Of a stretch of 64,000 bases of DNA, positions 1 through 64,000 are shown piece by piece. Position numbers and translations under genes: made by a program. The stretch is from Acidithiobacillus sp. AMEEHan (GTDB taxonomy: Bacteria; Pseudomonadota; Gammaproteobacteria; Acidithiobacillales; Acidithiobacillaceae). Each line of letters opens with the position of its first letter. Within the stretch, counting starts at the first letter, position 1. The notes under the pieces were generated by a model that saw only the letters and a list, made by a program, of their open reading frames with translations, was not told where the DNA came from and did no database searches. The stretch spans positions 248,001 to 312,000 of the forward strand of contig NZ_CP118747.1 of assembly GCF_030996345.1 (NCBI RefSeq), in the 5' to 3' direction.

Positions 1-208
1 AGTTGCTCATCTGTGCGGAAATCTTCTTGCCGCCGGGGGTTTGCATCTGCCGCAGTGGTGCCTGCAGAAAGATTCCCTGGATCAGTTCCAGCAACAGCGG
101 AGCCTCTTCCCTGGCCCAGTGACGCAAAATCACTGCGCTGGGTTCCAGCAGTTCCTTTTCTGAGGGTGGCGGCAAAAGTTCATCGAATAAATCCGCTGTT
201 CCGCGCAT
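1..208 (-). CDS. alkB: AlkB-like 2OG-Fe(II) DNA repair dioxygenase (5' part only)
   Basis: Reading leftward from an ATG at 208, the first 69 residues run off the window edge. They begin MRGTADLFDELLPP and contain PSAVILRHWA and APLRQMQTPGGKKISAQMSN. This closely follows the E. coli AlkB N-terminus, where the same spacing gives GAVILRRFA and SPFRQMVTPGGYTMSVAMTN. AlkB oxidatively removes 1-methyladenine and 3-methylcytosine lesions from DNA and RNA, using Fe(II) and 2-oxoglutarate. The nucleotide-recognition lid segment (RQM.TPGG) is visible. The HxD...H iron ligands would lie outside the window, so catalytic integrity cannot be judged. Confidence 0.85.
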   Translation of the reverse strand, partial: MRGTADLFDELLPPPSEKELLEPSAVILRHWAREEAPLLLELIQGIFLQAPLRQMQTPGGKKISAQMSN

Positions 209-297
209 CGTCGCTCCGCCGAGTCAGTACCGATGCAGTATGTTAGCGGAAAGACTGACCTGGGTACCGCATTAGCAATAATACCCTGCCGTTCTCG

Positions 298-906
298 TTA
301 CTCGGGACGTTGGAAGATGGCCCCGTAGTGGAACGGGGGTAGTTCGACGACGCGGAGCAAGCGCAAGCCCGCAGCTTCGACGAGGGAGCGCACTTGCTCT
401 GGCGTCATTCGCAGCTCTGTACGTGGCCCACGAGGCTGCCCGAGAACCGTCGTTTCTTCTCGTGGGCGGGCATGCCAGTTGACGATGGCAAATAGCCCAC
501 CAGGCTTCAGCACAGCCGCTACTTCTCGGGCGAGTGCCGTCTGCTGCGGTACGCCATGGAAGGTATTTGCCAGTAGACAATAGTCCACGGGCTCGCTAAG
601 TAGTTGCCCAAGATGCATGGCGTCGCCGTGGAGAAAGCTGCAATTCCCTGTTTCTAAACAGCGATTGCGTGTTTGCTGCAACAACTCTTCATCGAGATCA
701 AAACCAATAACCTTGCCGGTCGCGACCTGCTGCGCGAGGGGCAGAGTGAAATATCCATTGCCACAGCAGAGGTCCAGCACCGACATCCCAGCCTCGACAC
801 CCAACTCCCTGATGACCCCTCGGGGATCAGGCCATAAAGCCTGCCACCAGTCAGGGTCTGGCATCCCGGTGGCCGGGAAGAAATTCGCTTGCTCTGTCAT
901 CTCCAC
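298..906 (-). CDS. Class I SAM-dependent methyltransferase
   Basis: A 202-residue protein with a Rossmann-type methyltransferase core. Motif I is VLDLCCGNGYFTLPLA at about residues 43-58, the acidic end of strand 2 is VIGFDLDEE, motif IV is DYCLLANTFHG, and motif post-I/V is VLKPGGLFAIVNWH. The sequence resembles the UbiE/Methyltransf_11 group of small-molecule methyltransferases. The substrate is unknown. It lies between alkB and arsB on the same strand. Given the ars neighbourhood an arsenite methyltransferase was considered, but ArsM needs several conserved cysteines and only the CC of motif I, C83 and C90 and one more Cys are seen here, not in the ArsM pattern. Start ATG at 906; a second in-frame ATG lies two codons in. 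Confidence 0.75.
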   Translation of the reverse strand: MEMTEQANFFPATGMPDPDWWQALWPDPRGVIRELGVEAGMSVLDLCCGNGYFTLPLAQQVATGKVIGFDLDEELLQQTRNRCLETGNCSFLHGDAMHLGQLLSEPVDYCLLANTFHGVPQQTALAREVAAVLKPGGLFAIVNWHARPREETTVLGQPRGPRTELRMTPEQVRSLVEAAGLRLLRVVELPPFHYGAIFQRPE

Positions 907-939
907 TCCCGTGCGCAGGTTTTATTGCGAATTTTGGTA

Positions 940-962
940 CCGCTCACTCTAAGGATGAGCGG
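940..962 (-). terminator. Possible hairpin downstream of arsB
   Basis: A perfect 7-bp inverted repeat (CCGCTCA at 940-946 and TGAGCGG at 956-962) with a 9-nt loop lies about 70 bp past the arsB stop. No T-run follows, so it may only be a weak terminator or an mRNA-stabilising hairpin. Confidence 0.3.
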
Positions 963-1030
963 AAGCGCGCAACAATCTTTACCCCATTTCCGTCCGGCGA
1001 AAAGTACCCATGCCGACTCTAGCTCTTGGA

Positions 1031-2338
1031 TCAAGCGAGTGCCAGCCAGCCGGCCAGGGCTAGTAGCGTCAGCAGCAGCACCGGCGGGGTGATCAGGAGG
1101 CCAGTTTTCATGTACTGCCCCCAGGTGACGGTAGTGCCTTTGCGCGCCAGCACGTGCAGCCAGAGAAGGGTAGCAAGGCTACCGATGGGGGTAAACTTGG
1201 GCCCGAGATCGCAGCCGATGATATTGGCGTAGATCATGATTTCCCGCAGGGCTGGGTCGGTGGCTGCGGGCAAATGGTGAATGGCCAGCGCCCCTACGAG
1301 CACGGCGGGCATATTGTTCATGACGGAGGAGAGAAGGGCGGCCAGGAAACCGGTGCCGACGGCGCTTGCCACCGCCCCATGGCTGGCAAAGAAGGCGAGG
1401 GCCTGACTGACGTAATCCGTGAGCCCGGCATTGCGCAGCCCGTAGACCACCAGGTACATCCCCAGGCTGAAGATGACGATCTGCCAGGGCGCTTCGTGCA
1501 GAACTTTGCGCACGGGAATCTGGGCGCCGCGCCCCCCTTGCCACCAGCGGCCCGCCAAGGCCAGTAGGAGCAGCGCCCCGGTCCCGGTCACTGCCGATAC
1601 TGGCACCTGCCATTGCGCCGTTACGAAGTAGGCCAACAGCAGTAGCCCCAAGACCGGGAAAGCAGCGCGGAACACCAGGGGGTCCTTGATGGCCGTATGT
1701 GCCGCGGGCAGATGCTCCGTCGGATAGCGGGCAGGAAGCGCGCGCCGAAAAGCAAGCCAGAGCACGAGCAAGGTCGCAGCCAGGGAGACGAGATCGACGG
1801 GGACCATGACCCAGGCGTAGCGGTCGAAAGAGATGTTGAAGTAATTGGCGCTGACGATGTTCACCAGATTGGAGATCATCAGCGGCAGGCTGGTGGTGTC
1901 GGCAACGAAGCCGGTGGCAATGACGAAGGCAAAGGTGGCGGTGGGGGAGAAATCCAGGCGCAGCAAAATGGCCATGACGATGGGGGTGAGCAGAAGCGCG
2001 GCGCCATCATTGGCGAAGACGGCAGCAATTGCCGCCCCGAGTAGGATGATCAAGGGAAACAGCAAGCGACCCTTGCCGCCGCCCCAACGCGCTACGTGCA
2101 GCGCCGCCCAATGAAAGAACCCCGCCTCGTCGAGAAGGAGGGAAATGATGATCAAAGCGACGAAGGTGAAGGTTGCATCCCAGACGATATGCCAGACCAC
2201 AGGGATGTCCTGCCAGGTGATGACCCCGGTAGCCAGGGCGAGCAGTGCGCCCCCCGTTGCGCTCCAGCCGATTTGCAAGCCGCGCGGCTGCCAGATGACC
2301 AAGATCAGGGTGACGAGGAAGATGGCAAGGGCAAGCAT
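1031..2338 (-). CDS. arsB: Arsenite efflux transporter, ArsB family
   Basis: A 435-residue, very hydrophobic protein of about the E. coli ArsB length (429). It expels As(III) and Sb(III) across the inner membrane, driven by the proton motive force or by ArsA. Family signatures visible include [33 protein letters not shown] and a C-terminal [20 protein letters not shown]. The reading frame is open upstream to 2605, but the ATG at 2338 is chosen because ArsB homology begins there and AGGAAAAGG precedes it. It is transcribed divergently from arsR-arsC across a 94-bp shared control region. No arsA gene is present in the window. Confidence 0.95.
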
Positions 2339-2374
2339 TTCGGTACCTTTTCCTGTGGATGCAAGCGATGCAGT

Positions 2375-2415
2375 AGTCTTGACGAAGCCTGCTTTCTTGT
2401 CAATACTACAAGAAA
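2375..2415. promoter_or_regulatory. Divergent arsB/arsR promoters with a shared ArsR operator palindrome
   Basis: In the 94 bp between arsB and arsR two sigma70-type promoters can be placed face to face. For arsR, TTGACG (2379-2384), 17 bp, then AATACT (2402-2407). For arsB on the minus strand, TTGACA (2403-2398), 17 bp, then AAGACT (2380-2375). Each -10 overlaps the other's -35. A perfect inverted repeat with 8-bp arms TTTCTTGT (2393-2400) and ACAAGAAA (2408-2415), separated by 7 bp, covers the arsR -10 and the arsB -35. Assignment to ArsR is inference from position. Confidence 0.6.
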
Positions 2416-2432
2416 CATTCGCGGATTGAATC

Positions 2433-2801
2433 ATGAACGAGTCACTGCAGTCCTCTCGCATCGTCGCCCAGCTCGAGGCCCTCGCCTCGCCGGTGCGCCT
2501 CAAAATCTTCCGCCTGCTGGTGCAGCAGGAACCCCTTGGGCTCTTCTCTGGAGAGATTGCCGAACACCTGGGCCAAGCCCATAACGGGATTTCCTTCCAT
2601 CTCAAGACCTTGCAACATGCGGAGCTGGTGACGGTGGCGCAGGAAGGGCGCCACCACCGCTACCGTGCGCAAATGCCCGTGGTTCGCGCCCTGGTCGCCT
2701 ACCTCACGGAAAACTGCTGCCAGGGAACCCAGTCCTGCACCGTGAAAGGCAAGGATACCCCTGAGCAAACTTCTTCCCCCCAACGGAGATCTGCGCCATG
2801 A
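2433..2801 (+). CDS. arsR: ArsR/SmtB-family arsenite-responsive repressor, atypical metal site
   Basis: A 122-residue winged-helix repressor. The core runs from about residue 9 to 92 ([16 protein letters not shown], then the recognition region [17 protein letters not shown] and wing EGRHHRYRA). The usual alpha-3 metal motif ELCVCDL is absent; the equivalent segment is [12 protein letters not shown]. Instead three cysteines lie in the C-terminal tail at C95, C96 and C102 ([10 protein letters not shown]). These match the As(III) site established for the A. ferrooxidans ArsR, described as a convergently evolved site. It should bind the divergent ars promoter region and release on As(III) or Sb(III). 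The stop overlaps the arsC start (ATGA), so the two are translationally coupled. Confidence 0.95.
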
Positions 2802-3289
2802 AGACCCCAGAAGTCCTCTTTCTTTGTACCGGCAATGCCTGCCGCTCCATCCTCGCCGAAGTCACCCTGAATGGCTTGGCGCAAGGAAAGTTGCATGCCA
2901 TCAGTGCCGGCAGCCATCCCGCTGGCTACGTCCATCCCCGCAGCATCGCGCTTCTGCAACGCGAGGGCTTTGCGACGGAGGGGCTCTCCAGCAAGTCTTG
3001 GGATGATCTCCCCAGCGCGCCGGACATCGTCATTACCGTCTGCGCCAGTGCCGCCGGAGAAACCTGCCCCGCCTACCTCGGCCCCGCCATCCGCGCCCAC
3101 TGGGGGGTGGAGGATCCCGCCAAGGCAACGGGCACTGAAGCCGAAATCGAGGCGGCCTTCGACACTGCCTACCGCATCCTGCGTCATCGTATCGAGGCCC
3201 TGTTGGCGCTTCCCGTTGCCGAGCTTCTCGAGAAGGATCCCAAAGGGCTGCACCGGGAATTGGAACGCATCGGTCATCTGGAGGCCTGA
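2798..3289 (+). CDS. arsC: Arsenate reductase, low-molecular-weight phosphatase fold
   Basis: A 163-residue LMW-PTP-like ArsC that reduces arsenate to arsenite for export by ArsB. The CX5R loop is C10-TGNAC-R16, followed by S17. The redox relay cysteines are C82 and C90 (VCASAAGETCPAYLG), equivalent to C82/C89 of the pI258 enzyme. This suggests the thioredoxin-coupled type and not the glutaredoxin-coupled R773 type. The protein is about 30 residues longer than pI258 ArsC, with an extra charged C-terminal helix (EALLALPVAELLEKDPKGLHRELERI). It overlaps arsR by 4 bp and lies 9 bp before the VOC gene. Confidence 0.93.
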   Translation: MKTPEVLFLCTGNACRSILAEVTLNGLAQGKLHAISAGSHPAGYVHPRSIALLQREGFATEGLSSKSWDDLPSAPDIVITVCASAAGETCPAYLGPAIRAHWGVEDPAKATGTEAEIEAAFDTAYRILRHRIEALLALPVAELLEKDPKGLHRELERIGHLEA

Positions 3290-3298
3290 GGAGAAGAA

Positions 3299-3775
3299 AT
3301 GTCAGCAATGGATACTATCTTGGTTCCGGATACCCAGGAGTTTCACCTGAGCTTCCGGGTGAGCGACCTTGCCCAGAGCACGGCCTTTTATCGGCAATTC
3401 TTGGGTGTGGAGCCCAAACAGCAGACGGCGCGCTTCAGCACCTTCATCGTCCCGGATCTGCGCCTCAATCTGGTGATTCTGGTCAACGATCGCGAAGAGC
3501 CCCTGGATACCTATAGTCTCTACCACGTGGGCCTGGGGGTCGGCAGCAAGGCGGCGGTGATCGAGACCTACCATCGCGCCGTTGCCGCGGGTGCGGAAGT
3601 GGTCAAGCCGCCGCGCAGTACCTGGCGCGGTACCCCCCTACACGAACTCTGGCTGCGCGATCCCACCGGCTACCTGCTCGAGATCTACGCCCGCATGACC
3701 CCCGAGGAACTCGCCCAGATGCCCGCCGACCAGGAACCGATCTATTTGGTGCCGGGAACCGCCCCGCAAGTTTGA
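3299..3775 (+). CDS. VOC-superfamily (glyoxalase/ArsI-like) protein of the ars operon
   Basis: A 158-residue vicinal-oxygen-chelate protein. The N-terminal module (FHLSFRVSDLAQSTAFYRQF, then GVEPKQQTARF) resembles the ArsI/CadI C-As lyase group. Probable metal ligands are H16, H76 (YHVGLGV) and E128 (YLLEIYA). ArsI binds trivalent organoarsenicals through a cysteine pair before the last strand; here the matching stretch is PRSTWRGTPLHELWLRD and the whole protein contains no cysteine. It could be a dioxygenase-like enzyme on another substrate, or an ArsI relative with altered chemistry. Start ATG at 3299 (a second Met at 3308), preceded by GAGGAG. It is probably in the arsRC transcript. Confidence 0.75.
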   Translation: MSAMDTILVPDTQEFHLSFRVSDLAQSTAFYRQFLGVEPKQQTARFSTFIVPDLRLNLVILVNDREEPLDTYSLYHVGLGVGSKAAVIETYHRAVAAGAEVVKPPRSTWRGTPLHELWLRDPTGYLLEIYARMTPEELAQMPADQEPIYLVPGTAPQV

Positions 3776-3799
3776 ACGGCCACGAAAACGGCGTAGGCT

Positions 3800-3821
3800 T
3801 TGCCCTCTGAGAGGAGGGCAA
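3800..3821 (+). promoter_or_regulatory. Hairpin covering the ribosome-binding site of the sigma-factor gene
   Basis: TTGCCCTC (3800-3807) and GAGGGCAA (3814-3821) form a perfect 8-bp stem with a 6-nt loop. The Shine-Dalgarno sequence GAGGAGGG for the ATG at 3827 lies in the loop and 3' arm. The fold would hide the ribosome-binding site, and it lies 24 bp after the VOC stop. It could act as a translational switch or as a weak terminator; there is no T-run. Confidence 0.5.
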
Positions 3822-3826
3822 GAGTC

Positions 3827-4414
3827 ATGGGTGAGGGAGATGCTCTGTCGGAAGGCGCTGTACCCTGCGCCTTGCTGGCCTGGCAGCAGACGGAACGGGA
3901 GCTGCACAGCTTTTTGCGGCGCGAGCTCTCCGCTTTGGCCGATCCTTGGGAGGCCGATGATCTCTTGCATGAAATCTTTTTGCGCCTTCTCCGTCAGGGA
4001 GGGCGCTTTTGTGCAGTGGAAAACACCCGCGCCTGGCTCTTTCAGGTGGCGCGCAATCTTTTGGTGGATTACCAACGCCGCGCCCGCCCCAGCTCTGAAT
4101 TGAGCGAAGATCTTGCGATGGAGTCGGAAGAGCCATCACCTTTGGCCGAATTGGCAGAATGCCTTCCGGTGGCCATGGCCGGCTTGTCCGATGAGGATCG
4201 CGACGCCATCACCCAGTGTGATCTCTCCGGGCTGGGGCAGGCGGAGTACGCCCGCTCCCTCGGCCTCTCTCTGCCTGCCGTCAAGTCGCGGCTGCAACGC
4301 GCCCGCGCCCGCCTTCGCGCCGAATTGCTGGATCATTGCGGTGTGCGTTTCCATCCCGATACCGGCCAAGTTTGTTGCCACGGCAGTTTTACTGCCAAAC
4401 GAGGCAAAGGCTAG
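3827..4414 (+). CDS. ECF-type (SigZ-like) sigma-70 family factor
   Basis: A 195-residue alternative sigma factor. Region 2 spans about residues 20-88: SALADPWEADDLLHEIFLRL, then ENTRAWLFQVARNLLVDYQRR. Region 4 spans about 113-165: LSDEDRDAI..., GLGQAEYARSLGLSLPAVKS and RLQRARARLRAEL. A 30-residue tail carries C171, C183 and C184 (HCGVRFHPDTGQVCCHG), which might bind metal or sense redox (inference). The ATG at 3827 is chosen over an upstream TTG at 3800 because GAGGAGGG lies 7-9 bp upstream of it. No anti-sigma gene is adjacent. The following genes (Tat protein, CMD protein, channel) are likely its targets or operon partners. Confidence 0.85.
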   Translation: MGEGDALSEGAVPCALLAWQQTERELHSFLRRELSALADPWEADDLLHEIFLRLLRQGGRFCAVENTRAWLFQVARNLLVDYQRRARPSSELSEDLAMESEEPSPLAELAECLPVAMAGLSDEDRDAITQCDLSGLGQAEYARSLGLSLPAVKSRLQRARARLRAELLDHCGVRFHPDTGQVCCHGSFTAKRGKG

Positions 4415-4524
4415 GCGCGCGGGCTGCGCATCCCCCAGCCGCCGCGCGGCAAGCGATCCGCCCTGCATCTTTTTCGAATATCCTGCGTCTACCTGCTGTC
4501 GACCAAAACATGGAGGAGACTTTC

Positions 4525-5493
4525 ATGGATCGGAGAAGATTTTTGTTGACCGGCGCCGTTGCGGGCTCGGGGGTGCTCTTATCGCCCCTTGGCATTGCCG
4601 GGATGGGACAAGGAGCGCAGGTACGGGAGTACGCGGCTTTTCCGCAGAGTTATGTGGTCGAGTTTCGGGTGCCACCGCCGCAACAGGAAGCTACGGTGGC
4701 AGCCGTCGCCAATCTCGTGCAAGAGCTCTCCGCGCAGAAAGGCTTTTTAGGCGCGACCCTCAAGCAGATGCAGGGGGAGTCCACCATGGTCAAGAATTAT
4801 CCACCAGTACTCAAGGGGATGCTGGCGCAGGCTGACGTTGATGCGAGCAAAGCAGGTCGCTTGCCCTATTTCAACGTGCTGCTGCTGCGCTTTGCGCAGC
4901 AAGAACTGTTGCCGCGGGCGCAACTGGATGGCTGGGTGCAGAATCGGCTTACTCCGTTGCTACGATTCACTCCTCCGGGCGCAACCGAATCTGCAGAGTT
5001 TCTGCCCTTGACCGGGATTTACGCGTCGCTGATTGCTGGTGATCGCGAGGCCATCTACTCCACGACCGATGCCATCGCCGGATTCCTCGCGCGGCAGGAA
5101 GACCAACCCAGCAAGAGTTGGGTGACCGTCATCAATCATGTCGCCGTACCCGACAGCGTGCGGGAGGAGCTGGAAGCCAAGGTGGCGCCCTTGCTGCAGG
5201 TGGCGCAAAACACCTACGAGCCCAAGGATGATCCCAATGGTCTGGGGCGTCCCGGCAGTCGGGACAACAGTGACTATCGCAAGGCGGTGAGCACCGAGAT
5301 TCTGGTCAATACCGAGCCCAACGGTGCGTTGCGCAGTTATCTGATGCACGGCGTCTGGGAATCGGTCTGGGATCACGAAAACTCCCACCTGGATCCTCGT
5401 TTCCAACAGTCCTTTATGGCAGTGGCGCCGTATGTGGTCTCCGGCCCGGTGGAGCCTTTCTACCACACCTTGTACTTGCAGAATCGCGTCTAA
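4525..5493 (+). CDS. Tat-signal exported protein of unknown function
   Basis: A 322-residue protein beginning MDRRRFLLTGAVAGSG, a twin-arginine signal (RRRFLL) followed by a hydrophobic stretch ending near GIAGMG. This implies export of a folded, possibly cofactor-bearing protein to the periplasm. The mature part has no family I recognise with confidence. The first 100 residues (YVVEFRVPPPQQEATVAAV and QELSAQKGFLGATLKQ) vaguely recall antibiotic-biosynthesis-monooxygenase (dimeric ferredoxin-like) folds. The C-terminal half contains DHENSHLDPRFQQSF. The start is set by GGAGGAG ten bases before the ATG at 4525. It lies between the sigma factor and the CMD-family gene, 30 bp upstream of the latter. 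Confidence 0.6.
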   Translation: MDRRRFLLTGAVAGSGVLLSPLGIAGMGQGAQVREYAAFPQSYVVEFRVPPPQQEATVAAVANLVQELSAQKGFLGATLKQMQGESTMVKNYPPVLKGMLAQADVDASKAGRLPYFNVLLLRFAQQELLPRAQLDGWVQNRLTPLLRFTPPGATESAEFLPLTGIYASLIAGDREAIYSTTDAIAGFLARQEDQPSKSWVTVINHVAVPDSVREELEAKVAPLLQVAQNTYEPKDDPNGLGRPGSRDNSDYRKAVSTEILVNTEPNGALRSYLMHGVWESVWDHENSHLDPRFQQSFMAVAPYVVSGPVEPFYHTLYLQNRV

Positions 5494-5523
5494 ACTACCT
5501 TTTGTACGTAGAGGAGAAATACC

Positions 5524-5904
5524 ATGTCGGAACAACAACGTCCCAGTCCAGAACAGATCATGGCCGGTATGCGTCAGGCCATGGGCCGAGTGCCGAGCGC
5601 CATCGAGAAGTCTGTAGGAGCCGATTCTGAGCTCATCCACGAGCATATGCGTTCGCGGGCCTTCGCCATGCCGGCGAACGGGGCTTTGGATGACGAAACG
5701 CGCACGCTGCTATATTTGGCTGCAGCCCTGGCCAGTTCCAGTCATGCCTGTGTACAGGCGATGGCGGATAAGATTGCCCAGCAGAAGATCCCTACCGATA
5801 AAGTCATTGAGACGGTGCGGATTGCCCGCTATGCGATGGCAACGCGGGTGATCGGCGATGCCGAGCCGGTATTTGCGATGCTGGGAGAGCGGGCTACGGA
5901 CTAG
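5524..5904 (+). CDS. Carboxymuconolactone decarboxylase / AhpD-like protein
   Basis: A 126-residue all-helical protein of the CMD/AhpD family size. The core TRTLLYLAAALASSSHACVQ (about residues 58-77) matches the family's active-site helix. The usual redox motif CxxC followed by His is reduced to SSHAC, leaving a single cysteine, so AhpD-type disulfide peroxidase chemistry is doubtful. GAGGAG precedes the ATG at 5524. Only 2 bp separate it from the channel gene, so the two are certainly co-transcribed. CMD-family genes are known partners of some ECF sigma factors (ECF41), which fits the neighbouring sigma gene, although that sigma factor lacks the ECF41 C-terminal domain. Confidence 0.75.
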   Translation: MSEQQRPSPEQIMAGMRQAMGRVPSAIEKSVGADSELIHEHMRSRAFAMPANGALDDETRTLLYLAAALASSSHACVQAMADKIAQQKIPTDKVIETVRIARYAMATRVIGDAEPVFAMLGERATD

Positions 5905-5906
5905 CG

Positions 5907-6527
5907 ATGGGGGCGTCGTTTCGCGAACGTGCCCAACGAGCAGCGGCGATGCGCGCCCGCATCATACCGCTGCTGCCTTTCGTTATCCCAAGCCTGCTGT
6001 TGCCCTTGCTTGCGGTAGATCTCTGGATGCATGCCGATCCAGCGTTCTTTGCGGAATATCGGGAAGATGTGCTATTTGCGCTGCTGATCTTTGTGGTTGC
6101 CGTGCGCTTCTTTCTCCTCGACCTTATGCTCTTCTATGTGTCGCGGTCGCGCCGATCTCTGCACATGGACCTGTTGCAGATCGTGTTTTTGTATCTGGAA
6201 GTCACGGCCGTGACCCTGTTCTACTTTGCGCTGCTCTATGAGTTTTTTGGGGTGTATCGTCTGTTCACCTACACCGGCCCCGACCTCGCGCAACATCTGT
6301 TGCGGCTGCAGGGCCATGACTTTGGGCTTGCCCTGTATGTTTCCATGGAGTTTTTTACCACCTTGGGGATCGGCGACTGGATCCCACGCACCCCCAACGC
6401 CATGTTGGCGGTGGGCATCGAGGCGCTCTTGGGTTTTGTGCAAAGCGGGGTGTTTTTTGCAGTGCTGATCTATGCCCATCAGGATCGTCGCGGACATCCG
6501 GAAGAGAAAGGAGAGCACAGCTCGTGA
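5907..6527 (+). CDS. Potassium-channel-like membrane protein
   Basis: A 206-residue inner-membrane protein with about five hydrophobic segments (about 20-40, 57-80, 90-112, 140-150 pore, 165-187). The segment EFFTTLGIGDWIPRTP followed by a final TM helix has the pore-loop / TxGxGD filter arrangement of ion-channel (Ion_trans_2) proteins. Here the filter reads T-L-G-I-G-D. The cytoplasmic tail is short and highly charged (HQDRRGHPEEKGEHSS), with no RCK domain. It probably conducts K+ (inference), a role that matters for inside-positive potential in acidophiles. It follows the CMD gene by 2 bp and its end overlaps the upstream open frame of the tolC-like gene. Confidence 0.7.
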   Translation: MGASFRERAQRAAAMRARIIPLLPFVIPSLLLPLLAVDLWMHADPAFFAEYREDVLFALLIFVVAVRFFLLDLMLFYVSRSRRSLHMDLLQIVFLYLEVTAVTLFYFALLYEFFGVYRLFTYTGPDLAQHLLRLQGHDFGLALYVSMEFFTTLGIGDWIPRTPNAMLAVGIEALLGFVQSGVFFAVLIYAHQDRRGHPEEKGEHSS

Positions 6528-6597
6528 AGATGGCCTCTCCATTCGCTATACTAACGACAAAGAGACGTGGATATCTTCCATGTCGCCAAGGAACGAG

Positions 6598-7932
6598 ATG
6601 AAGAGACTTGCTATTGCCTGCTGCACCATCTGGGTTACCGTGGGTGCTTCCGCCCCGGGATTTGGCGAGGACTTGCTCTCCGCCTACCAGCAAGCATGGC
6701 GAACTGATCCGGCGTTGGCGCAGGCGCGGGCGCAATGGCAAGCGGCCTTGCAGGATCGACCGCTGGCGCGCTCCGCTCTCTTGCCACACTTGGGCGCCAG
6801 CGCCAGTGTGGGATACAACACCGGAAGTTTCGCTGGCTTTGCCGGGCTGGATATCAACAAGGGGTACTACTCCGATAGTTACAGTGTCACTTTGACGCAG
6901 TCGGTATTCGATGGACAAAGTCTGGTTGCTCTGCGCCAAGCGAGTAGCCAGATTCAGGCGCAGGCGGCTGCCTTGCTCTACGCCGAGCAGGACTTGGCGC
7001 TACGGGTAGCCAAGGCCTATTTTGCGGTGCTAGAGGCACAAGCGCAGGAGCGCATCGCCCAGCGGCAGCAGGACTTGTTGCAAAGTATCTATCGGCAAAC
7101 CGAGGCGGCTCTGCGGATTGGCACGGGTGACATCATTGCCGTGCGGGAGGCGAAGGCGCGGTTGGATGCGGCGCAGTCAGATCTGATCCAGACACAAAAT
7201 GCCCTGTTAGTGGCCCAAAAAGGATTGGAGCGGCTTACCCATGCTCCGGTTGGATCGTTGCGCGAGCTGGGCGAGGTGACGCCGCGCGGGCCACAGCCAG
7301 ACGATATGGATGCGTGGGTGCAAGTGGCACTGCGCTCTCAACCCTTGGTTCAGGAAGCAGAGGCGCAACTGCGCGTGGCCCAGGAACAAGTGCTATATGC
7401 GCAGCGGGCGCGCTGGCCCAAGCTGGATCTGCAGGGTATTGCGCAGCACGTGCACGGCAGCCCTTTTCCCGGCTTCAACGAGAATCAGGCAGGGGTGAGC
7501 CTCAACTTGCGCATGCCCATTTATCAGGGGGGATCGATTTCCAGCGGGGTGCAAAAGGCACAGGCCCAGGGGATGGCACAAGCAGAACACCTTGGCAGTG
7601 TCCGCGATCAGGTGCGTCTGGATACCCAAACGGCCTTTTTGAATCTTCGCGACAGTGTTGCCCAATTGACTGCGGCGAAAGAAGCCAAACGATCGGCCAA
7701 GATCTCCTTGGAAGGGACACGCAAGGGCTACGAAGTCGGTACCCGTTCCATCATCGACCTCTTGCAGACCGCCACGGACTATATCCGTGCCGAACAGGAT
7801 TATCAGCTCGCCCTGTATCGCCAAGTGCTTGCGCGCGTGCAGCTCAAATTTGCCGCGGGCGAACTCGATGCATCTGACCTACAGGCGCTGAATGGTCTCT
7901 TGCAACCGTCCAGTACCAAGGCGCAGTCATGA
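6598..7932 (+). CDS. TolC-family outer-membrane efflux protein
   Basis: A 444-residue outer-membrane channel. A signal peptide (MKRLAIACCTIWVTVGASAPGFG) is followed by EDLLSAYQQAWRTDPALAQARAQ. The two-fold OEP repeat is visible, with long alpha-hairpin heptads rich in Ala and Gln and beta segments such as GVSLNLRMPIYQGG. The ATG at 6598 with AAGGAACGAG upstream is preferred over an in-frame ATG at 6580. It starts a five-gene exporter set with the HlyD, ATPase and two permease genes that follow. The closing pattern VGTRSIIDLLQTATDYIRAEQ is typical of TolC, with the family tyrosine replaced locally. Confidence 0.92.
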   Translation: MKRLAIACCTIWVTVGASAPGFGEDLLSAYQQAWRTDPALAQARAQWQAALQDRPLARSALLPHLGASASVGYNTGSFAGFAGLDINKGYYSDSYSVTLTQSVFDGQSLVALRQASSQIQAQAAALLYAEQDLALRVAKAYFAVLEAQAQERIAQRQQDLLQSIYRQTEAALRIGTGDIIAVREAKARLDAAQSDLIQTQNALLVAQKGLERLTHAPVGSLRELGEVTPRGPQPDDMDAWVQVALRSQPLVQEAEAQLRVAQEQVLYAQRARWPKLDLQGIAQHVHGSPFPGFNENQAGVSLNLRMPIYQGGSISSGVQKAQAQGMAQAEHLGSVRDQVRLDTQTAFLNLRDSVAQLTAAKEAKRSAKISLEGTRKGYEVGTRSIIDLLQTATDYIRAEQDYQLALYRQVLARVQLKFAAGELDASDLQALNGLLQPSSTKAQS

Positions 7933-7977
7933 TGTTCCGGATTCGCAGCGCAAAGGCTTTGCCCGAAGGATGTGCCC

Positions 7978-9027
7978 ATGGCCAGTAAAAAGAAACGGAT
8001 CTTCCTAGTCCTCTTCGCCCTGCTCGTGATTGGCGGCGTGCTGTTCTGGGTGCTGCACCGGCCCAAAGCAGCCACGAATGTCGTCACCATCTATGGCAAC
8101 ATCGACATCCGCCAGGTACAAGCCGCCTTCCATGACGACGGGCGGGTGCAGGCGCTTCTGGTGCAGGAAGGCGATCGGGTCCATAAGGGCCAGCTCTTGG
8201 CAGAACTCGACCCGGTCCGCTTCCAGGATGCTGTCGCTCGCGACAAAGCCCTGGTGGCCGCGCAGGAACAGATCTTGGCCCGGCTCCTGGCGGGTTCCCG
8301 CCCTGAGGAGATTGCCGAAGCGCGGGCGCAAGTCGCTGCCGCCCAGGCCAGCCTCGCCAATGCCGAGATCACTTACAAACGGCAGGAATCCCTGGCGGCG
8401 GAGCAGTATGTGCCCAAGCAGAACGTCGACAATGCCGCCGCCTCCCTCAAAACTGCACGTGCCAATCTGGAGCACAGCCAACAGGCTCTGACTCTGGCCA
8501 TCAAGGGACCGCGCAAAGAAGATATTGCGGCGGCACGGGCGCAACTCGCCGCCGATCGCGCCGCTCTGGCCCTCGCCGAGCGGCAGCTCCAAGACACCAA
8601 GCTCTACGCCCCGGAAAATGGTGTCGTGCAGGATCGCATCGTCGAGCCTGGCGACATGGTCTCCCCGAGCACGCCGATCTTCACCTTAGCCCTCGACAAT
8701 CCCGTCTGGGCCCGGGCCTATCTGCCGGAGAAAGCGCTGGGCAAAGTGCGTCCGGGGATGCGCGCCGAGATCAGCAGCGACTCTTTTCCAGGCAAGCGTT
8801 TCAAGGGCTGGATCGGCTTCATTTCTCCCACTGCGGAGTTCACGCCAAAGAGCGTCGAGACCACGGAGTTACGCACCGAACTGATGTACCGGGTACGCGT
8901 CTATGCCTGTAATCCGCAGCACGAACTGCGCCTCGGGATGCCGGTAACAGTACGCATCGACCTGCAGCACAACACCCCGCAAAATCTGCCGCAACACCCC
9001 TGTGCCGCGTCCGATGGTGAGCAGTAG
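7978..9027 (+). CDS. HlyD-family membrane fusion protein of an ABC exporter
   Basis: A 349-residue periplasmic adaptor with one N-terminal TM anchor (KKRIFLVLFALLVIGGVLFW). The split lipoyl domain is QALLVQEGDRVHKGQLLAEL and YAPENGVVQDRIVEPGDMVS. An Ala/Glu/Arg-rich coiled-coil hairpin (about residues 85-200) lies between the halves, followed by a beta-barrel (VWARAYLPEKALGKVRPGM). The organisation matches the YbhG/YhiI type that pairs with YbhFSR-like ABC transporters. The ATG at 7978 follows GAAGGA by 7 bp. Its last 14 bases overlap the ATPase gene. Confidence 0.9.
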   Translation: MASKKKRIFLVLFALLVIGGVLFWVLHRPKAATNVVTIYGNIDIRQVQAAFHDDGRVQALLVQEGDRVHKGQLLAELDPVRFQDAVARDKALVAAQEQILARLLAGSRPEEIAEARAQVAAAQASLANAEITYKRQESLAAEQYVPKQNVDNAAASLKTARANLEHSQQALTLAIKGPRKEDIAAARAQLAADRAALALAERQLQDTKLYAPENGVVQDRIVEPGDMVSPSTPIFTLALDNPVWARAYLPEKALGKVRPGMRAEISSDSFPGKRFKGWIGFISPTAEFTPKSVETTELRTELMYRVRVYACNPQHELRLGMPVTVRIDLQHNTPQNLPQHPCAASDGEQ

Positions 9028-10750
9028 TCCGCTGCAGTTCCACAACGTATCCAAGGTCTTCCCACGCGGGAAGGGCACGGTGCGCGCCCTGGCTGGGCTC
9101 GAGCTCGAACTGGCTGCCGGCAAGGTGACGGGTCTGCTGGGCCCTGACGGGGCCGGCAAGACTACCCTCATCCGGCTGGCGACGGGATTGCTGCAGCCGA
9201 GTGAGGGTAAAATCCTGCGCTTTGGCGAAGAGCTGGGCGGGCAGACGGGCGCGCAGCAGCAACGCATCGGCTACATGCCACAGCGCTTCGGGCTCTACGA
9301 AGACCTCACGGTGCAAGAAAACCTGGATCTGTACAGCGACCTGCAGGGCATCGATACGGCAACGGCGCGGCAGCGGCAAGCAGAACTGCTCCAGCTCACC
9401 GCTCTGGGGCCCTTTGGCAAGCGCCGCGCCGGGGCATTGTCCGGTGGCATGAAGCAGAAGCTGGGTCTCGCCTGTGCCCTGCTCCGGGCGCCGGATCTGC
9501 TGCTGCTGGATGAGCCAACGGTGGGGGTGGACCCCATCGCTCGGCGCGAGCTCTGGAGCATCATCCAGGGGCTGCGCGGACAGGGCACGACGGTGTTACT
9601 GAGCACTGCCTACTTCGATGAGGCAGAACGCTGCGACGAGATCCTCTTGCTGCACGAAGGGCAGCTCCTGCGTGAGGGTACCCCCCAGGACTTTCTCGCA
9701 CCCTTCGACGGGCACTGTTTTCTGGTAACGGCAGCGGGGCTGCGCCGTCGGGCCTTGCGGCAGGCGCTGCAAGCCCGCGCCGGTATCGTGGATGCGCGGG
9801 TGGTCGCCGGCGGGGTACGGGTGCTCTGCAGCGAGCCCTCCCCGCTTCCCATGGCGGGCGAAGAGTGGAAGGCGATCCCGCCTTCCTTCGAAGATGCCTT
9901 TGTTTCCCTCTTGGGCAGCGCCACGACACCTGCCGTAGCCGCCCAGGGTGCCGAGACGGTTTCCCAGCCCTCCGGCGCGGGAGCAGAAGAGATTGTGATT
10001 CGCGTGGAAGGACTGCGCAAGGTCTTCGGCAGCTTCGAGGCGGTGAAAAGCAGCAGCTTTCAGGTTCGCAACGGCGAGATTTTTGGGCTCCTGGGAGCCA
10101 ATGGGGCGGGCAAGACCACGACTTTCCGCATGCTCTGTGGCCTGTTGGCGCCTTCGGGCGGTACCCTGGAAGTGGCAGGAGTCGACATGCGCCGCGCTTC
10201 CAGCCAGGCACGGGCGCGCATTGGCTATGTCGCGCAGAAATTTGCCCTCTACGGCAACCTCAGCGTCGATCAGAACCTGCAATTTTTTGCCAGCGCCTAT
10301 GGTCTGCGCGCGAAGACGCGCAGCGATGGCATCGCCCGGGCGCGGCGGGACTTTCAGCTCGACGACTATCGCGACATCAATGTCGACGACCTGCCCCTCG
10401 GCATCAAACAGCGCCTTGCCCTAGCCTGCGCCCTCCTGCACCAGCCGCCGATCCTTTTCCTAGATGAGCCGACTTCGGGGGTGGATCCCCTCACCCGCCG
10501 GGAATTCTGGCAGCGAATCAACGCCCTCGCGGCATCGGGGGTGACGGTGCTCATCACCACCCATTTCATGGATGAGGCGGAATATTGTGACCGCCTGATC
10601 CTGCAGTCCCTGGGAGAAATCCTCGCCCAGGGGAGTCCCGAAGAGATCCGTCGCCAGGCACAGAGCCCTGAGCAGCCCAACCCGAGCATGGAAGATGCCT
10701 TCATCCACTTGATCGAAAGTCACGAGCAGAGCATCCGGAGGGCATCGTGA
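9014..10750 (+). CDS. ABC exporter ATP-binding protein with two fused ATPase domains
   Basis: About 578 residues carrying two complete nucleotide-binding domains. Domain 1 (about 5-235) has Walker A GPDGAGKTT, signature LSGGMKQKLGLA and Walker B LLLLDEPTVGVD. Domain 2 (about 330-550) has Walker A GANGAGKTT, a degenerate signature DLPLGIKQRLALA and Walker B ILFLDEPTSGVD. H-loops are STAYFDEAE (His replaced by Ala-Tyr) and TTHFMDEAE. The asymmetric second signature (LPLG for LSGG) and the altered first H-loop suggest one consensus and one degenerate ATP site. It resembles YbhF/YhiH. A GTG at 9002 is an alternative start. Confidence 0.92.
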   Translation: MVSSSPLQFHNVSKVFPRGKGTVRALAGLELELAAGKVTGLLGPDGAGKTTLIRLATGLLQPSEGKILRFGEELGGQTGAQQQRIGYMPQRFGLYEDLTVQENLDLYSDLQGIDTATARQRQAELLQLTALGPFGKRRAGALSGGMKQKLGLACALLRAPDLLLLDEPTVGVDPIARRELWSIIQGLRGQGTTVLLSTAYFDEAERCDEILLLHEGQLLREGTPQDFLAPFDGHCFLVTAAGLRRRALRQALQARAGIVDARVVAGGVRVLCSEPSPLPMAGEEWKAIPPSFEDAFVSLLGSATTPAVAAQGAETVSQPSGAGAEEIVIRVEGLRKVFGSFEAVKSSSFQVRNGEIFGLLGANGAGKTTTFRMLCGLLAPSGGTLEVAGVDMRRASSQARARIGYVAQKFALYGNLSVDQNLQFFASAYGLRAKTRSDGIARARRDFQLDDYRDINVDDLPLGIKQRLALACALLHQPPILFLDEPTSGVDPLTRREFWQRINALAASGVTVLITTHFMDEAEYCDRLILQSLGEILAQGSPEEIRRQAQSPEQPNPSMEDAFIHLIESHEQSIRRAS

Positions 10751-11862
10751 ACGGTCGCCGCCTGCGCGGCTTGATCCGCAAGGAGTTCCTGCAGATCTTG
10801 CGCGATCCGTCGGCCATCGCCATTGCCTTTTTTCTGCCGGTCTTTCTGCTGTTTTTGTTTGGCTATGGGGTCTCCCTCGATGCCAAACGCATCCCTCTCG
10901 CGGTGGTGGTGAATCAAGCCACTGCCGAGACCAGCGCCTTCGTCGGTGGCCTAGAGCAGTCACCCTATTTCCGACCGGAGATCTTTCCGAGCGTCCAGGA
11001 GGCGCGCGGCGCCCTCTTGCAGCGGCAGGTGAACGGCATCGTCTGGCTGCGCTCGGACTTCAGCCGTCAGGTTCTGCGCGGCGATACGGCCAGCATTGGG
11101 GTCGTCGTCAATGGTGTGGACGCCAATGACGCCCGCATCATCGAGGGGTACCTGCAGGGCGTCTGGCAGAATTGGCTGCAACAGCGCGCTCTGGCTGCCG
11201 GTCGGCCTTTGGTGATTCCGGTACGGGCTGAAGACCGCATCTGGTTCAACCCCGCCCTGCGCAGTCGCAACTATCTGGTGCCGGGCCTCATTGCGGTGAT
11301 CATGACCCTGATCGGCGCGCTGCTGACGGCCATGGTGGTGGCCCGGGAGTGGGAGCGGGGCACGATGGAAGCCCTCATGGCTACCCCGGTGCAAATGCTC
11401 GAGATTCTCCTCGGCAAGCTCATTCCCTATTTTCTCCTCGGTATGGGGGGCATGCTCCTCTCCGTGGCCCTGGCGGTGTGGCTCTTTGCCGTGCCTCTGG
11501 TGGGGAGTTTCTGGCTGCTGCTCCTCGCCTCGGCGCTGTTTCTCTTGGTGGCCCTGGGCATGGGCCTGCTGATTTCCAGCGTCGCCCGCAACCAGTTTGT
11601 TGCCGGGCAAATCGCCATCATCGTCACCTTTCTGCCCGCCTTCATCCTTTCCGGATTCATCTTCGATATCCAGTCCATGCCGGCTCCCATCCGCGTCATG
11701 ACCCATGTCGTTGCGGCACGCTACTTCGTGAGTATCCTGCAGACCCTGTTTCTGGCTGGCGACGTCTGGCCCATCCTCCTCTGGAATGACTTGGCATTGC
11801 TGCTCATGGCCCTGTTCTTCTTGGGGATGACCCTGCGGCGCTCGCGCAAGAGGCTCGATTGA
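10747..11862 (+). CDS. ABC-2 type permease, first of a pair
   Basis: A 371-residue membrane protein of the YbhS/YhhJ type. TM1 follows the cytoplasmic KEFLQILRDPSAI segment. A large periplasmic domain (about 45-170) precedes five more TM helices (GLIAVIMTLIGALLTAMV onward). It includes the motif AREWERGTMEALMATPVQMLEILLGK that is typical of ABC-2 permeases. The start codon is GTG at 10747, overlapping the ATPase stop by 4 bp (GTGA). It would form a heterodimer with the next gene product to move a hydrophobic or cationic compound towards the HlyD-TolC conduit. The substrate is unknown. Confidence 0.9.
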   Translation: MNGRRLRGLIRKEFLQILRDPSAIAIAFFLPVFLLFLFGYGVSLDAKRIPLAVVVNQATAETSAFVGGLEQSPYFRPEIFPSVQEARGALLQRQVNGIVWLRSDFSRQVLRGDTASIGVVVNGVDANDARIIEGYLQGVWQNWLQQRALAAGRPLVIPVRAEDRIWFNPALRSRNYLVPGLIAVIMTLIGALLTAMVVAREWERGTMEALMATPVQMLEILLGKLIPYFLLGMGGMLLSVALAVWLFAVPLVGSFWLLLLASALFLLVALGMGLLISSVARNQFVAGQIAIIVTFLPAFILSGFIFDIQSMPAPIRVMTHVVAARYFVSILQTLFLAGDVWPILLWNDLALLLMALFFLGMTLRRSRKRLD

Positions 11863-12968
11863 TGTTGGCACGGATCTGGGCATTGATGATCAAGGAGTTC
11901 TTGGCGATCCTGCGTGACAAGAAGAGCCGTTTCGTGCTCATCGGACCGCCCTTGATCCAGTTGCTGGTCTTTGGTTACGCCGCTACCTTCGACCTGAGTC
12001 ACATTCCCTACGCGGTGTACAATGAGGACTCCGGTTTTGCGGCGCGGGAATTGCTCGGGGAGTTCCAGGGTTCGCGAGCGTTTCAGCAGGTGGCCACCGT
12101 CACACGACAAGGGCAGATCGCGCCGCTCATCAACACCGGAAAGGCGCTCCTGGTTGTCCACATTGGGCCGCACTTTACCGAAGACCTCTTGCGTCACCAG
12201 CCGGCACCCGTGCAGGTGATCATCGACGGTCGCAACTCCAATACCGCCACCCTGGCGATGAATTATGCCAACAGCATTTTGCTGCGCTTCGACCAGCGCT
12301 GGGCGGCGCAGCATCACTGGGGGCGCCCGCCGGCAGAACTGCAGGTACGCTCCTGGTTCAATCCCAATCTGCTCTCGCGCTGGTTCATCGTGCCTGGCAT
12401 CGTCGCCCTGCTCATGCTCGTGGTCACGCTGCTGGTCACTGGCCTTTCCGTAGCCCGGGAACGGGAGCAGGGAACCTTCGACCAGCTTCTCGTCACGCCC
12501 CTGACACCAGGAGAGATCCTGGCGGGTAAGGCCTTGCCGGGCATCCTCATCGGTGGCCTCGAAGGCGCCTTCATCGTGCTGGTGGCGGTGTTCTGGTTTC
12601 AGGTGCCGTTTCTGGGCAGTATCCTTGCCCTGGGGTTGGGGATGTTGCTCTTTCTCCTGGCTGCCGTGGGCATCGGCCTGATGATTTCCTCCCTTGCCGT
12701 TACCCAACAGCAGGGCCTCCTGGGCGCCTTTCTCTTTCTGGTGCCGGCCATCATCCTCTCGGGTTTTGCCACCCCCATTGCCAACATGCCCGAGCTGGTG
12801 CAAGACCTCACCTATGCCAACCCCATGCGCTATTTCCTGGTGATCGTGCGCGGGGTATTCCTGCAAGGAGATGGAGTGAGCAACCTATGGAACCAGTATT
12901 GGCCCCTGGCGATCATCGCGCTTTTCTCCATGGCGGCGGCTAGCTGGTTGTTCCGGCATCGAATTTGA
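11862..12968 (+). CDS. ABC-2 type permease, second of a pair
   Basis: A 368-residue paralogue of the preceding permease with the same layout: MIKEFLAILRDKKSRFVLIG before TM1, a periplasmic domain, then VAREREQGTFDQLLVTPLTPGEIL and terminal TM helices. It resembles YbhR. The ATG at 11862 overlaps the previous stop by one base (TGATG), showing tight translational coupling. A complete YbhFSR-like exporter is therefore encoded as tolC-hlyD-ATPase-permease-permease. Confidence 0.9.
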   Translation: MLARIWALMIKEFLAILRDKKSRFVLIGPPLIQLLVFGYAATFDLSHIPYAVYNEDSGFAARELLGEFQGSRAFQQVATVTRQGQIAPLINTGKALLVVHIGPHFTEDLLRHQPAPVQVIIDGRNSNTATLAMNYANSILLRFDQRWAAQHHWGRPPAELQVRSWFNPNLLSRWFIVPGIVALLMLVVTLLVTGLSVAREREQGTFDQLLVTPLTPGEILAGKALPGILIGGLEGAFIVLVAVFWFQVPFLGSILALGLGMLLFLLAAVGIGLMISSLAVTQQQGLLGAFLFLVPAIILSGFATPIANMPELVQDLTYANPMRYFLVIVRGVFLQGDGVSNLWNQYWPLAIIALFSMAAASWLFRHRI

Positions 12969-12982
12969 GAGTAGGAGAGGGT

Positions 12983-13321
12983 ATGCTGCGTATCTGGATA
13001 GCAGAGATCTTTATTAGTTTACTCCTGGGTGCGGTGGTCTATCGTTTGGCCTTTGCTTTTTTGCAGAAGTATTGTTGTGCCTGGGTTGTTTCGTTGGCTA
13101 GCGCTCTTCTTTTGGGGGTGGGGATCTCTGGTGTTCTGGATTTTTCCGTCTCTAGACACGCCCTGCAAGCGGAAGCTTTCCTACCGCCAGAATGGCTGGT
13201 GCAACTATCTCGGGTTATCGCCTATCTCTTGGGAGCAGCAGTGGTACACGTCATCCTGAAAAAGCGCGAGAGCTTGGGGTTTGGTCCCCAGCAAGGTGCG
13301 GAGGAAGGACGTCATGAATAA
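12983..13321 (+). CDS. Small integral membrane protein, unknown
   Basis: A 112-residue protein with about three TM helices (IAEIFISLLLGAVVYRLAF, then VVSLASALLLGVGISGVL, then SRVIAYLLGAAVVHVIL) and a polar tail ending GAEEGRHE. I do not recognise a family. The ATG at 12983 follows GTAGGAGAGG, only 14 bp after the second permease, so it is probably the last gene of the exporter operon. It may be an accessory subunit (inference). Confidence 0.6.
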   Translation: MLRIWIAEIFISLLLGAVVYRLAFAFLQKYCCAWVVSLASALLLGVGISGVLDFSVSRHALQAEAFLPPEWLVQLSRVIAYLLGAAVVHVILKKRESLGFGPQQGAEEGRHE

Positions 13322-13464
13322 GCCTGCATTTGTATGTAGAACAGTGGCCTGAACCGAGTATCGTTGCAGATTATTGGGCTTTATGACTGATTTGAAAGAT
13401 ATCTTGAGAAAAAAGATCATCCTCAATGGGGTTGGGATGCTGTGCGTGCAGAGAGGGGTAAAAT

Positions 13465-14115
13465 ATGAATCGATTGTGTCTTCCCTATTTGTGTAGGGCA
13501 AAAAGAATTTCAGCTACCGTAGGTGCCATATTTCTGCTTGTTTTTGCGGCGATTTCTTACGCTGATGAGCTGCAATCCCCCACAGCGATCATTCGTGATA
13601 TCACGGAACGGGTAGTCCATATCCTGCAGGCGCACGAGGGACAACCTTCAACCTTGGCAGAGCAGGAAGAAATCAAAAAAATCGTACTGCCCTATGTGGA
13701 CTTTGAAGTTATGTCAAAGCTGGTCATGGCGCAATACTGGAACCAAATGAGCCCAGCACAACAGAATGAATTCATAGGGCTCTATCGTGCCCAGTTAATT
13801 CAGGTGTATTTGACCGCTTTCAGTAGGTATTCTGGTCAAACTGTGCGTATATTGGCAAGTACGCAAATTTCTACAAACCCTCCGATCACGCAAGTTGATA
13901 CCGAGATCATACAAACAGACGGACGCCAAAATATCCCGGTAACGTATGGATTTGTAAAAGAAACCGGCGGCTGGAAGATTTACGATGTATTCATCGATGG
14001 CGTCTGTATGAATTTGACATACCGTGATACCTATGGGCGAATGATAGCACAAGATGGTATTCCTAAATTCCTTGATTCTCTTAAGAAAAAGGAAGAATCC
14101 TGGCATTCTTCATGA
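13465..14115 (+). CDS. MlaC/HpnM-like periplasmic lipid-binding protein
   Basis: A 216-residue exported protein with a signal peptide (about 1-33, ending AAISYA-DE). The body matches the MlaC/Ttg2D family: PTAIIRDITERVVHILQ, IKKIVLPYVDFEVMSKLVM, YWNQMSPAQQNEFIGLYRAQL, then YGFVKETGGWKIYDVFIDGVCMN. Family members ferry phospholipid, or hopanoid precursors in HpnM, between the outer and inner membranes. No mlaA, mlaD, mlaE or mlaF gene is nearby, so this is an orphan. It begins an AT-richer block whose next two genes (PagL-like and 2OG oxygenase) are also envelope- or lipid-compatible. Confidence 0.8.
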   Translation: MNRLCLPYLCRAKRISATVGAIFLLVFAAISYADELQSPTAIIRDITERVVHILQAHEGQPSTLAEQEEIKKIVLPYVDFEVMSKLVMAQYWNQMSPAQQNEFIGLYRAQLIQVYLTAFSRYSGQTVRILASTQISTNPPITQVDTEIIQTDGRQNIPVTYGFVKETGGWKIYDVFIDGVCMNLTYRDTYGRMIAQDGIPKFLDSLKKKEESWHSS

Positions 14116-14178
14116 TGAACTTGTTGTTCAGATTGACAGAATTTTGGAATGGTACATGGGAGTCATCAGGAAAACACT

Positions 14179-14757
14179 CTAGTTGAGTGGTAATGAATAG
14201 GTAATTAGAAGCTCATTCTCGCCAGGGTTTCGGCGATAGAGATCAGCATTGGAGAGATGGGCTATTTTGATGCCAATCCTTTGTTTTCCTGGTAGTTGAT
14301 AGGCCAAACCCAACTCCAATCGAAACAGGAAGGTACTTCCCATGTTCTTGCTTTGGCCCTGGCGGTACCCGCCGATGCCTGCCTCTGGCGTGAGTATCCA
14401 ATGGGGAGAAAGTGCAATATTGGCGTAGAGTCCACCATAGCCGTCGACGCCGCCATCGGTGTTGGCCAAAAGCCCCAGCATATAGCCAATCCCATAAAAA
14501 CGGGTTCCTGACTGATACTCAAGATTAAGCTCCGCCGGCGTATGATTGTATCCATCGTCATTGACTGCACCGACCATATTGAAAATGCCTACACCCGTGC
14601 TCAAGTAAGGGGCTCCACTAGGCTGTAGTGAGATAGCTTTCGCTGCCGGGGTAAAGCAGCAAAGAAGGATGAGCACAGCGCTCTGCGCAGCAAGCCACGA
14701 GACGCGTGCCCGCCCATGTTCTTCATGTGGTATTCCAACGACCATTCGCTTTGTCAT
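14179..14757 (-). CDS. pagL: PagL-like lipid A 3-O-deacylase
   Basis: A 192-residue outer-membrane beta-barrel protein with a signal peptide (hydrophobic SAVLILLCCFTPAAKA). The PagL active-site signature sits near the C-terminus: IAHLSNADLYRRNPGENELL, with H167, S169 and N170, and an acidic residue at E180 or E182 as the third catalytic member. The protein ends in an outer-membrane-type aromatic/leucine strand (ITYSLPLN). PagL removes the 3-position acyl chain of lipid A. Its presence suggests lipid A remodelling. The ATG at 14757 lies 17 bp downstream of the 2OG-oxygenase stop, so the two are likely co-transcribed. Confidence 0.85.
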   Translation of the reverse strand: MTKRMVVGIPHEEHGRARVSWLAAQSAVLILLCCFTPAAKAISLQPSGAPYLSTGVGIFNMVGAVNDDGYNHTPAELNLEYQSGTRFYGIGYMLGLLANTDGGVDGYGGLYANIALSPHWILTPEAGIGGYRQGQSKNMGSTFLFRLELGLAYQLPGKQRIGIKIAHLSNADLYRRNPGENELLITYSLPLN

Positions 14758-14773
14758 TGTCTTTCTGTATCCT

Positions 14774-15496
14774 CTATCCAGCTAGGCGATAGCCGTCGGC
14801 ATCCTTTCCGCGAATTCGCCGCCAGACAACTTGGGGCGTGAGGCGGTTGCCAACGACGATAAATACCTTTCGGAACCGTCCGGGTGGACAGGTCACCGCT
14901 TTGACGGCATGCCAAGAGTGATCAGTTTGGGCAAAAAGGAAACTTCGATTTCCGAGCACTTGGGAAGCTGCAACCTCTCGAAGCGCCGAAAAATCTGGGG
15001 CAGAATGCCGTGGCCACTTTCCATCATCATCCAGAACCAATGTCTGTCCGCCCCATGCTTCGTCCCAATCCTCGGGTGTATTGAAGTAAAAAATATGGGA
15101 GCCGATCTTGCGTCGGGCGTCGGTATGAGGTGAAACCGAGCCTCCCGAGGGAGCATAGTGCCAATGCATGGTCAGGACGATGCGGGTTTTTGTACTAAGT
15201 CCCAACATTTGCCGCCAAAAGGACAGGTAATCCTCGCTGTGTAGTTCTTGGATGAAACGCCGCCAGGCTTCAGAGAGCTGCGGCCCTAAGGCGGGACGGT
15301 ATTGAAGAGCGAGACGGTCGTGGCTGCGCTGGCCGTGTGCTCGCTTGTAGCCGATTTGTGAGTCGAATAGAGCCGGATCAGGAAGCTCTCCACATAGGCG
15401 ATCAAATGCATCTTGATACAGAAAACCTTGTATAGGTAACCAAGGATAGGGGCGTCTCTCTTGGAATTCCGTAGCTTGCCTGACTAGATCATGCAT
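14774..15496 (-). CDS. 2OG-Fe(II) oxygenase superfamily protein
   Basis: About 240 residues from the ATG at 15496. An HxD...H iron triad is visible: H-T-D in SPHTDARRKIGSHIFYFN, and a distal His in DHSWHAVKAVTCPPGRFRKV, where the following Arg would hold 2-oxoglutarate. A central double-stranded beta-helix is implied by GGQTLVLDDDG and NRSFLFAQT. The family includes prolyl hydroxylases and small-molecule or sugar hydroxylases; the substrate is unknown. The frame is open up to 15616. Earlier starts (GTG at 15520 behind GGATGGAG) are plausible, and the ATG has no clear ribosome-binding site. It lies just upstream of pagL on the same strand. Confidence 0.7.
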   Translation of the reverse strand: MHDLVRQATEFQERRPYPWLPIQGFLYQDAFDRLCGELPDPALFDSQIGYKRAHGQRSHDRLALQYRPALGPQLSEAWRRFIQELHSEDYLSFWRQMLGLSTKTRIVLTMHWHYAPSGGSVSPHTDARRKIGSHIFYFNTPEDWDEAWGGQTLVLDDDGKWPRHSAPDFSALREVAASQVLGNRSFLFAQTDHSWHAVKAVTCPPGRFRKVFIVVGNRLTPQVVWRRIRGKDADGYRLAG

Positions 15497-15616
15497 TGTT
15501 GCAACGTTTATAACGTTCACACCAACTCCATCCTCAGCTGAAAGATTAACAGATTGCTGCAGAACCCTCACGATTCGGAGGGGAGGTATGCCGCGCAGGT
15601 CTGAAAATCGAACCAA

Positions 15617-15945
15617 TTTATATTATTATAGCATAGAATTCGGCAGGAGGTTTCAATATTTCTCTCTGGGCCTGTGTTCCTGGTGAGGCGGAATAGAATT
15701 CTCCCGGAGGAAGGGGAGTCACCGTGCTCAAGCCTTTTCGCACGTCCATGCGTGATCGGCCCTACCCTGGCGATTGGATCTAGGCCCCGGACACTGTTTG
15801 AGGGGCCGAGGGGTTATTCGAGGCGCCCTGCTGGCGCTGGTCGACCTCGGGATGAGGTCTATGGAGCTATCGCGCTGAAAAGCAAAACCAGTTTATTGGC
15901 ACGACTTTTGCCCATGGCTCATGGCAAATAGTTGAGGAGAGTGCC
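15617..15945. other. Intergenic region between oxygenase and PQQ-propeller gene
   Basis: 329 bp without a convincing gene. The left end is AT-rich (ATATTATTATAGCAT near 15631-15650) and may hold the promoter of the leftward oxygenase-pagL pair. A possible peptide starting GTG at 15723 behind GGAGGAAGGGGAG stops after about 19 codons. The ribosome-binding site of the next gene is GAGGAG at 15933-15938. A frame of 85 codons here has no recognisable homology and is not called. Confidence 0.4.
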
Positions 15946-17313
15946 ATGTCGAAAACCAAAACAACACATTTTCTTTCAACCCTCTCAACGGCGGTCATAC
16001 TGGCATTTGGCGTGGGATCCGGATTTGCCCATGCTGAAGGGAGCGCGACTACGCCTACACAATGGCTAAGTTATGCGCTCGATAGTCAGCATGAAGCCGT
16101 GTACCAATCCTCTCTCCCTGGTCTTTCGTGGACATTTGTAGTTCCAGGCGCGGCCCATTTGGATCACCGAGTTCTTCGCACGGGTACTCAGGTCCGCAAC
16201 TACGTTGGCTTTCCTATCGGTGTAAGTGTCGCCAATGGGGTGGTGTATGCTCCCAATGACAACGGAATGCTCTACGCTCTAGACATAAATTCTGGGCGCC
16301 TGCTTTGGCAAAGGAACTTTTACAATGAGATAATGACGACCCCAATAGTTGCCAAAGTAGATGGCACAAACATGGTTTTCATTGGCGTCGGAGACTCTGT
16401 TTTCAGTTATAGCCATGCGAAGAATTTTGGTGTAGGAAATGCGGTAGTGGTGCGCGGAAATGGGGTTTCTGGAATCGCCGCTGTCGACGCAGCTTCTGGA
16501 AAGCTGATTTGGTTTCATCCCACAAAAGGGGAGGATATGCCAACGCCAGCTTTCATACATGGATCGTTAATATTTGGAAATGGCTCTGGGTATGTCGAAG
16601 CACTAAACCCCGCGAGTGGCAGTATACAGTGGAAGCGAGAGATAAGATCCTTTGTAAGTATGTCTTCAGCAACACCGGCTAGCGGCGGATCTATTGTCGT
16701 TATGGGAGGAACACATCCCAGTCAAATCTACGGAATCGACAGCTCCAATGGAAAGCTTCTCTGGGTTATGAGACCCAAGAATGTTTTCTCCAGCAGCGCC
16801 GGCGACGGTACGCTGGCAGCAGATGATCAGGTTGCGGTTGGCCAAATTGAAATTCGCAGATCTGATACGCCAAAAGGGGAATCGCTATCAGAAGAGTTTG
16901 CGCTCGATGCGCAAACGGGAAAACTTATTTGGACGAGAATGTTAGGGCAAGGCAAGGTTCCGCCGCGTAATAAAGATGCTGTTCCATTGATTTCTGGAAC
17001 GTATGTCTACACCGGGAGCCCCGTCACCCACGAGGAGTATAAGATCAACATCAAGAATGGCGAGGTGTCGTGGGCCAGCAAAATGCCCGCGGGGATGAAA
17101 GGCGCACCTGATGACTATCACGGCATCATCATACAAGCACTTGGTAATGGAGACATTGTTTCCCTAAACGCATCCAACGGAAAAATTGTACACCTGTTCC
17201 ACTACTCACATGGTGGTTTTGGACCTCAGGATGGCGTAATTATTGGGAAGACATACATTATAGGCAGCAACTCCGGATATCTCCTGGCCATTCCGGTTTC
17301 TCGTCTCCTTTGA
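15946..17313 (+). CDS. Exported PQQ-type beta-propeller protein
   Basis: A 455-residue protein with a signal peptide (to about residue 30, GFAHAEG). Repeated beta-propeller blades have the Trp/Gly docking pattern: GMLYALDINSGRLLWQRN, GIAAVDAASGKLIWFHP, YVEALNPASGSIQWKREI, IYGIDSSNGKLLWVMR, EFALDAQTGKLIWTRM and a weaker last blade. Such propellers occur in PQQ dehydrogenases, BamB, and the tetrathionate hydrolase of Acidithiobacillus. It could be a TetH relative, but no distinguishing residue can be verified here. An IS3 relic begins immediately after the stop, so the last residues may have been altered by that insertion. Confidence 0.75.
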   Translation: MSKTKTTHFLSTLSTAVILAFGVGSGFAHAEGSATTPTQWLSYALDSQHEAVYQSSLPGLSWTFVVPGAAHLDHRVLRTGTQVRNYVGFPIGVSVANGVVYAPNDNGMLYALDINSGRLLWQRNFYNEIMTTPIVAKVDGTNMVFIGVGDSVFSYSHAKNFGVGNAVVVRGNGVSGIAAVDAASGKLIWFHPTKGEDMPTPAFIHGSLIFGNGSGYVEALNPASGSIQWKREIRSFVSMSSATPASGGSIVVMGGTHPSQIYGIDSSNGKLLWVMRPKNVFSSSAGDGTLAADDQVAVGQIEIRRSDTPKGESLSEEFALDAQTGKLIWTRMLGQGKVPPRNKDAVPLISGTYVYTGSPVTHEEYKINIKNGEVSWASKMPAGMKGAPDDYHGIIIQALGNGDIVSLNASNGKIVHLFHYSHGGFGPQDGVIIGKTYIIGSNSGYLLAIPVSRLL

Positions 17314-17315
17314 TA

Positions 17316-17541
17316 ATCCTCCGCCTTATTTACCCACACTCGCAGCGTCTTGGGAGTACACCCGAACTTCAGAGCAATCAATTGCAACGCCGCCGCAAGC
17401 GAAGGGTGTTCCCCTCGATGCTCCTCCACCAATTTAACCGCGCGAGACCGAAACTCTTGCGGAAACTTCGGAGCTGATTGCGTCGTATCCATGGCTCCAT
17501 TCTGTCACGTTACAGAGCCTCCACTAAACCCGGGGGATTCA
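17316..17541 (-). mobile_element. IS3-family relic: one terminal repeat plus truncated orfA
   Basis: On the minus strand an ATG at 17492 begins MDTTQSAPKFPQEFRSRAVK, continuing LVEEHRGEHPSLAAALQLIA and KFGCTPKTLRVWVNKAE. This is the helix-turn-helix N-terminus of an IS3-family OrfA. Homology stops at about residue 60 (near 17316), just inside the end of the PQQ gene, and the frame then reads antisense into that gene. Upstream of the ATG, TGAATCCCCCGGG (reading leftward from 17541) resembles the IS3/IS51-type terminal inverted repeat. OrfB and the other end are missing. Confidence 0.75.
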
Positions 17542-17751
17542 TTCCAGCCGTGAAGGTAGGTCCGTCGTACGGTTATGGAACGTTTCTGCCATCCCATTAC
17601 CCGCTCCATAATATGGCCTGCCATCCTGGTCGTCGCTAGCAGCGCCGGCAGAGTCCTAGCCTCTAGTTGGCAACCGCGGAACTCGCCGTCGCCGCCCTTG
17701 AAAATCACTCTTTATGCCTCGACATGGAGAGCATTCAGGGAGGAGTCGGTC

Positions 17752-18570
17752 ATGACCCGTATACGACCAGCCGCCGTGGCAGGTACTTTTTATTCCAATC
17801 AGACGGCCATCTTGCACAAGGATGTCCAAAAGTTTCTCCGCGAGGCTGGCCTGCACAGTGAGAGGGAAGCGTCCTCATGGCCGAAAGCACTGATTGTCCC
17901 TCATGCTGGCTATGTCTACTCCGGGATCATAGCGGCTAGCGCATATAAGCTGTTGGCGACGGGCCGGGGAAAGATCCGACGGGTCGTCATCCTCGGCCCA
18001 GCCCATCGCGTCCCCTTTCGAGGCATTGCGTTGCCCGGCGTGGATGCCTTCCAGACCCCCCTCGGCGCGCTCCCCGTGGATCGCACCGGGGTCGGCGCCA
18101 TTAAGCACCTGCCCCAGGTCTTGGAATTGCCCATCCCCCATGCGCAGGAACACGCCCTGGAAGTGCAACTGCCTTTCCTGCAAGAGGTCTTGGGGCAGGT
18201 ATTCATCCTCCCTTTGGTGGTGGGGAAAGCGAGCCCCAGAGAAGTGGCAGAGGTACTCGATGCCCTATGGGACGGGCCGGAAACTGTCATTTTGATCAGT
18301 TCGGATCTTTCTCATTACCACCCCTATGCCGAAGCGCGCAACATCGACAACGCAACGGTCCAGCAGATCCTGCGCCTGGACACCACGCCCATCCATCATG
18401 ATCAGGCTTGTGGCGCCACACCCATCAATGGCCTCTTGCAGGCCGCCCAGCGTCATCACTTGTGGCCCCGCTTGCTTGATCTTCGCAATTCCGGCGATAC
18501 CGCAGGAAGCCGGGACGCAGTGGTCGGCTACGCGGCCTTTGCCTTTTTCACGGAGCCCACAACGTCATGA
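17752..18570 (+). CDS. amrB: AmmeMemoRadiSam system protein B (Memo family)
   Basis: A 272-residue Memo-like protein related to extradiol dioxygenases. Characteristic pieces are RPAAVAGTFYSNQTAIL at the N-terminus, ALIVPHAGYVYSGIIAASAY, VVILGPAHRVPFRGIALP, HALEVQLPFLQEVL and ILISSDLSHYHPY. The histidines in PHAGY, GPAH and SSDLSHY correspond to the metal-like site of the family. The ATG at 17752 is chosen because AGGGAGGAG lies just upstream; a longer frame reaching back to 17575 has no homology. It is the first gene of a four-gene operon and overlaps amrA by 4 bp. Its biochemical role in bacteria is not established. Confidence 0.93.
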   Translation: MTRIRPAAVAGTFYSNQTAILHKDVQKFLREAGLHSEREASSWPKALIVPHAGYVYSGIIAASAYKLLATGRGKIRRVVILGPAHRVPFRGIALPGVDAFQTPLGALPVDRTGVGAIKHLPQVLELPIPHAQEHALEVQLPFLQEVLGQVFILPLVVGKASPREVAEVLDALWDGPETVILISSDLSHYHPYAEARNIDNATVQQILRLDTTPIHHDQACGATPINGLLQAAQRHHLWPRLLDLRNSGDTAGSRDAVVGYAAFAFFTEPTTS

Positions 18571-19181
18571 AGCATATCCGGCAATCATCTCAGGAGCACC
18601 GTCCAGCTCAGCTTCCGGAGAACGCCGGCCCGGTTTTGCTCGGCTTGGCCCGGACGGCTATTAGCGAGGCTCTGGGCCAGGCGGGGGCGCCCGCCCCTGC
18701 CGCAAGCTGGCTGCGCGACCCGGCAGCAAGCTTCGTCACCCTCAACCAGCAGGGCGTCTTGCGCGGCTGCATCGGCAGCCTCATCGCCCATCGCTCCCTC
18801 GGCGAAGACATCCGTGCCAATGCCCTGGCAGCGGCCTTTCATGACCCTCGCTTTCCGCCGCTTTCCGCCGCTGAGTGGCATGGCGTGCAGGTGGAAGTGT
18901 CGGTCCTGTCTCCACTGGAACGACTGACTGCCGGCAGCGAAGTTGATCTGATCGCCCAGATCCAGCCCGGCAAGCACGGTCTCCTCCTCCGTTATGGGGC
19001 CTATCAGGGCACCTTCCTTCCCCAGGTATGGGAAGAGTTGCCGGAACCCAGACAATTTCTGAGGCAACTGAAGCGTAAGGCCGGGTTAGCGCCGGATTTC
19101 TGGTCACCTGATCTCGAAGTCTATCGCTACCATGTCCAAAAATGGCGTGAGCCACAGGCTTTCGCCGGAAAGGCAAGATGA
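18567..19181 (+). CDS. amrA: AmmeMemoRadiSam system protein A (AMMECR1 family)
   Basis: A 204-residue AMMECR1-domain protein. Signatures include ASFVTLNQQGVLRGCIGS (the LRGCIG motif that defines the family), HDPRFPPLSAAEW, VEVSVLSPLERLT and HGLLLRYGAYQGTFLPQVWE. The cysteine in RGCIG is invariant in the family and may be functional. It is coupled to amrB by ATGA and to amrS by a 4-bp overlap (ATGA at 19178). The 40 N-terminal residues before the domain are polar. Confidence 0.93.
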   Translation: MKHIRQSSQEHRPAQLPENAGPVLLGLARTAISEALGQAGAPAPAASWLRDPAASFVTLNQQGVLRGCIGSLIAHRSLGEDIRANALAAAFHDPRFPPLSAAEWHGVQVEVSVLSPLERLTAGSEVDLIAQIQPGKHGLLLRYGAYQGTFLPQVWEELPEPRQFLRQLKRKAGLAPDFWSPDLEVYRYHVQKWREPQAFAGKAR

Positions 19182-20272
19182 ATAACACCGAATATCCCAA
19201 GGGGCAGCAGTATCCCGCTCGCTACTGGCATCGTCTGGAGGACGGCCGCATCCAGTGCGACCTCTGTCCACGCGACTGCCGTCTCAATGATGGCCAGCGC
19301 GGTGCCTGCTTCGTCCGTCAGCGGGTGGGCGATGAGATGGTGCTCACCACCTATGGCCGATCCTCCGGCTTCTGCGTGGACCCCATCGAGAAAAAGCCTC
19401 TGAACCACTTTTATCCGGGGAGCAGCGTTTTGTCCTTTGGTACCGCGGGCTGCAATCTCGCCTGTAAGTTCTGCCAGAACTGGGACATCTCCAAGTCCCG
19501 GGAGATGGACCGCCTGCAGGACCAGGCCAGTCCAACGGCCATTGCGCAGACGGCCCAATCCTTGGGCTGCAAAAGCGTCGCCTTCACCTACAATGACCCC
19601 ATCATCTTTACCGAGTATGCCTTGGATACGGCCGATGCCTGCCACGCCCAAGGGATTCAAACGGTGGCGGTGACCGCAGGCTATGTGCATGCCGATGCTC
19701 GGCGGGATTTCTTTGCCAAAATGGATGCCGCCAATGTCGATCTCAAAGCCTTTACCGAAGAATTCTATTACCGTCTGACGGGTGCCCATCTCGCACCAGT
19801 GCTGGAAACCCTGGAATATATCGTCCGGGAGACTTCCACCTGGCTGGAGATCACCACCTTGCTCATTCCCGGCCACAATGATTCCGACGCCGAAATCCGC
19901 GCCGAATGTGCATGGATCATGGAGCATTTGGGCCCCGACGTGCCGCTGCATTTCTCCGCCTTTCACCCGGACTACCGGATGCCCAATGTGTCTCCCACCC
20001 CCGCTGCCACCCTGACTCGGGCGCGGCAGATCGCCCTGGAGACGGGGCTCCATTATGTCTACACCGGTAACGTCCATGATGTCGCGGGGGATACTACCTA
20101 CTGTCCGGGCTGCGGCGCGGCATTGATCACACGGGACTGGTACGAGATCCTCAGCTACCATCTCACCCCCAATGGTCATTGCCCTCATTGTCAGTACCCC
20201 ATCGCCGGACGCTTCGAGGGCCAAGTCGGCCGCTTCGGGCGCCGCCGTATTCCCTTGCGCATGAATAGCTGA
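19178..20272 (+). CDS. amrS: AmmeMemoRadiSam system radical SAM enzyme
   Basis: A 364-residue radical SAM protein. The [4Fe-4S]-SAM motif is C92-NLA-C96-KF-C99 within GTAGCNLACKFCQNW. An N-terminal four-cysteine cluster (CDLCPRDC plus C44) and a C-terminal pair of CxxC motifs (YCPGCGAAL and HCPHCQYPI) could bind zinc or auxiliary iron-sulfur clusters. It belongs to the PflA-like subgroup of activases. The product of the AmmeMemoRadiSam module is unknown. It is flanked 14 bp downstream by a phosphoribosyltransferase gene. Confidence 0.93.
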   Translation: MNNTEYPKGQQYPARYWHRLEDGRIQCDLCPRDCRLNDGQRGACFVRQRVGDEMVLTTYGRSSGFCVDPIEKKPLNHFYPGSSVLSFGTAGCNLACKFCQNWDISKSREMDRLQDQASPTAIAQTAQSLGCKSVAFTYNDPIIFTEYALDTADACHAQGIQTVAVTAGYVHADARRDFFAKMDAANVDLKAFTEEFYYRLTGAHLAPVLETLEYIVRETSTWLEITTLLIPGHNDSDAEIRAECAWIMEHLGPDVPLHFSAFHPDYRMPNVSPTPAATLTRARQIALETGLHYVYTGNVHDVAGDTTYCPGCGAALITRDWYEILSYHLTPNGHCPHCQYPIAGRFEGQVGRFGRRRIPLRMNS

Positions 20273-20286
20273 CCCGGGAGGAACAA

Positions 20287-20934
20287 ATGCCCTTTGCCAA
20301 CCGTGAGGCAGCAGCCCGAGAGCTGTCGCGACGCCTGGATTCCTATCGAGGAACCAATCCACTGGTCCTTGCGATCCCGCGAGGAGCAGTGCCCATGGGA
20401 CGGATCATTGCCGACGCCTTGGAAGGCGATCTTGATGTGGTCCTGGTCCGCAAGATTGGGGCACCGGAAAATCCAGAATTCGCCGTGGGCGCCGTAGATG
20501 AGAACGGAACGATTCTGATCGAACCCTATGCCAAAAACATGGGGATCAGTCGCGCCTATCTCCAGAACGAGGCAGGACGGCAATTGGCACTGATACAGAA
20601 GCGTCGCGCCCAGTACGCGCTGGTGCACGATCGCTACCCCACGGCAGGTCGCATAGTGATCGTCGTCGACGACGGAGCCGCCACGGGGGCCACCCTTTCT
20701 GCCGCCTTGCGTTTATTGCGTAAACAGCAACCTGCGCGTCTCATTGCAGCCGTGGGCGTGGCGCCACAGGATGTCGTAGCACAATTGGCCACCTTGGCCG
20801 ATGAAGTGCTTTGCCTGGAAACACCCAGCCATTTTGACGCAGTGGGAACGTACTACAAAGATTTTCGCGAAATAACTGACGATGAAGTAGTGGCGATTAT
20901 GGAAGGTTCATCAAAGCCATTGGCCCAATCCTAG
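20287..20934 (+). CDS. Type I phosphoribosyltransferase-domain protein
   Basis: A 215-residue protein with the PRPP-binding loop VIVVDDGAATGATL (about residues 121-134). The N-terminal half (LAIPRGAVPMGRIIADAL, then DVVLVRKIGAPENPEFAVGA) marks the PRTase subgroup often encoded near, or fused to, alpha/beta hydrolases. The nucleobase or other acceptor is unknown. It lies 14 bp after amrS with a GGGAGGAAC ribosome-binding site, so it very likely belongs to the same transcript. The gene ends 99 bp before the IS66 insertion and is intact. Confidence 0.8.
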   Translation: MPFANREAAARELSRRLDSYRGTNPLVLAIPRGAVPMGRIIADALEGDLDVVLVRKIGAPENPEFAVGAVDENGTILIEPYAKNMGISRAYLQNEAGRQLALIQKRRAQYALVHDRYPTAGRIVIVVDDGAATGATLSAALRLLRKQQPARLIAAVGVAPQDVVAQLATLADEVLCLETPSHFDAVGTYYKDFREITDDEVVAIMEGSSKPLAQS

Positions 20935-21033
20935 GAAAATTCATAGACGTCCGTTTGCCTGAAACTTGAATGCGATGCACAGCGCGGCAAAAACGGCAAC
21001 AGACGCTTCCTCCAATGAAAATGTCGGCACAAG

Positions 21034-21060
21034 GTAACCGGTCTCCCCGCGGCGTTCTTT
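21034..21060. repeat. IS66 left terminal inverted repeat
   Basis: 27 bp beginning GTAACCGGTC and ending GGCGTTCTTT. It pairs with 23397-23423. The tnpC stop codon (21059-21061) overlaps its inner end. Confidence 0.9.
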
Positions 21061-22654
21061 ATGCGGGCTTGCGGACGTGATACAGCGGAGAACGCAGGGG
21101 GTTGGCGGCGAAGTGCTCTTTCCAGAGTCTTGGGGTGAGCTGCGCCACGTCCTTGGCGGGGTGGGTGGCCACCCGTTGCAGGACATCGACGAGGTAGTCG
21201 TACGGGTCCACCCCCTGAAGCCGGCAGGTACTGAGCAGGCTCTGGATGATCCCGAGATACTCGGCGCCCAACTCGGTCCAGCAAAAGAGCCAGTTCTTCC
21301 GGCCCAGGGGAATCGGTCGGATCTGTCGTTCGATGTGGTTGCTGTCTATGGGTACGTCGGGATCTTCCAGAAAGACTTGGAGCGGACCTTTGCGGCCATG
21401 GACATAGGCCAAGGCCTTGGTGAAGAGGTTGCTCGGTAGCAGGGCGATGTCCTGGAGCTGTTGCTCTACCCAGTGGAAGAAGGCTGTCACCAGCGGCAGG
21501 GTATGTCGTCTGCGGTATTCCCGCTTGGCCTGCCCGGTGAGTTGTTTCTCCTGGATTTCTTCCTCGATGCGATAGAACTCCCGGATCTGCCGGAGGGCTT
21601 CGGCCACCCGCTCGGGCTCATGGGCCTCGGCCTTGACGAATTCTCTGCGGCTATGCGCCCAGCACTGGGCATGGACTAGCCCTTCGTTCTCTTTCTGGAA
21701 CCGGGCATAGGCGGCATAGCCATCGCTCAGGAGTACGGTGCCCGGCGGCAGCTTGCCGAGTAGCTCTTCGATGTGGACCGTGCCCCGGGTGGCGGCATAG
21801 GGAAAGCAGATCTCCTGGGCATCGCCAAAGACGGGCCAGAAATACCCTCGGTGCATCTTGCCCTTCCCTGACAATCCGGCCTTGATGGGGGTTTCATCCA
21901 TGGTCAGCACCCGCGATTGGCGAATGCTCTCGAACTGCGCCGCATAAATCGGTGCAAGCAGGAAGATGGAGCGTTGCACCAAGTCCGTGAGCCAGGAGCG
22001 GCTCACCCGCAGCCCCTGCTGGGTCATGCGCTGATGTTGCCGATACAAGGGCAGATGGTAGAGGAATTTGTCGATCAGGATTCCCGCCAGGAGACTGACG
22101 TCAGCCCGACCACCCTCCAAGACCGCGGCAGGCGCCGGGGCCTGGGTGATCTTTCCGGAGTCGCGCAGTTTCACTACGGGCCGCTCGTATTTGAGAACTA
22201 CATAGCTGGCGGGCTCTTGGGCCAAGCGATAGCTGATCTTGGTGTCGATGATCTCATAGGCCGAAGGGTCCAGCCCCTGGGTCTCGGGAGCCGGCAGCAC
22301 GATGGTTTCGACCGGCAGGCGCGATTCGTCGAAGAAGGGCAGGCTCTCTGCCTTCTCCTCGGGGCGCTTGGCCACCGTGCGGGTATGGGCAGCGACGGTA
22401 CGGGTAGGAACCGGCTGTTTTTCCTGCGCCTCGAAGATCTCGCCGAGACTGAGCTGCTCTATGGGAGGAGGCGGAAGACGGCGCTCGCTCTTGGGTCCGA
22501 AGAGCTGGCGGCGAAACCAATCCAGCTGGGCTTGAAGACCTTGGATCTGTGCCTGAAATTCTTCCCGCAGGGACTGGTTGAGGAGCACCTGCAATTGCCA
22601 AGCGGCGAGGGCTTCGGGGTAGTTGCGTGGGAGCGAGGAAGTCTCTGTTTCCAT
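21059..22654 (-). CDS. tnpC: IS66 TnpC transposase (DDE)
   Basis: A 531-residue IS66 transposase. The N-terminal coiled-coil/helical region (FQAQIQGLQAQLDWFRRQLF) is followed by the family segment GPKSERRLPPP. The DDE core shows LTMDETPIKAGLSGKGKM with the first Asp, TVLLSDGYAAYARF with the second, and SNHIERQIRPIPLGRKNWLF carrying the C-terminal Glu. HAQCWAHSRREFVKAE is typical of the family. It is full length, so transposition competence is plausible. It starts 16 bp after tnpB. Confidence 0.95.
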   Translation of the reverse strand: METETSSLPRNYPEALAAWQLQVLLNQSLREEFQAQIQGLQAQLDWFRRQLFGPKSERRLPPPPIEQLSLGEIFEAQEKQPVPTRTVAAHTRTVAKRPEEKAESLPFFDESRLPVETIVLPAPETQGLDPSAYEIIDTKISYRLAQEPASYVVLKYERPVVKLRDSGKITQAPAPAAVLEGGRADVSLLAGILIDKFLYHLPLYRQHQRMTQQGLRVSRSWLTDLVQRSIFLLAPIYAAQFESIRQSRVLTMDETPIKAGLSGKGKMHRGYFWPVFGDAQEICFPYAATRGTVHIEELLGKLPPGTVLLSDGYAAYARFQKENEGLVHAQCWAHSRREFVKAEAHEPERVAEALRQIREFYRIEEEIQEKQLTGQAKREYRRRHTLPLVTAFFHWVEQQLQDIALLPSNLFTKALAYVHGRKGPLQVFLEDPDVPIDSNHIERQIRPIPLGRKNWLFCWTELGAEYLGIIQSLLSTCRLQGVDPYDYLVDVLQRVATHPAKDVAQLTPRLWKEHFAANPLRSPLYHVRKPA

Positions 22655-22669
22655 TGCAGAATCATAGCG

Positions 22670-23035
22670 CTAACTCCCAGTTTCCGCCAGTTTTTCGGGG
22701 ACTTGGCGCTGATAGCGACGGCGTGTTTTGGCCACTTCGAGGCCCTCGAGCAGGAGTTTCAAACCGGTCCAATCCAACTCCCCCGCTGGAGGTCGCTGCC
22801 AGCTCCAGAATTGGCCGCGCTCCAGGCGCTTGGCCCAGAGGCAATACCCTGTGCGATCCCAGTAGATCACCTTCATCTGCGTGGCGCGGCGGTTCACGAA
22901 GACGAAACAGTGCCCAGACAAGGGATCCTGCCCCAGGAACTGCCGCACCAAAGCCGACAGCCCGTCAAAAGACTTGCGCATGTCTACCGGTACCCGGCAG
23001 ACGAAGACCCGGATGCGCCCCTCGGGAAAAAACAT
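22670..23035 (-). CDS. tnpB: IS66 TnpB accessory protein
   Basis: A 121-residue protein with the IS66 Orf2 signature: RIRVFVCRVPVDMRKSFDGL, GQDPLSGHCFVFVNRRATQM and KVIYWDRTGYCLWAKRLERG. It is required for transposition of IS66 elements, with an unknown biochemical role. It is encoded one base after the tnpA stop. Confidence 0.93.
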   Translation of the reverse strand: MFFPEGRIRVFVCRVPVDMRKSFDGLSALVRQFLGQDPLSGHCFVFVNRRATQMKVIYWDRTGYCLWAKRLERGQFWSWQRPPAGELDWTGLKLLLEGLEVAKTRRRYQRQVPEKLAETGS

Positions 23036-23036
23036 C

Positions 23037-23372
23037 TCAGCCGCGGCGAATGGTAAGGGTGCAGCCGGCGCCCAAGTCCAGACGAATCTCCAAGGAAGAA
23101 ATCCCTGTCTCCCGCTCGCTTGGCAATCCCAGCTTCAGGAACTCGGGCAAGGGGGCAACGCTGGAAGATGCCGCCGTCTTTTGGCTGGCCCCACCCCGCA
23201 GCCGCTGCCGCCAGTAGTAAAATTGCGAAAGAACCAGACCCTGCCCTTGGCAAAACTGCGGCGTTGACAGCCCGCTGGTCTCTTGTGCCGTCACCATCTC
23301 CTGCCAATACCGCGTCTTTTCTTCCGAGCTGCGCATGATCTTACTTCTCCAAGCGTCCCAAGGAGCCATCAT
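23037..23372 (-). CDS. tnpA: IS66 TnpA accessory protein
   Basis: A 111-residue IS66 Orf1. The first half is a helix-turn-helix-like domain (TRYWQEMVTAQETSGLSTPQ, then FCQGQGLVLSQFYYWRQRLR). The second half ends in the family's beta-strand segment (ISSLEIRLDLGAGCTLTIRRG). Start ATG at 23372, with a second ATG three bases inside. It lies 24 bp from the right inverted repeat. Confidence 0.9.
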   Translation of the reverse strand: MMAPWDAWRSKIMRSSEEKTRYWQEMVTAQETSGLSTPQFCQGQGLVLSQFYYWRQRLRGGASQKTAASSSVAPLPEFLKLGLPSERETGISSLEIRLDLGAGCTLTIRRG

Positions 23373-23396
23373 GCTGGCAACACAATACCCTCAACG

Positions 23397-23423
23397 AAAG
23401 AACGCCGCGGAGCGATCGCTTAC
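23397..23423. repeat. IS66 right terminal inverted repeat
   Basis: 27 bp. Its reverse complement begins GTAAGCGATC and ends GGCGTTCTTT, differing from the left repeat at four positions. Confidence 0.9.
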
Positions 23424-23431
23424 GGCACAAG

Positions 23432-23560
23432 GAAAGCAAGCGGGAGCGTTTCCTTCGGGAGATGGACTAGGTGGTGTCGTGGCAGGCGCTGGTGGATCTG
23501 ATCGCGGCCTACTATCCGAAATCCCGGCCGCACGGCGAAAGCTCTGCATGGTCACCGCGG
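23432..23560 (+). pseudogene. Decayed fragment of an IS5-type transposase
   Basis: Reading across the right IS66 junction, the frame KESKRERFLREMD-stop-VVSWQALVDLIAAYYPK (stop TAG near 23466) matches the start of IS5-family transposases (typically ...RERFLxEMDxVVPWxALxxLIxPxYPK). The match ends by about 23515. The rest of the transposase is absent. The IS66 therefore inserted at or beside an older, already broken element. Confidence 0.65.
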
Positions 23561-23607
23561 CCTAATACTCAAAACGTCAGGGCGTGCTTCCCCTGGGTGA
23601 CAACGGT

Positions 23608-23651
23608 GGTCACAGTTTGGTCACGAGACGGTCACGGAATGGTCACGAAGG
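23608..23651. repeat. Four GGTCAC repeats at exact 11-bp spacing next to the tRNA 3' end
   Basis: GGTCAC occurs at 23608, 23619, 23630 and 23641, each followed by five variable bases. A related GGTGAC lies at 23596. The array is 44 bp downstream of the 3' end of tRNA-Arg. Short, helically phased direct repeats next to a tRNA 3' end resemble integrase arm-type binding sites, but this assignment is inference. Confidence 0.6.
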
Positions 23652-23694
23652 AAGGGAGAGCAGTCACACATCAATGCAACACATTGCTTTTTAT

Positions 23695-23771
23695 TGGCGC
23701 GCGATACAGGATTCGAACCTGTGACCTTTGGCTTCGGAGGCCAACGCTCTATCCAGCTGAGCTAACCGCGC
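23695..23771 (-). tRNA. tRNA-Arg (anticodon CCG), CCA encoded
   Basis: 77 bp on the minus strand beginning GCGCGGTTAGCTCAGCTGG. The acceptor stem pairs GCGCGGT with ATCGCGC, discriminator G73, encoded CCA. The D-arm is AGCTCAGCTGGATAGAGC. The anticodon stem TTGGC/GCCAA encloses the loop CTCCGAA, giving anticodon CCG. The T-arm contains GGTTCGAATCC. It decodes CGG arginine codons. It lies 13 bp downstream of the rlmE stop, on the same strand. Confidence 0.97.
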
Positions 23772-23784
23772 ATGTTTGGTGATT

Positions 23785-24411
23785 CTATTTGCCCTGCGGG
23801 CGGAAGTCTAGGGCGAGCCAGTATTGCTCCGCCGAGCGGGCGCGGGAGGCGTCGGGTTTGCGCACCACGATTTTGCCAAAGCTCGCACGCAGTTCGCGAC
23901 GGAGTTCTTCGGCGCCAGCGCCCATGAAGACCTTCATCAGGAGCGTGCCGCCAGGCACCAGCCACTCCCGCGCGAGATCCAGGGCGAGCTCGCAGAGTCC
24001 CATGGCCCGCGCCTGATCGCTGCTGGCAATGCCCGACATGTTTGGGGCCATATCGCTCATCACCAGGTCCACCCCGTCGGGAAAGGCGTCGCGACATTGG
24101 GCGATGACCGCCTCATCGTAGATATCCCCCTCGATGACCAGGGCATCGGCAACCGGGTCCATGGCCAAGCGATCGACCGCAACGATGCGCCCCTCGGGGC
24201 CGAGGATGGGGGCAGCCACCTGGGTCCAGCCACCGGGGGCGGCACCGAGATCGAGGACGCGCATGCCGCGGCGCAGGATGCGATCCTTTTCCTGAATTTC
24301 GAGCAGCTTGTAGCTAGCGCGGGAGCGATACCCTTCCTTTGCTGCACGCTGCACGTAGGGGTCCTGAAAATGCTCCTTGAGCCAACGTCCACTCGATTTA
24401 CTGCGCGCCAA
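23785..24411 (-). CDS. rlmE: 23S rRNA 2'-O-ribose U2552 methyltransferase
   Basis: A 208-residue FtsJ/RrmJ enzyme, the usual length for the family. The SAM motif I is VLDLGAAPGGWTQVAAPILG, the catalytic Asp lies in VDLVMSDMAPNMSG, the catalytic Lys in LLMKVFMGAG and the Glu in SAEQYWLALDF, completing the K-D-K-E tetrad with the N-terminal RSRASYKLLEI lysine. It methylates the A-loop of 23S rRNA in the assembled 50S subunit. It diverges from yhbY by 72 bp, the classic rlmE // yhbY arrangement of Proteobacteria. Confidence 0.96.
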   Translation of the reverse strand: MARSKSSGRWLKEHFQDPYVQRAAKEGYRSRASYKLLEIQEKDRILRRGMRVLDLGAAPGGWTQVAAPILGPEGRIVAVDRLAMDPVADALVIEGDIYDEAVIAQCRDAFPDGVDLVMSDMAPNMSGIASSDQARAMGLCELALDLAREWLVPGGTLLMKVFMGAGAEELRRELRASFGKIVVRKPDASRARSAEQYWLALDFRPQGK

Positions 24412-24483
24412 TCCTTACTCCTTTTGACCCCATACGCGGCGAACCGTACACTTGCGATCTTTGCAACTGCCCCAGAGCATAGC

Positions 24484-24786
24484 ATGCTGGATAGCAAAGC
24501 CCGACAAGAACTGCGCGCCCGCGCCCATCACTTGAAACCGATCATCCTCGTGGGGGCATCCGGGGTAACCGAGACCCTGCTCCGCGAGCTCGATCGCGCC
24601 CTCTTCGACCACGAACTGTTGAAGGTGCGTCTGCCCGCCCTCGACAAGGAAGATCGCGACGCCATGGTGGAGAGCTTGGTGGCGGGCTCCGGTGCGGAAG
24701 CGGTGGGCAGAGTCGGGCGCATCCTGATGCTCTATCGCCCCCGGCCCAGCAACGGTATTTTCATCCCTTACGTAGCGCAATCATGA
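24484..24786 (+). CDS. yhbY: YhbY-like RNA-binding protein (CRM domain)
   Basis: A 100-residue CRS1/YhbY-domain protein. It begins MLDSKARQELRARAHHLKPI, has the GASG motif (ILVGASGVTETLLRELDRAL), the helix DHELLKVRL, and the C-terminal strand RILMLYRPRP. It associates with pre-50S ribosomal subunits. The ATG at 24484 is chosen by homology; the frame is open far upstream, antisense to rlmE. It overlaps leuS by 4 bp (ATGA at 24783). Confidence 0.93.
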   Translation: MLDSKARQELRARAHHLKPIILVGASGVTETLLRELDRALFDHELLKVRLPALDKEDRDAMVESLVAGSGAEAVGRVGRILMLYRPRPSNGIFIPYVAQS

Positions 24787-27248
24787 GCGAGCACAGTTAC
24801 CATCCGCAGAGTCTGGAAGCCGCCGTACAGGAGCGCTGGGAGCGCAGTGGTATCTTCCGCGCTCCCGATCGACCGAGCGGCGAAAAATTCTATGCCTTGG
24901 CCATGTTCCCCTACCCTTCCGGGCAGCTACACATGGGTCATGTGCGTAACTACAGCATCGTCGACGCCATTGCCCGCTACCAGCGCATGTGCGGCAAGAC
25001 GGTCCTGCACCCCATGGGTTGGGACGCCTTTGGCCTGCCGGCAGAGAATGCGGCCCTGAAGAATGGCTCGGCACCGGCTGCCTGGACCTTCTCCAACATC
25101 GAGCACATGCGCGGGCAGCTCAAACGTCTCGGGCTCTCTTATGACTGGTCGCGGGAAATCGCTACCTGCACGCCGGACTACTACCGCTGGGAGCAGTGGC
25201 TCTTTCTGCGCCTGTGGGAAAAGGGGCTGGTGTACCAAAAGGAAAGTCAGGTCAATTGGGACCCGGTGGACCAGACGGTGCTGGCCAACGAGCAGGTGGT
25301 GGACGGACGCGGCTGGCGTTCCGGCGCCTTGGTAGAACGGCGGGAGATCCGCCAGTGGTTCTTGCGCATTAGTGCCTATGCCGATGAACTCCTGGCCGGA
25401 CTCGATACCCTGCAAGGGCAGTGGCCGGATCAGGTACTGGCCATGCAGCGCAACTGGATTGGCCGCTCCGAAGGGGCGGAGATCCATTTTCCTCTGGCCA
25501 GCGGGGAAGGCGTCATCAAGGTCTTCAGTACCCGTCCCGATACCCTCTTTGGCGCCACCTATCTGGCCGTTGCCCCGGAACATCCGCTGGCACTGGAAGT
25601 TGCCGAGAAAGACCCACAAGTGGCCGCCTTCATCGAACGCTGCAAGCATGTGGCGGTCTCGGAAGCGAGCATCGAGACCCAGGAGAAGGAGGGTGTGCCT
25701 TTAGGCATCGAGGTGCGTCACCCCCTCACCGGTGCTCCTCTGCCAGTGTGGGCGGCCAATTTCGTCCTGCTTGGCTACGGCGAGGGGGCGGTGATGAGCG
25801 TGCCGGCGCATGACCAGCGCGACTTCGAGTTCGCCCGGCGCTATGGGTTGCCGGTACGGGTGGTAATCGCCAACGGCGGCGGTGTAGAAAGCGCGGAAAG
25901 CCTGGAAGCGGCCATGACTGCTCCTGGCATCGTGCAGAATTCTCCGGGTTTTGATGGCCTGGAGAGTGAGGCTGCCAAGGCCGCCATCACTGCCGCCCTG
26001 GAGGCGAAGGGACTCGGCAAAAAAACCATCACCTATCGTCTGCGCGACTGGGGCATTTCCCGCCAACGCTATTGGGGCACGCCCATCCCGATGATCCACT
26101 GCCCCCACTGCGGAGTGGTGCCGGTGCCGGAGCAGGATCTGCCCGTCGTCCTGCCCACCCACTATCAGCTGCACGACCCCCGTTCGCCCTTGCTCGACGA
26201 TCCGGATTTCCTGCATGTCGATTGCCCCCAGTGCGGTGCGGCAGCGCGGCGGGAGACCGATACCATGGACACCTTCGTGGAGAGCTCCTGGTACTACGCC
26301 CGTTTCGCTTGCCCCGATGCCGATAAGATGCTCGACGAGCGCGCGGCGGCCTGGCTACCCGTGGACCAGTATGTCGGCGGTGTCGAACACGCCGTCCTGC
26401 ACCTGCTCTATGCCCGATTCTTCAATCGCCTCTTACGCGATGTCGGCCTCTTGCCCCAGGATGCGCAGCACGATGAGCCTTTCCGCCGTCTGCTCACCCA
26501 GGGCATGGTGCTCAAAGACGGTAGCAAGATGAGCAAATCCAAGGGCAACACCGTCGATCCCCAGGCGATCCTCGACCGCTATGGTGCCGACACGGCGCGC
26601 TTGTTCATCCTCTTTGCCGCGCCACCGGAGCAGTCCCTGGAGTGGTCGGACAGCGCCGTCGAGGGTGCCTATCGCTTCCTCAGCCGCATCTGGCGCCTGG
26701 TCCAAGACTATGCCCTGCCCGTGACGCCTCTGCCTGCGACTTTGAGTGCCCCGGCAGCGGAATTGCGGCGTGCCGTACACCAGTGCATCGAGCGGGTGAG
26801 CCTGAACATGGCCGAGCGCCAGCATTTCAATGTCGCCATTGCTGCCTGTATGGAACTCAGCAATCAATTGGCCAAGACCGAGGCTGCGGCGGGGAGCGAT
26901 CTGCACGCGGTTCTGGGCGAGGGTTTGCGTGCCCTGCTCTTACTCCTGAGCCCCTTCGCCCCGCACCTCACCGAAGTCCTCTGGGAGCGCATCGGCGATG
27001 GCCTCGCTTTGGCTACCCACCCCTGGCCGGTGGCCGATCCCGACGCCTTGCGCAGCGATACCATCAATCTGGTCATTCAAGTCAATGGCAAGTTGCGCGA
27101 ACGCCTCGATTTTCCGGCGGCAAGCAGTCCCGCCGAGCTGGAGACGGCGGTGCTCGCCCGTCCGGAGATGGCGCGCCACCTGGAGGGCAAGAGCGTCCAG
27201 AAGGTGATCGTGGTGCCGGGGCGTCTGATCAATATCGTGGTGGCCTGA
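24783..27248 (+). CDS. leuS: Leucyl-tRNA synthetase
   Basis: An 821-residue class Ia synthetase that charges tRNA-Leu. The HIGH-type motif is HMGH at residues 50-53 (YPSGQLHMGHVRNYSIVDA). The editing (CP1) domain is about residues 225-420, with VFSTRPDTLFGATYLAVAPE. The zinc/ZN1 region shows CPHCGVVPVPEQDLPVVLP and DCPQCGAAARRETDTMDTF. KMSKS lies at 582-586 (GSKMSKSKGNTVDPQ). The anticodon-binding and C-terminal domains are complete (INLVIQVNGKLRERLDFP). It is in operon with yhbY, lptE and holA; the lptE start overlaps its stop by one base. Confidence 0.97.
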   Translation: MSEHSYHPQSLEAAVQERWERSGIFRAPDRPSGEKFYALAMFPYPSGQLHMGHVRNYSIVDAIARYQRMCGKTVLHPMGWDAFGLPAENAALKNGSAPAAWTFSNIEHMRGQLKRLGLSYDWSREIATCTPDYYRWEQWLFLRLWEKGLVYQKESQVNWDPVDQTVLANEQVVDGRGWRSGALVERREIRQWFLRISAYADELLAGLDTLQGQWPDQVLAMQRNWIGRSEGAEIHFPLASGEGVIKVFSTRPDTLFGATYLAVAPEHPLALEVAEKDPQVAAFIERCKHVAVSEASIETQEKEGVPLGIEVRHPLTGAPLPVWAANFVLLGYGEGAVMSVPAHDQRDFEFARRYGLPVRVVIANGGGVESAESLEAAMTAPGIVQNSPGFDGLESEAAKAAITAALEAKGLGKKTITYRLRDWGISRQRYWGTPIPMIHCPHCGVVPVPEQDLPVVLPTHYQLHDPRSPLLDDPDFLHVDCPQCGAAARRETDTMDTFVESSWYYARFACPDADKMLDERAAAWLPVDQYVGGVEHAVLHLLYARFFNRLLRDVGLLPQDAQHDEPFRRLLTQGMVLKDGSKMSKSKGNTVDPQAILDRYGADTARLFILFAAPPEQSLEWSDSAVEGAYRFLSRIWRLVQDYALPVTPLPATLSAPAAELRRAVHQCIERVSLNMAERQHFNVAIAACMELSNQLAKTEAAAGSDLHAVLGEGLRALLLLLSPFAPHLTEVLWERIGDGLALATHPWPVADPDALRSDTINLVIQVNGKLRERLDFPAASSPAELETAVLARPEMARHLEGKSVQKVIVVPGRLINIVVA

Positions 27249-27739
27249 TGCAGCGCCGGCGCTTTCTCGTCCTGATGGCTGGCACCGCGTTGCTCGGTGG
27301 CTGCGGCTTCCATCTCCCCGGCGGCAGTACCATCCCCACCAGCCTCCAAGGCTTGCGTGTCGAAGCCAGTGGTCCGGCTGGCGGTCAGCTCGCGCAGGCG
27401 GTCGAAAGGGCCTTGGAACGGGATGGCAATGTCGCCAGCGCACAGGGCCCCGTGTTGCGACTCGACAATGTCTACAACACGCAGCGAGCCATCAGCATCA
27501 GCCCCAGCAGTGGTGCCGCCTTGGAGTTTCTCAATACCCTGCGCGGCAACGTCTGGGTGCAGCGCGGCAAGAAGATCCTGCTGCCGGCCGAACCACTCTT
27601 GGTAGAGCAGAGTTTCACCTACAACAGCGGCAGTCCCCTGGCCACCAACGAGCAACAAATCGAAAGCCAGCGGCAACTCTTCGACGAGGCAGCAAGAGTC
27701 GTACTACGCCGCGTCTTGCTCGCGCCAGCCCTCCGCTGA
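27248..27739 (+). CDS. lptE: LPS-assembly lipoprotein LptE
   Basis: A 163-residue lipoprotein. The lipobox is LLGGC (MQRRRFLVLMAGTALLGGC), followed by GFHLPG, the standard start of mature LptE. It plugs the LptD barrel and helps place lipopolysaccharide in the outer leaflet. The ATG at 27248 shares its A with the leuS TGA. The order leuS-lptE-holA is conserved in Gammaproteobacteria. The homology starts here, and the upstream open frame to 26642 is a shadow of leuS. Confidence 0.92.
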   Translation: MQRRRFLVLMAGTALLGGCGFHLPGGSTIPTSLQGLRVEASGPAGGQLAQAVERALERDGNVASAQGPVLRLDNVYNTQRAISISPSSGAALEFLNTLRGNVWVQRGKKILLPAEPLLVEQSFTYNSGSPLATNEQQIESQRQLFDEAARVVLRRVLLAPALR

Positions 27740-28746
27740 TGCGTATCAAGGCGCGCGACTGGCCGGTAGCGCTGGCACGCGGCAAGGCCCACGCTTACGC
27801 ATTGTTTTCCGATGAACCTTTTCTGCTGGCCGAGGCGGAAACGCAGCTGCGCAGGCGTTGGCAGCAGGAAGGGTTTCTGCGCTTGCAGCGCTTGCCGCAG
27901 GACGATCCGTGGCCGATCTTGCGCGAAGAACGTGATGCCCTATCCCTCTTTGCCGAGCCGCGCGTCCTTCTGCTGCGACTCTCCGACCTGCGCCTTGGCA
28001 AAGACGCCCTGGCCGCGCTCGAATTTTGGCTGGCCCGTCCGCCACAAGACACCCGTCTGCTTCTCACCGGCGCCCGTCCGGACGCCGCCGCCCAAAAGCT
28101 GAAATGGTTTCGCACGCTGGAGCAGAGCGAAACGCTGGGCCTGGTAATTCTGTATCCGCCGGAGGCTAGCGACTGGCCACGCTGGATCGAAGAACGGCTG
28201 CGGCGAGCAAAGATCGACGCCAGCCGCGAAGCCAAAGCCCTGCTTAGCGAGCGCAGCCTGGGGAACCTGGCTGCCGCCGATCAGGCCATTCGCCGATGGG
28301 CAGAACTCTACCCGGAGCAGCGACTGGAGGCCGTCGACCTACCCGATCTGCTCGGCGACAGCAGCCAGTTTTCGATCTTCGATCTCAGTGACGCCGTCCT
28401 CCAGGGCAATCCGCATGCGGTGTTGCATAGTCTCGGGCGCCTGCGGGATGCAGAAGCGGAGCCAATACTGATACTGTGGACGCTGCACCGCGACCTCGTC
28501 CTTCTCCTGCAACTACAGGAGGGCAATAGCAGCGAGATCCTGCGCCGCGAACGGCTATTCCCGCCGCGTAGCGAGCGACTGCTCGCTGCTGCCCGCCGTC
28601 TGCCGCGGCAACGCCTGCGTCAAACGCTCTTTCAGTGCCAGGAAATCGACGCCCGCATCAAGGGGCAGGACGCGCGTCCCCTCTGGCCCGCCCTGACGGA
28701 TCTCGCGCTGGGTTTTTGCCAGACCGACAAAGTCCCGGCACAATAA
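27739..28746 (+). CDS. holA: DNA polymerase III delta subunit
   Basis: A 335-residue clamp-loader subunit that opens the beta clamp. The N-terminal domain begins MRIKARDWPVALARGKAHAY and ALFSDEPFLLAEAETQLRRR, with the beta-binding segment SLFAEPRVLLLRL. The middle AAA-like part contains SEWPRWIEERL-type residues (SDWPRWIEERLRRAKIDASR) and NLAAADQAIRRWAELYPEQR. The C-terminal collar includes DSSQFSIFDLSDAVLQGNPH. The start shares one base with the lptE stop. Confidence 0.93.
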   Translation: MRIKARDWPVALARGKAHAYALFSDEPFLLAEAETQLRRRWQQEGFLRLQRLPQDDPWPILREERDALSLFAEPRVLLLRLSDLRLGKDALAALEFWLARPPQDTRLLLTGARPDAAAQKLKWFRTLEQSETLGLVILYPPEASDWPRWIEERLRRAKIDASREAKALLSERSLGNLAAADQAIRRWAELYPEQRLEAVDLPDLLGDSSQFSIFDLSDAVLQGNPHAVLHSLGRLRDAEAEPILILWTLHRDLVLLLQLQEGNSSEILRRERLFPPRSERLLAAARRLPRQRLRQTLFQCQEIDARIKGQDARPLWPALTDLALGFCQTDKVPAQ

Positions 28747-28826
28747 AGCGTCTGTTGACTCGCGAAATCATCGCCGCGCCCATCCCGTGGGCACCGCCAT
28801 GATCTCGCCCCAGAAAAGGAGCGACA

Positions 28827-30089
28827 ATGTCCGAAGACCTGCAAAGCTTGATGAAAAACACCGGGCAACGCGCCCGCCAGGCGCAACGGCGCGCACTGGC
28901 CCTAGAGCCCGGACGTAAGAATGATGCCTTGCGGCAGATGGCAGAATTTTTGCGCCGTGATGCCGATGATCTACAACGCGCCAACCGCAAGGATCTCCGC
29001 AACGCCGAGCAGGCCGGGCGCGATGCAGCATTCATCGATCGTCTGCGTCTCGATGAGCACCGGATTGAAGCCATGGCTCAGGGTTTGGAGGAGATTGCCG
29101 CCCTGCCCGATCCAGTGGGCGAAATCACCGATCTGAAGATGCGGCCCAGCGGCATTCAGGTGGGGCACATGCGCATGCCGTTAGGGGTCATCGCCATGAT
29201 CTACGAATCCCGTCCCAACGTCACCGCCGATGCCGCCGGACTCTGCGTCAAGTCTGGGAATGCCGTCATCCTGCGCGGGGGTTCGGAGTCTCTGAACAGC
29301 AACATGGCTATTGCCGAGCGGCTGCGCGCGGCTCTCGGCAAGGCCGGGCTGCCGCTCGACCTCGTTCAATACGTGCACACGGCCGATCGGGAGGCGGTCG
29401 GCGCTCTGATTCGCATGGATGCCTTCGTCGACGTCGTGATTCCCCGTGGTGGTAAGGGACTGCTCGCCCGTATCCGCGACGAAGCCACGGTACCAGTCAT
29501 CATGCACCTCGATGGCAACTGTCATGTCTACGTCGACAAGGACGCCGACAGCAAAAAGGCCCTGCAGGTGGTCATCAATGCCAAGACGCAACGCCTGGGT
29601 ACCTGTAATACCGCGGAAAGCCTGCTCATTCACCGTGACCGAGTCGGCGATCTCCTCACCCCCATTGCCAGCGCCCTACAGGAGAAAGGTGTTGAAATCC
29701 GCGCCTGCCCGGAGTCGTTGCCCCTGATTCCCGGGGCCATTGCGGCTACGGATGAGGACTACCGCACTGAGTATCTGGCGGCAATCATCTCCCTCAAAAT
29801 CGTCGACAATCTGGATGCCGCCATCGAGCATATCAACACCTATAGCTCGCAGCATACCGAGAGTATCATCACCGAGAATTACAGCAATGCGCGGCGTTTC
29901 TTGCGCGAGGTCGATTCCAGTTCGGTGATGGTGAACGCCTCGACCCGTTTTGCCGATGGCTTTGAATATGGCTTGGGGGCAGAAATCGGCATTTCCACCA
30001 ACCGGCTGCATGTACGCGGCCCGGTGGGTCTGGAGGGACTGACCCTGCAAAAATGGATTGTCCTGGGGGACGGCCATATCCGCTCCTGA
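28827..30089 (+). CDS. proA: Gamma-glutamyl phosphate reductase
   Basis: A 420-residue enzyme of proline synthesis, reducing gamma-glutamyl phosphate to glutamate 5-semialdehyde with NADPH. Visible motifs are [58 protein letters not shown], the catalytic Cys region [16 protein letters not shown] (about residue 261), and the C-terminal [20 protein letters not shown] plus [25 protein letters not shown] precedes the ATG. The gene overlaps birA by 32 bp. Confidence 0.97.
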
Positions 30090-30981
30090 AGCCCCCAGCG
30101 CAGAATTTCTCGCGCTCCTGCGGCAGAGCTACACGGGAAACACTGTCGCCCGACGGCCTGACGACTGGCACCTAGAGCAGGAGGCGCGACACTGGGGCAT
30201 TCCCCTCACCGCCTGCAATGGCTCCTGGCAACTAGAGCATCCCGAGGCAAGCTGGAACCGGGCAGCCTTGGCCGATGCCCTACGGCTGAAGGAAGAAGAA
30301 ATCGGCATCTGGCCCCTCTGCGATTCCAGCAACACCCGCCTGCTGGAAGAGCGTCACCTCCGCCTTGGACTTGCGGAAGCACAGTGGTCCGGGCATGGTC
30401 AGCGCGGGCGCCACTGGCATTCCAGCTTCGGCAATCATCTCTATTGCAGCCTGGCTGTGGAAATTTCTGCGGCGCATGCGCAGATATTGCCTGTGGTTGC
30501 CGGCCTCGGAGTCTATCAGGTTCTGCGCGAGCAGATACCCGCACTGTGGCTCAAATGGCCCAATGATCTGTGGATTGGACAGCGCAAGGCCGCCGGACTG
30601 CTCCTCGAAGGGCGCCACGGTGGGGACGGTCAGCGTTGGGTGCTCGGGCTCGGCCTCAACGTCCTGGCCGACCCTGACTTGCTCGCCACGGCAATCAGTC
30701 TGCGCGAGGCTGGCTGCAGCATGGCCCGAGAAGCACTGCTACTGGCCATCATCCAGCAGTGGCGAGCCGATTTCGCGCAGTTAGAGCGCGGCGGCTTCGC
30801 GGCCTTTCGCCAGCGCTGGCGGGAGGCAGACCGTCTCTGTGGCAAGCAGGCAGAGTTTGCTGAGGCCGACGAGAGAAAACCCTGCCGTGTACTGGACATC
30901 CAGGACGATGGTCGTCTGTGCATTGATGATGGCATCCAGCTACGTGCCCTACATGCGGGCGAAGTCCGTCTATATCCATGA
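30058..30981 (+). CDS. birA: Biotin-[acetyl-CoA-carboxylase] ligase
   Basis: A 307-residue biotin protein ligase that charges BCCP of acetyl-CoA carboxylase. The biotinoyl-AMP loop reads [20 protein letters not shown], the biotin/ATP site [20 protein letters not shown], then [16 protein letters not shown] and a C-terminal SH3-like domain ending [10 protein letters not shown]. The 75 N-terminal residues resemble a shortened or degenerate HTH region, so repressor activity is uncertain. The only start found is TTG at 30058, inside proA, and a later alternative codon cannot be ruled out. It overlaps coaX by 4 bp (ATGA). Confidence 0.9.
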
Positions 30982-31733
30982 TTCTCATCAGTATTGGAAA
31001 CAGCCGTACCCTCCTCGCCCGTACCGATGATGGTGGCAGGACCTTCACCTCTGCGCGCTTTGACAGCAGGCACAGCCCGGCGCTCATTCTCGCCGAGCTT
31101 CCTCGGGCATGGGCACGCTGGTGGACAACGGAAGAAATTTTCCTGGCCGGCGTGGTGCCCACGGTGCAGGAGTCGTGGCGGAAAGAACTCCGGGATTGCC
31201 ATCTGCCTGCCTGGGATCCGGAAATCTTTCACCAGCTCCTGCCCAACGCCTACCAGCCCCCGGAATCTCTCGGCTTCGACCGCCGCTGTTGCCTCATCGG
31301 CGCGTGGCGACAAGTCGCAGATGGCGTGGCACTGGTCATCGATGCCGGTACTGCCATCACCATGGATACCCTGGCGCACAATCGTTTTCTCGGTGGGCAG
31401 ATCCTTCCAGGTCTGCAAAGCCAACTGCATTGCCTGCAGCAGAGCACCGCCCTGCTGCCGCCGACCAAACTGCAGGCAGACCCCAAGCCTTTAGCAAACG
31501 ACACCATGAGCGGCATGCAGGCAGGGGTCTGGTATGGAACGCTGGCGGCCATTCGCCAGGCCATCACCGGCTTTCTTCAGCAATGGCCGAACGGCAGGAT
31601 CTTTCTGACCGGCGGCGATGCCGCTCTCCTGCAGCCACAACTTTCGGCAGCGCAGCACGATCCCTTGCTTTTGTTGCAAGGATTTGTCCATCTCGTGCAA
31701 GAAAATCGTAATCACAGCAAGAAGATACGTTAA
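30978..31733 (+). CDS. coaX: Type III pantothenate kinase
   Basis: A 251-residue CoaX that phosphorylates pantothenate, the first step of CoA synthesis. ASKHA-fold motifs are visible: [14 protein letters not shown] (phosphate-1), GVALVIDAGTAITMDTL (phosphate-2 with the catalytic Asp), GGQILPGLQSQLHCLQQSTA, and GRIFLTGGDAALLQPQL (adenosine motif). The N-terminus has S-I-G-N where D-x-G-N is usual; that acidic residue normally binds the nucleotide, so the change is notable. The birA-coaX pairing is common in Proteobacteria and Betaproteobacteria. Confidence 0.93.
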   Translation: MILISIGNSRTLLARTDDGGRTFTSARFDSRHSPALILAELPRAWARWWTTEEIFLAGVVPTVQESWRKELRDCHLPAWDPEIFHQLLPNAYQPPESLGFDRRCCLIGAWRQVADGVALVIDAGTAITMDTLAHNRFLGGQILPGLQSQLHCLQQSTALLPPTKLQADPKPLANDTMSGMQAGVWYGTLAAIRQAITGFLQQWPNGRIFLTGGDAALLQPQLSAAQHDPLLLLQGFVHLVQENRNHSKKIR

Positions 31734-31882
31734 CTATTTGTTTTTAATGGTAATTTATATTTTATTGATTTTTATTGACAATTTTGAGATAGTCTCTGCC
31801 CCGAAAACAGTTATCTTGAGAGAAGGTGCCAGCACGCACCCCAGCCATGCAAAGGGCCTTGAGGTAAAAGGAGACGAGCGGT

Positions 31883-32437
31883 TTGTTGGAAAAAATTGGT
31901 GCGGGCATTTCCGTAGCCCTTCTCGCGGCGGTGATCCCGAATGCGCTTTCCTTGGCTCAGCCAGGTTTGCCGGTTTCTTTGATGCATCAGGCCATGGACA
32001 AGCAAAGCGCAGAGCTGGCAGCCACGCAAGCGCAATTACAGGCACAGAACACTAGCAAAATTGCCGTCAACGGCACCATGATGCTCGGTCACAAGCTGAT
32101 CTACTTGCATCGGGTATCGGCCTACAACGCCGTATCCTGGCAGACCAACAGTGACCCAGCCATGTCGGCCTGTGGCCCGACCCGCCCCAATCAGATAGCG
32201 CTTTCGCCGGACCTGTTCTTCCGCAGCAATGGCAGTAACCGCTGCGGCGAGCACGTCGAGATCCTGCTCAGTTCTGGGCAGATCGTCCACGGTATAGTCT
32301 GGGACGTGATGAATCCACGCTACCAGATGGCGGCCGATATTCTCATGAGTACGATCCAGCAGGCCGTCGATTTTGGCGTGCAGCGAGCAGAGCTGCGCAT
32401 CCTGCCCAAGCAGCAACCCCGGACGGTCGATTCGTGA
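31883..32437 (+). CDS. Exported protein, possible double-psi beta-barrel fold
   Basis: A 184-residue protein with an N-terminal hydrophobic signal (IGAGISVALLAAVIPNALS) and a short Gln/Ala coiled stretch (DKQSAELAATQAQLQAQNTS). The C-terminal 110 residues (SACGPTRPNQIALSPDLFF, NRCGEHVEILLSSGQIVHG, VWDVMNPRYQMAADILM) have two cysteines and a pattern reminiscent of RlpA/3D-type barrels that act on peptidoglycan. This is a fold guess only. The start is TTG at 31883 or 31886, behind AAAGGAGA. The 150 bp upstream are AT-rich and probably contain its promoter. Confidence 0.6.
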   Translation: MLEKIGAGISVALLAAVIPNALSLAQPGLPVSLMHQAMDKQSAELAATQAQLQAQNTSKIAVNGTMMLGHKLIYLHRVSAYNAVSWQTNSDPAMSACGPTRPNQIALSPDLFFRSNGSNRCGEHVEILLSSGQIVHGIVWDVMNPRYQMAADILMSTIQQAVDFGVQRAELRILPKQQPRTVDS

Positions 32438-32445
32438 TCCGCAAC

Positions 32446-32466
32446 GGGCTGGCTTTAGCCCAGCCC
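32446..32466. terminator. Hairpin between convergent genes
   Basis: GGGCTGG (32446-32452) pairs with CCAGCCC (32460-32466) across a 7-nt loop, between the convergent exported-protein gene and pepP. The pepP stop lies in the loop. There is no T-run, so any terminator role is uncertain. Confidence 0.4.
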
Positions 32467-33792
32467 TCCGGCCATCAGGTCCTCGATCTCGTCGATTTCC
32501 TTGGGAACCGCGGAACTCAGTATCTCAGGGCCGTCCTCATCCAAGAAGAGATCATCCTCGATGCGGATGCCGATACCCTGATAGGCCTCGGGAACCCCTT
32601 CCTGCCCGGGAGCAAAGTACAGCCCTGGCTCGACCGTCAGTACCATCCCCGCGGCGAGGGGGCGCCAGCTCTGCTCCGCACCCTGGCGGTACGCACCAAC
32701 ATCATGCACATCCATACCCAACCAATGGCCAGTGCGGTGCATGTAAAACGGTCGGTATAGCTGTTTTTCGAGGATTTCCTCGCGACTCTCCGGCAAAATT
32801 TTCAGTTCGCGCAGGCCATCCACCAATACTTCGACCGCAGCATCATGGTAATCGCTGACCGGGCGGCCAATCCGCACCGCCGCAATCGCTGCCTTCTGAC
32901 TCGCCAGAACAAGGGCGTAGATGTCCCGTTGCGGACCAGAAAAACGCCCATTCACCGGCCAGGTTCGCGTAATATCGCCAGCGTAACCGGCAATTTCTGC
33001 ACCCGCATCGACGAGAACCAGATCGCCGTCGCGCAATTCATCGCGATTTTCCACATAATGCAGAATGCAACCATTGGCGCCACCACCAACGATGCTGGAG
33101 TAGGCCAAACGCTGCGCTCCCTGGCGTTGAAACACATATTCGATCTCTGCCTGCAACTGATACTCTGTCATCCCCGGCCGCGTCTGTCGCATGCCATGCC
33201 GGTGCCCCGCCGCACTCACCCCCGCCGCTGCCCGCATCAGCTCCCGCTCGACGGCATCCTTGTGCAGGCGCATCTCATCAAGGAAATGGGCCGCATCGAC
33301 CAGTTCCAGGGGGTAGCCGATCCCCTGCCGACTGCGCGAGCGCGCCTGATTCCGCCAACGCAACACGCGGGCGTCAAAGTCACTCTCCCGCCCCATGGGG
33401 TAGAGCAGCACATCACGATTCTCCAGTAGCTTGGGCAGGATTTCGTCCAATTCCTGAATGGGATGACACTGATCGACCTGACAAAGCTCTTTTGCGCCCT
33501 CGATGCCCGCGCGGCGACCATCCCAGGTTTCCCGCTCGGGGTCTCGGCTGCGGCAAAAGAGGATCTGCTCGCCATCCGCATGGCCCGGTATCAGCACCAG
33601 CAATGCCTCGGGCTCGGCAAAACCGGTCAGATAATAAAAATCCGAGTCGGGACGAAACGCATATGCCACGTCCCGATTACGCAACTGTTCCCGCGCGGTA
33701 GGTAGAACCAGAATCCCCCTCTCACCGATCTGTGCCAGCAAGCGCTGCCGGCGGGCGAGGGTGTCCGGGCGCGGAAGATGGAGATCAAACAT
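32455..33792 (-). CDS. pepP: Xaa-Pro aminopeptidase P
   Basis: A 445-residue M24B metallopeptidase that removes N-terminal residues preceding proline. The N-terminal domain contains ATAREQLRNRDVAYAFR-like residues (PTAREQLRNRDVAYAFRPDS) and DFYYLTGFAEPEALLVL. The catalytic pita-bread domain has the metal ligands LVLVDAGAEIAGYAGDITRT (two Asp), FYMHRTGHWLGMDVHDVGAY (His), VLTVEPGLYFAP (Glu) and GIGIRIEDDLFL (Glu). The start at 33792 fits the family; the frame extends 14 codons further upstream without homology. It diverges from the APH-like gene. Confidence 0.95.
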   Translation of the reverse strand: MFDLHLPRPDTLARRQRLLAQIGERGILVLPTAREQLRNRDVAYAFRPDSDFYYLTGFAEPEALLVLIPGHADGEQILFCRSRDPERETWDGRRAGIEGAKELCQVDQCHPIQELDEILPKLLENRDVLLYPMGRESDFDARVLRWRNQARSRSRQGIGYPLELVDAAHFLDEMRLHKDAVERELMRAAAGVSAAGHRHGMRQTRPGMTEYQLQAEIEYVFQRQGAQRLAYSSIVGGGANGCILHYVENRDELRDGDLVLVDAGAEIAGYAGDITRTWPVNGRFSGPQRDIYALVLASQKAAIAAVRIGRPVSDYHDAAVEVLVDGLRELKILPESREEILEKQLYRPFYMHRTGHWLGMDVHDVGAYRQGAEQSWRPLAAGMVLTVEPGLYFAPGQEGVPEAYQGIGIRIEDDLFLDEDGPEILSSAVPKEIDEIEDLMAGGLG

Positions 33793-33907
33793 AAGCACCT
33801 GCCTGGTTTTGCGGAAACCGAGAGTATGCCACAAAATGACCGGAGCGGGCTTCCCGATCCCGAGCGTGCTAAGATCGAAACCAGCATCCGCAACGGGGAG
33901 GCAGACG

Positions 33908-34900
33908 GTGCACTACCTGGGACACCTGCAGCGTAGCGATCCACTCTACGATTACCTGTATCACCAGATTTTCGTTGCCGAGCTAGGCATCGAGCCAACG
34001 AAGGGCTTTCGCGTATTCGCTATCAACGCCTCCAATGCGGTGTATCTGTACGAAGACCGGCGCTATCGGCGGCGTGTGCTCGGGAAATTTTTTCAGCGTC
34101 ATCAAAGTCATGACAATGCCGCTGCAGCGCAGCATGAATTTCAGGTCTTGTCCCTGCTGCACGGCAACGGTCTCGGCCAGGGCCAGCATCGTGTGGTCCA
34201 GCCGCTTGGCGTCAACCCCGCTTTTGCCGATGTCCTCTTTGAGTGTTACGTGCTGGGTGAACCACTGCACCGTATCTGGGCGCGCACGCGTCCCGACCAC
34301 GACGATCAGGAAATGTACCATAGCCTCTCCGACCTCGCGTATTTCCTCGCCCGGCTGCACAACCAAAACGTGCGCGGCGATGCCGTGCGTTTTCGCGAGG
34401 TGTTTCCCTATTTCGACAAGATCGTCGCCCGCCTCTGGCGCCGCAGTCGCGCCCGACAGTCCGACATCGATCGGCTCTACGCCCTGCGTCAACTCTGGGC
34501 GGACGATCCGGCCATGTACGCAGACCACTGCGTGCGCCTGCATGGCGATGCTACCCCGGCGAACTTCCTGGTGACCGGCCATCACCAGCTCACCGCCATC
34601 GATTTCGAGCGCTCGCACTTCGGCGATCGCACTTATGATCTAGGCATGATTGCAGGCGAACTCAAACACTGGGCGCTACGCCAGCATAACGATGGCGGCG
34701 TGGCGGAAAATTACATCGGCCATTTTCTCTGGGAATACAGTCGCCACTTTCCGGATCAGCCGGTGGCCTTCCGCGCCATTACCCAACGCCTACCGTTTTA
34801 CATGGGTCTTACCTTGTTGCGCATTGCGCGTAACAGCTATCTCAGTGATCACGACGCCCACACCCTTGTCCACGAGGCCATTGCTTGCCTGGGGAGATAA
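33908..34900 (+). CDS. Aminoglycoside-phosphotransferase-family kinase
   Basis: A 330-residue protein kinase-like protein. The catalytic loop is CVRLHGDATPANFLV (Brenner motif HxDxxxxN) and the metal Asp lies in LTAIDFERSHFGDRTYDLGM. The N-lobe segment AAAAQHEFQVLSLLHGNGLG resembles the alpha-C region. Family members phosphorylate small molecules such as choline, homoserine, sugars or aminoglycosides; resistance is not implied. The GTG at 33908 is preferred because GGGGAGG lies just upstream and homology begins nearby. It is followed 3 bp later by a HAD phosphatase gene, suggesting a kinase/phosphatase pair. Confidence 0.82.
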   Translation: MHYLGHLQRSDPLYDYLYHQIFVAELGIEPTKGFRVFAINASNAVYLYEDRRYRRRVLGKFFQRHQSHDNAAAAQHEFQVLSLLHGNGLGQGQHRVVQPLGVNPAFADVLFECYVLGEPLHRIWARTRPDHDDQEMYHSLSDLAYFLARLHNQNVRGDAVRFREVFPYFDKIVARLWRRSRARQSDIDRLYALRQLWADDPAMYADHCVRLHGDATPANFLVTGHHQLTAIDFERSHFGDRTYDLGMIAGELKHWALRQHNDGGVAENYIGHFLWEYSRHFPDQPVAFRAITQRLPFYMGLTLLRIARNSYLSDHDAHTLVHEAIACLGR

Positions 34901-34903
34901 CTC

Positions 34904-35683
34904 ATGAGTATTCGCGCCGTTCTCTTCGATCTGTATGGTACCCTCATTCATATCGAAACCGATGAAACCCAGGGAGAAATCTACTGGGCGCTGTCCCGCT
35001 ATCTGAGCTACCACCGGATACGTACCAGCCCCGACAGTCTGCGTGAGCGCTACTTCGATCTCGCCAAACAACAGAAGCGCAACTCCGCCGAGACCTATCC
35101 CGAGATGGATGCACGCGCCGTGTGGCGGGAGATTTTGCGTTCGGGCTCCAAACGCTTCCGCCCGGAGTCCGTGGCCAGCGAAGGAGCGCATCGTGTGCAG
35201 CAAGTCGAAAAGCGTCGGGAGCGGCTGGCCAAAGAGCTGGTGCGTCTGCATCGAGCACTGTCACGGCGCATGATCGAGCGGTATCCCGGAGCAAAGGAGC
35301 TGTTACAAAGCATTGTTGGTGAATTTCAACTGGGCATCGTTTCCGATGCTCAGGTGGAATTTGCCAAGCCGGAAATGCGCATCACCAAAATCCGCAAATA
35401 CTTCCCGGTACAAACCATTTCCTCTGCCTACGGCTACCGCAAACCCGATCCACGCCTGTTCACGGAAACCTGCCATGCGCTGCGGGTAGGTCCCCGTGAG
35501 GCCATCTATGTGGGCAACGATATGTATCGGGACGTCTTCGGTGCGCGCGAGGCGGGCCTGAAAACCATCATGGTCTGGTCCGATCAGGGACGCAAGGACT
35601 ACCGCGACGTCCGCGCCGACTACGATGCGCGGGACCTCTATCAGGTTTTGGAAGGCATACGTTTCCTGGCAGAACGGCACTGA
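34904..35683 (+). CDS. HAD-superfamily hydrolase
   Basis: A 259-residue haloacid-dehalogenase-like hydrolase. Motif I is AVLFDLYGTLIHIE (nucleophile D9; the +2 position is Tyr where phosphatases usually have Asp), motif II GIVSDAQVEFAKP, motif III YRKPDPRLF and motif IV AIYVGNDMYRDVFGAREAGL. The cap domain is a charged helical segment (about 20-135). The DLYGT form is found in L-2-haloacid dehalogenase-like and some phosphatase groups. It is likely co-transcribed with the APH-like kinase. Confidence 0.85.
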   Translation: MSIRAVLFDLYGTLIHIETDETQGEIYWALSRYLSYHRIRTSPDSLRERYFDLAKQQKRNSAETYPEMDARAVWREILRSGSKRFRPESVASEGAHRVQQVEKRRERLAKELVRLHRALSRRMIERYPGAKELLQSIVGEFQLGIVSDAQVEFAKPEMRITKIRKYFPVQTISSAYGYRKPDPRLFTETCHALRVGPREAIYVGNDMYRDVFGAREAGLKTIMVWSDQGRKDYRDVRADYDARDLYQVLEGIRFLAERH

Positions 35684-35732
35684 TCCGTCGCGCCATTGCC
35701 GAGGCAGGGAAAGGCAGGTAATTTAGCATCCC

Positions 35733-37751
35733 ATGAAACGAAAGATCCTGCTCACCAGCGCCCTGCCCTACGCCAACGGTCCTCTGCATCTGGGTCATCT
35801 GGTGGAGTACACGCAAACCGACATCTGGGCGCGCTACCAGCGCCTGCGCGGCCACGAGTGCCTCTACTTTTGCGCCGACGACGCCCATGGCACGCCAATC
35901 ATGCTGCGGGCCCAAAGTGAAGGCATTACTCCGGAAGCGCTGATTGAGCGTATGCATGCTGAGCATCTGCGCGACTTTACCGATTTTGGCATCGGCTTCG
36001 ATCTCTATCACAGCACCCACTCCCCGGAAAACTTTGCGATTTCCCAGGATCTCTATCGGGCCCTGCGCGCCAACGAGCATATCATCGTGCGGGAGATCGA
36101 GCAGGCTTATGATCCGGTTGCAGAGATGTTTCTGCCCGATCGTTTCATTCGCGGCACCTGCCCGCGCTGCAAGGCGCCAGACCAGTATGGCGACAATTGC
36201 GAAGTCTGCGGCGCCACCTACAGTCCCACGGATCTTCTGGACGCGCGCTCGGCGGTCTCCGGCGCCACCCCGGTGCGACGTAGTTCCGAGCATTACTTCT
36301 TCGAGCTGGGGGACTTCACGGAGTTTCTCCAGCAGTGGATCCACAGCGGCACGCTGCAGGAGGAAATGGCCAACAAACTCGACGAATGGTTCGTCGACGG
36401 CCTGAGCGACTGGGACATCAGCCGGGATGCCCCCTATTTCGGCATTCCCATCCCGGACGCACCGGGCAAGTTCTTTTACGTTTGGCTCGACGCTCTGCCC
36501 GGCTACATGGCCGCCACCCAGCACTGGTGTAACGTGCATGGCCGTAGCTTCGACGAATTCTGGGGTGGGGAATCCAGCGCCGAGCTCTATCATTTCATCG
36601 GCAAGGACATCATTTACTTTCACGCGCTGTTCTGGCCCGCCATGCTGCAGGGTTCCGGGCACCGCCTGCCGACCGGCGTCTTCGCCCACGGGCACCTGAC
36701 CGTCAACGGCGCCAAGATGAGCAAGTCGCGCGGCACCTCCATCACCGCGCGCCAGTACCTCGACCGGCTCGATCCCGAGTTCCTGCGCTACTACTTCGCC
36801 TGCAAACTCAACAGCCATGTCGAAGACATCGATCTGAATCTCGAAGATTTCCTGCTCAAGGGGAATGGCGATCTGGTGGGCAAGGTGGTCAACCTCGCCT
36901 CGCGCGCCGCGGGCTTCATCCACAAGCACTTTGCCGGTCGTCTCGCGGACAGTCTCGGGGAAGATCAAACCGTTTACGCGCAACTGGCCGCCAGACAGCA
37001 CGACATCGCCGCCAGTTACGAGGCGCGCGAATACGCCCGCGCCATGCGTGAGATCATGGCGGTGGCCGATCAACTCAATGCCTACGTCGATCAGCACGCT
37101 CCCTGGCTGCTCGTCAGGGACGGCGCCCAGCGCGACGTCTTGCAGCGCGTCTGCACTGTCATCCTCAACGGTTTCCGGCTATTGATCATCCTGCTCAGTC
37201 CGGTACTGCCGCGGCTGGCGCAGCGCTCCTGCGCCTTCCTCCGTTGCGAGCTGTCCTGGGACAGCGTCCAGCAGCCGCTATTGGGGCATGTCATCGAACC
37301 CTATTCCCATTTGTTGCAACGCATGGAAAAAGCCCACGTGGACTCTTTGATTCAAGAACCCAGCCAGCCGATCGCGCCAACGGCTACCGCCAACAGCAAA
37401 GCAGACCAGGCGCCTAAGAGCGAGACTATCGGCATCGAGGATTTCGGCAAAGTCGATCTGCGGATTGCACGCATAGTCGCAGCGGAGGCCGTCGAGGGAG
37501 CAGACAAGCTCCTGCATCTCACCCTGGATATCGGCGAAGGGCAGACCCGGTCGGTCTTTGCCGGCATCAAAAGCGCCTATGATCCCGCCGCACTGGTTGG
37601 TCGCCTGACCGTCATGGTCGCCAATCTAGCCCCGCGCAAGATGCGCTTTGGCCTGTCGCAGGGGATGGTGCTGGCGGCCAGCGGCGACGCCGGTGGCCCC
37701 TTTCTCCTCTCGCCCGACAGCGGCGCCCAACCTGGCATGCGGGTCAAGTAA
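35733..37751 (+). CDS. metG: Methionyl-tRNA synthetase
   Basis: A 672-residue class Ia synthetase. HIGH-type HLGH is at residues 19-22 ([20 protein letters not shown]). The zinc knuckle is [18 protein letters not shown], with four cysteines. KMSKS is at 328-332 ([14 protein letters not shown]). A C-terminal Trbp111-like tRNA-binding domain (about 565-672) shows [20 protein letters not shown], then [14 protein letters not shown] and [14 protein letters not shown]. It is the long, dimeric E. coli-like form. No terminator hairpin is visible after it. Confidence 0.97.
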
Positions 37752-38311
37752 TATTGTACGTTCTTCGGGGCAGGCGTTTGTCGTTGAAGCGTTCCACGTG
37801 TCCGCAGGCAATAAAGTTTGATCATGATTGCAATCTAACACATTGTTTTTATGAGATCGACGCAGCTAGATCAAAAAATGGTTTGCTCATAGGGATCGCG
37901 CAATCGATCGCTGACGAGCGTTTCATTGTAATAAAATCTGCTCAGGAGTAGCCGTGAGCGGGACTCCAAAACTCTGGCCTGCGCAAACTGTGATTTGGTC
38001 CTGCTCCATCCGGGTCTTGCAGCAGGACGGAACTGGATTGGCATGATTGCCAATGTACCTACCTACCAGCTCACAACGCTTGAAAGGGGCATGAATGTTT
38101 ATAGCGTGGCACCAGGGAGCGAAATTCCTCGGAATGGATCAGGCCCACCTCCCCAAGGGCCGTTCCAGACCAAAAGAGGTCGACCGTCTTTTGTAACTAT
38201 TATCGATCTAAGGCTTTTCAGACGGACACCCTGTTTTTTCATTTTCTGTCCGTGATATCACGCTCCATTCGGCCTTTTTATCAGTGTTGCAATTACGAAT
38301 CCAATGGAATA
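37752..38311. other. Gene-poor 560-bp region between metG and the RND operon end
   Basis: No convincing gene. Frames at 37754-37951 and 37995-38255 have no recognisable homology and no coding-like composition. A short GTG frame at 37954 behind CAGGAG gives only 30 codons. Two inverted repeats lie at the right end: the 12-bp palindrome CGTGATATCACG (38251-38262), and 7-bp arms ACGGACA (38222-38228) and TGTCCGT (38247-38253), perhaps part of the transcription end of the leftward RND operon. The region is AT-richer than its flanks and may be remnant DNA. Confidence 0.4.
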
Positions 38312-41300
38312 TTACTGATTTTGGATGAGGAATTGCGGTTTGCGTATCCGGTGCGGACGCGCAACAGCGGCATACAGAACGGGTGCTGCCCACAAGGTCA
38401 TGACCGTTGCCACGAGCAAACCACCCATTACCGAGATTGCGAGAGGTTGCAGCAGATCGGTACCGTGGCCGATACCAATGGCGAGGGGTAGAAAGCCAAG
38501 AACATCGGCCAGCATGGTCATGAGGATTGGGCGCAGCCGCTGGCGAGCAGCGAAGGCGACCGCAGCAAGGGGAGGATGATCGCCGCCCAGTTGTCGCGCT
38601 CGGGAAAAAATGAGGATCACATTGTTCACGGCAATGGCAAAAACCAGCAGCAATCCCAAAAACGCCGTGCTATCGAGATCGTTTCCGGTCATCCACAGCG
38701 TAAGCAGGGCACCCGGAGCAGCCAGGGCGATGGCAAAAATCGCCACGGTGGCAGCGCGTTGGCTGCCGAGCTGAAAACCCATCAATACCAAAAGAATGCC
38801 GAGCGCGGCAAACAGGATCAGGGTCATTTGCCGAAAGCTTTTTTGCTGCTCCTGGTAGTAGCCGGCAATGCTGCTCGAGATAGTGTCGGGTAACTGCATT
38901 TTTTCGATAATGGCGCTGGCCTGCGCGGCTGCCGCAGAGAGCCCCTCGCCGGCACGAGGACTGAGTTTGATGGCGGCGTACGGTACGAGATTTTGATGCG
39001 TGACATAGGGTACTACCCCCTCCAAGCCTAGCCGGGCAGTTTGCGAAAGTGGCGCCAGGGTGCCACTCGGCAGATGGACCAGGGTATTGGCAAGACTATC
39101 GGGAGCCTGATCACGATCGCTTTTTACCGACACCTGGATGGGCAAAATTTGCTCACCGTGCAGCAAGAACCCTGCCGGGCGGCTCCAGAAATGCACTTTC
39201 AGGGCATCGGCGATGGTGCTTGGCGTAAGACCTTCCATACTGGCCATACTGCGTGGAAAAATTCGCCATTCCGGGCCCGAGGATGGGGCTTTCAAGACCA
39301 CCGACTGGAAATGCCCACTAGCCCGCAGGGCTCGGTACAAATGCAGCCCTTCTTGCTGCAATTGTCTCGAACTCGAGCCGAATAGCTCGATTTCCAGCGG
39401 TGCGTGAGAGCCAGACAGATTCCCCAGGCGGTTCATCATGATCTGCATGGTCTCGAGGGTAGTGAGATCCGGGACGGCGGCGCGAAAGGCTTGGCGTAAT
39501 CGAGCCATGACCACTTCGGTGCTCTGCGCATGATCGGGCTTGAGCACTATGGTCAAAGCGCCTTTGTTGGGAGTTGCGTAGGCATTGCCAAGACCACGTC
39601 CGACCACCAGAGAAACCCGCTCCACGTTGGGGTTCTGCAACGCAATGTGCATCAGATCACGGCCGACCTTTGTCGTCTCCGCCACGCTGCTACCCACCGG
39701 AGTGCGGAAGGGAACCGCGAAAATCCCCTCATCCCAGTGCGGCAGAAATGCCGTCGGCACCTGACTGGCGCCAACGGCGCCGGCGGCAAGCAGGATGACG
39801 ACCAGGGGAAGCACTAGGATCGGACGCCGCATGCCCCGCAGCAGGAGGCGGCTGTAATTCCGCCGCAGCCAGCGCTCTCCCCAGAGCCGGTGGGTATGCC
39901 GGGCGCGATTGGCAATCCACAGTGCAAAGATGGGCGTTACCGTCATAGCAATCAATTGTGAAGTGACCAGGGCAATCACGATGGCCAACGCCATGGAACG
40001 AAACAAAAGACCGACGGTGCCCGACAAAAAGACCAGAGGCAGAAAGAGGATGCAGGCAGTGAGGGTAGCCAGGGTCATCAGCGGCAGGATCTCTGTGATG
40101 CGCTGCAGCGCCATCGCGCGGCGTTGCTTGGCGTCGCCATGAACCCCATGGGTACCCCGTTCCACAATCACGATGGCATGATCAACCAGTGCTCCGATGG
40201 CCGCCGTAATGCCCCCCAAGGTCATGATATTGATGCTGAAACCAAGTCCCTGGAGGACCAGCAAGGTGCTCGCAACGGCCAGGGGAACCACGGCCAGAGT
40301 CGCCAAGGCTCCGTCCCAGCGTCCAAGGAACAGAAACACGATGCAAAAGGCAATGAGGGTTCCCAGGCCCAGGGCGGCCCAGACATCCCGCAGACTGGAA
40401 TGGATCAGCTGACTGAGATCATAGATGGGGACCAGATGCATCCCTGGGGGTAGGTGTTGCGCCAGTTCTGTCAACCGCCCCTGGACCGCCGCCGCCACCG
40501 CCGACTGGTTGGCGCCCTGTTGAGCGCTGATATCCAGGATCAGGGCATGGCGGTACCCTGCCACTGCCGCATCGCGAATTCTTGGCGGCGGACCGACATG
40601 AATCGTTCCGAGATCTGCCAAGGGTACAACGGCGCGCAGTCCGTTGGACTGGATAGGACCAATCGGGATCGGTGTCTTGCCCAAATCCGCGACACTCTCG
40701 GGTCGGGGAGTGGTTGCCAGAATATACTGTTGATGGAAGGAGTGCAGTATCCCCGAAAAGTAGGGACCTTGCTGCGTCCGCAAGGCGTCGATGACCGCGT
40801 TGCTCGAGACGTGATAGGCAGCCAGACGTCGTTGCTTCAGGTCCACATGCACTTGGGGCCAGCCACGTCCGGTCGCATCGATATGGTAGACCCCCGGTAG
40901 AGAGAGGATGGCCGGGCGAATGCCGTAGGCAAAGGTCGGCATCATTGCGGAGCTGCTCTGGCTGTTGGACACCAAGGCATATTCCAGCAAGGGATAGATG
41001 TTTGGGGTCATGAGCCGCACGCTCATGCTTGCGCCCGGCGGCAGGGCGATCTGGGATAGTCGCGCCTGCAGCAGTAAATAAGCCTGTTCGGGCGCGACAT
41101 TAGGGCTGAAATAGACGTGGAGCTTGCTCAGTCCAATGCCCGTTTGGGAGCGCACCGTAGTCACCCCCGGCTCGCCTTTGGCCGCGTCCTCCAACGGCCG
41201 AGTGACCTCCAACAACATGAACTTGACCGGCAGATTTTGGGTGTGCACCAAAATTGCCACTTTCGGGAAATCTACCGCAGGAAAAATGCCTTCCGGCATC

Positions 41301-41398
41301 CGCGTGAATGCGTAGTACCCCGAGCCCAGCAGCAACACAACCAAGAGCAGCAGGGTAAAGCGGCTGCGCCACAAAAAATCCAGATACTGGCGGATCAT
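38312..41398 (-). CDS. RND-family efflux pump inner-membrane transporter
   Basis: A 1,028-residue RND transporter with 12 TM helices in two homologous halves. It starts MIRQYLDFLWRSRFTLLLLV and has the porter segment RPLEDAAKGEPGVTTVRSQ. TM4 region GITAAIGALVDHAIVIVERG carries the acidic proton-relay residues in the form seen in heavy-metal (CzcA/CusA) pumps. The second half has FAIAVNNVILIFSRARQLGG and LGFLPLAIGIGHGTDLLQPL. It differs from AcrB in this TM4 motif. The substrate cannot be fixed: metal ions, hydrophobic compounds or lipids. It is the last gene of a five-gene operon and its start overlaps the adaptor stop by 4 bp. Confidence 0.92.
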   Translation of the reverse strand: MIRQYLDFLWRSRFTLLLLVVLLLGSGYYAFTRMPEGIFPAVDFPKVAILVHTQNLPVKFMLLEVTRPLEDAAKGEPGVTTVRSQTGIGLSKLHVYFSPNVAPEQAYLLLQARLSQIALPPGASMSVRLMTPNIYPLLEYALVSNSQSSSAMMPTFAYGIRPAILSLPGVYHIDATGRGWPQVHVDLKQRRLAAYHVSSNAVIDALRTQQGPYFSGILHSFHQQYILATTPRPESVADLGKTPIPIGPIQSNGLRAVVPLADLGTIHVGPPPRIRDAAVAGYRHALILDISAQQGANQSAVAAAVQGRLTELAQHLPPGMHLVPIYDLSQLIHSSLRDVWAALGLGTLIAFCIVFLFLGRWDGALATLAVVPLAVASTLLVLQGLGFSINIMTLGGITAAIGALVDHAIVIVERGTHGVHGDAKQRRAMALQRITEILPLMTLATLTACILFLPLVFLSGTVGLLFRSMALAIVIALVTSQLIAMTVTPIFALWIANRARHTHRLWGERWLRRNYSRLLLRGMRRPILVLPLVVILLAAGAVGASQVPTAFLPHWDEGIFAVPFRTPVGSSVAETTKVGRDLMHIALQNPNVERVSLVVGRGLGNAYATPNKGALTIVLKPDHAQSTEVVMARLRQAFRAAVPDLTTLETMQIMMNRLGNLSGSHAPLEIELFGSSSRQLQQEGLHLYRALRASGHFQSVVLKAPSSGPEWRIFPRSMASMEGLTPSTIADALKVHFWSRPAGFLLHGEQILPIQVSVKSDRDQAPDSLANTLVHLPSGTLAPLSQTARLGLEGVVPYVTHQNLVPYAAIKLSPRAGEGLSAAAAQASAIIEKMQLPDTISSSIAGYYQEQQKSFRQMTLILFAALGILLVLMGFQLGSQRAATVAIFAIALAAPGALLTLWMTGNDLDSTAFLGLLLVFAIAVNNVILIFSRARQLGGDHPPLAAVAFAARQRLRPILMTMLADVLGFLPLAIGIGHGTDLLQPLAISVMGGLLVATVMTLWAAPVLYAAVARPHRIRKPQFLIQNQ

Positions 41399-42396
41399 GG
41401 CTGTACGACGACCTGGGTATCGTCACGCAGGCGGGTGTTGTTGCGCAAAATGACTTTTTCGCCGATGTGGATGGGTCCGGCAATACGCGCCAAGCCCTTC
41501 TGACTACCGAGCACCGTCACCGCGACGGCCTGTGCCGTGTGTCCGTGCAAAACAAAAATCTTTTCCTGGGCACCGCGGCTGATGACGGCGTCCTCAGGCA
41601 CCGCCAGGGAGTGCACAGCCTTTTCCGAAAAATGCAGCGTTACCCATTCGCCAGGGAGCAAAGGACAATCCGCCGGAAGGTTTACCATCACCTGCAGCAA
41701 GCCAGAACGGTTTGCCCGTTCGGCAATGTTGCGCAGCGTACCACTTCCTTTCCAGCCGTCCCCTTGGATGGCTACCGCAGCCGCGTTGTCCAAGTAACGG
41801 GCTTGCTCCGGGGGAAGAAGGGCCTCAGCCCAAGGCTGACCGCGCCCGCTGAGGGTAGCGATGGGAGTACCGGCGCTGACCACTCCCCCCGGGGCGATCA
41901 GGTATTGGATCGTACCCGAAAAAGGCGCGACCAGCCGTCCCGCGGACTGCTGCGCCTCCAGGGCGCGTAGATTGTCTTCCGCCTGCGAACTGCGCAAGCG
42001 ACTGGACTCCTCCATCGCTCGGGAGATGATACCATCGCGCAGCAGCTGCTGATTGCGGAGCAGATTTGCTCGGGCATAAGCGACCTCTTGCCGACCAGCC
42101 AAGAGCTGTGCCGTCAAACCGGCGGGGCGGACGCGAGCGATGATGCTGCCCTTGCGGATGTGTCCCGCAGGCGGGAAGGGACCCACGACCCGACCCGTTA
42201 CTGGTGCCGTCAACGAGAGTTCCCCAACGCTTCGGATCTCGCCGGGATAGGACAAACGCGTTTGCCAGGACACAGCCCGCACGCTGGTCAGGGTGACCGG
42301 GACACCCATCGCCCAGGCGGGAACTGCGCCAAACCAGAGTAGTGAGACAAGGAGTAGGCGGAAGGAGTTGTTCGCGGGGAGGATACGCCGTTTCAT
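41395..42396 (-). CDS. RND efflux periplasmic adaptor (membrane fusion protein)
   Basis: A 333-residue adaptor, short for the family. A signal peptide (LLLVSLLWFGAVPAWAMG) is followed by a beta-barrel and split lipoyl halves (APVTGRVVGPFPPAGHIRKG and APFSGTIQYLIAPGGVVSAG) around a short alpha-hairpin (ANLLRNQQLLRDGIISRAM). The C-terminal membrane-proximal domain ends VILRNNTRLRDDTQVVVQP. The ATG at 42396 overlaps the tolC-like gene's stop by 4 bp. The frame is open upstream but has no homology there. Confidence 0.9.
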   Translation of the reverse strand: MKRRILPANNSFRLLLVSLLWFGAVPAWAMGVPVTLTSVRAVSWQTRLSYPGEIRSVGELSLTAPVTGRVVGPFPPAGHIRKGSIIARVRPAGLTAQLLAGRQEVAYARANLLRNQQLLRDGIISRAMEESSRLRSSQAEDNLRALEAQQSAGRLVAPFSGTIQYLIAPGGVVSAGTPIATLSGRGQPWAEALLPPEQARYLDNAAAVAIQGDGWKGSGTLRNIAERANRSGLLQVMVNLPADCPLLPGEWVTLHFSEKAVHSLAVPEDAVISRGAQEKIFVLHGHTAQAVAVTVLGSQKGLARIAGPIHIGEKVILRNNTRLRDDTQVVVQP

Positions 42397-43748
42397 GTGG
42401 GAGGATTTCCTTCTCCAGGATACTGTCCGGTGTCCAATTCCAGTTGGTCCTGCGTCATGGCACTGCGAATTTGCGCACTGGCAAGCGCCAACCGCGCCTT
42501 GACCCAAGTGCTCTGCGCCTGGGCGAGATTGAGGGCATTCATCGCCCCCGCAAAGAACCCCTTGCGGGTCATGACGTAGATGCCGTGCGCCTGCGCCAGG
42601 GAGATCCGCGCATTTGCTTGGTCGCGACGCGCCACCTGTGCCAAGCCGTAATCTGTGGCGATGGCACTGTAGATTTGCAGGCGCAGGGCTTGCCTGGTCG
42701 CTTTCAGGGCCGCCAGTTGTTGCTGCGCTGCAGCGATTTGTTCCCGTCGTTGCCCAAAACCGAAGAGCTGCCAATGGAGACGAAGTGCCGCCTGCCATCC
42801 CAGGTCTCGGCTCTCGGGCACAGTCACCGTATCTACTCCGTAAGCAACGGAGCCCTGCAGCGATGGCAGCAAGCTACTGCGTTGCACTCCTACACGGGCC
42901 TTTCCGACCTCGATCTGCTGTGCAGCAAGGTGCAGTACCGGCTGATTCCGGTCGGCCTGTGCCTCCAGAGTCGCTCGCTTGGGAAGAGGACTTTGCAGAG
43001 AATGGGGGAGAGGCAAGTGCAACGGCGTCGATGGTGCCAAACCAACCTGCAAGTTCAGGAAGCGGGAAGCAGCATCTGCCTCTGCCTGGGCATCCTGCAG
43101 CCCGCTACGTGCCTGGGTTAGCAACGATTCCGTCTGCAGTACATCCAGCCGCGATGCCGCACCGGCCCGGTAGGCCTTTTGGGTGTCCGCAAGCAAGGTA
43201 TCGGTGTCTGCAAAGGTACTCTGCCAGATTGCGAGACGTTTCTGGGCCAGAGCAAGTTGGTACCAAGCATTGAGCACTCGGGCGGCTACCCGCAGTCGGG
43301 CGTTTTGCTCGGTTGCCGTCGCAACGTCTACTTGTCCTCTCGCTAGCTTGCGCAGCGCCCAGAGTTGGGGAGCATACAGGGGCACGGAAACGGCGAATTG
43401 CCCAATCACTTCCCGAGGACCATTGGCAGACACAAAGAGGGGTTGCTGGTTACGGCTCTGCGACCAGATGCTGGCAGTGTTCAGAGACAGCTGCGGCAGT
43501 ACTGCAGCGCGAGAGGCCTGCAGCAAGTCGGCATCCGCCTTGCGCAAATGTTCGGCAGCACGGACTTGCCCTTGACTGGCCAAGGCGTCCTGTATCGCTG
43601 CTTGCAAAGACAAGGTTTGCGCCGAGCCGGCGGGCGCCAGCAGGAGCCCGCATAGGGCGAGAAGAGCGGATTGACGGGTTTTGAGGCAGCGGAGGCGATC
43701 TCCCAAACGCAGCGGGGAGGTCCGTGCCATGGGTAATGATTTTGTCAT
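42393..43748 (-). CDS. TolC-family outer-membrane component of the RND pump
   Basis: A 451-residue outer-membrane efflux protein. A signal region ALLALCGLLLAPAGSAQT precedes LSLQAAIQDALASQGQVRAA. Two OEP repeats are visible, with conserved segments such as VSVPLYAPQLWALRKLARGQ, KAYRAGAASRLDVLQTESLL and the second-half MTRKGFFAGAMNALNLAQAQ. The ATG at 43748 comes one base after the stop of the M56 gene; an ATG at 43730 is an alternative. It is co-transcribed with the adaptor and pump. Confidence 0.9.
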   Translation of the reverse strand: MTKSLPMARTSPLRLGDRLRCLKTRQSALLALCGLLLAPAGSAQTLSLQAAIQDALASQGQVRAAEHLRKADADLLQASRAAVLPQLSLNTASIWSQSRNQQPLFVSANGPREVIGQFAVSVPLYAPQLWALRKLARGQVDVATATEQNARLRVAARVLNAWYQLALAQKRLAIWQSTFADTDTLLADTQKAYRAGAASRLDVLQTESLLTQARSGLQDAQAEADAASRFLNLQVGLAPSTPLHLPLPHSLQSPLPKRATLEAQADRNQPVLHLAAQQIEVGKARVGVQRSSLLPSLQGSVAYGVDTVTVPESRDLGWQAALRLHWQLFGFGQRREQIAAAQQQLAALKATRQALRLQIYSAIATDYGLAQVARRDQANARISLAQAHGIYVMTRKGFFAGAMNALNLAQAQSTWVKARLALASAQIRSAMTQDQLELDTGQYPGEGNPPT

Positions 43749-43749
43749 T

Positions 43750-44646
43750 CTACAGCAGTGCCCAGAATTCCGACCAGGTCATGTTTAACAAGGGTTCGAG
43801 CAAGGTCTGCCCATAGAGTGCTCCCAACAACATGCTGATAGAGAATGGAAGAGCAAGCAGCAGGAGCAGGGTGGACTCCCGTCTGGGCACGCGGCGGCGG
43901 GATTTTTCTTCCGACAACGCTTGGGGCTGCAAGAGGCGTTCGATACGCAGTTGCAATAGCTTGCCGTCACTGATCAGCGCCGGCGAGATTCCCATGGGAT
44001 ACGCGGTCTGCGAGCCTTTTGCGCTGCCCGATTCCTGTAGGGTTTCCAGGATTGCCGCCGCGAGATCTTCCCCCGCTACCCCCGTGCGACAGGCCTCCGC
44101 ATCTCTGGCGCATTCGAGCGCCGCGAGCCAAACCCGTAGCCTGTGCAGGGCTGCGGGCCAGGGCCACTGTAAATCGGTGACCAACTGCGCCAACCAGATC
44201 CGCAACGGATCATAATGTTGCGCATGGGCCTGCTCATGAGCCCAGGCCGCCTGTATCTGGGCATTGTCCAGCTTGCGTGCAAAAAAGGGCGAGAAGACGA
44301 TTCGCGGACGCAAGAAACCGGCAGTACAAATCAGCAGCTCCGGGGAGTCGAGAAACAACGCCAAAATCGCCCGATACGTTGCCCGGGCGGCTACCAACAG
44401 GAAGGGGAGGCTGAGAAACACCAAGATGGTGTGATCGAGAGGCCAAGGAAGCGGATCGGGTTCGATGGCCGTCCAACCGCACAACCACGCAACGATGAAC
44501 AGCGTGGGAAGGAACGGCGCCCATAACTGCAGCCAAGCACGGCGCTCCGCCTCTTCGCTGCCCAAGTCAGGAGGCAGGTGCGCAGGTAGAGCGGCGAAAA
44601 AATGCAGCGACAATCCACCGAAAAGCAGGATGAATATCATCAGCAT
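43750..44646 (-). CDS. BlaR1/MecR1-like M56 membrane metallopeptidase lacking a sensor domain
   Basis: A 298-residue integral membrane protein with TM helices at about 1-20, 41-60, 70-95 and 270-290. The zinc-protease motif H137-E-Q-A-H141 (AWAHEQAHAQHYDPLRIW) sits in the cytoplasmic loop, as in BlaR1/MecR1. The extracellular penicillin-binding sensor of BlaR1 (about 250 residues) is missing: the protein stops soon after the last TM helix (MTWSEFWALL). It presumably cleaves or triggers cleavage of the BlaI-like repressor encoded just upstream (inference). The start ATG at 44646 follows GGAG; an ATG at 44640 is possible. Confidence 0.85.
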   Translation of the reverse strand: MLMIFILLFGGLSLHFFAALPAHLPPDLGSEEAERRAWLQLWAPFLPTLFIVAWLCGWTAIEPDPLPWPLDHTILVFLSLPFLLVAARATYRAILALFLDSPELLICTAGFLRPRIVFSPFFARKLDNAQIQAAWAHEQAHAQHYDPLRIWLAQLVTDLQWPWPAALHRLRVWLAALECARDAEACRTGVAGEDLAAAILETLQESGSAKGSQTAYPMGISPALISDGKLLQLRIERLLQPQALSEEKSRRRVPRRESTLLLLLALPFSISMLLGALYGQTLLEPLLNMTWSEFWALL

Positions 44647-44650
44647 CGGA

Positions 44651-45049
44651 TCACTCCTGCCCCGTGGATTTCTTATGCTCAAGGATGGCCTTGCCAAGCT
44701 CCTCGAGGAGGGAGGGATCAATTTCTTCTGCCGCCTGCACCAAGGCTGCGACGGTATGCTGCGGGTTTGTGCCCAGGAAGCGAGACAAAAGATTCCGCGC
44801 CCGCGACCGCTCTACCGTTTCCCGCTTTACCGCCGCACGATACACAAAGGTGTTCGCCCCGCGCACTTCCCTCACGATCAAGCCTTTTTCGCGCAGCCGA
44901 TCCACCACCTTGGCAGTAGTCGTGTATGCCCGTGGCACGCGAGTCGAAAGTTCGTCGTGCAACTCGCGCACAGTGGCAGCGCCAAGCTCCCAGAGGGTGG
45001 AGAGCACTTCATATTCGAGATCATCGGCAGGGAGACGGAATCGGTTCAT
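44651..45049 (-). CDS. BlaI/MecI/CopY-family transcriptional repressor
   Basis: A 132-residue winged-helix repressor (Penicillinase_R family). The core is LEYEVLSTLWELGAATVREL, HDELSTRVPRAYTTTAKVVD, RLREKGLIVREVRGANTFVY. The remaining helices (ARNLLSRFLGTNPQHTVAAL...) form the dimerisation and protease-sensitive region. It has no CopY-type CxC metal hook. It is the first gene of the operon blaI-M56-tolC-adaptor-RND and probably represses it. No Shine-Dalgarno sequence is visible before the ATG at 45049, which lies almost at the inferred transcription start, so a leaderless mRNA is possible. Confidence 0.88.
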   Translation of the reverse strand: MNRFRLPADDLEYEVLSTLWELGAATVRELHDELSTRVPRAYTTTAKVVDRLREKGLIVREVRGANTFVYRAAVKRETVERSRARNLLSRFLGTNPQHTVAALVQAAEEIDPSLLEELGKAILEHKKSTGQE

Positions 45050-45098
45050 GTAGTAACGCTACGACATTGATCGTAGAGAAGCAAGACCCGCCCCAAGG
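45050..45098 (-). promoter_or_regulatory. Candidate BlaI operator and promoter of the efflux operon
   Basis: A perfect inverted repeat CTACGA (45059-45064), 6 bp, TCGTAG (45071-45076) lies just upstream of the repressor gene. An overlapping GTAG...CTAC repeat lies at 45050-45062. On the minus strand TTGCTT, 17 bp, TAGCGT can be read as -35/-10 with the repeat in the spacer. This resembles BlaI/MecI operators (TAC...GTA symmetry). Confidence 0.55.
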
Positions 45099-45386
45099 CT
45101 GCCTCATACCCCGATTTGTTCGCAGACTTACAGTGCGCCCTCTGCTTAGATCCCGCCAAGCCAGGAATTCTCATTCGCGTTATAAGTGGAGTTTTTAAGC
45201 CATCTGATCCAGCCACGAATTCGACTCAATCGGAACTTCTGTCGAGAGCGCAAGGGCCTGAGCCGTCAACAGTACCGCACTATACCTTCTCTTGACATAT
45301 AGCTGATTATAATTTTCATCAATGGGTGTCAATAGATCAAACGCGGACGTTTGCTTCCGACTCTCGCTAGCCGATCATAGCCAACT
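45099..45386. other. AT-rich intergenic region
   Basis: With the operator region this makes a 337-bp gap between blaI and the TolC-like gene. TTGACA and TATAAT elements occur near 45293-45315 but are only 10 bp apart, so they are unlikely to form one promoter. No gene is seen. Confidence 0.4.
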
Positions 45387-46628
45387 TCAAGAAAGCTGCA
45401 AAGAGCGCAACTTAGCCTCCTCAGAAACCAATTTATTAATGACAACGCGGTACTCATGCGCATCATTTTCGATTAAAACAGTAGCACGTTTTGAAATCTT
45501 ACGTAACGGCCCGTAAGCCTCTGATAACCTTTTCTTGTAGATCATTTCTCTAGCCCTCAGAAACTGAATTTTTCTAATGAGCATCGGGCGCTGAATCTCC
45601 CCTATCTTTTTGTCAATCCTTTTTTCGAATTCATCATGTTGTAACTTTTCGATGATGTTATCTCTCTCCAGAGAAAGTCGCTCATCCTCATGTCGAACTG
45701 CGCCCATAATATCAAAAGGAATATTGACGTAGAGTCCAGCGATAATTGCCCATTTCGTTCTACCTGCATCAGGATAGTATGAAGGCCGCACAAATCCCTT
45801 TATTTTTACATCAACAAACCGCAGCCAACCCAATGATCTTTGATCGTGATAATATTGGATTAACCCTGCGATTCCTGGATGCAAAAATAACTCAGAACGG
45901 ACATCTAGAGACTTCCCTGCTCTAATTACCTTTGGCAAAAGCGGCTTGAATGGCTTGAGTTGAACGCCAACAGTTTTTTCAAGCTCATGGAGAATGAGCT
46001 TTTCTTTCATCTCGTACAAATACTCAGACAGCCGCAATCGATTGCACGAAGTCCCCAATCTACGTGACAAAGCATCTACAATATTAATGCGAAGAATAGT
46101 ATGTAATTGTTTTCTGAGTTTATAGAATCTCCAGTACTTTAAGTACAGATTTTCTATAGTCTTTCTTTTTCTTCTCATTGCAGCATCATAATCAGAAATC
46201 TTCTGATAGTAGGCAGGCCGCACTTGATCCATGATGTGCCGCATGTACTTATTCCCGCCGAATAGATAGTATTTGAATCCGAGTTTTGGCTTTGCCTCTA
46301 TCGATCGTGGGATTCCATCACTGGTAAAGTGGGTATACTGTCCAGCTTTAACCCTACCCTGAAATATTACCGAGCTTTCTGCTTTGAGCATACGAATGGT
46401 TTGCTCAGCAGCAAGCACTTTATTTCTCGCCACTTGAATCTCGGGTGCTCTGCGTTCCATTCGTATAATATCACGTAAGGTCATCACTGGCGAAGCAAAG
46501 CAAAAATTGACGGTCAAGATGCACACGCCGCATGCTATCAAGCTATGTAGGAGTGGTCTGTTCCATCGGTTTTGCGACGAAGCTAGGGATTGATCTAACC
46601 CGCCGAGAACATCACCTAAGTATATCAT
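45387..46628 (-). CDS. Divergent TolC-like outer-membrane protein
   Basis: A 413-residue protein. The N-terminal hydrophobic segment (LIACGVCILTVNFCFASPV) followed by MTLRDIIRMERRAPEIQVAR and NKVLAAEQTIRMLKAESSVI matches the start of outer-membrane efflux (OEP) proteins, but the rest is strongly diverged and rich in Lys, Arg, Ile and Tyr. Only one clear alpha-hairpin repeat is recognisable. The composition is far more AT-rich than the flanking core genes, which suggests horizontal acquisition. No partner transporter lies next to it on the same strand; the RND operon ends at its 3' side but is separately promoted. Confidence 0.6.
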   Translation of the reverse strand: MIYLGDVLGGLDQSLASSQNRWNRPLLHSLIACGVCILTVNFCFASPVMTLRDIIRMERRAPEIQVARNKVLAAEQTIRMLKAESSVIFQGRVKAGQYTHFTSDGIPRSIEAKPKLGFKYYLFGGNKYMRHIMDQVRPAYYQKISDYDAAMRRKRKTIENLYLKYWRFYKLRKQLHTILRINIVDALSRRLGTSCNRLRLSEYLYEMKEKLILHELEKTVGVQLKPFKPLLPKVIRAGKSLDVRSELFLHPGIAGLIQYYHDQRSLGWLRFVDVKIKGFVRPSYYPDAGRTKWAIIAGLYVNIPFDIMGAVRHEDERLSLERDNIIEKLQHDEFEKRIDKKIGEIQRPMLIRKIQFLRAREMIYKKRLSEAYGPLRKISKRATVLIENDAHEYRVVINKLVSEEAKLRSLQLS

Positions 46629-46994
46629 TCCATTTCTCTACACTATTGATTATGAATTAATTAGCAATATCCATGCCGGCAAATATTCAGCGAGTTAGAT
46701 ATCGATTCAATCTAAGTCGACAATGATCTGTCGCCCTGGGGCGACAACACCATAGACTAAGTTTCATTAGTGGAGATGAGTGGACACAATTTTTGTGGCA
46801 AGTGCAAGGCCCGTCTTTGAGAATAGCCTGCACGTACATTATCAGCGAATTTTTCGATGGTTCCCTTGTATGCCAAGAGACGATCTAACGTTCTTCCGAT
46901 GATTGCGATAGGCCCACTATTGCCGCTTTGCTTATCGCCATACATGCCAAGCAGGCACACAGCTGTGCAGCGCGCAAAGAGTGTAGACAAATAG
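46629..46994. other. Intergenic region with a short perfect palindrome
   Basis: 366 bp. A hairpin TGTCGCC (46729-46735), loop CTGG, GGCGACA (46740-46746) is the only clear structure. A 94-codon minus-strand frame at 46757-47041 has low complexity in no recognised family, overlaps the lipoprotein gene and is not called. The left part is AT-rich and should contain the promoter of the TolC-like gene. Confidence 0.4.
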
Positions 46995-47285
46995 CTACAG
47001 ACAATCGCACCTCCCCAACAGGGGAGGCACGACAGGTTCACACGAAGAAACTAACTGCTCAGTTGTAATAGCCGGGGGTGGCGGCGGTGGAGAACCAGGC
47101 GGCGGTGGGGGCGGTGCTCCCGGTCCTGTTGGTGGCGGTGGCGGCGGGGGGCCATAGACACCACCAGGGCCGGGAGGCGGTGGAGACACTTCCGCATAGC
47201 ATCCCATCAGCCCTAGACTCAGGCTGGCAACAATCGCCCAGCCCACGATCCGCAGCGGTAGACGGCTTGCTGAATTCTCGTTCAT
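46995..47285 (-). CDS. Proline-rich lipoprotein
   Basis: A 96-residue lipoprotein. The signal (LRIVGWAIVASLSLGLMGC) ends in the lipobox LMGC. The mature chain is YAEVSPPPPGPGGVYG, then three proline runs of six or seven interrupted by Gly/Ala/Ser, and a short cysteine-containing tail (SSCEPVVPPLLGRCDCL). The polyproline stretch should be an extended rod that could span part of the periplasm. The ATG at 47285 follows GAGGAGAACAGCA. It is 11 bp downstream of the basic exported protein on the same strand. Family unknown. Confidence 0.7.
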   Translation of the reverse strand: MNENSASRLPLRIVGWAIVASLSLGLMGCYAEVSPPPPGPGGVYGPPPPPPPTGPGAPPPPPPGSPPPPPPAITTEQLVSSCEPVVPPLLGRCDCL

Positions 47286-47296
47286 TGCTGTTCTCC

Positions 47297-47647
47297 TCAT
47301 TGTCCATACACGGAACGATCATACTGACGTTCGGCTGTGTACATGCGTCGGTCATATTTGCGTCTTGCTTTCCAGTAGCGGCGATCCTCCTTTCGTTGTC
47401 GTTTCTCCCAATGGCGCTTCCACTTGGCTTCCTTGCGATAGGCGCGCCACGGGTCCTGTGGGGCATAATCATAAGCATACTGACCTTTACCGGCAGGCAT
47501 TGTCCAGTTGGTCGCGGCTGTGCCATACCAAGTCCCAACGAATGCCTCGGCATTTGCTGCTGAAGCACATGCGATGCAACCGACGAAAGCAAGGGCGATC
47601 GAGACCAGAATGGAACGACTTGTTTTGGAATACGTACCGGCACCCAT
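47297..47647 (-). CDS. Small basic exported protein
   Basis: A 116-residue protein with a signal peptide (ILVSIALAFVGCIACASAANA-EA). The mature N-terminus is GTWYGTAATNWTMPAGKGQY. The C-terminal half is densely basic and aromatic (RKEAKWKRHWEKRQRKEDRR, YWKARRKYDRRMYTAERQYD), probably one long helix. I do not recognise a family. The ATG at 47647 follows GGAGGAGACACATTG, and GGAGGAG is a strong ribosome-binding site. It is probably co-transcribed with the proline-rich lipoprotein and diverges from the beta-barrel gene. Confidence 0.65.
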   Translation of the reverse strand: MGAGTYSKTSRSILVSIALAFVGCIACASAANAEAFVGTWYGTAATNWTMPAGKGQYAYDYAPQDPWRAYRKEAKWKRHWEKRQRKEDRRYWKARRKYDRRMYTAERQYDRSVYGQ

Positions 47648-47918
47648 CAATGTGTCTCCTCCGCTACATGAGCAAAGCTGTTTAGGCAAAATCGATACCA
47701 AGGACTCTTGCCGCGCAGAAATGCAGGATGTTGCTGACACTCGCCAGTCTGGCGGGGCCAATAGATGCTACGGGTCTGTAATTTTTGTCCTCTGTAGGCG
47801 ACAGCATCGCCACTGCGAAGACCGAACGAGACCGCTAATTACCTGATACGTAGAGACATCGCATGCTGGCACGGGGTTTGCTGCAACCGATTGAGAGTCG
47901 CAAAACAGGAGAAGTGCC

Positions 47919-48593
47919 ATGATAAAGAATGGGCTGATTCCCATCAGTATCGGCGCTGCTTTGCTATTTGCTGCAGCAAGCGCCAGTGCCTCGATCTACT
48001 CCGCCATGAATCAAGCCGACATATCCGGAAATGTGCAGGGAACGTCGAATCACTATGGGAATACTACGGGCGGTTTGGGCGTGCGGGGGAGTCTCTTTTC
48101 CCAGGGATTCTTCGGAACAGCCAAGTTTCGTCATCAGTTTGGCCCGGCCTTTGACGGCTACACCGGCGGCGACAGCAATACCTTTGGGTTGAAAGTAGGC
48201 TATTTGTTTCCAACAAGCCCCGTTTTGGCTGTGGGTCCATACCTTGGCTATGAATACAATCATTTCAGCGAAACAGATGACTACGCTGGCTATCACGCCT
48301 CCCAGGGGCTCGATAACCTCGGTGGCGGGTTATATGCGGCGGCTTCATTACCCCTTGCTAACGTGACGGGGTACCTGGGGTATCTGGGAGGTGTCTCAGA
48401 AACCAGCCACGTCAGTGGATTCCCGCCACTGCGGTACAACCGCGCCTCCAATCTCCTGCAGATGGGGGTGAATGTATACTATCCCCTATTAGCCAACCTG
48501 GATTTTTATGTTGGTCTTCACGACGATGACTTTACCGAGTCCGGCGCGCCCAATCTTCTACGGGGAGATGTCGGGATCGGGGCGGAATTCTGA
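47919..48593 (+). CDS. Outer-membrane beta-barrel protein
   Basis: A 224-residue exported protein with a signal peptide (LIPISIGAALLFAAASASAS). Alternating hydrophobic/aromatic strands suggest an eight-stranded barrel: GGLGVRGSLFSQGFFGTAKF, NTFGLKVGYLFPTSPVLAVG, YLGYEYNHFSE, GGGLYAAASLPLANVTGYLG, LLQMGVNVYYPLL and RGDVGIGAEF at the C-terminus, ending in Phe as outer-membrane proteins do. AGGAGAAGTGCC precedes the ATG. It is followed 20 bp later by the proline/glycine-rich gene, so the two form a pair. Confidence 0.7.
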   Translation: MIKNGLIPISIGAALLFAAASASASIYSAMNQADISGNVQGTSNHYGNTTGGLGVRGSLFSQGFFGTAKFRHQFGPAFDGYTGGDSNTFGLKVGYLFPTSPVLAVGPYLGYEYNHFSETDDYAGYHASQGLDNLGGGLYAAASLPLANVTGYLGYLGGVSETSHVSGFPPLRYNRASNLLQMGVNVYYPLLANLDFYVGLHDDDFTESGAPNLLRGDVGIGAEF

Positions 48594-48613
48594 CCAAAAA
48601 ACAGAGGAGGTGT

Positions 48614-49366
48614 ATGATGCCTCGACATTTGAAGAAAGCAGTTTTTATAGCGCTAGCGGCTTCCGCGATGGGTTTTGCGGCATCCGCGCAGGCGGATCCG
48701 TTGAACTTCAGCCTGGATCTGGGTGGACCCGGCTATGCTGTGGGGTTTTCCAACTACCCTCAGTATAGTTTTTGGACGCCACCGCCTGGGTATGTGGAGT
48801 ATTATCAGCAGCCGCTCTATGCGCAGTATCTGATGTGGTATTACTACCCGCAGTACTACTACCAGTACTATCCAGCACCGCCACCACCCCCGCCTCCGGG
48901 CGCGCCGCCACCGCCACCGCCGCCGCCAGGGGCACCACCACCACCGCCTCCAGGGGCCTATTTTGCCGGCTTGGGAGTGCCCCCACCGCCACCGGCTCCT
49001 CCAGGTGCGCCGCAACCACCACCGGGAGGGCCACCACCGGGAGGGCCACCACCGGGAGGGCCACCACCGGGGGGACCACCACCGGGGGGACCACCACCGG
49101 GGGACCACCACCGGGGGGACCACCACCGGGGGGACCACCACCGGGGGACCACCGCCGGGAGGACCACCGCCGGGAGGACCACCGCCGGGGGGACCACCGC
49201 CGGGAGGACCACCGCCGGGAGGACCACCCAGGTAGTTCGTTCTGTCCGCCCCCACGCCATGGCAAGCCGTGGGGGCATTTTCTTTGAGAGAAAATATGGA
49301 GATCAAATCACACCGCTCTCGTCGTCAACCACAACAGGCTTACTGCGACTTTATACCTGTTCCTAG
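48614..49366 (+). CDS. Exported proline/glycine-rich protein with a frame-disrupted repeat tract
   Basis: As sequenced, a 250-residue frame. The signal peptide runs to about residue 28 (SAMGFAASAQA-DP). Next come an aromatic stretch rich in Tyr and Pro (YYYPQYYYQYYPAPP, about 77-90), proline runs, then PPPGG pentapeptides. At two places the G6 tract of the 15-bp unit is G5 (49099-49103 and 49143-49147), so the frame switches to GDHHR and then TTAGR repeats. Restoring the two bases gives PPPGG repeats up to a TAG at 49233-49235 (about 207 residues), immediately before a strong terminator. The 250-residue frame instead reads through that terminator, so its tail is probably not native. Confidence 0.7.
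   Translation: MMPRHLKKAVFIALAASAMGFAASAQADPLNFSLDLGGPGYAVGFSNYPQYSFWTPPPGYVEYYQQPLYAQYLMWYYYPQYYYQYYPAPPPPPPPGAPPPPPPPPGAPPPPPPGAYFAGLGVPPPPPAPPGAPQPPPGGPPPGGPPPGGPPPGGPPPGGPPPGDHHRGDHHRGDHHRGTTAGRTTAGRTTAGGTTAGRTTAGRTTQVVRSVRPHAMASRGGIFFERKYGDQITPLSSSTTTGLLRLYTCS
49015..49229. repeat. 15-bp tandem repeats encoding Pro-Pro-Pro-Gly-Gly
   Basis: About 14 head-to-tail copies of a 15-bp unit (variants of CCACCACCGGGAGGG and CCGCCGGGAGGACCA). Two copies are 14 bp because a G6 run is G5. The array is prone to slipped-strand mispairing and also to sequencing error. Confidence 0.9.
49248..49285 (+). terminator. Rho-independent terminator after the proline-rich gene
   Basis: GCCCCCACG (49248-49256) and CGTGGGGGC (49268-49276) form a perfect 9-bp stem with an 11-nt loop, followed by ATTTTCTTT. 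It starts 13 bp after the TAG at 49235. Confidence 0.85.
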
Positions 49367-49541
49367 CTCTTGGCTGTGCTGATGCCTCGGCGCATGTGAT
49401 CACCTCGTCATGTTTGGCTTGTCACTGGCTAGCCAAAGAGTCCCTGCAGATTTCACTCACGGGTAACCGTCCAGCCAACCCACCTTTGCAGTCGCTGAGT
49501 TTTCCCTGACGCTATCCGGAGTTTTTTCTCTGGGGGTGGCG

Positions 49542-50220
49542 ATGACGAAGCAAGAGAGGACTGCCTATTGGCGGTAACAGGTAGATCTGCACCGTGTCAG
49601 TGGTCTATCGGCCAAGGCGTACTGTGCTCGAAAAGAGCTGGCGGTGGCGACCTTGCACTATTGGCGCAAGCGTTTTGGGGTGTCTCGGCAAGCGATGGCA
49701 GCTGTTCCCGGAGAAGACTTCGTCCCGATCCATGTGGCACCAAGGACTCAGGCGGAACACCGCCAAGTCCTTGCCAAAAAAGAGCAGCATCTCTCTGCGC
49801 GTGACGAGGTCATTGCCCGTCTGGAGATGGCCATTGCCAAGCTGCAGCGTTGGCGCTTCGGGCGGCGTTCGGAAAAGCTCTCCCCCAACCGGATCAGCCT
49901 CTGGGAAGAGGCCCTGGAGACCGAAATCACTGCCGTGGAAACGGAACTGGACGCGGTACTCGCCGAGAGTGCCGCCCTCCAACCAGAAGCGAAGGCCTCA
50001 CCCCGGCGTCACCCCGGGCGCATGAAACTTGCTGACACCTTGCCTCGAGTCGAGGTGCACCACCATCCAGAAAGCTGCACCTGCGCCCAGTGCGGTGCAC
50101 CGTTGGAAGTCATCGGCGAAGAGGTCACGGAAAAGCTCGACTATGTATCCGGTCACTTCCAGGTGATTCGCCATATCCGCGCCTAGCTGGCTTACCGTCC
50201 CTGCGGTACCTTGGAGAGGC
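49542..50220 (+). pseudogene. IS66 relic: tnpA start fused to the tnpC N-terminus
   Basis: From an ATG at 49542 the frame reads MTKQERTAYWR-stop (TAA at 49575-49577), then QVDLHRVSGLSAKAYCARKE and LAVATLHYWRKRFGVS. This is a TnpA-type helix-turn-helix of a different IS66 group from the intact copy. It then passes, after a deletion that removed tnpB, into TnpC-like EQHLSARDEVIARLEMAIAK, LQRWRFGRRSEKLS and a zinc-finger-like CTCAQCGAPLEVIGEEVTEK. A further stop (TAG) lies at about 50184. Homology ends near 50220 and no inverted repeat is seen. It is non-functional. Confidence 0.8.
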
Positions 50221-50230
50221 CCGGAGATCC

Positions 50231-50257
50231 GTCGGGTAGCAAAAAGTGCTACCCGAC
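50231..50257. terminator. Strong hairpin between the IS66 relic and the PilZ-TPR gene
   Basis: A perfect 11-bp stem GTCGGGTAGCA (50231-50241) / TGCTACCCGAC (50247-50257) with a 5-nt loop, 21 bp past the stop of the leftward PilZ-TPR gene. No T-run on either side, so it may be a rho-assisted or weak terminator. Confidence 0.5.
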
Positions 50258-50277
50258 TTGCAGGATTGGCAGATCGC

Positions 50278-52764
50278 TTAGGCTGCGAGAACCTCTTGCG
50301 CCTGATTCATGGCTTCCAGAGCGGCGCGATGATCGCCGACCGCGCTGTGCGTTTTCCCCAGGAAAAGGAGCGCGGAGCCGAGAAGATTGCGCATTTCGAG
50401 AGGAAACGCCTGGCCCAGTCGATCTTCCAGAGAGCGCAGCATCGAGATGGCCAACTGCGCGCGATTCATGGCCTCCGGCGCGTCGCCCAGGTTCAGCGCT
50501 GTCTCCCCATCCTGCAGATGGAGCGCGGCTATCCGCTGTTGCATGGCCGGCTGCAGGGAGCTTCCCAGCTCGTCACTCAAGCGCTTGAATATCTCCTGCG
50601 CACGATCGAGGGCTTGGCGTGCCTGCGTCAAACGACCCAAATCAGCCAGTTGTTCAGCCGCCTGCAGATGACCACTGGCAAGTTGGCTCCAATGGCTGGC
50701 CGTGAATTGCTCACCCAACCTTTGCTGAATCGTCGACCAGATGGCAAGCCCCTGCTCGGTGAGGGTTTCGGCTTCCGCCTCACGACCCAGCTGGAAAAAT
50801 ACGTGGGCCTTCTGCAATACGGCACTCGCATCGGTGGTCTCGGGTGACCAGCGTACTGCCTCGGGCAGATTTTGGACTGCCGCACGACTGAGCTCTTGCG
50901 CGCGGTCGAGGGCGTGCAGGGAATCGTCATATTGGCCTTCCAATCCATAGACTCTACCCAAACAGAGAGCGAGCCGCGCGCGTAGATGCAAGACATCCGG
51001 GGTTTCCGACTGCTGGCCCAGACGTTCACGCAGATCGTCCAGAATTTCTTGGGCGCGCTGGTAGTCAGCCACCGCCTCTGCTGCGCTCCAGCCATTTTGG
51101 GCAGTCCCACGAATCATGTAGGCTTGGGCAAGCTCTCGGCCCAACTGGGGGCGCCGTGATTTGCCATCACGCCATATGGGATCCAGCAGAGCAATGGCCT
51201 GCGCAGCCGCACTGGGCGCGGAAGCATCGCCCATGGCGTGGAGGGAGGTGGCTCTACCCAACTGGCAGCGCGCGCGAAGGTCCAGAAGACGCGGCAAATT
51301 GCCGTCGCTGGACGGGAGTTGATCCAACATCTGCAGGGCTTCCTGGAATTGCTCGAGAGCCTGGGCATGACGATCCATTTCGGCGAGAACCTCCGCTTGA
51401 CTACAACGCAATTCCGCCAGGTCCAGACGGGTACTCCAGCGCTGCTGATCGGTGCGCAGTGCAGCAATTTTCGGACTCCGAGGCTCGGATTCAGATTTGG
51501 CAGGCAAAGTTTCTTCAGTCATTGGGGTCTCCGGGGATGAGATCGTATCGATCGGGGCACGCCAGCTAGGCGTTTCTAGGGTCAGTGCAAAGGGTGTAGA
51601 GGCAAGAGGAGCCAGATCCGGTTCTGAGGGCTCATCCTCGCGAGATTGGGTCTCCTGGGTGGGAACGGGATCAAAAGCAGGAACGGCTTCGGTACTCACA
51701 TCCGACGATTCCATGTCGTTGTCGCAATCCGTTTCCACCGCTTCGGGTTCCTTTTCCACCGACGGCTCTGCGTCACACGGATCCGGAAGGTTGCCTTCCA
51801 CCCCTGCGCTTGGAACATGCTCCTCTGCAGACTCTTCTTTGACCGGTGTGGTCGTCGGAAAGTTAGGTTGATAGGGCAGGGCCAGGCTCAGGATAGCGGT
51901 AAGCGGTTGCGCTTTGGATGCCGGTGCAGCGGCAGTGTCCTCCACAACATCCGATTTCTCCTCGGGATCCGACATACTTGATTCCTCTCCGGTCGAAGGT
52001 GGGCTGCTGTCCGGTTCAGGAGTTGACGTGCCAGTACCGGAAAAAAATTCCGGATCCCCAGACAGCGTCTGCAGCATATTCTGTAATTGCTGACGTTGGG
52101 GACGCGTCAGCAGAAAACGAGTAGCAACGAAGAAATCAAAATGCTGATTAAGCTGAATTTCCTTTCGCAGCACCAACGCAGTACTGACAAACAGTGGATA
52201 CATGGAAATCCGTAGTTCCAAGAGCACCATTTCGCCGACTGTCAGGTCGTTATCGCCGAGCAGAAACCCAGCGCCACCGGCACTCAGATCGTGGAGTCGC
52301 CCGCGTAGAGGCTTTCCCGAGCGACGTAATACGACAACATCGCTATCGACCCGAAGGCGATTAAGAAAGCGTTTTTTTCGCCAATTGACGAGCTTTGGCT
52401 GCTCGAAGAGAAATCCTCTGGATTCCTGCTGAATTCCCGAAAATTCCGTAAAAAAGCTAGAAAGGAACCCTTTGCTATCGATGCATATCAGGCTATGATC
52501 AAATATTTTCTGGAGAACATTTTCCCGCGCCAGGAAGAGGAGTTTCTCCGATTGACATCCTGCAAAAAGAAAAAGACTGCCATTATCGCCTTCATCGGCA
52601 GAGAAAATGATACTGCTGCTGCCTTTTTCAGCACAGAGATCGCCGGGGTCCCGGAAGCTACCTGCCGGGAAATCGTTGATGAGAAGCTGATGGTAAATCC
52701 CCAGCTCAAGTCCCGATCGCGCTGGAAGGATGCTACGAAGGTCGAGGAAATCACGATGGCTCAT
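50278..52764 (-). CDS. PilZ-domain and TPR-repeat fusion protein (predicted c-di-GMP effector)
   Basis: About 828 residues in three parts. Residues 1-125 resemble a YcgR-N-like beta domain (GIYHQLLINDFPAG, GSLFLFAGCQSEKLLFLARE). Residues about 128-235 are a PilZ domain with the c-di-GMP signature R132xxxR136 and D159-L-S161-A-G-G164 (RKKRFLNRLRV and RLHDLSAGGAGFLL). Residues about 240-430 are an acidic, Ser/Pro/Glu-rich disordered linker. Residues about 440-828 contain repeated TPR-like helical pairs (HAQALEQFQEALQMLDQLPS; DSLHALDRAQELSRAAVQNL; GDHRAALEAMNQAQEVLAA). No TM segment or signal is visible, so it is cytoplasmic. It probably converts c-di-GMP binding into a protein-protein contact. 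Confidence 0.82.
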   Translation of the reverse strand: MSHRDFLDLRSILPARSGLELGIYHQLLINDFPAGSFRDPGDLCAEKGSSSIIFSADEGDNGSLFLFAGCQSEKLLFLARENVLQKIFDHSLICIDSKGFLSSFFTEFSGIQQESRGFLFEQPKLVNWRKKRFLNRLRVDSDVVVLRRSGKPLRGRLHDLSAGGAGFLLGDNDLTVGEMVLLELRISMYPLFVSTALVLRKEIQLNQHFDFFVATRFLLTRPQRQQLQNMLQTLSGDPEFFSGTGTSTPEPDSSPPSTGEESSMSDPEEKSDVVEDTAAAPASKAQPLTAILSLALPYQPNFPTTTPVKEESAEEHVPSAGVEGNLPDPCDAEPSVEKEPEAVETDCDNDMESSDVSTEAVPAFDPVPTQETQSREDEPSEPDLAPLASTPFALTLETPSWRAPIDTISSPETPMTEETLPAKSESEPRSPKIAALRTDQQRWSTRLDLAELRCSQAEVLAEMDRHAQALEQFQEALQMLDQLPSSDGNLPRLLDLRARCQLGRATSLHAMGDASAPSAAAQAIALLDPIWRDGKSRRPQLGRELAQAYMIRGTAQNGWSAAEAVADYQRAQEILDDLRERLGQQSETPDVLHLRARLALCLGRVYGLEGQYDDSLHALDRAQELSRAAVQNLPEAVRWSPETTDASAVLQKAHVFFQLGREAEAETLTEQGLAIWSTIQQRLGEQFTASHWSQLASGHLQAAEQLADLGRLTQARQALDRAQEIFKRLSDELGSSLQPAMQQRIAALHLQDGETALNLGDAPEAMNRAQLAISMLRSLEDRLGQAFPLEMRNLLGSALLFLGKTHSAVGDHRAALEAMNQAQEVLAA

Positions 52765-52954
52765 GGTCAATTGAGGGCTTCCAGCATTCCCGCCACGGCC
52801 TTACCTTCTATCAGATTGGCGACCCATTGACTGATTACTGTAGCATGCTGCCTGATGCGATGCTAGCGGTATCCTTGCCGCTGGCTTGAGGCAGTGGCCC
52901 CTTCTATCTCGCGCGGCTAGCTGCGCAAATGGCGGCGACTTTCGAAAACACCCG

Positions 52955-52988
52955 CAAAAAAGCTCCCCAGCCGAACGACCGGGGAGCT
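52955..52988 (-). terminator. Rho-independent terminator of the peroxiredoxin gene
   Basis: On the minus strand AGCTCCCC (52988-52981) pairs with GGGGAGCT (52968-52961), then TTTTTT follows. It lies 23 bp past the peroxiredoxin stop. Confidence 0.9.
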
Positions 52989-53010
52989 GCTTGGAAGCCT
53001 TAGCCGCGCG

Positions 53011-53667
53011 TTACTTCTTCGGTGCCTTGGCGAAACGCAGATAGGGAAGCTTGATGTCGATTTCGCCAAATTTTTCCTTGGCCTGCGCATCGTTCAACGA
53101 CAGGGCGACGATGACGTCTTGGCCTGGCACCCAGTTGGCAGGAGTAGCCAGCGGAACGCCGTCGGTGGCCTGAATGGCGTCGAGGGCACGGAGGATCTCC
53201 GCAAAGTTCCGGCCCACCGACATGGGATAGGACATAGTCAGGCGCACCTTCTTGTCCGGACCGATGATGAACACCGTGCGCACCGTGGCGGTGTTCTTGG
53301 CGTCACGATTCTCGGGCAGATATGCCTCGGCGGGAAGCATGTCGTAGAGCTTGGAGACGTGTAGGGACGTATCATCAATGATCGGGAAATCCGCCGGAGC
53401 GCCGGCCATTGCCTCAATGTCACGCTTCCACTTCTTGTGTTCCTCGACGGTGTCCACCGACACCCCCATCACCTTGGTGTTGCGTTTGGCAAATTCGGGT
53501 GCCAGTTGGGCGACGGCACCGAATTCGGTGGTGCAGACCGGCGTAAAGTCACGCGGGTGGGAGAACAGGATGGCATAGCTATCGCCGATCCACTTGTGAA
53601 GATTCAACTCACCGGCAGTGGAGTCGGCTGTAAAATCCGGAGCTACGTCATTGATACGAATGGACAT
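53011..53667 (-). CDS. 1-Cys (Prx6-type) peroxiredoxin
   Basis: A 218-residue thiol peroxidase that reduces peroxides. The peroxidatic motif is HPRDFTPVCTTEFGAV (Cys near residue 45). The C-terminal extension typical of Prx6 is present (LDAIQATDGVPLATPANWVP, then GQDVIVALSLNDAQAKEKFG). No resolving cysteine is seen, so it is a 1-Cys type that needs an external reductant. The gene is a single transcription unit with its own terminator. In an acidophilic iron/sulfur oxidiser it would be part of oxidative-stress defence (inference). Confidence 0.94.
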   Translation of the reverse strand: MSIRINDVAPDFTADSTAGELNLHKWIGDSYAILFSHPRDFTPVCTTEFGAVAQLAPEFAKRNTKVMGVSVDTVEEHKKWKRDIEAMAGAPADFPIIDDTSLHVSKLYDMLPAEAYLPENRDAKNTATVRTVFIIGPDKKVRLTMSYPMSVGRNFAEILRALDAIQATDGVPLATPANWVPGQDVIVALSLNDAQAKEKFGEIDIKLPYLRFAKAPKK

Positions 53668-53916
53668 AATATACTCTCCTCAAGTTGTATCCAGGGAAAA
53701 CCGTCGCGTGCCTTTCGAGCACAGACGAACGATAGCATACCAAATCCAAATTTGTAAATAGTCTAAATTTCTTAGGCGGAGTCACCGAGTGGAGCAACCA
53801 GTCCGCCGTCGGTTCCGGCAAGCCAACAGGCGCAGGATCATCTGCTCTCGCCATAGAGCAGCAAACGAAGCTACCATTGCGCCCGCCTGCACAGAAAATC
53901 TCCCGTCACCTGCTCC

Positions 53917-55041
53917 TCACCCGTTGCTGTCCCGCTGCGCTCCAGCCAGCAGACGACGTTCTTCGTAGGCCTCTCGCGCCAGGCGCACGTCCTCCAAAAA
54001 CCACGGGAGTTCCTTGAGCAACAGCGCCTGCGGCCCGTCGACCAAAGCCGTAGCCGGATCTGGGTGAAAATCGACCAGCACCATATTGGCGCCGGCAATC
54101 ACCCCCTGCGCGGTGACATGGAAGACCTCGGGTATGCCATCGGGGCCGGCATCGCGACTACCTACCGAGTGCGAGGGATCGATACAGACAGGCATCCGCG
54201 TGAGACGTTTGACTACTGGGACTTGCGCAAAATCGACGAAATTCCGATGCGGATCTCCCAGGTTGCTTTTCATGCCGCGCAGGCCAAAGACCACCTGGCT
54301 ATTCCCCTCCGAGGCCAAGTATTCTGCTGCATTCAGGGACTCCTCCAAAGTAATTCCGAAGCCCCGTTTGAGCAGAACCGGAAATTCCTGCTGCCTGCCC
54401 ACCGCCTTCAGCAGCTCGAAATTCTGCGTGTTGCGGGTGCCAATCTGCAGCATGACACCGGTCGGGCTGCCGGTTTGCCGCAGCGCCTCGCGAATCTCGT
54501 CCATATGCTGCTCGTGCAGGATCTCCATGGCAATCACTTTGATCCCGTATTTTCCCGCGAGCTCGAAAACGTAGGGCAAACACTCCTTACCGTGCCCCTG
54601 AAAGGCGTAGGGACTGGTGCGCGGCTTGTAGGCACCCATTCGCGTGCAGACTTGGCCGTTTTCCTGCAGGGCACAGAGCATCTGCTCGACGTGCTCGCGA
54701 GTATCGACGGCACAGAGGCCGGCAAATACGTTCAGGCTATCCTGGCTGAATTCCACCCCATTGTAGGTGAAGCCGCAGGCTCGGGCATCGTCCTGATGCC
54801 GCCCCAACACCCGATATTCGCGCGACACGCGAATGGCCTTGGTCACCCCCGGCAAGGACTCCATCTGTTCCAGATCCAAAGCCTTGGTGTTGCCAATCAG
54901 ATAGACCTCACTCAACAACTGTTCGGCACCCTGTACCCGATGCACCCGGTATTCGATGCCGTCCAGGCCATCCAGATAGCGGAGCAGCGCCTGATATTCT
55001 GGCGCGCTCTCCTGCAGATCCTCTCGAAGAATCAAAATCAT
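53917..55041 (-). CDS. DAHP synthase-like enzyme (type I-beta), divergent
   Basis: A 374-residue protein with an N-terminal ferredoxin-like domain (MILILREDLQESAPEYQALL) and a TIM barrel of the AroF/KDSA family that joins PEP and erythrose 4-phosphate. Conserved parts include MGAYKPRTSPYAFQGHG, QIGTRNTQNFELL, PVLLKRGFG and CIDPSHSVGSRD. Departures from the usual family pattern are AGLCAVD for AGPCSVE, FGLRGMKSNLGDPHR for the CERG segment, and VDFHPDP for VEVHPEP, where the Glu is a metal ligand. It may be a functional variant or a paralogue with another aldol substrate. It lies upstream of no other aro gene; fumC precedes it by 24 bp. Confidence 0.8.
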   Translation of the reverse strand: MILILREDLQESAPEYQALLRYLDGLDGIEYRVHRVQGAEQLLSEVYLIGNTKALDLEQMESLPGVTKAIRVSREYRVLGRHQDDARACGFTYNGVEFSQDSLNVFAGLCAVDTREHVEQMLCALQENGQVCTRMGAYKPRTSPYAFQGHGKECLPYVFELAGKYGIKVIAMEILHEQHMDEIREALRQTGSPTGVMLQIGTRNTQNFELLKAVGRQQEFPVLLKRGFGITLEESLNAAEYLASEGNSQVVFGLRGMKSNLGDPHRNFVDFAQVPVVKRLTRMPVCIDPSHSVGSRDAGPDGIPEVFHVTAQGVIAGANMVLVDFHPDPATALVDGPQALLLKELPWFLEDVRLAREAYEERRLLAGAQRDSNG

Positions 55042-55065
55042 CGTCTATCCTTTTTCTCGCCCACG

Positions 55066-56454
55066 CTAGTTTCTATCCGGCGCCAACATGCGCTCCGGTC
55101 GCAAAATTTCATCCAATTGTGCCGCATCGATCCAGCCGCTCGCCAGCGCCGCAGCGCGCAGCGTGCTCCCCTCCTGGTGTGCACGCTGGGCGATTTTGGC
55201 GGCACGCTCGTAGCCCAGACTGGGTACGAGGGCCGTGACCAGCATCAAGGAGCTGTCGAGATGGGCCTGCAAATTGTCCCTGCGCGCCTGCAGATTCTGC
55301 ACGCAATGCAGGGCAAAGGAGCGCATGGCATCGGCCAACAGCGTAATGCTCTGTAACACATTGTAGCCTATGACGGGTTTATAGACATTGAGTTCAAAAT
55401 TTCCTTGCGACGCAGCGAAGGCGACGGTCGCATCGTTGCCGAAGATCTGGGCACAGACCATGCTCAACGCCTCTGCCTGGGTGGGATTGACCTTGCCCGG
55501 CATGATCGAGGAACCCGGTTCGTTCTCGGGCAGCGCCAATTCTCCCAGTCCGGCGCGTGGCCCCGACCCCATCCAGCGGATATCGTTGGCGATCTTGAGC
55601 AGCGACATCGCCAGGCTGCGTAACTGGCCACTGAGCTGGCACAGCGCTTCTTGGCCGGCCAGGGCCGCAAAGGCGTTCTCCGCCGGATGCAGCGGCATGG
55701 AAAGCCGCTCTTCCAACAGCATGCACACCTGCCGCGCAAAATCCGGATGGGTGTTGAGCCCAGTGCCCACCGCCGTGCCGCCCAGAGCCAGGGCATACAG
55801 TCTGGGCAGCACCGCGCGGATTCCCGTCTCTCCCTGACGAAGCTGATCGACATAGCCCGAGAACTCTTGCCCCAATCGCATCGGCACCGCATCCATCAGA
55901 TGGGTACGGCCGATTTTCAGGATATCGGCGAAGTCCTGGCTGCGCTGCTGTAAAAGATCGCGCAGGTCTTGCAGGGCGGGAAGGAGTTGCCCGTGGATTG
56001 CCGCTGCAACGCTGATATGCAAAGCGCTGGGGAAGACATCATTGGAAGATTGCCCGAGATTCACATGGTCGTTGGGATGTACCGGACTCTTGCTGCCGCG
56101 GGCCCCACCCAGGCGCTCATTGGCAAGATTGGCAATCACCTCGTTGACGTTCATGTTGCTCTGGGTGCCACTGCCCGTTTGCCAGATCCGCAGGGGAAAC
56201 TGGGCATCCCACTGACCAGCAGCGACCTCGTCGGCAGCCAGGGCAATGGGATCGACAAGATCGACCGCAAGCACGCCGAGCTTGCCGTTCACCCGCGCCG
56301 CCGCCGCTTTGATCTGCGCCAGGGCATGGACGATGGGCAGTGGCATGCGCTCTTCACCAATCGCAAAAAAACGCAGGGAACGTTGGGTCTGCGCCCCCCA
56401 CAGGGCATCGTCCGCAACTTCTACCTCGCCCAGACTGTCGCGCTCCCAACGCAT
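55066..56454 (-). CDS. fumC: Class II fumarate hydratase
   Basis: A 462-residue iron-free fumarase that interconverts fumarate and malate. Signatures are [40 protein letters not shown] (active-site His/Asn) and the fumarate-lyase motif [13 protein letters not shown], followed by [16 protein letters not shown]-like residues ([20 protein letters not shown]). An unusual point is that its ATG at 56454 overlaps the stop of pepF by one base. Oxygen-stable FumC fits an aerobic acidophile. Confidence 0.96.
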
Positions 56455-58238
56455 CAGCGATTCTCCCCCAAGTGCTCCGCCTCATTCACCATAGCTTCCA
56501 GATAGTCCAGAGCACTATCCCAGATCCGTGGATCATCCAGGCTCACGCCCGCGGCGGCCACCACCTCTGTTGGCGTGCGGCTACCGCCCAGAGCTAGCAT
56601 GGCGCGATATCTGGGCACAAAAGAATCACCTTCAGAGCGATAGCGCTGGATCAGCGCCAGGGTCAACAGTTCGCCGAAGGCGTAGGCATAGACATAGCCT
56701 GGCGAACCGATAAAGTGGGGAATGTAACTCCACCACCAGCGATATCCTTCGGTAAACTGAATGGAGCCGGCAAACTGCTCTTCCTGCGTCTGCATCCAGA
56801 ATTCCGCCAGACGCTCCTTGCTGAGTTCTCCCTCGCTGCGCCGGGCCTCATGCATGAGCGCCTCGAAACGGTGCATGGCCATCTGCCGGAACACCGTCGC
56901 AAAGGTATCCTCGATCTTGCCACAAAGCAGGGCCAGTCGTTTGCCCGCATCGGGCTCATTGCGCATCAGGCGTTCAAAGGTGAGCATTTCGCTGAAAACC
57001 GACGCCGTCTCGGCAGTGGTCAGGGGCGTGTCGGCATTGAGAAATCCCTGTTCGCGCGCCAGATACTGGTGTATGCCATGCCCCAGTTCGTGTGCCACGG
57101 TCATGACATCGCGCACCGTCCCGGTGTAATTGACCAGGAGATAAGGATGCACATCGGGGGTGACGGGGTGGGCGAAGGCACCACCGCGCTTGCCGGGAGC
57201 CAGGGCGGCGTCGATCCATCCCTCGTCGAAGAAACGCTGGCCGATGGCGGCGAGCTCCGGAGAGAAGTCCTGAAAAGCACCGAGCACGATGGACTGGCAT
57301 TCGGCCCAGGAATAGGGCCGTGAAGAGCCAGGCAAGGGGGCATAGCGATCGTAGTCGTAGAGGGGACTGATACCCAGCAACCGCGCCTTCAAGCGGTAGT
57401 AGCGGCCTACCAGGGGATAACGGGCAACGACCGCGCGTTCCAGGGCCTCGACCATGGTGTCATCGATCTCATTGGCGAGATTACGGTCCGCCAGCCAGTG
57501 CGGATAGCGCCGTAGGCGGTCGTCGAGGGCCTTGTCGGCAAGGACGGCGTTGAAGCAGAAGGTCAGCGTATGCAGACGTGCGCGCAGACCATGACTCAAT
57601 GCCTCCGCCGCATCCTGGCGCAAACTGCGATCCGCGTGGGAGAGCTTGCTGAGCACTTCCTGCTCGCTCAGCTCCTTACCACGCAGGGAAAAGCGCATTT
57701 CGGTGAGGGTTTCGTCAAAGAGCCGCTCCCACAGGCTGCGGCCGGTTACCGCCTTTTCCGCCAGTATCTGCTCTTCTGCCTCATTGCGCAGATGGGCGGC
57801 ATAGTTGCGCCAGTTGCGCAGGAGATGCGTCCAATGCGCCAGCTCCGGGGCCCGCAGCAGCGCTTCTGCCCGCTCCGCGGCCAGTCCATTCCAGGCGATA
57901 TCAAAAAAGACCAACTGGTTACCGATCTGCGTCGCCTGCTCCTGATACTGTTGGAGGGCAGCACCGTACAGTGGATCGTCGGCATGGGTGACATAGCTGA
58001 GGTAGCGATACGCGCCAACCCGCGCCAGACGACTGCGCAGCGCCTCCAGGTCCTGCATGGCCTGCGCCAATTCAGCGGCGGCCAAGCTCGCAAAATCGAC
58101 TCGATAGCGACGCGCGAATGCACTCGCCGCGGCGGCGGCCCAATCCATATCTTGCTGGAGCTGTGGGTCCTCTCGTCCAGAATAGAGATCCTCCAGCTGC
58201 CAATGGATCGATTCCGCTCCCGTCTTCGCTTCCGCCAT
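56454..58238 (-). CDS. pepF: Oligoendopeptidase F
   Basis: A 594-residue M3 zinc metallopeptidase. The active site is [18 protein letters not shown] (HExxH), with the downstream Glu ligand in [18 protein letters not shown]. The M3 N-terminal helical domain is complete ([20 protein letters not shown]). It degrades cytoplasmic oligopeptides. The start is at 58238; a DUF1841 gene lies 11 bp upstream and fumC directly downstream, so the three appear co-transcribed. Confidence 0.94.
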
Positions 58239-58249
58239 CTACCTTCTCC

Positions 58250-58696
58250 TCACGATTTGCCGCGCTCCTCAGCTGCCTGCATGCAAGGCAACAAGGCGCC
58301 CAGGTCTGGCTCCCGGCCGGCGCGCTGCGCCTGCCAGAGCAACTCTCCCAGGCAGTCCACTACCTGATGCTCGGCGACTGCCTCTCCATGGCGCGCCCGA
58401 AGACGCGCATAAGCGTCCACGATACCCGGCGGTTGACCGGTCGCCAAGAGCTCCAACATTGCCACGTGCAAGGACATATGCGCAAAAGGATTACTCTGTC
58501 CAAGCTCAGGCGGAAAATCTGCTTCCAGGGCCAGTTCCGGATTTTCCAGCAGTTTGTGGTACTCGGGGTGCGCGCGAATGACCTCCACCACGCGCTGCGC
58601 CATGGCGTCCAGGGGCTGACCGGCACGAAAGCGCTGCCAGTAGTCAATGAACAGCTGACGATAGGTTTCTCTCCTAGTTCCATAAAGCATATTCAT
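58250..58696 (-). CDS. DUF1841-family protein
   Basis: A 148-residue protein matching the DUF1841 pattern: LYGTRRETYRQLFIDYWQRF, RAGQPLDAMAQRVVEVIRAH, PEYHKLLENPELALEADF, NPFAHMSLHVAMLELLATGQ and a C-terminal helical region ending in LLPCMQAAEERGKS. No function is established for this family. Histidines and acidic residues in NPFAHMSLHV suggest a metal site (inference). It precedes pepF by 11 bp. Confidence 0.8.
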   Translation of the reverse strand: MNMLYGTRRETYRQLFIDYWQRFRAGQPLDAMAQRVVEVIRAHPEYHKLLENPELALEADFPPELGQSNPFAHMSLHVAMLELLATGQPPGIVDAYARLRARHGEAVAEHQVVDCLGELLWQAQRAGREPDLGALLPCMQAAEERGKS

Positions 58697-58872
58697 TACC
58701 CAACAGCATCAGATTCTTCCATCATACGTCCCCGTAAAGCTGGGGCAAGAAGTCTGCGAATTCCGGATTATCGGTCTGATAACTGGAAAAATCGTAGTTC
58801 TTTGTGTTAAATAAGCTCGGCTCGGCCAATTGGGGCTTGGATCAACATCATTCAGCGGGAGATGAATACGTC

Positions 58873-60570
58873 ATGGCCAACGGAAATGCAGCAGCGGAAG
58901 CAGTGGTAGCTCTTACCCCCAAACAGTGGGAAGGACTCGGCAAGGTCGGCGACGCCGCCCTCCAGTTGCAGAATCTCCTGCAGATGTTCCGCGACGTCCT
59001 CAATGAACTCCCGAACGCCATCGACACCGACAAACTCCTTGCGAAATACCAGCCGCAACTCGACGCCCTGCGTGAGGCCGCAGAATCCCTGCAGGGGATG
59101 CTCACCGTCGACGGCGGTGTCGACCGCTTGAAGCAGCTCCTGAGCGAAGTCAAGGACGCGCAACTCGACAAGACCATCGGCGAATTACTCACCATCCTCA
59201 ACAACCTGCAGAAATCCGGCTTTTTCGCCTCCCTGGCGACCTTGAGCGGCGAGCTGAAATGCCCTCTCATCGGCGACAGCCCCGAGGACATGGTCAACAA
59301 GCTGCGCGGCGCCATGGAGAACCTGCAATACTACTGGACCAGCGCCAAACAGGGCATCGGTGTCATTGGCGACATGGCTGGTGAACTGGATCTGCCGGAT
59401 CGTCTCGACGAGCTGCAGGAAATGGCGGACCAGTGGCTGCAGATGGCCAAACGCGCACAGAAACTGCTGCAAGGAGATGCCCCCAGCCTGCAAGCTCGCC
59501 TCTCGGGCCTTCTTGACATGGCGGAGATTCTCGGCGGCCAGATGAGCGTGGCCTTTGGCACTCTCAAGGACACGGCCCCAGAGCTGCTGAACAACACGGA
59601 TCTGGGCAGTACCATTGGCACCGTTGGCGTGGCCGGCAAGCGCTGGTTGCATGTCGCCATGCGGGTCAAGAAGCTCGCCGCCGGGGAGAATGGCGACCTC
59701 GTCAGTCGCGTCGAAAACCTCCTCGACCAGGTCGAAAAGTTGGCGGGTTACGCCAGTGGCGCTGGCTTCTACCTGCAGGCTGGCAAGGATGGTCTGGCGG
59801 CAGTGCAGGGAATCATCACCGAGCTCGACCTGCCGGAGAAGCTCGATGCTTTGGCGGAAGAGGCAGAAAAGTGGGTAAAGATCGCCCAACGCGCCAAGCG
59901 TATCGCCCTCGGCGATGCCAGGGCCAGTGACTTGGCCGACCAAGTCAATGGTCTCCTCGACCATGCGGAAACCATTGCCGAGACGATGCGTAATTTGGCT
60001 TGTAACCTTGAGCGGCAGGGCATTCACCTCGGCGACATCCTCTCGCCCCGCGGCGATCTCAGTATTGCCGTCTGCACGGCAACGGATTTTATCGGTGAAA
60101 TGTGGCGCGATGGTACCATCAAGGCGATTGGCGCCGATATCAGCCAGGGCGCCCTTGCCTGGATGGAAATTGCACAGTTGGGTGCCGCCGCGCTGAAAGG
60201 AGACGCACCCGACATCACCACTCGCGTCAAAGGTCTGGTCAAGGAGCTGCATGAGGCGAACCTGATGGCCATGCTGCCAGAGGCCATCGCTCTGGTGGGC
60301 AAATTGCAGAAGGCTGGGCTCCTACATAAAGTCAATCTCGTCTTGGACAAGGCGTTGCCCCTCATCCCCTCGGATGCCGTTTTTGCCAGCGGCGTCGATA
60401 AAGCAGTCAAGGCCCTCGCTCAGACCCAGGTCGAGATGAAGGACGAAGCGAATAAGGGTGGCGGCATCTTTGGTCTGATGAAGATCTTCTTTGCCAAGGA
60501 CACCCAGTTCGTGCTGAAGTTCGCTGTTCGTTTTGCCAGCATCTTCCTCAAGGCCTGGAAACAGGCATGA
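58873..60570 (+). CDS. Long helical protein with four internal W-x3-A-x7-G repeats, unknown
   Basis: 565 residues from the ATG at 58873 (earlier in-frame ATG at 58804 lacks support). No signal or clear TM segment. It is almost entirely Ala/Leu/Asp/Glu/Lys-rich amphipathic helix. Four related units recur at about residues 188-220 (WLQMAKRAQKLLQGDA then RLSGLLDMAEIL), 258-290 (WLHVAMRVKKLAAGEN then RVENLLDQVEKL), 334-368 (WVKIAQRAKRIALGDA then QVNGLLDHAETI) and 430-463 (WMEIAQLGAAALKGDA then RVKGLVKELHEA). ELDLPDRLDEL and ELDLPEKLDAL precede units 1 and 3, so units 1-2 look duplicated as 3-4. DUF1641-like helical repeats come to mind, but I cannot confirm this. Confidence 0.7.
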   Translation: MANGNAAAEAVVALTPKQWEGLGKVGDAALQLQNLLQMFRDVLNELPNAIDTDKLLAKYQPQLDALREAAESLQGMLTVDGGVDRLKQLLSEVKDAQLDKTIGELLTILNNLQKSGFFASLATLSGELKCPLIGDSPEDMVNKLRGAMENLQYYWTSAKQGIGVIGDMAGELDLPDRLDELQEMADQWLQMAKRAQKLLQGDAPSLQARLSGLLDMAEILGGQMSVAFGTLKDTAPELLNNTDLGSTIGTVGVAGKRWLHVAMRVKKLAAGENGDLVSRVENLLDQVEKLAGYASGAGFYLQAGKDGLAAVQGIITELDLPEKLDALAEEAEKWVKIAQRAKRIALGDARASDLADQVNGLLDHAETIAETMRNLACNLERQGIHLGDILSPRGDLSIAVCTATDFIGEMWRDGTIKAIGADISQGALAWMEIAQLGAAALKGDAPDITTRVKGLVKELHEANLMAMLPEAIALVGKLQKAGLLHKVNLVLDKALPLIPSDAVFASGVDKAVKALAQTQVEMKDEANKGGGIFGLMKIFFAKDTQFVLKFAVRFASIFLKAWKQA

Positions 60571-60624
60571 CGTAAGCGCAGCCGCACGCCAAAGGGATGT
60601 GGCTGTATTCAACGAACATAAAAA

Positions 60625-60650
60625 GGGCCGGAAGCTCTCGCTTCCGGCCC
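60625..60650. terminator. Bidirectional rho-independent terminator
   Basis: A perfect 11-bp stem GGGCCGGAAGC (60625-60635) / GCTTCCGGCCC (60640-60650) with a 4-nt loop. AAAA lies on the left and TTT on the right. It sits between the convergent repeat-protein gene and the small exported-protein gene and can serve both. Confidence 0.9.
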
Positions 60651-60669
60651 TTTCCGCTGTCGCGCTGAA

Positions 60670-60915
60670 TTACTCCGCGGCGGCAGGGGCCGCAGCTGCC
60701 GGCGCTTCCGCCTTCTTCGGCTCAGCCTTCTTCACCGTGTGATGCTTCTTGACATAGTGATGCTTCGTCGCGTGGTGCTCCATCTTCTTCACCGGAGCCT
60801 TCTCAGCAACCGCCGGCTTTTCGGCGGGAGCAGCAGCAGGCGCTTCTTCCGCAGCGAAACTGGCGCTGGCGGTCAGGAAAGACAGGGCAGCCGTGAGAGC
60901 AACAATCTTCTTCAT
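60670..60915 (-). CDS. Small Ala/Lys/His-rich exported protein
   Basis: An 81-residue protein with the signal peptide MKKIVALTAALSFLTASASFA-AEE. The mature part is low-complexity: APAAAPAEKPAVAEKAPVKK, then a His/Lys cluster HHATKHHYVKKHHTVKK, and an Ala/Pro tail. It could bind metal or buffer protons (inference). The start ATG at 60915 follows GGAAGGAGTG. Its signal peptide and 5' leader are nearly identical to those of the gene at 61384-61767. Confidence 0.75.
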   Translation of the reverse strand: MKKIVALTAALSFLTASASFAAEEAPAAAPAEKPAVAEKAPVKKMEHHATKHHYVKKHHTVKKAEPKKAEAPAAAAPAAAE

Positions 60916-60918
60916 AAA

Positions 60919-60969
60919 CACTCCTTCCATAAGAATAGAATTCCGCTTGCGCGGGCTGATCCATTTCAG
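60919..60969 (-). repeat. 51-bp leader, copy 1
   Basis: Directly upstream of the 60670-60915 gene. It matches 61772-61822 at 50 of 51 positions (one C/T difference) and includes the ribosome-binding site GGAAGGAGTG and AGAATTCTATTCTTATGG. It is a probable shared promoter/5' UTR. Confidence 0.9.
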
Positions 60970-61301
60970 CGATATCTTCTAAGCATATCTCATGCCATAT
61001 AAATTAACTTCTTATATTCAAAGTGTTGCGATTTTTCTCGCGATCTCGGCAGACAAAATCTGTCGGGAAGCAGCGAACAAGAAGCAGCATGAGGCCAACG
61101 CCTCATGCCAACTTTGCTGTGGTCAGATGGAATCGCCCAGTCTATCTCTTTGATCGATTGAGGTCTCGACCGGGGCACAGACCGTGGCGGATTCAAGCAG
61201 CATGCGCCGTAGCCTGTCGCTTGTACACGACAAACTCAACCATTCTGCGCATACGCCATTTACTCGCGGTGAGTCACGGTACTCTGGCCGAATGTCGGTG
61301 C
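60970..61301. other. Intergenic region upstream of the first small exported gene
   Basis: 332 bp. An AT-rich stretch (ATATAAATTAACTTCTTATA near 60996-61016) lies where a promoter for the leftward gene could be. A perfect 9-bp hairpin GCATGAGGC / GCCTCATGC (61087-61108, 4-nt loop) stands alone. Frames of 60-116 codons here show no homology. Confidence 0.4.
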
Positions 61302-61329
61302 AAAAAAAGCCAGGATCAACGATCCCGGC
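61302..61329 (-). terminator. Rho-independent terminator of the second small exported gene
   Basis: On the minus strand GCCGGGATC (61329-61321), loop GTT, GATCCTGGC (61317-61309), one mismatch, then TTTTTTT. A second weaker hairpin (CCCTAGG...CCTAGGG, 61351-61375) lies nearer the stop codon. Confidence 0.85.
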
Positions 61330-61383
61330 CAAGAGAAAACAGCAAGTGCCCCCTAGGTGCTCAATCACCCTAGGGATAGGTAC

Positions 61384-61767
61384 TTAGCGATTGGAGCCAC
61401 CACGCCCCATACCTGCACCCCCCATCATACCGCCGCCAACACCACCCATCATGCCGGAACCACCCTGCATGGCTCTGCCCTGGTGCATGCCAGTGGATGG
61501 CGCATTCTCCGGCATAGTCATCCCCTGCTCCTGGGCACGCTTGCGCATGGCCTCATGGTTCTCTGCACGTATCTGCTGACGCTCCTGCTCCGTCTTGGCG
61601 GACTGCATCTTGTTGCGATGCTCCGCGCGCTCCTGCTGCGTCATGAGCTGACTTCCATACGTGGTAGTCCCGGTGGACGGGGAGACCGCGGAGGTCTCTT
61701 CCGCCGCAAAACTGGCACTGGCCATCAGAACACCAAGGACCGCCGTAATGGCAACGATCTTTTTCAT
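61384..61767 (-). CDS. Small exported Met/Gly/Gln-rich protein
   Basis: A 127-residue protein with the signal peptide MKKIVAITAVLGVLMASASFA-AEE, a charged helical middle (MTQQERAEHRNKMQSAKTEQ, ERQQIRAENHEAMRKRAQEQ) and a Met/Gly-rich tail (GGSGMMGGVGGGMMGGAGMG). The tail recalls Met-rich copper- or silver-binding segments, but no function is assigned. The ATG follows GGAAGGAGTGAGTT. It shares its leader and signal peptide with the 60670-60915 gene, although the mature parts differ. Confidence 0.75.
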   Translation of the reverse strand: MKKIVAITAVLGVLMASASFAAEETSAVSPSTGTTTYGSQLMTQQERAEHRNKMQSAKTEQERQQIRAENHEAMRKRAQEQGMTMPENAPSTGMHQGRAMQGGSGMMGGVGGGMMGGAGMGRGGSNR

Positions 61768-61771
61768 AACT

Positions 61772-61822
61772 CACTCCTTCCATAAGAATAGAATTCCGCT
61801 TGTGCGGGCTGATCCATTTCAG
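61772..61822 (-). repeat. 51-bp leader, copy 2
   Basis: Directly upstream of the 61384-61767 gene. It is the partner of 60919-60969. Confidence 0.9.
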
Positions 61823-62093
61823 CAGCCAGCCATATGCACAGTATGTGCCAGGTCCATTATTCATCGAAAAATCAATGGGGATCTGGCGCAGCGGGGCAGT
61901 GCTCAGCGAGACACTGTCGGAAAATGGCAAGATGAGATCAGGAACAGGACCGGGGAAGCGTACACAACCACTGCCATATAAAACTTTTTCATATTTTTTT
62001 AGATGATTATTCAATTGACTGGCGACTGGTCGACTGAGGAGGAGGGCAAAAGCTGTCCCCCTCTCCCTGTCGCGGAGAAACGACAGCCCGTAC

Positions 62094-62363
62094 CTACTGC
62101 TGCGGCACGAATCCTTCTGGTGTCTGCGCCCCTTCGCCAAAGAAAAAGGCCTCCATCTGCTTTTCCAGAAAGGAGCGAGACTTGGGATCGATCGGCGACA
62201 GACGATATTCGTTGATCAACATCGTCTGATGTTTGAGCCAGTCTTGCCATGCCTCCTTAGAGACCTCTTGGTAGATCCGTGCGCCGAGGGGACCAGGATA
62301 GGGTGGACGATCCAGACCCTCGGCTTCCTTGCCCAATTTCACACAATGTACGATTCTCGCCAT
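62094..62363 (-). CDS. yggX: Probable Fe(II)-trafficking protein YggX
   Basis: An 89-residue YggX. It begins [20 protein letters not shown] (family: MxRxVxCxxLxxExEGLxxPP), continues [40 protein letters not shown] and [19 protein letters not shown]. It helps protect labile iron-sulfur clusters; the Cys near residue 7 is conserved. The ATG at 62363 fits the family start. It is downstream of mutY on the same strand, an arrangement conserved in Proteobacteria, possibly protecting the MutY cluster. Confidence 0.96.
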
Positions 62364-62456
62364 ATCCACACCTCCGAAAAATTTGTCAATCCGTAGCCCT
62401 AGTTAGAACAGCCCGCAGGGTAGCGAGAGCCATAGGGGATGTCCAGAATGTTGCGC

Positions 62457-63497
62457 TCAGGAGAACAAGCGGCGCAGGGGGCTGGGCAAGGCAAGCTGCG
62501 CGAGTTGCTCCGGGGCGAATAGGGACAGCGCCCGCCTCGCCTCGCCTATGGCACCGACCGATACGCCAGCCTCCACGACCTGATACTCCAGATGAAAATG
62601 GGTGAAAGTATGACGTTTCCACGGATGCCACTCTCCTAGCCGCAGACGCAGGGCATATTCTTCCTGCGCCCAATTGTGCAGGGTTTCTGCCAGTTCCGGC
62701 GGCTCGTCTGGACCTGCAAACCCATACCAGGGCAGCGCCCACAGCCCTCCCCAGATCCCCCGGTTGGGTCGCTTCTCCAGCAGAACCCGGCCATCTTCCG
62801 CGCGTAACAGCAAAAAACAGGCAAAACGCACTGGTTTATCCGGGTGCAGCAGAGGCGTGGGAGTGGCGGGACCCGCACAGGGACCATGCAAGGGGCACTC
62901 GCCACACCGCGCTTTGCGCGCCAGACAAAGCAACGCACCGAGATCCTGTATCGCCTGGTTGTACTCATGGGCCGCGGCCGGTGTCTCCTGCTCTGCCAAT
63001 TGCCACAGCAGGCGCTCCTTCTGGAGACTGCGCGCGTTACCCGTAAGACCGTGATAGCGAAAGAGCACCCGTCGCGCATTGGCGTCGAGGATGGCTTGCC
63101 TCTGTCCATAGGCGCTGGCAAGCACGGCGGCAGCAGTACTCCGGCCAACACCAGGAAGCTCGACCGCCTGGGCAAGGTCCGCAGGGAATTGCCCATGATA
63201 TGAAGCGACCACCATCTGCGCTGCTGCGTGCGCGTTACGTGCCCGGGCGTAGTAGCCCAGCCCGCTCCAGAGCGAGAGCACCTCATCGAGGGAGGCATCG
63301 GCCAGAGCTTGCCAACTGGGAAAGCGCGCCAGAAAGCGGTGAAAATAGGGCTTCACCGTCTCCACCCGGGTCTGCTGCAACATGACCTCGGCAAGATACA
63401 AAGGGTAGGGATCACGACTCTGCCGCCAAGGCAGATCATGCCGACCAAACTGCCAATACCAAGGCAGGAGACGACTGGCGATGTTTGGCCGGGTCAT
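62457..63497 (-). CDS. mutY: A/G-specific adenine DNA glycosylase
   Basis: A 346-residue MutY that removes adenine opposite 8-oxoguanine. The catalytic Glu lies in YLAEVMLQQTRVETV, the HhH is VELPGVGRSTAAAVLASAYG, the catalytic Asp lies in AILDANARRVLFRYHG, and the [4Fe-4S] ligands are CLARKARCGECPLHGPC (Cys-x6-Cys-x2-Cys-x5-Cys). The C-terminal NUDIX-like 8-oxoG recognition domain includes LLLRAEDGRVLLEKRPNRGI and WHPWKRHTFTHFHLEYQV. The ATG at 63497 overlaps the asmA-like stop by 4 bp. Confidence 0.96.
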   Translation of the reverse strand: MTRPNIASRLLPWYWQFGRHDLPWRQSRDPYPLYLAEVMLQQTRVETVKPYFHRFLARFPSWQALADASLDEVLSLWSGLGYYARARNAHAAAQMVVASYHGQFPADLAQAVELPGVGRSTAAAVLASAYGQRQAILDANARRVLFRYHGLTGNARSLQKERLLWQLAEQETPAAAHEYNQAIQDLGALLCLARKARCGECPLHGPCAGPATPTPLLHPDKPVRFACFLLLRAEDGRVLLEKRPNRGIWGGLWALPWYGFAGPDEPPELAETLHNWAQEEYALRLRLGEWHPWKRHTFTHFHLEYQVVEAGVSVGAIGEARRALSLFAPEQLAQLALPSPLRRLFS

Positions 63498-64000
63498 TTT
63501 GATTTTGCCCGCAGACGAATCTGCAGATTGCGGGCCTGCCAGCGGCCCCAGCGCAGCTCGCCGATCCGAACCTGCCCATGGATGGGAGGCCAGGACTTCG
63601 GCAAGGTCGGGAGAACTTTCTGGGATGGCGCCCTGGCGGGCGCAGGAGGGAGCCACGGATCGAGATCCAGCCGCGGAATCACCGCGGTAACCTGCCACGG
63701 GGCCTCTGCATTGTCGCGTAGCAGCGAGCCCTGGAACTGGGTCTTGCCCAGGATGCCGCGCAGCGGATCCAACTGGATTGGGCCATCCTGCGTCCATGCG
63801 AGATTCCCTGACAAAGCCGCTGGCCGCAACGCCTCTCCCTCGCGGATCTTGGGCACGGACAGTCCCAGCAAGCGCAACCAGTCCGGCAGATTTTCCGATT
63901 GCAACTCGAACTGACCGCTGATGCCGAAGGCGCGCTGCCAGTGCAGAAGCAGATTGCCCTGTCCCAAAAGTTGCGGATGCGCCGTGATGCGCCAGCTTCG
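63494..64000 (-). CDS. AsmA-like envelope protein (3' part only)
   Basis: The last 168 or so residues of a larger protein whose frame is open to the window edge. Segments such as GQFELQSENLPDWLRLLGLS, LSGNLAWTQDGPIQLDPLRG, ILGKTQFQGSLLRD and HGQVRIGELRWGRWQARNLQ show the beta-repeat pattern of AsmA proteins, which act in the inner membrane/periplasm in lipid transport or outer-membrane assembly. The asmA-mutY-yggX order is a known conserved neighbourhood. It overlaps mutY by 4 bp. Confidence 0.8.
   Translation of the reverse strand, partial: RSWRITAHPQLLGQGNLLLHWQRAFGISGQFELQSENLPDWLRLLGLSVPKIREGEALRPAALSGNLAWTQDGPIQLDPLRGILGKTQFQGSLLRDNAEAPWQVTAVIPRLDLDPWLPPAPARAPSQKVLPTLPKSWPPIHGQVRIGELRWGRWQARNLQIRLRAKSK

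Follow-up and report, generated by a model that had tools for sequence, protein, structure and literature searches.

A tripartite RND efflux pump in the window, the 64,000-nucleotide stretch of DNA analysed here, appears to be controlled by a proteolysis-driven, self-regulating switch made of a BlaI-type repressor and an M56 membrane protease, with a metal or another substrate the likely signal; we put the probability of this reading at roughly 0.7. At rest, a BlaI dimer would occupy the site TACGAY-N4-GTCGTA between the -35 and -10 elements and block transcription of blaI-m56-OMF-MFP-RND. Envelope stress, most likely in the form of a metal or another substrate of the pump, would activate the four-helix M56 protein, which would then cut the dimerization region of BlaI at the predicted A102/L103 site (the equivalent of N101/F102 in S. 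aureus BlaI). Loss of intact BlaI would relieve repression, so that switch and pump would be produced together. As M56 lacks a periplasmic sensor domain, it would have to receive the signal by way of its membrane part, the short outer loop with the P-D-P motif, or a partner.

Organization of the operon

The five minus-strand genes (Table 1) are tightly coupled: 4 nt separate blaI from m56 and 1 nt separates m56 from the gene for the outer membrane channel (OMF), and the OMF/adaptor and adaptor/RND junctions are 4-nt ATGA overlaps. Pfam and NCBIfam matches identify all five products that the initial annotation had named (BlaI, M56, TolC, adaptor and RND), and domains and coupling together support its view of a single operon with a BlaI repressor and a BlaR1-type protease that has no sensor. 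The extent it gave, 38312-45098, is right for the genes; its upper limit takes in the promoter, with blaI itself beginning at 45049. It is also correct that no beta-lactamase is in sight, as we identified none in the operon. Matches to PF13354 elsewhere in the genome were rejected as beta-lactamases because E. coli and other control genomes match too.

Table 1. Features of the BlaI-M56-RND operon (window coordinates).
Feature	Position	Strand	Description
blaI	44651..45049	-	BlaI/MecI/CopY-family repressor, 132 aa; PF03965 E=2.3e-22
m56	43750..44646	-	M56 membrane metalloprotease, 298 aa, ATG start; PF05569
OMF	42393..43748	-	TolC-type outer membrane channel; PF02321 1.8e-36
Adaptor (MFP)	41395..42396	-	Periplasmic adaptor; TIGR01730 124 bits, cut-off 94.9
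RND permease	38312..41398	-	1028 aa; PF00873 1.2e-182
Predicted BlaI operator	45060..45075	-	TACGAT-CAAT-GTCGTA; one base changed from consensus TACGAC-N4-GTCGTA
Inferred promoter	45056..45084	-	-35 TTGCTT, 17-bp spacer holding the operator, -10 TAGCGT

The TM4 motif of the permease is IGALVDHAIVIVE. Its scores fall under the cut-offs of both the CusA/CzcA heavy-metal RND model (TIGR00914, 350.7 against 701.45) and the HAE1 multidrug RND model (TIGR00915, 321.3 against 940.35). Upstream of the operon lies a 413-aa ORF (45387-46628, minus strand) with a GC content of 42%, compared with 59% for the window; it has no match in Pfam or NCBIfam, and a 38% homolog is found near the pump ortholog in one other locus (L051).

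An M56 protease without a sensor domain

The M56 match (PF05569, 34.8 bits against a cut-off of 31) is the sole domain of its protein, and Pfam and NCBIfam reveal no transpeptidase or penicillin-binding domain. The HEQAH motif singled out earlier is present. Like BlaR1, the protein is a gluzincin with HExxH and ExxxD motifs, and the zinc ligands and helpers of BlaR1 (H201, H205, D210, E242 and D246; PMC9834060) correspond at a constant offset to H137, H141, D146, E178 and D182, residues that are invariant among 14 M56 proteins and spaced exactly as in BlaR1. The near-invariant Tyr261 of BlaR1 has no evident counterpart here (Leu195 by pattern). Hydropathy places four main membrane segments at residues 2-20, 43-61, 69-98 and 259-277, as would fit the four TM helices of BlaR1, and the chain ends about 20 residues past TM4, whereas BlaR1 continues into a C-terminal penicillin-sensing domain. 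The P-D-P motif of the short outer loop is conserved, and the loops hold no obvious Cys/His/Met metal motif.

The predicted structure is of modest confidence (pLDDT 65.6). Its closest match among 996 chains (VIA) is BlaR1 (8exs, rmsd 5.4 over 199 residues) with a Z of 7.5, a value below 8 and so no proof alone; the second is ZMPSTE24 (Z 5.6), a metalloprotease structurally related to BlaR1 (PMC9834060), and all others fall below 4. Foldseek alone returned nothing at E<=0.001 for this model, and a profile of the M56 subfamily found only chance matches among the sequences of solved structures. As read from its sequence, the protein appears to be the catalytic and membrane part of BlaR1 without the beta-lactam domain.

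Predicted operator and promoter

The consensus TACGAC-N4-GTCGTA recurs in 11 relatives at the equivalent position before blaI. Throughout the alignment of 12 blaI promoters the operator lies inside the 17-bp spacer, its last two bases open the -10 element, and the start codon follows 6 nt past the -10, a distance suggesting that the blaI mRNA is probably leaderless. About nine of these promoters have a clear -35 element, and those of L033, L035 and L038 a weak one; a generic sigma-70 scan did not flag the blaI promoter of the window.

The window operator is the sole exact match in its 2.63-Mb genome. A genome-wide search with two mismatches gave 147 matches against 466 in the control and is dominated by chance, so we claim no wider regulon in this genome. 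Among the loci, 618 kb in total, the exact operator is confined to blaI promoters and to a site before a TonB-receptor-like gene in L045. It is single-copy in nine of the ten relatives' genomes that match (2.9-5.5 Mb) and stands at blaI in eight of those nine, and a reversed-operator control had zero matches in all ten. Two genomes depart from this pattern: in G406 the sole exact operator stands at a TonB-receptor-like gene and blaI has a variant with one mismatch 150 bp upstream, and in G399 there are three exact operators, at blaI, at a pump and on a short contig (L080:821). A further genome, G405, is operator-free, but its contig lacks the promoter, beginning only at m56. The operator in L045 (2965-2980) precedes a 788-aa TonB-dependent-receptor-like protein (3044-5407); an orphan BlaI-M56 pair lies 6.6 kb away. 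A different long palindrome (CCGAT...ATCGG core, arms up to 16 bp) precedes more distant blaI genes (L022, L025, L026, L028 and L032), which suggests two operator classes that follow the BlaI clades.

The strongest sequence evidence for control of the pump by BlaI in trans is a natural one and comes from G399, where the BlaI-M56 pair (L037) and an MFP-RND-OMF operon (L079) are found on different contigs. The L079 permease is 91% identical to that of the L042 pump, which is linked to BlaI-M56, and the L079 operon carries TACGACCGATGTCGTA just ahead of the adaptor start codon, so that pair and pump operon both have the exact operator. Such retention of the operator by a pump separated from the pair argues that BlaI governs the pump and is not a mere neighbour. 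The initial annotation had placed the pump under BlaI, and the operators at the window promoter and at the G399 pump both speak for that control.

Relatives of the regulator pair and their pumps

When 84,980 bacterial and archaeal species genomes were scanned for a peptide pattern, 13 loci emerged with an M56 protein 40-49% identical to that of the window, all in uncultured proteobacteria. The gene upstream of m56 encodes BlaI in each of the 12 loci where the contig covers it, the two frames overlapping or touching, and an RND pump follows the pair in 10 of the 13 (the exceptions being L034, L037 and L045). The close M56 subfamily occurs in one of 398 genomes of the phylum, that of the window; more distant BlaI-M56 pairs were found among 369 genomes of the class, and a plasmid collection held no match to the window M56 or RND. 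The five-gene order, which the initial annotation had proposed surveying in other genomes, recurs as in the window at L022, L025, L026 and L027, and L028 has a distant pair with MFP-RND. In all, BlaI-M56 pairs stand directly upstream of RND pumps at about 15 other loci, a recurrence that shows the arrangement not to be one of chance.

The pumps behind these pairs differ widely. The window permease is about 25% identical to those of the relatives, and the RNDs linked to BlaI-M56 form at least four groups in a tree: the family-core pump of the window, an ADD-motif pump in MAGs, a Czc-type group (L025, L027) and a Cus/Czc group (L022, L026, L028), near which the L044 permease also falls. The TIGR00914 cut-off is passed by the permeases of L022, L025, L026 and L027, and those of L028 (cut by the contig end) and L044 lie just under it. 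Because pairs precede at least four RND lineages, BlaI-M56 behaves as a control module coupled, time and again, to different RNDs.

Given the same diversity, the pairs need not share a chemical signal, as would suit an M56 protein that monitors pump assembly or the state of the envelope (an unassembled adaptor or lipid stress, for example) and never senses the pump substrate. The missing sensor domain and the co-transcription of m56 with the pump are in keeping with such monitoring. However, no pump adjoins the pair in G399 or G406, and an operator before a TonB-receptor-like gene, as in G406, is better suited to an external solute, and we regard this alternative as unlikely.

The repressor and its predicted cleavage site

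The window BlaI (PF03965, 80 bits against a cut-off of 22.6) is 53-63% identical to the BlaI proteins of 12 M56-linked relatives. In S. aureus, BlaI is cut at N101/F102 and BlaR1 cuts itself at S283/F284. Alignment places the BlaI site at A102/L103 of the window protein, with Leu103 invariant in 13 of 13 sequences, and the BlaR1 site corresponds to A223/L224 of the window M56 by the equal ten-residue spacing to R234 (R294 in BlaR1), with Leu224 and Arg234 invariant in all 14. A hydrophobic P1' residue at both the BlaI site and the autocleavage-loop position is a property shared with BlaR1-BlaI, Phe there and Leu in the window, and such matching would be expected of a protease with one specificity for both sites. 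We predict on this basis that M56 probably cuts BlaI.

Should BlaI sense the inducer itself through CopY-like allostery, M56 would be an accessory or would act on another substrate. BlaI, MecI and CopY belong to one family, in which CopY binds metal directly (PMC5772342), and the CopY/TcrY equivalog is the NCBIfam model closest to the window BlaI, though at 50.1 of 121.95 bits it lies far under the cut-off. CopY copper repressors thus share the fold family of the window BlaI but differ from it in having the C-terminal CxC hook; the window protein has no cysteine at all, CxC is absent from all 13 BlaIs compared, and the protein has a protease partner. The lack of cysteines argues against CopY-type sensing, as does the coupling of the BlaI and M56 frames in every relative that shows both, pump-linked or not, and we consider direct sensing quite improbable.

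A family-core pump with a newcomer regulator

RND matches about 60-72% identical to the window permease are present in 25 of the 28 other genomes of the family (several partial at contig ends), and the OMF-MFP-RND order is kept in all 15 family loci read. None of the 28 has BlaI or M56, and a search of the 15 pump loci that allowed up to one mismatch found no BlaI operator. By sequence comparison, the pump is a core component of the family and the BlaI-M56 pair is a newcomer. The family itself appears to consist of acidophilic sulfur oxidizers. In several genomes of one sister genus, a two-component system stands upstream of the pump ortholog (L055-L059, with a truncated kinase in L060), and the L058 pair exceeds heavy-metal cut-offs (regulator TIGR01387, 300.4 against 279.2; kinase TIGR01386, 407 against 292.55). 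A pump retained across the family, a pair found nowhere else in it and a two-component system in the sister genus point to acquisition or exchange of the regulator. One same-genus genome has a CueO-like oxidase directly upstream of the pump ortholog (under the equivalog cut-off, 436 of 525), and orthologous pumps in L046, L047 and L050 have no adjoining regulator. In L050 (G011:C45:3038-6115) the orthologous RND is present as a second copy, interrupted by two in-frame stop codons.

Because a heavy-metal two-component system precedes the same pump in the sister genus, we favour metals before lipids or drugs, and a metal is our best guess for the inducer. This leaning also draws on the CueO-like neighbour, on the Czc/Cus pumps that follow other BlaI-M56 pairs and on the copper-driven PetP/PetR system; against a metal substrate, the window pump falls outside the heavy-metal and HAE1 models alike. 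That the sensor-less M56 reads a metal or pump substrate in or at the membrane, with BlaI proteolysis controlling RND efflux, we hold at even odds.

Comparison with known systems

In the BlaR1-BlaI (MecR1-MecI) systems of S. aureus and B. licheniformis the BlaI repressor likewise lies in its own operon, but those pairs control a beta-lactamase or PBP2a, whereas the window pair precedes an RND pump, and the operators differ. The earlier description of the window operon as antibiotic-resistance logic reused for efflux is not supported: nothing shows beta-lactam ancestry, and sensor-less BlaI/BlaR-type pairs exist elsewhere. BlaR homologs are present in several phyla, and those of several marine bacteria have a role said to "remain to be elucidated" (PMC10141476). 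By its description, the PetR-PetP system of Synechocystis is a similar pairing of a BlaI-like regulator with a BlaR1-like membrane protease outside beta-lactam resistance; there a copper signal leads to degradation of the regulator, which controls plastocyanin and cytochrome c6 genes and acts as an activator too (PMC7896320). The CusRS-CusCBA-type efflux system of the sister genus has the same orthologous OMF-MFP-RND, with a kinase and response regulator in place of BlaI-M56.

Each part is thus known, as is sensor-less BlaI/BlaR-type control in cyanobacteria; its use for RND efflux appears to be new, and we found no description of BlaI-M56 control of RND pumps in the open-licence literature searched. 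If correct, the switch would be a third route for inducing tripartite metal or drug pumps in Gram-negative bacteria, besides two-component systems and metal-binding repressors, one that unrelated RND pumps have repeatedly adopted, and would make proteolytic derepression an established means of RND induction in these bacteria. The circuit bears on signal detection by M56 proteases that have no sensor domain; it is compact, with an operator predicted at the base level and, in relatives, nearly a one-operon regulon, and the sister genus, with a heavy-metal kinase ahead of this pump, offers a natural control.

Wiring of the pair and a decayed copy

That the pair is a recent, poorly wired acquisition and the operon effectively constitutive or silent is the least probable alternative: the pair's presence in one of 29 family genomes, a decayed partial copy elsewhere in the genome and the departure of operator and -10 from the relatives' consensus would fit it, but all catalytic and BlaI family residues are intact and both operator spacing and the 17-bp spacer are kept. 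Since blaI and m56 resemble the pump genes in base composition, composition cannot date the acquisition.

The decayed copy, which spans the promoter, blaI and the start of m56 (window positions 44584-45199), lies 2.1 Mb away (L006:6726-7262; G000:C1, ~2,398.7-2,399.3 kb) at 82-92% identity. Its blaI has lost about 26 codons in frame, its m56 ends after about 28 codons and its operator spacing is altered. A small contig (L007:2-385) repeats this decayed blaI/m56 copy with a frameshift.
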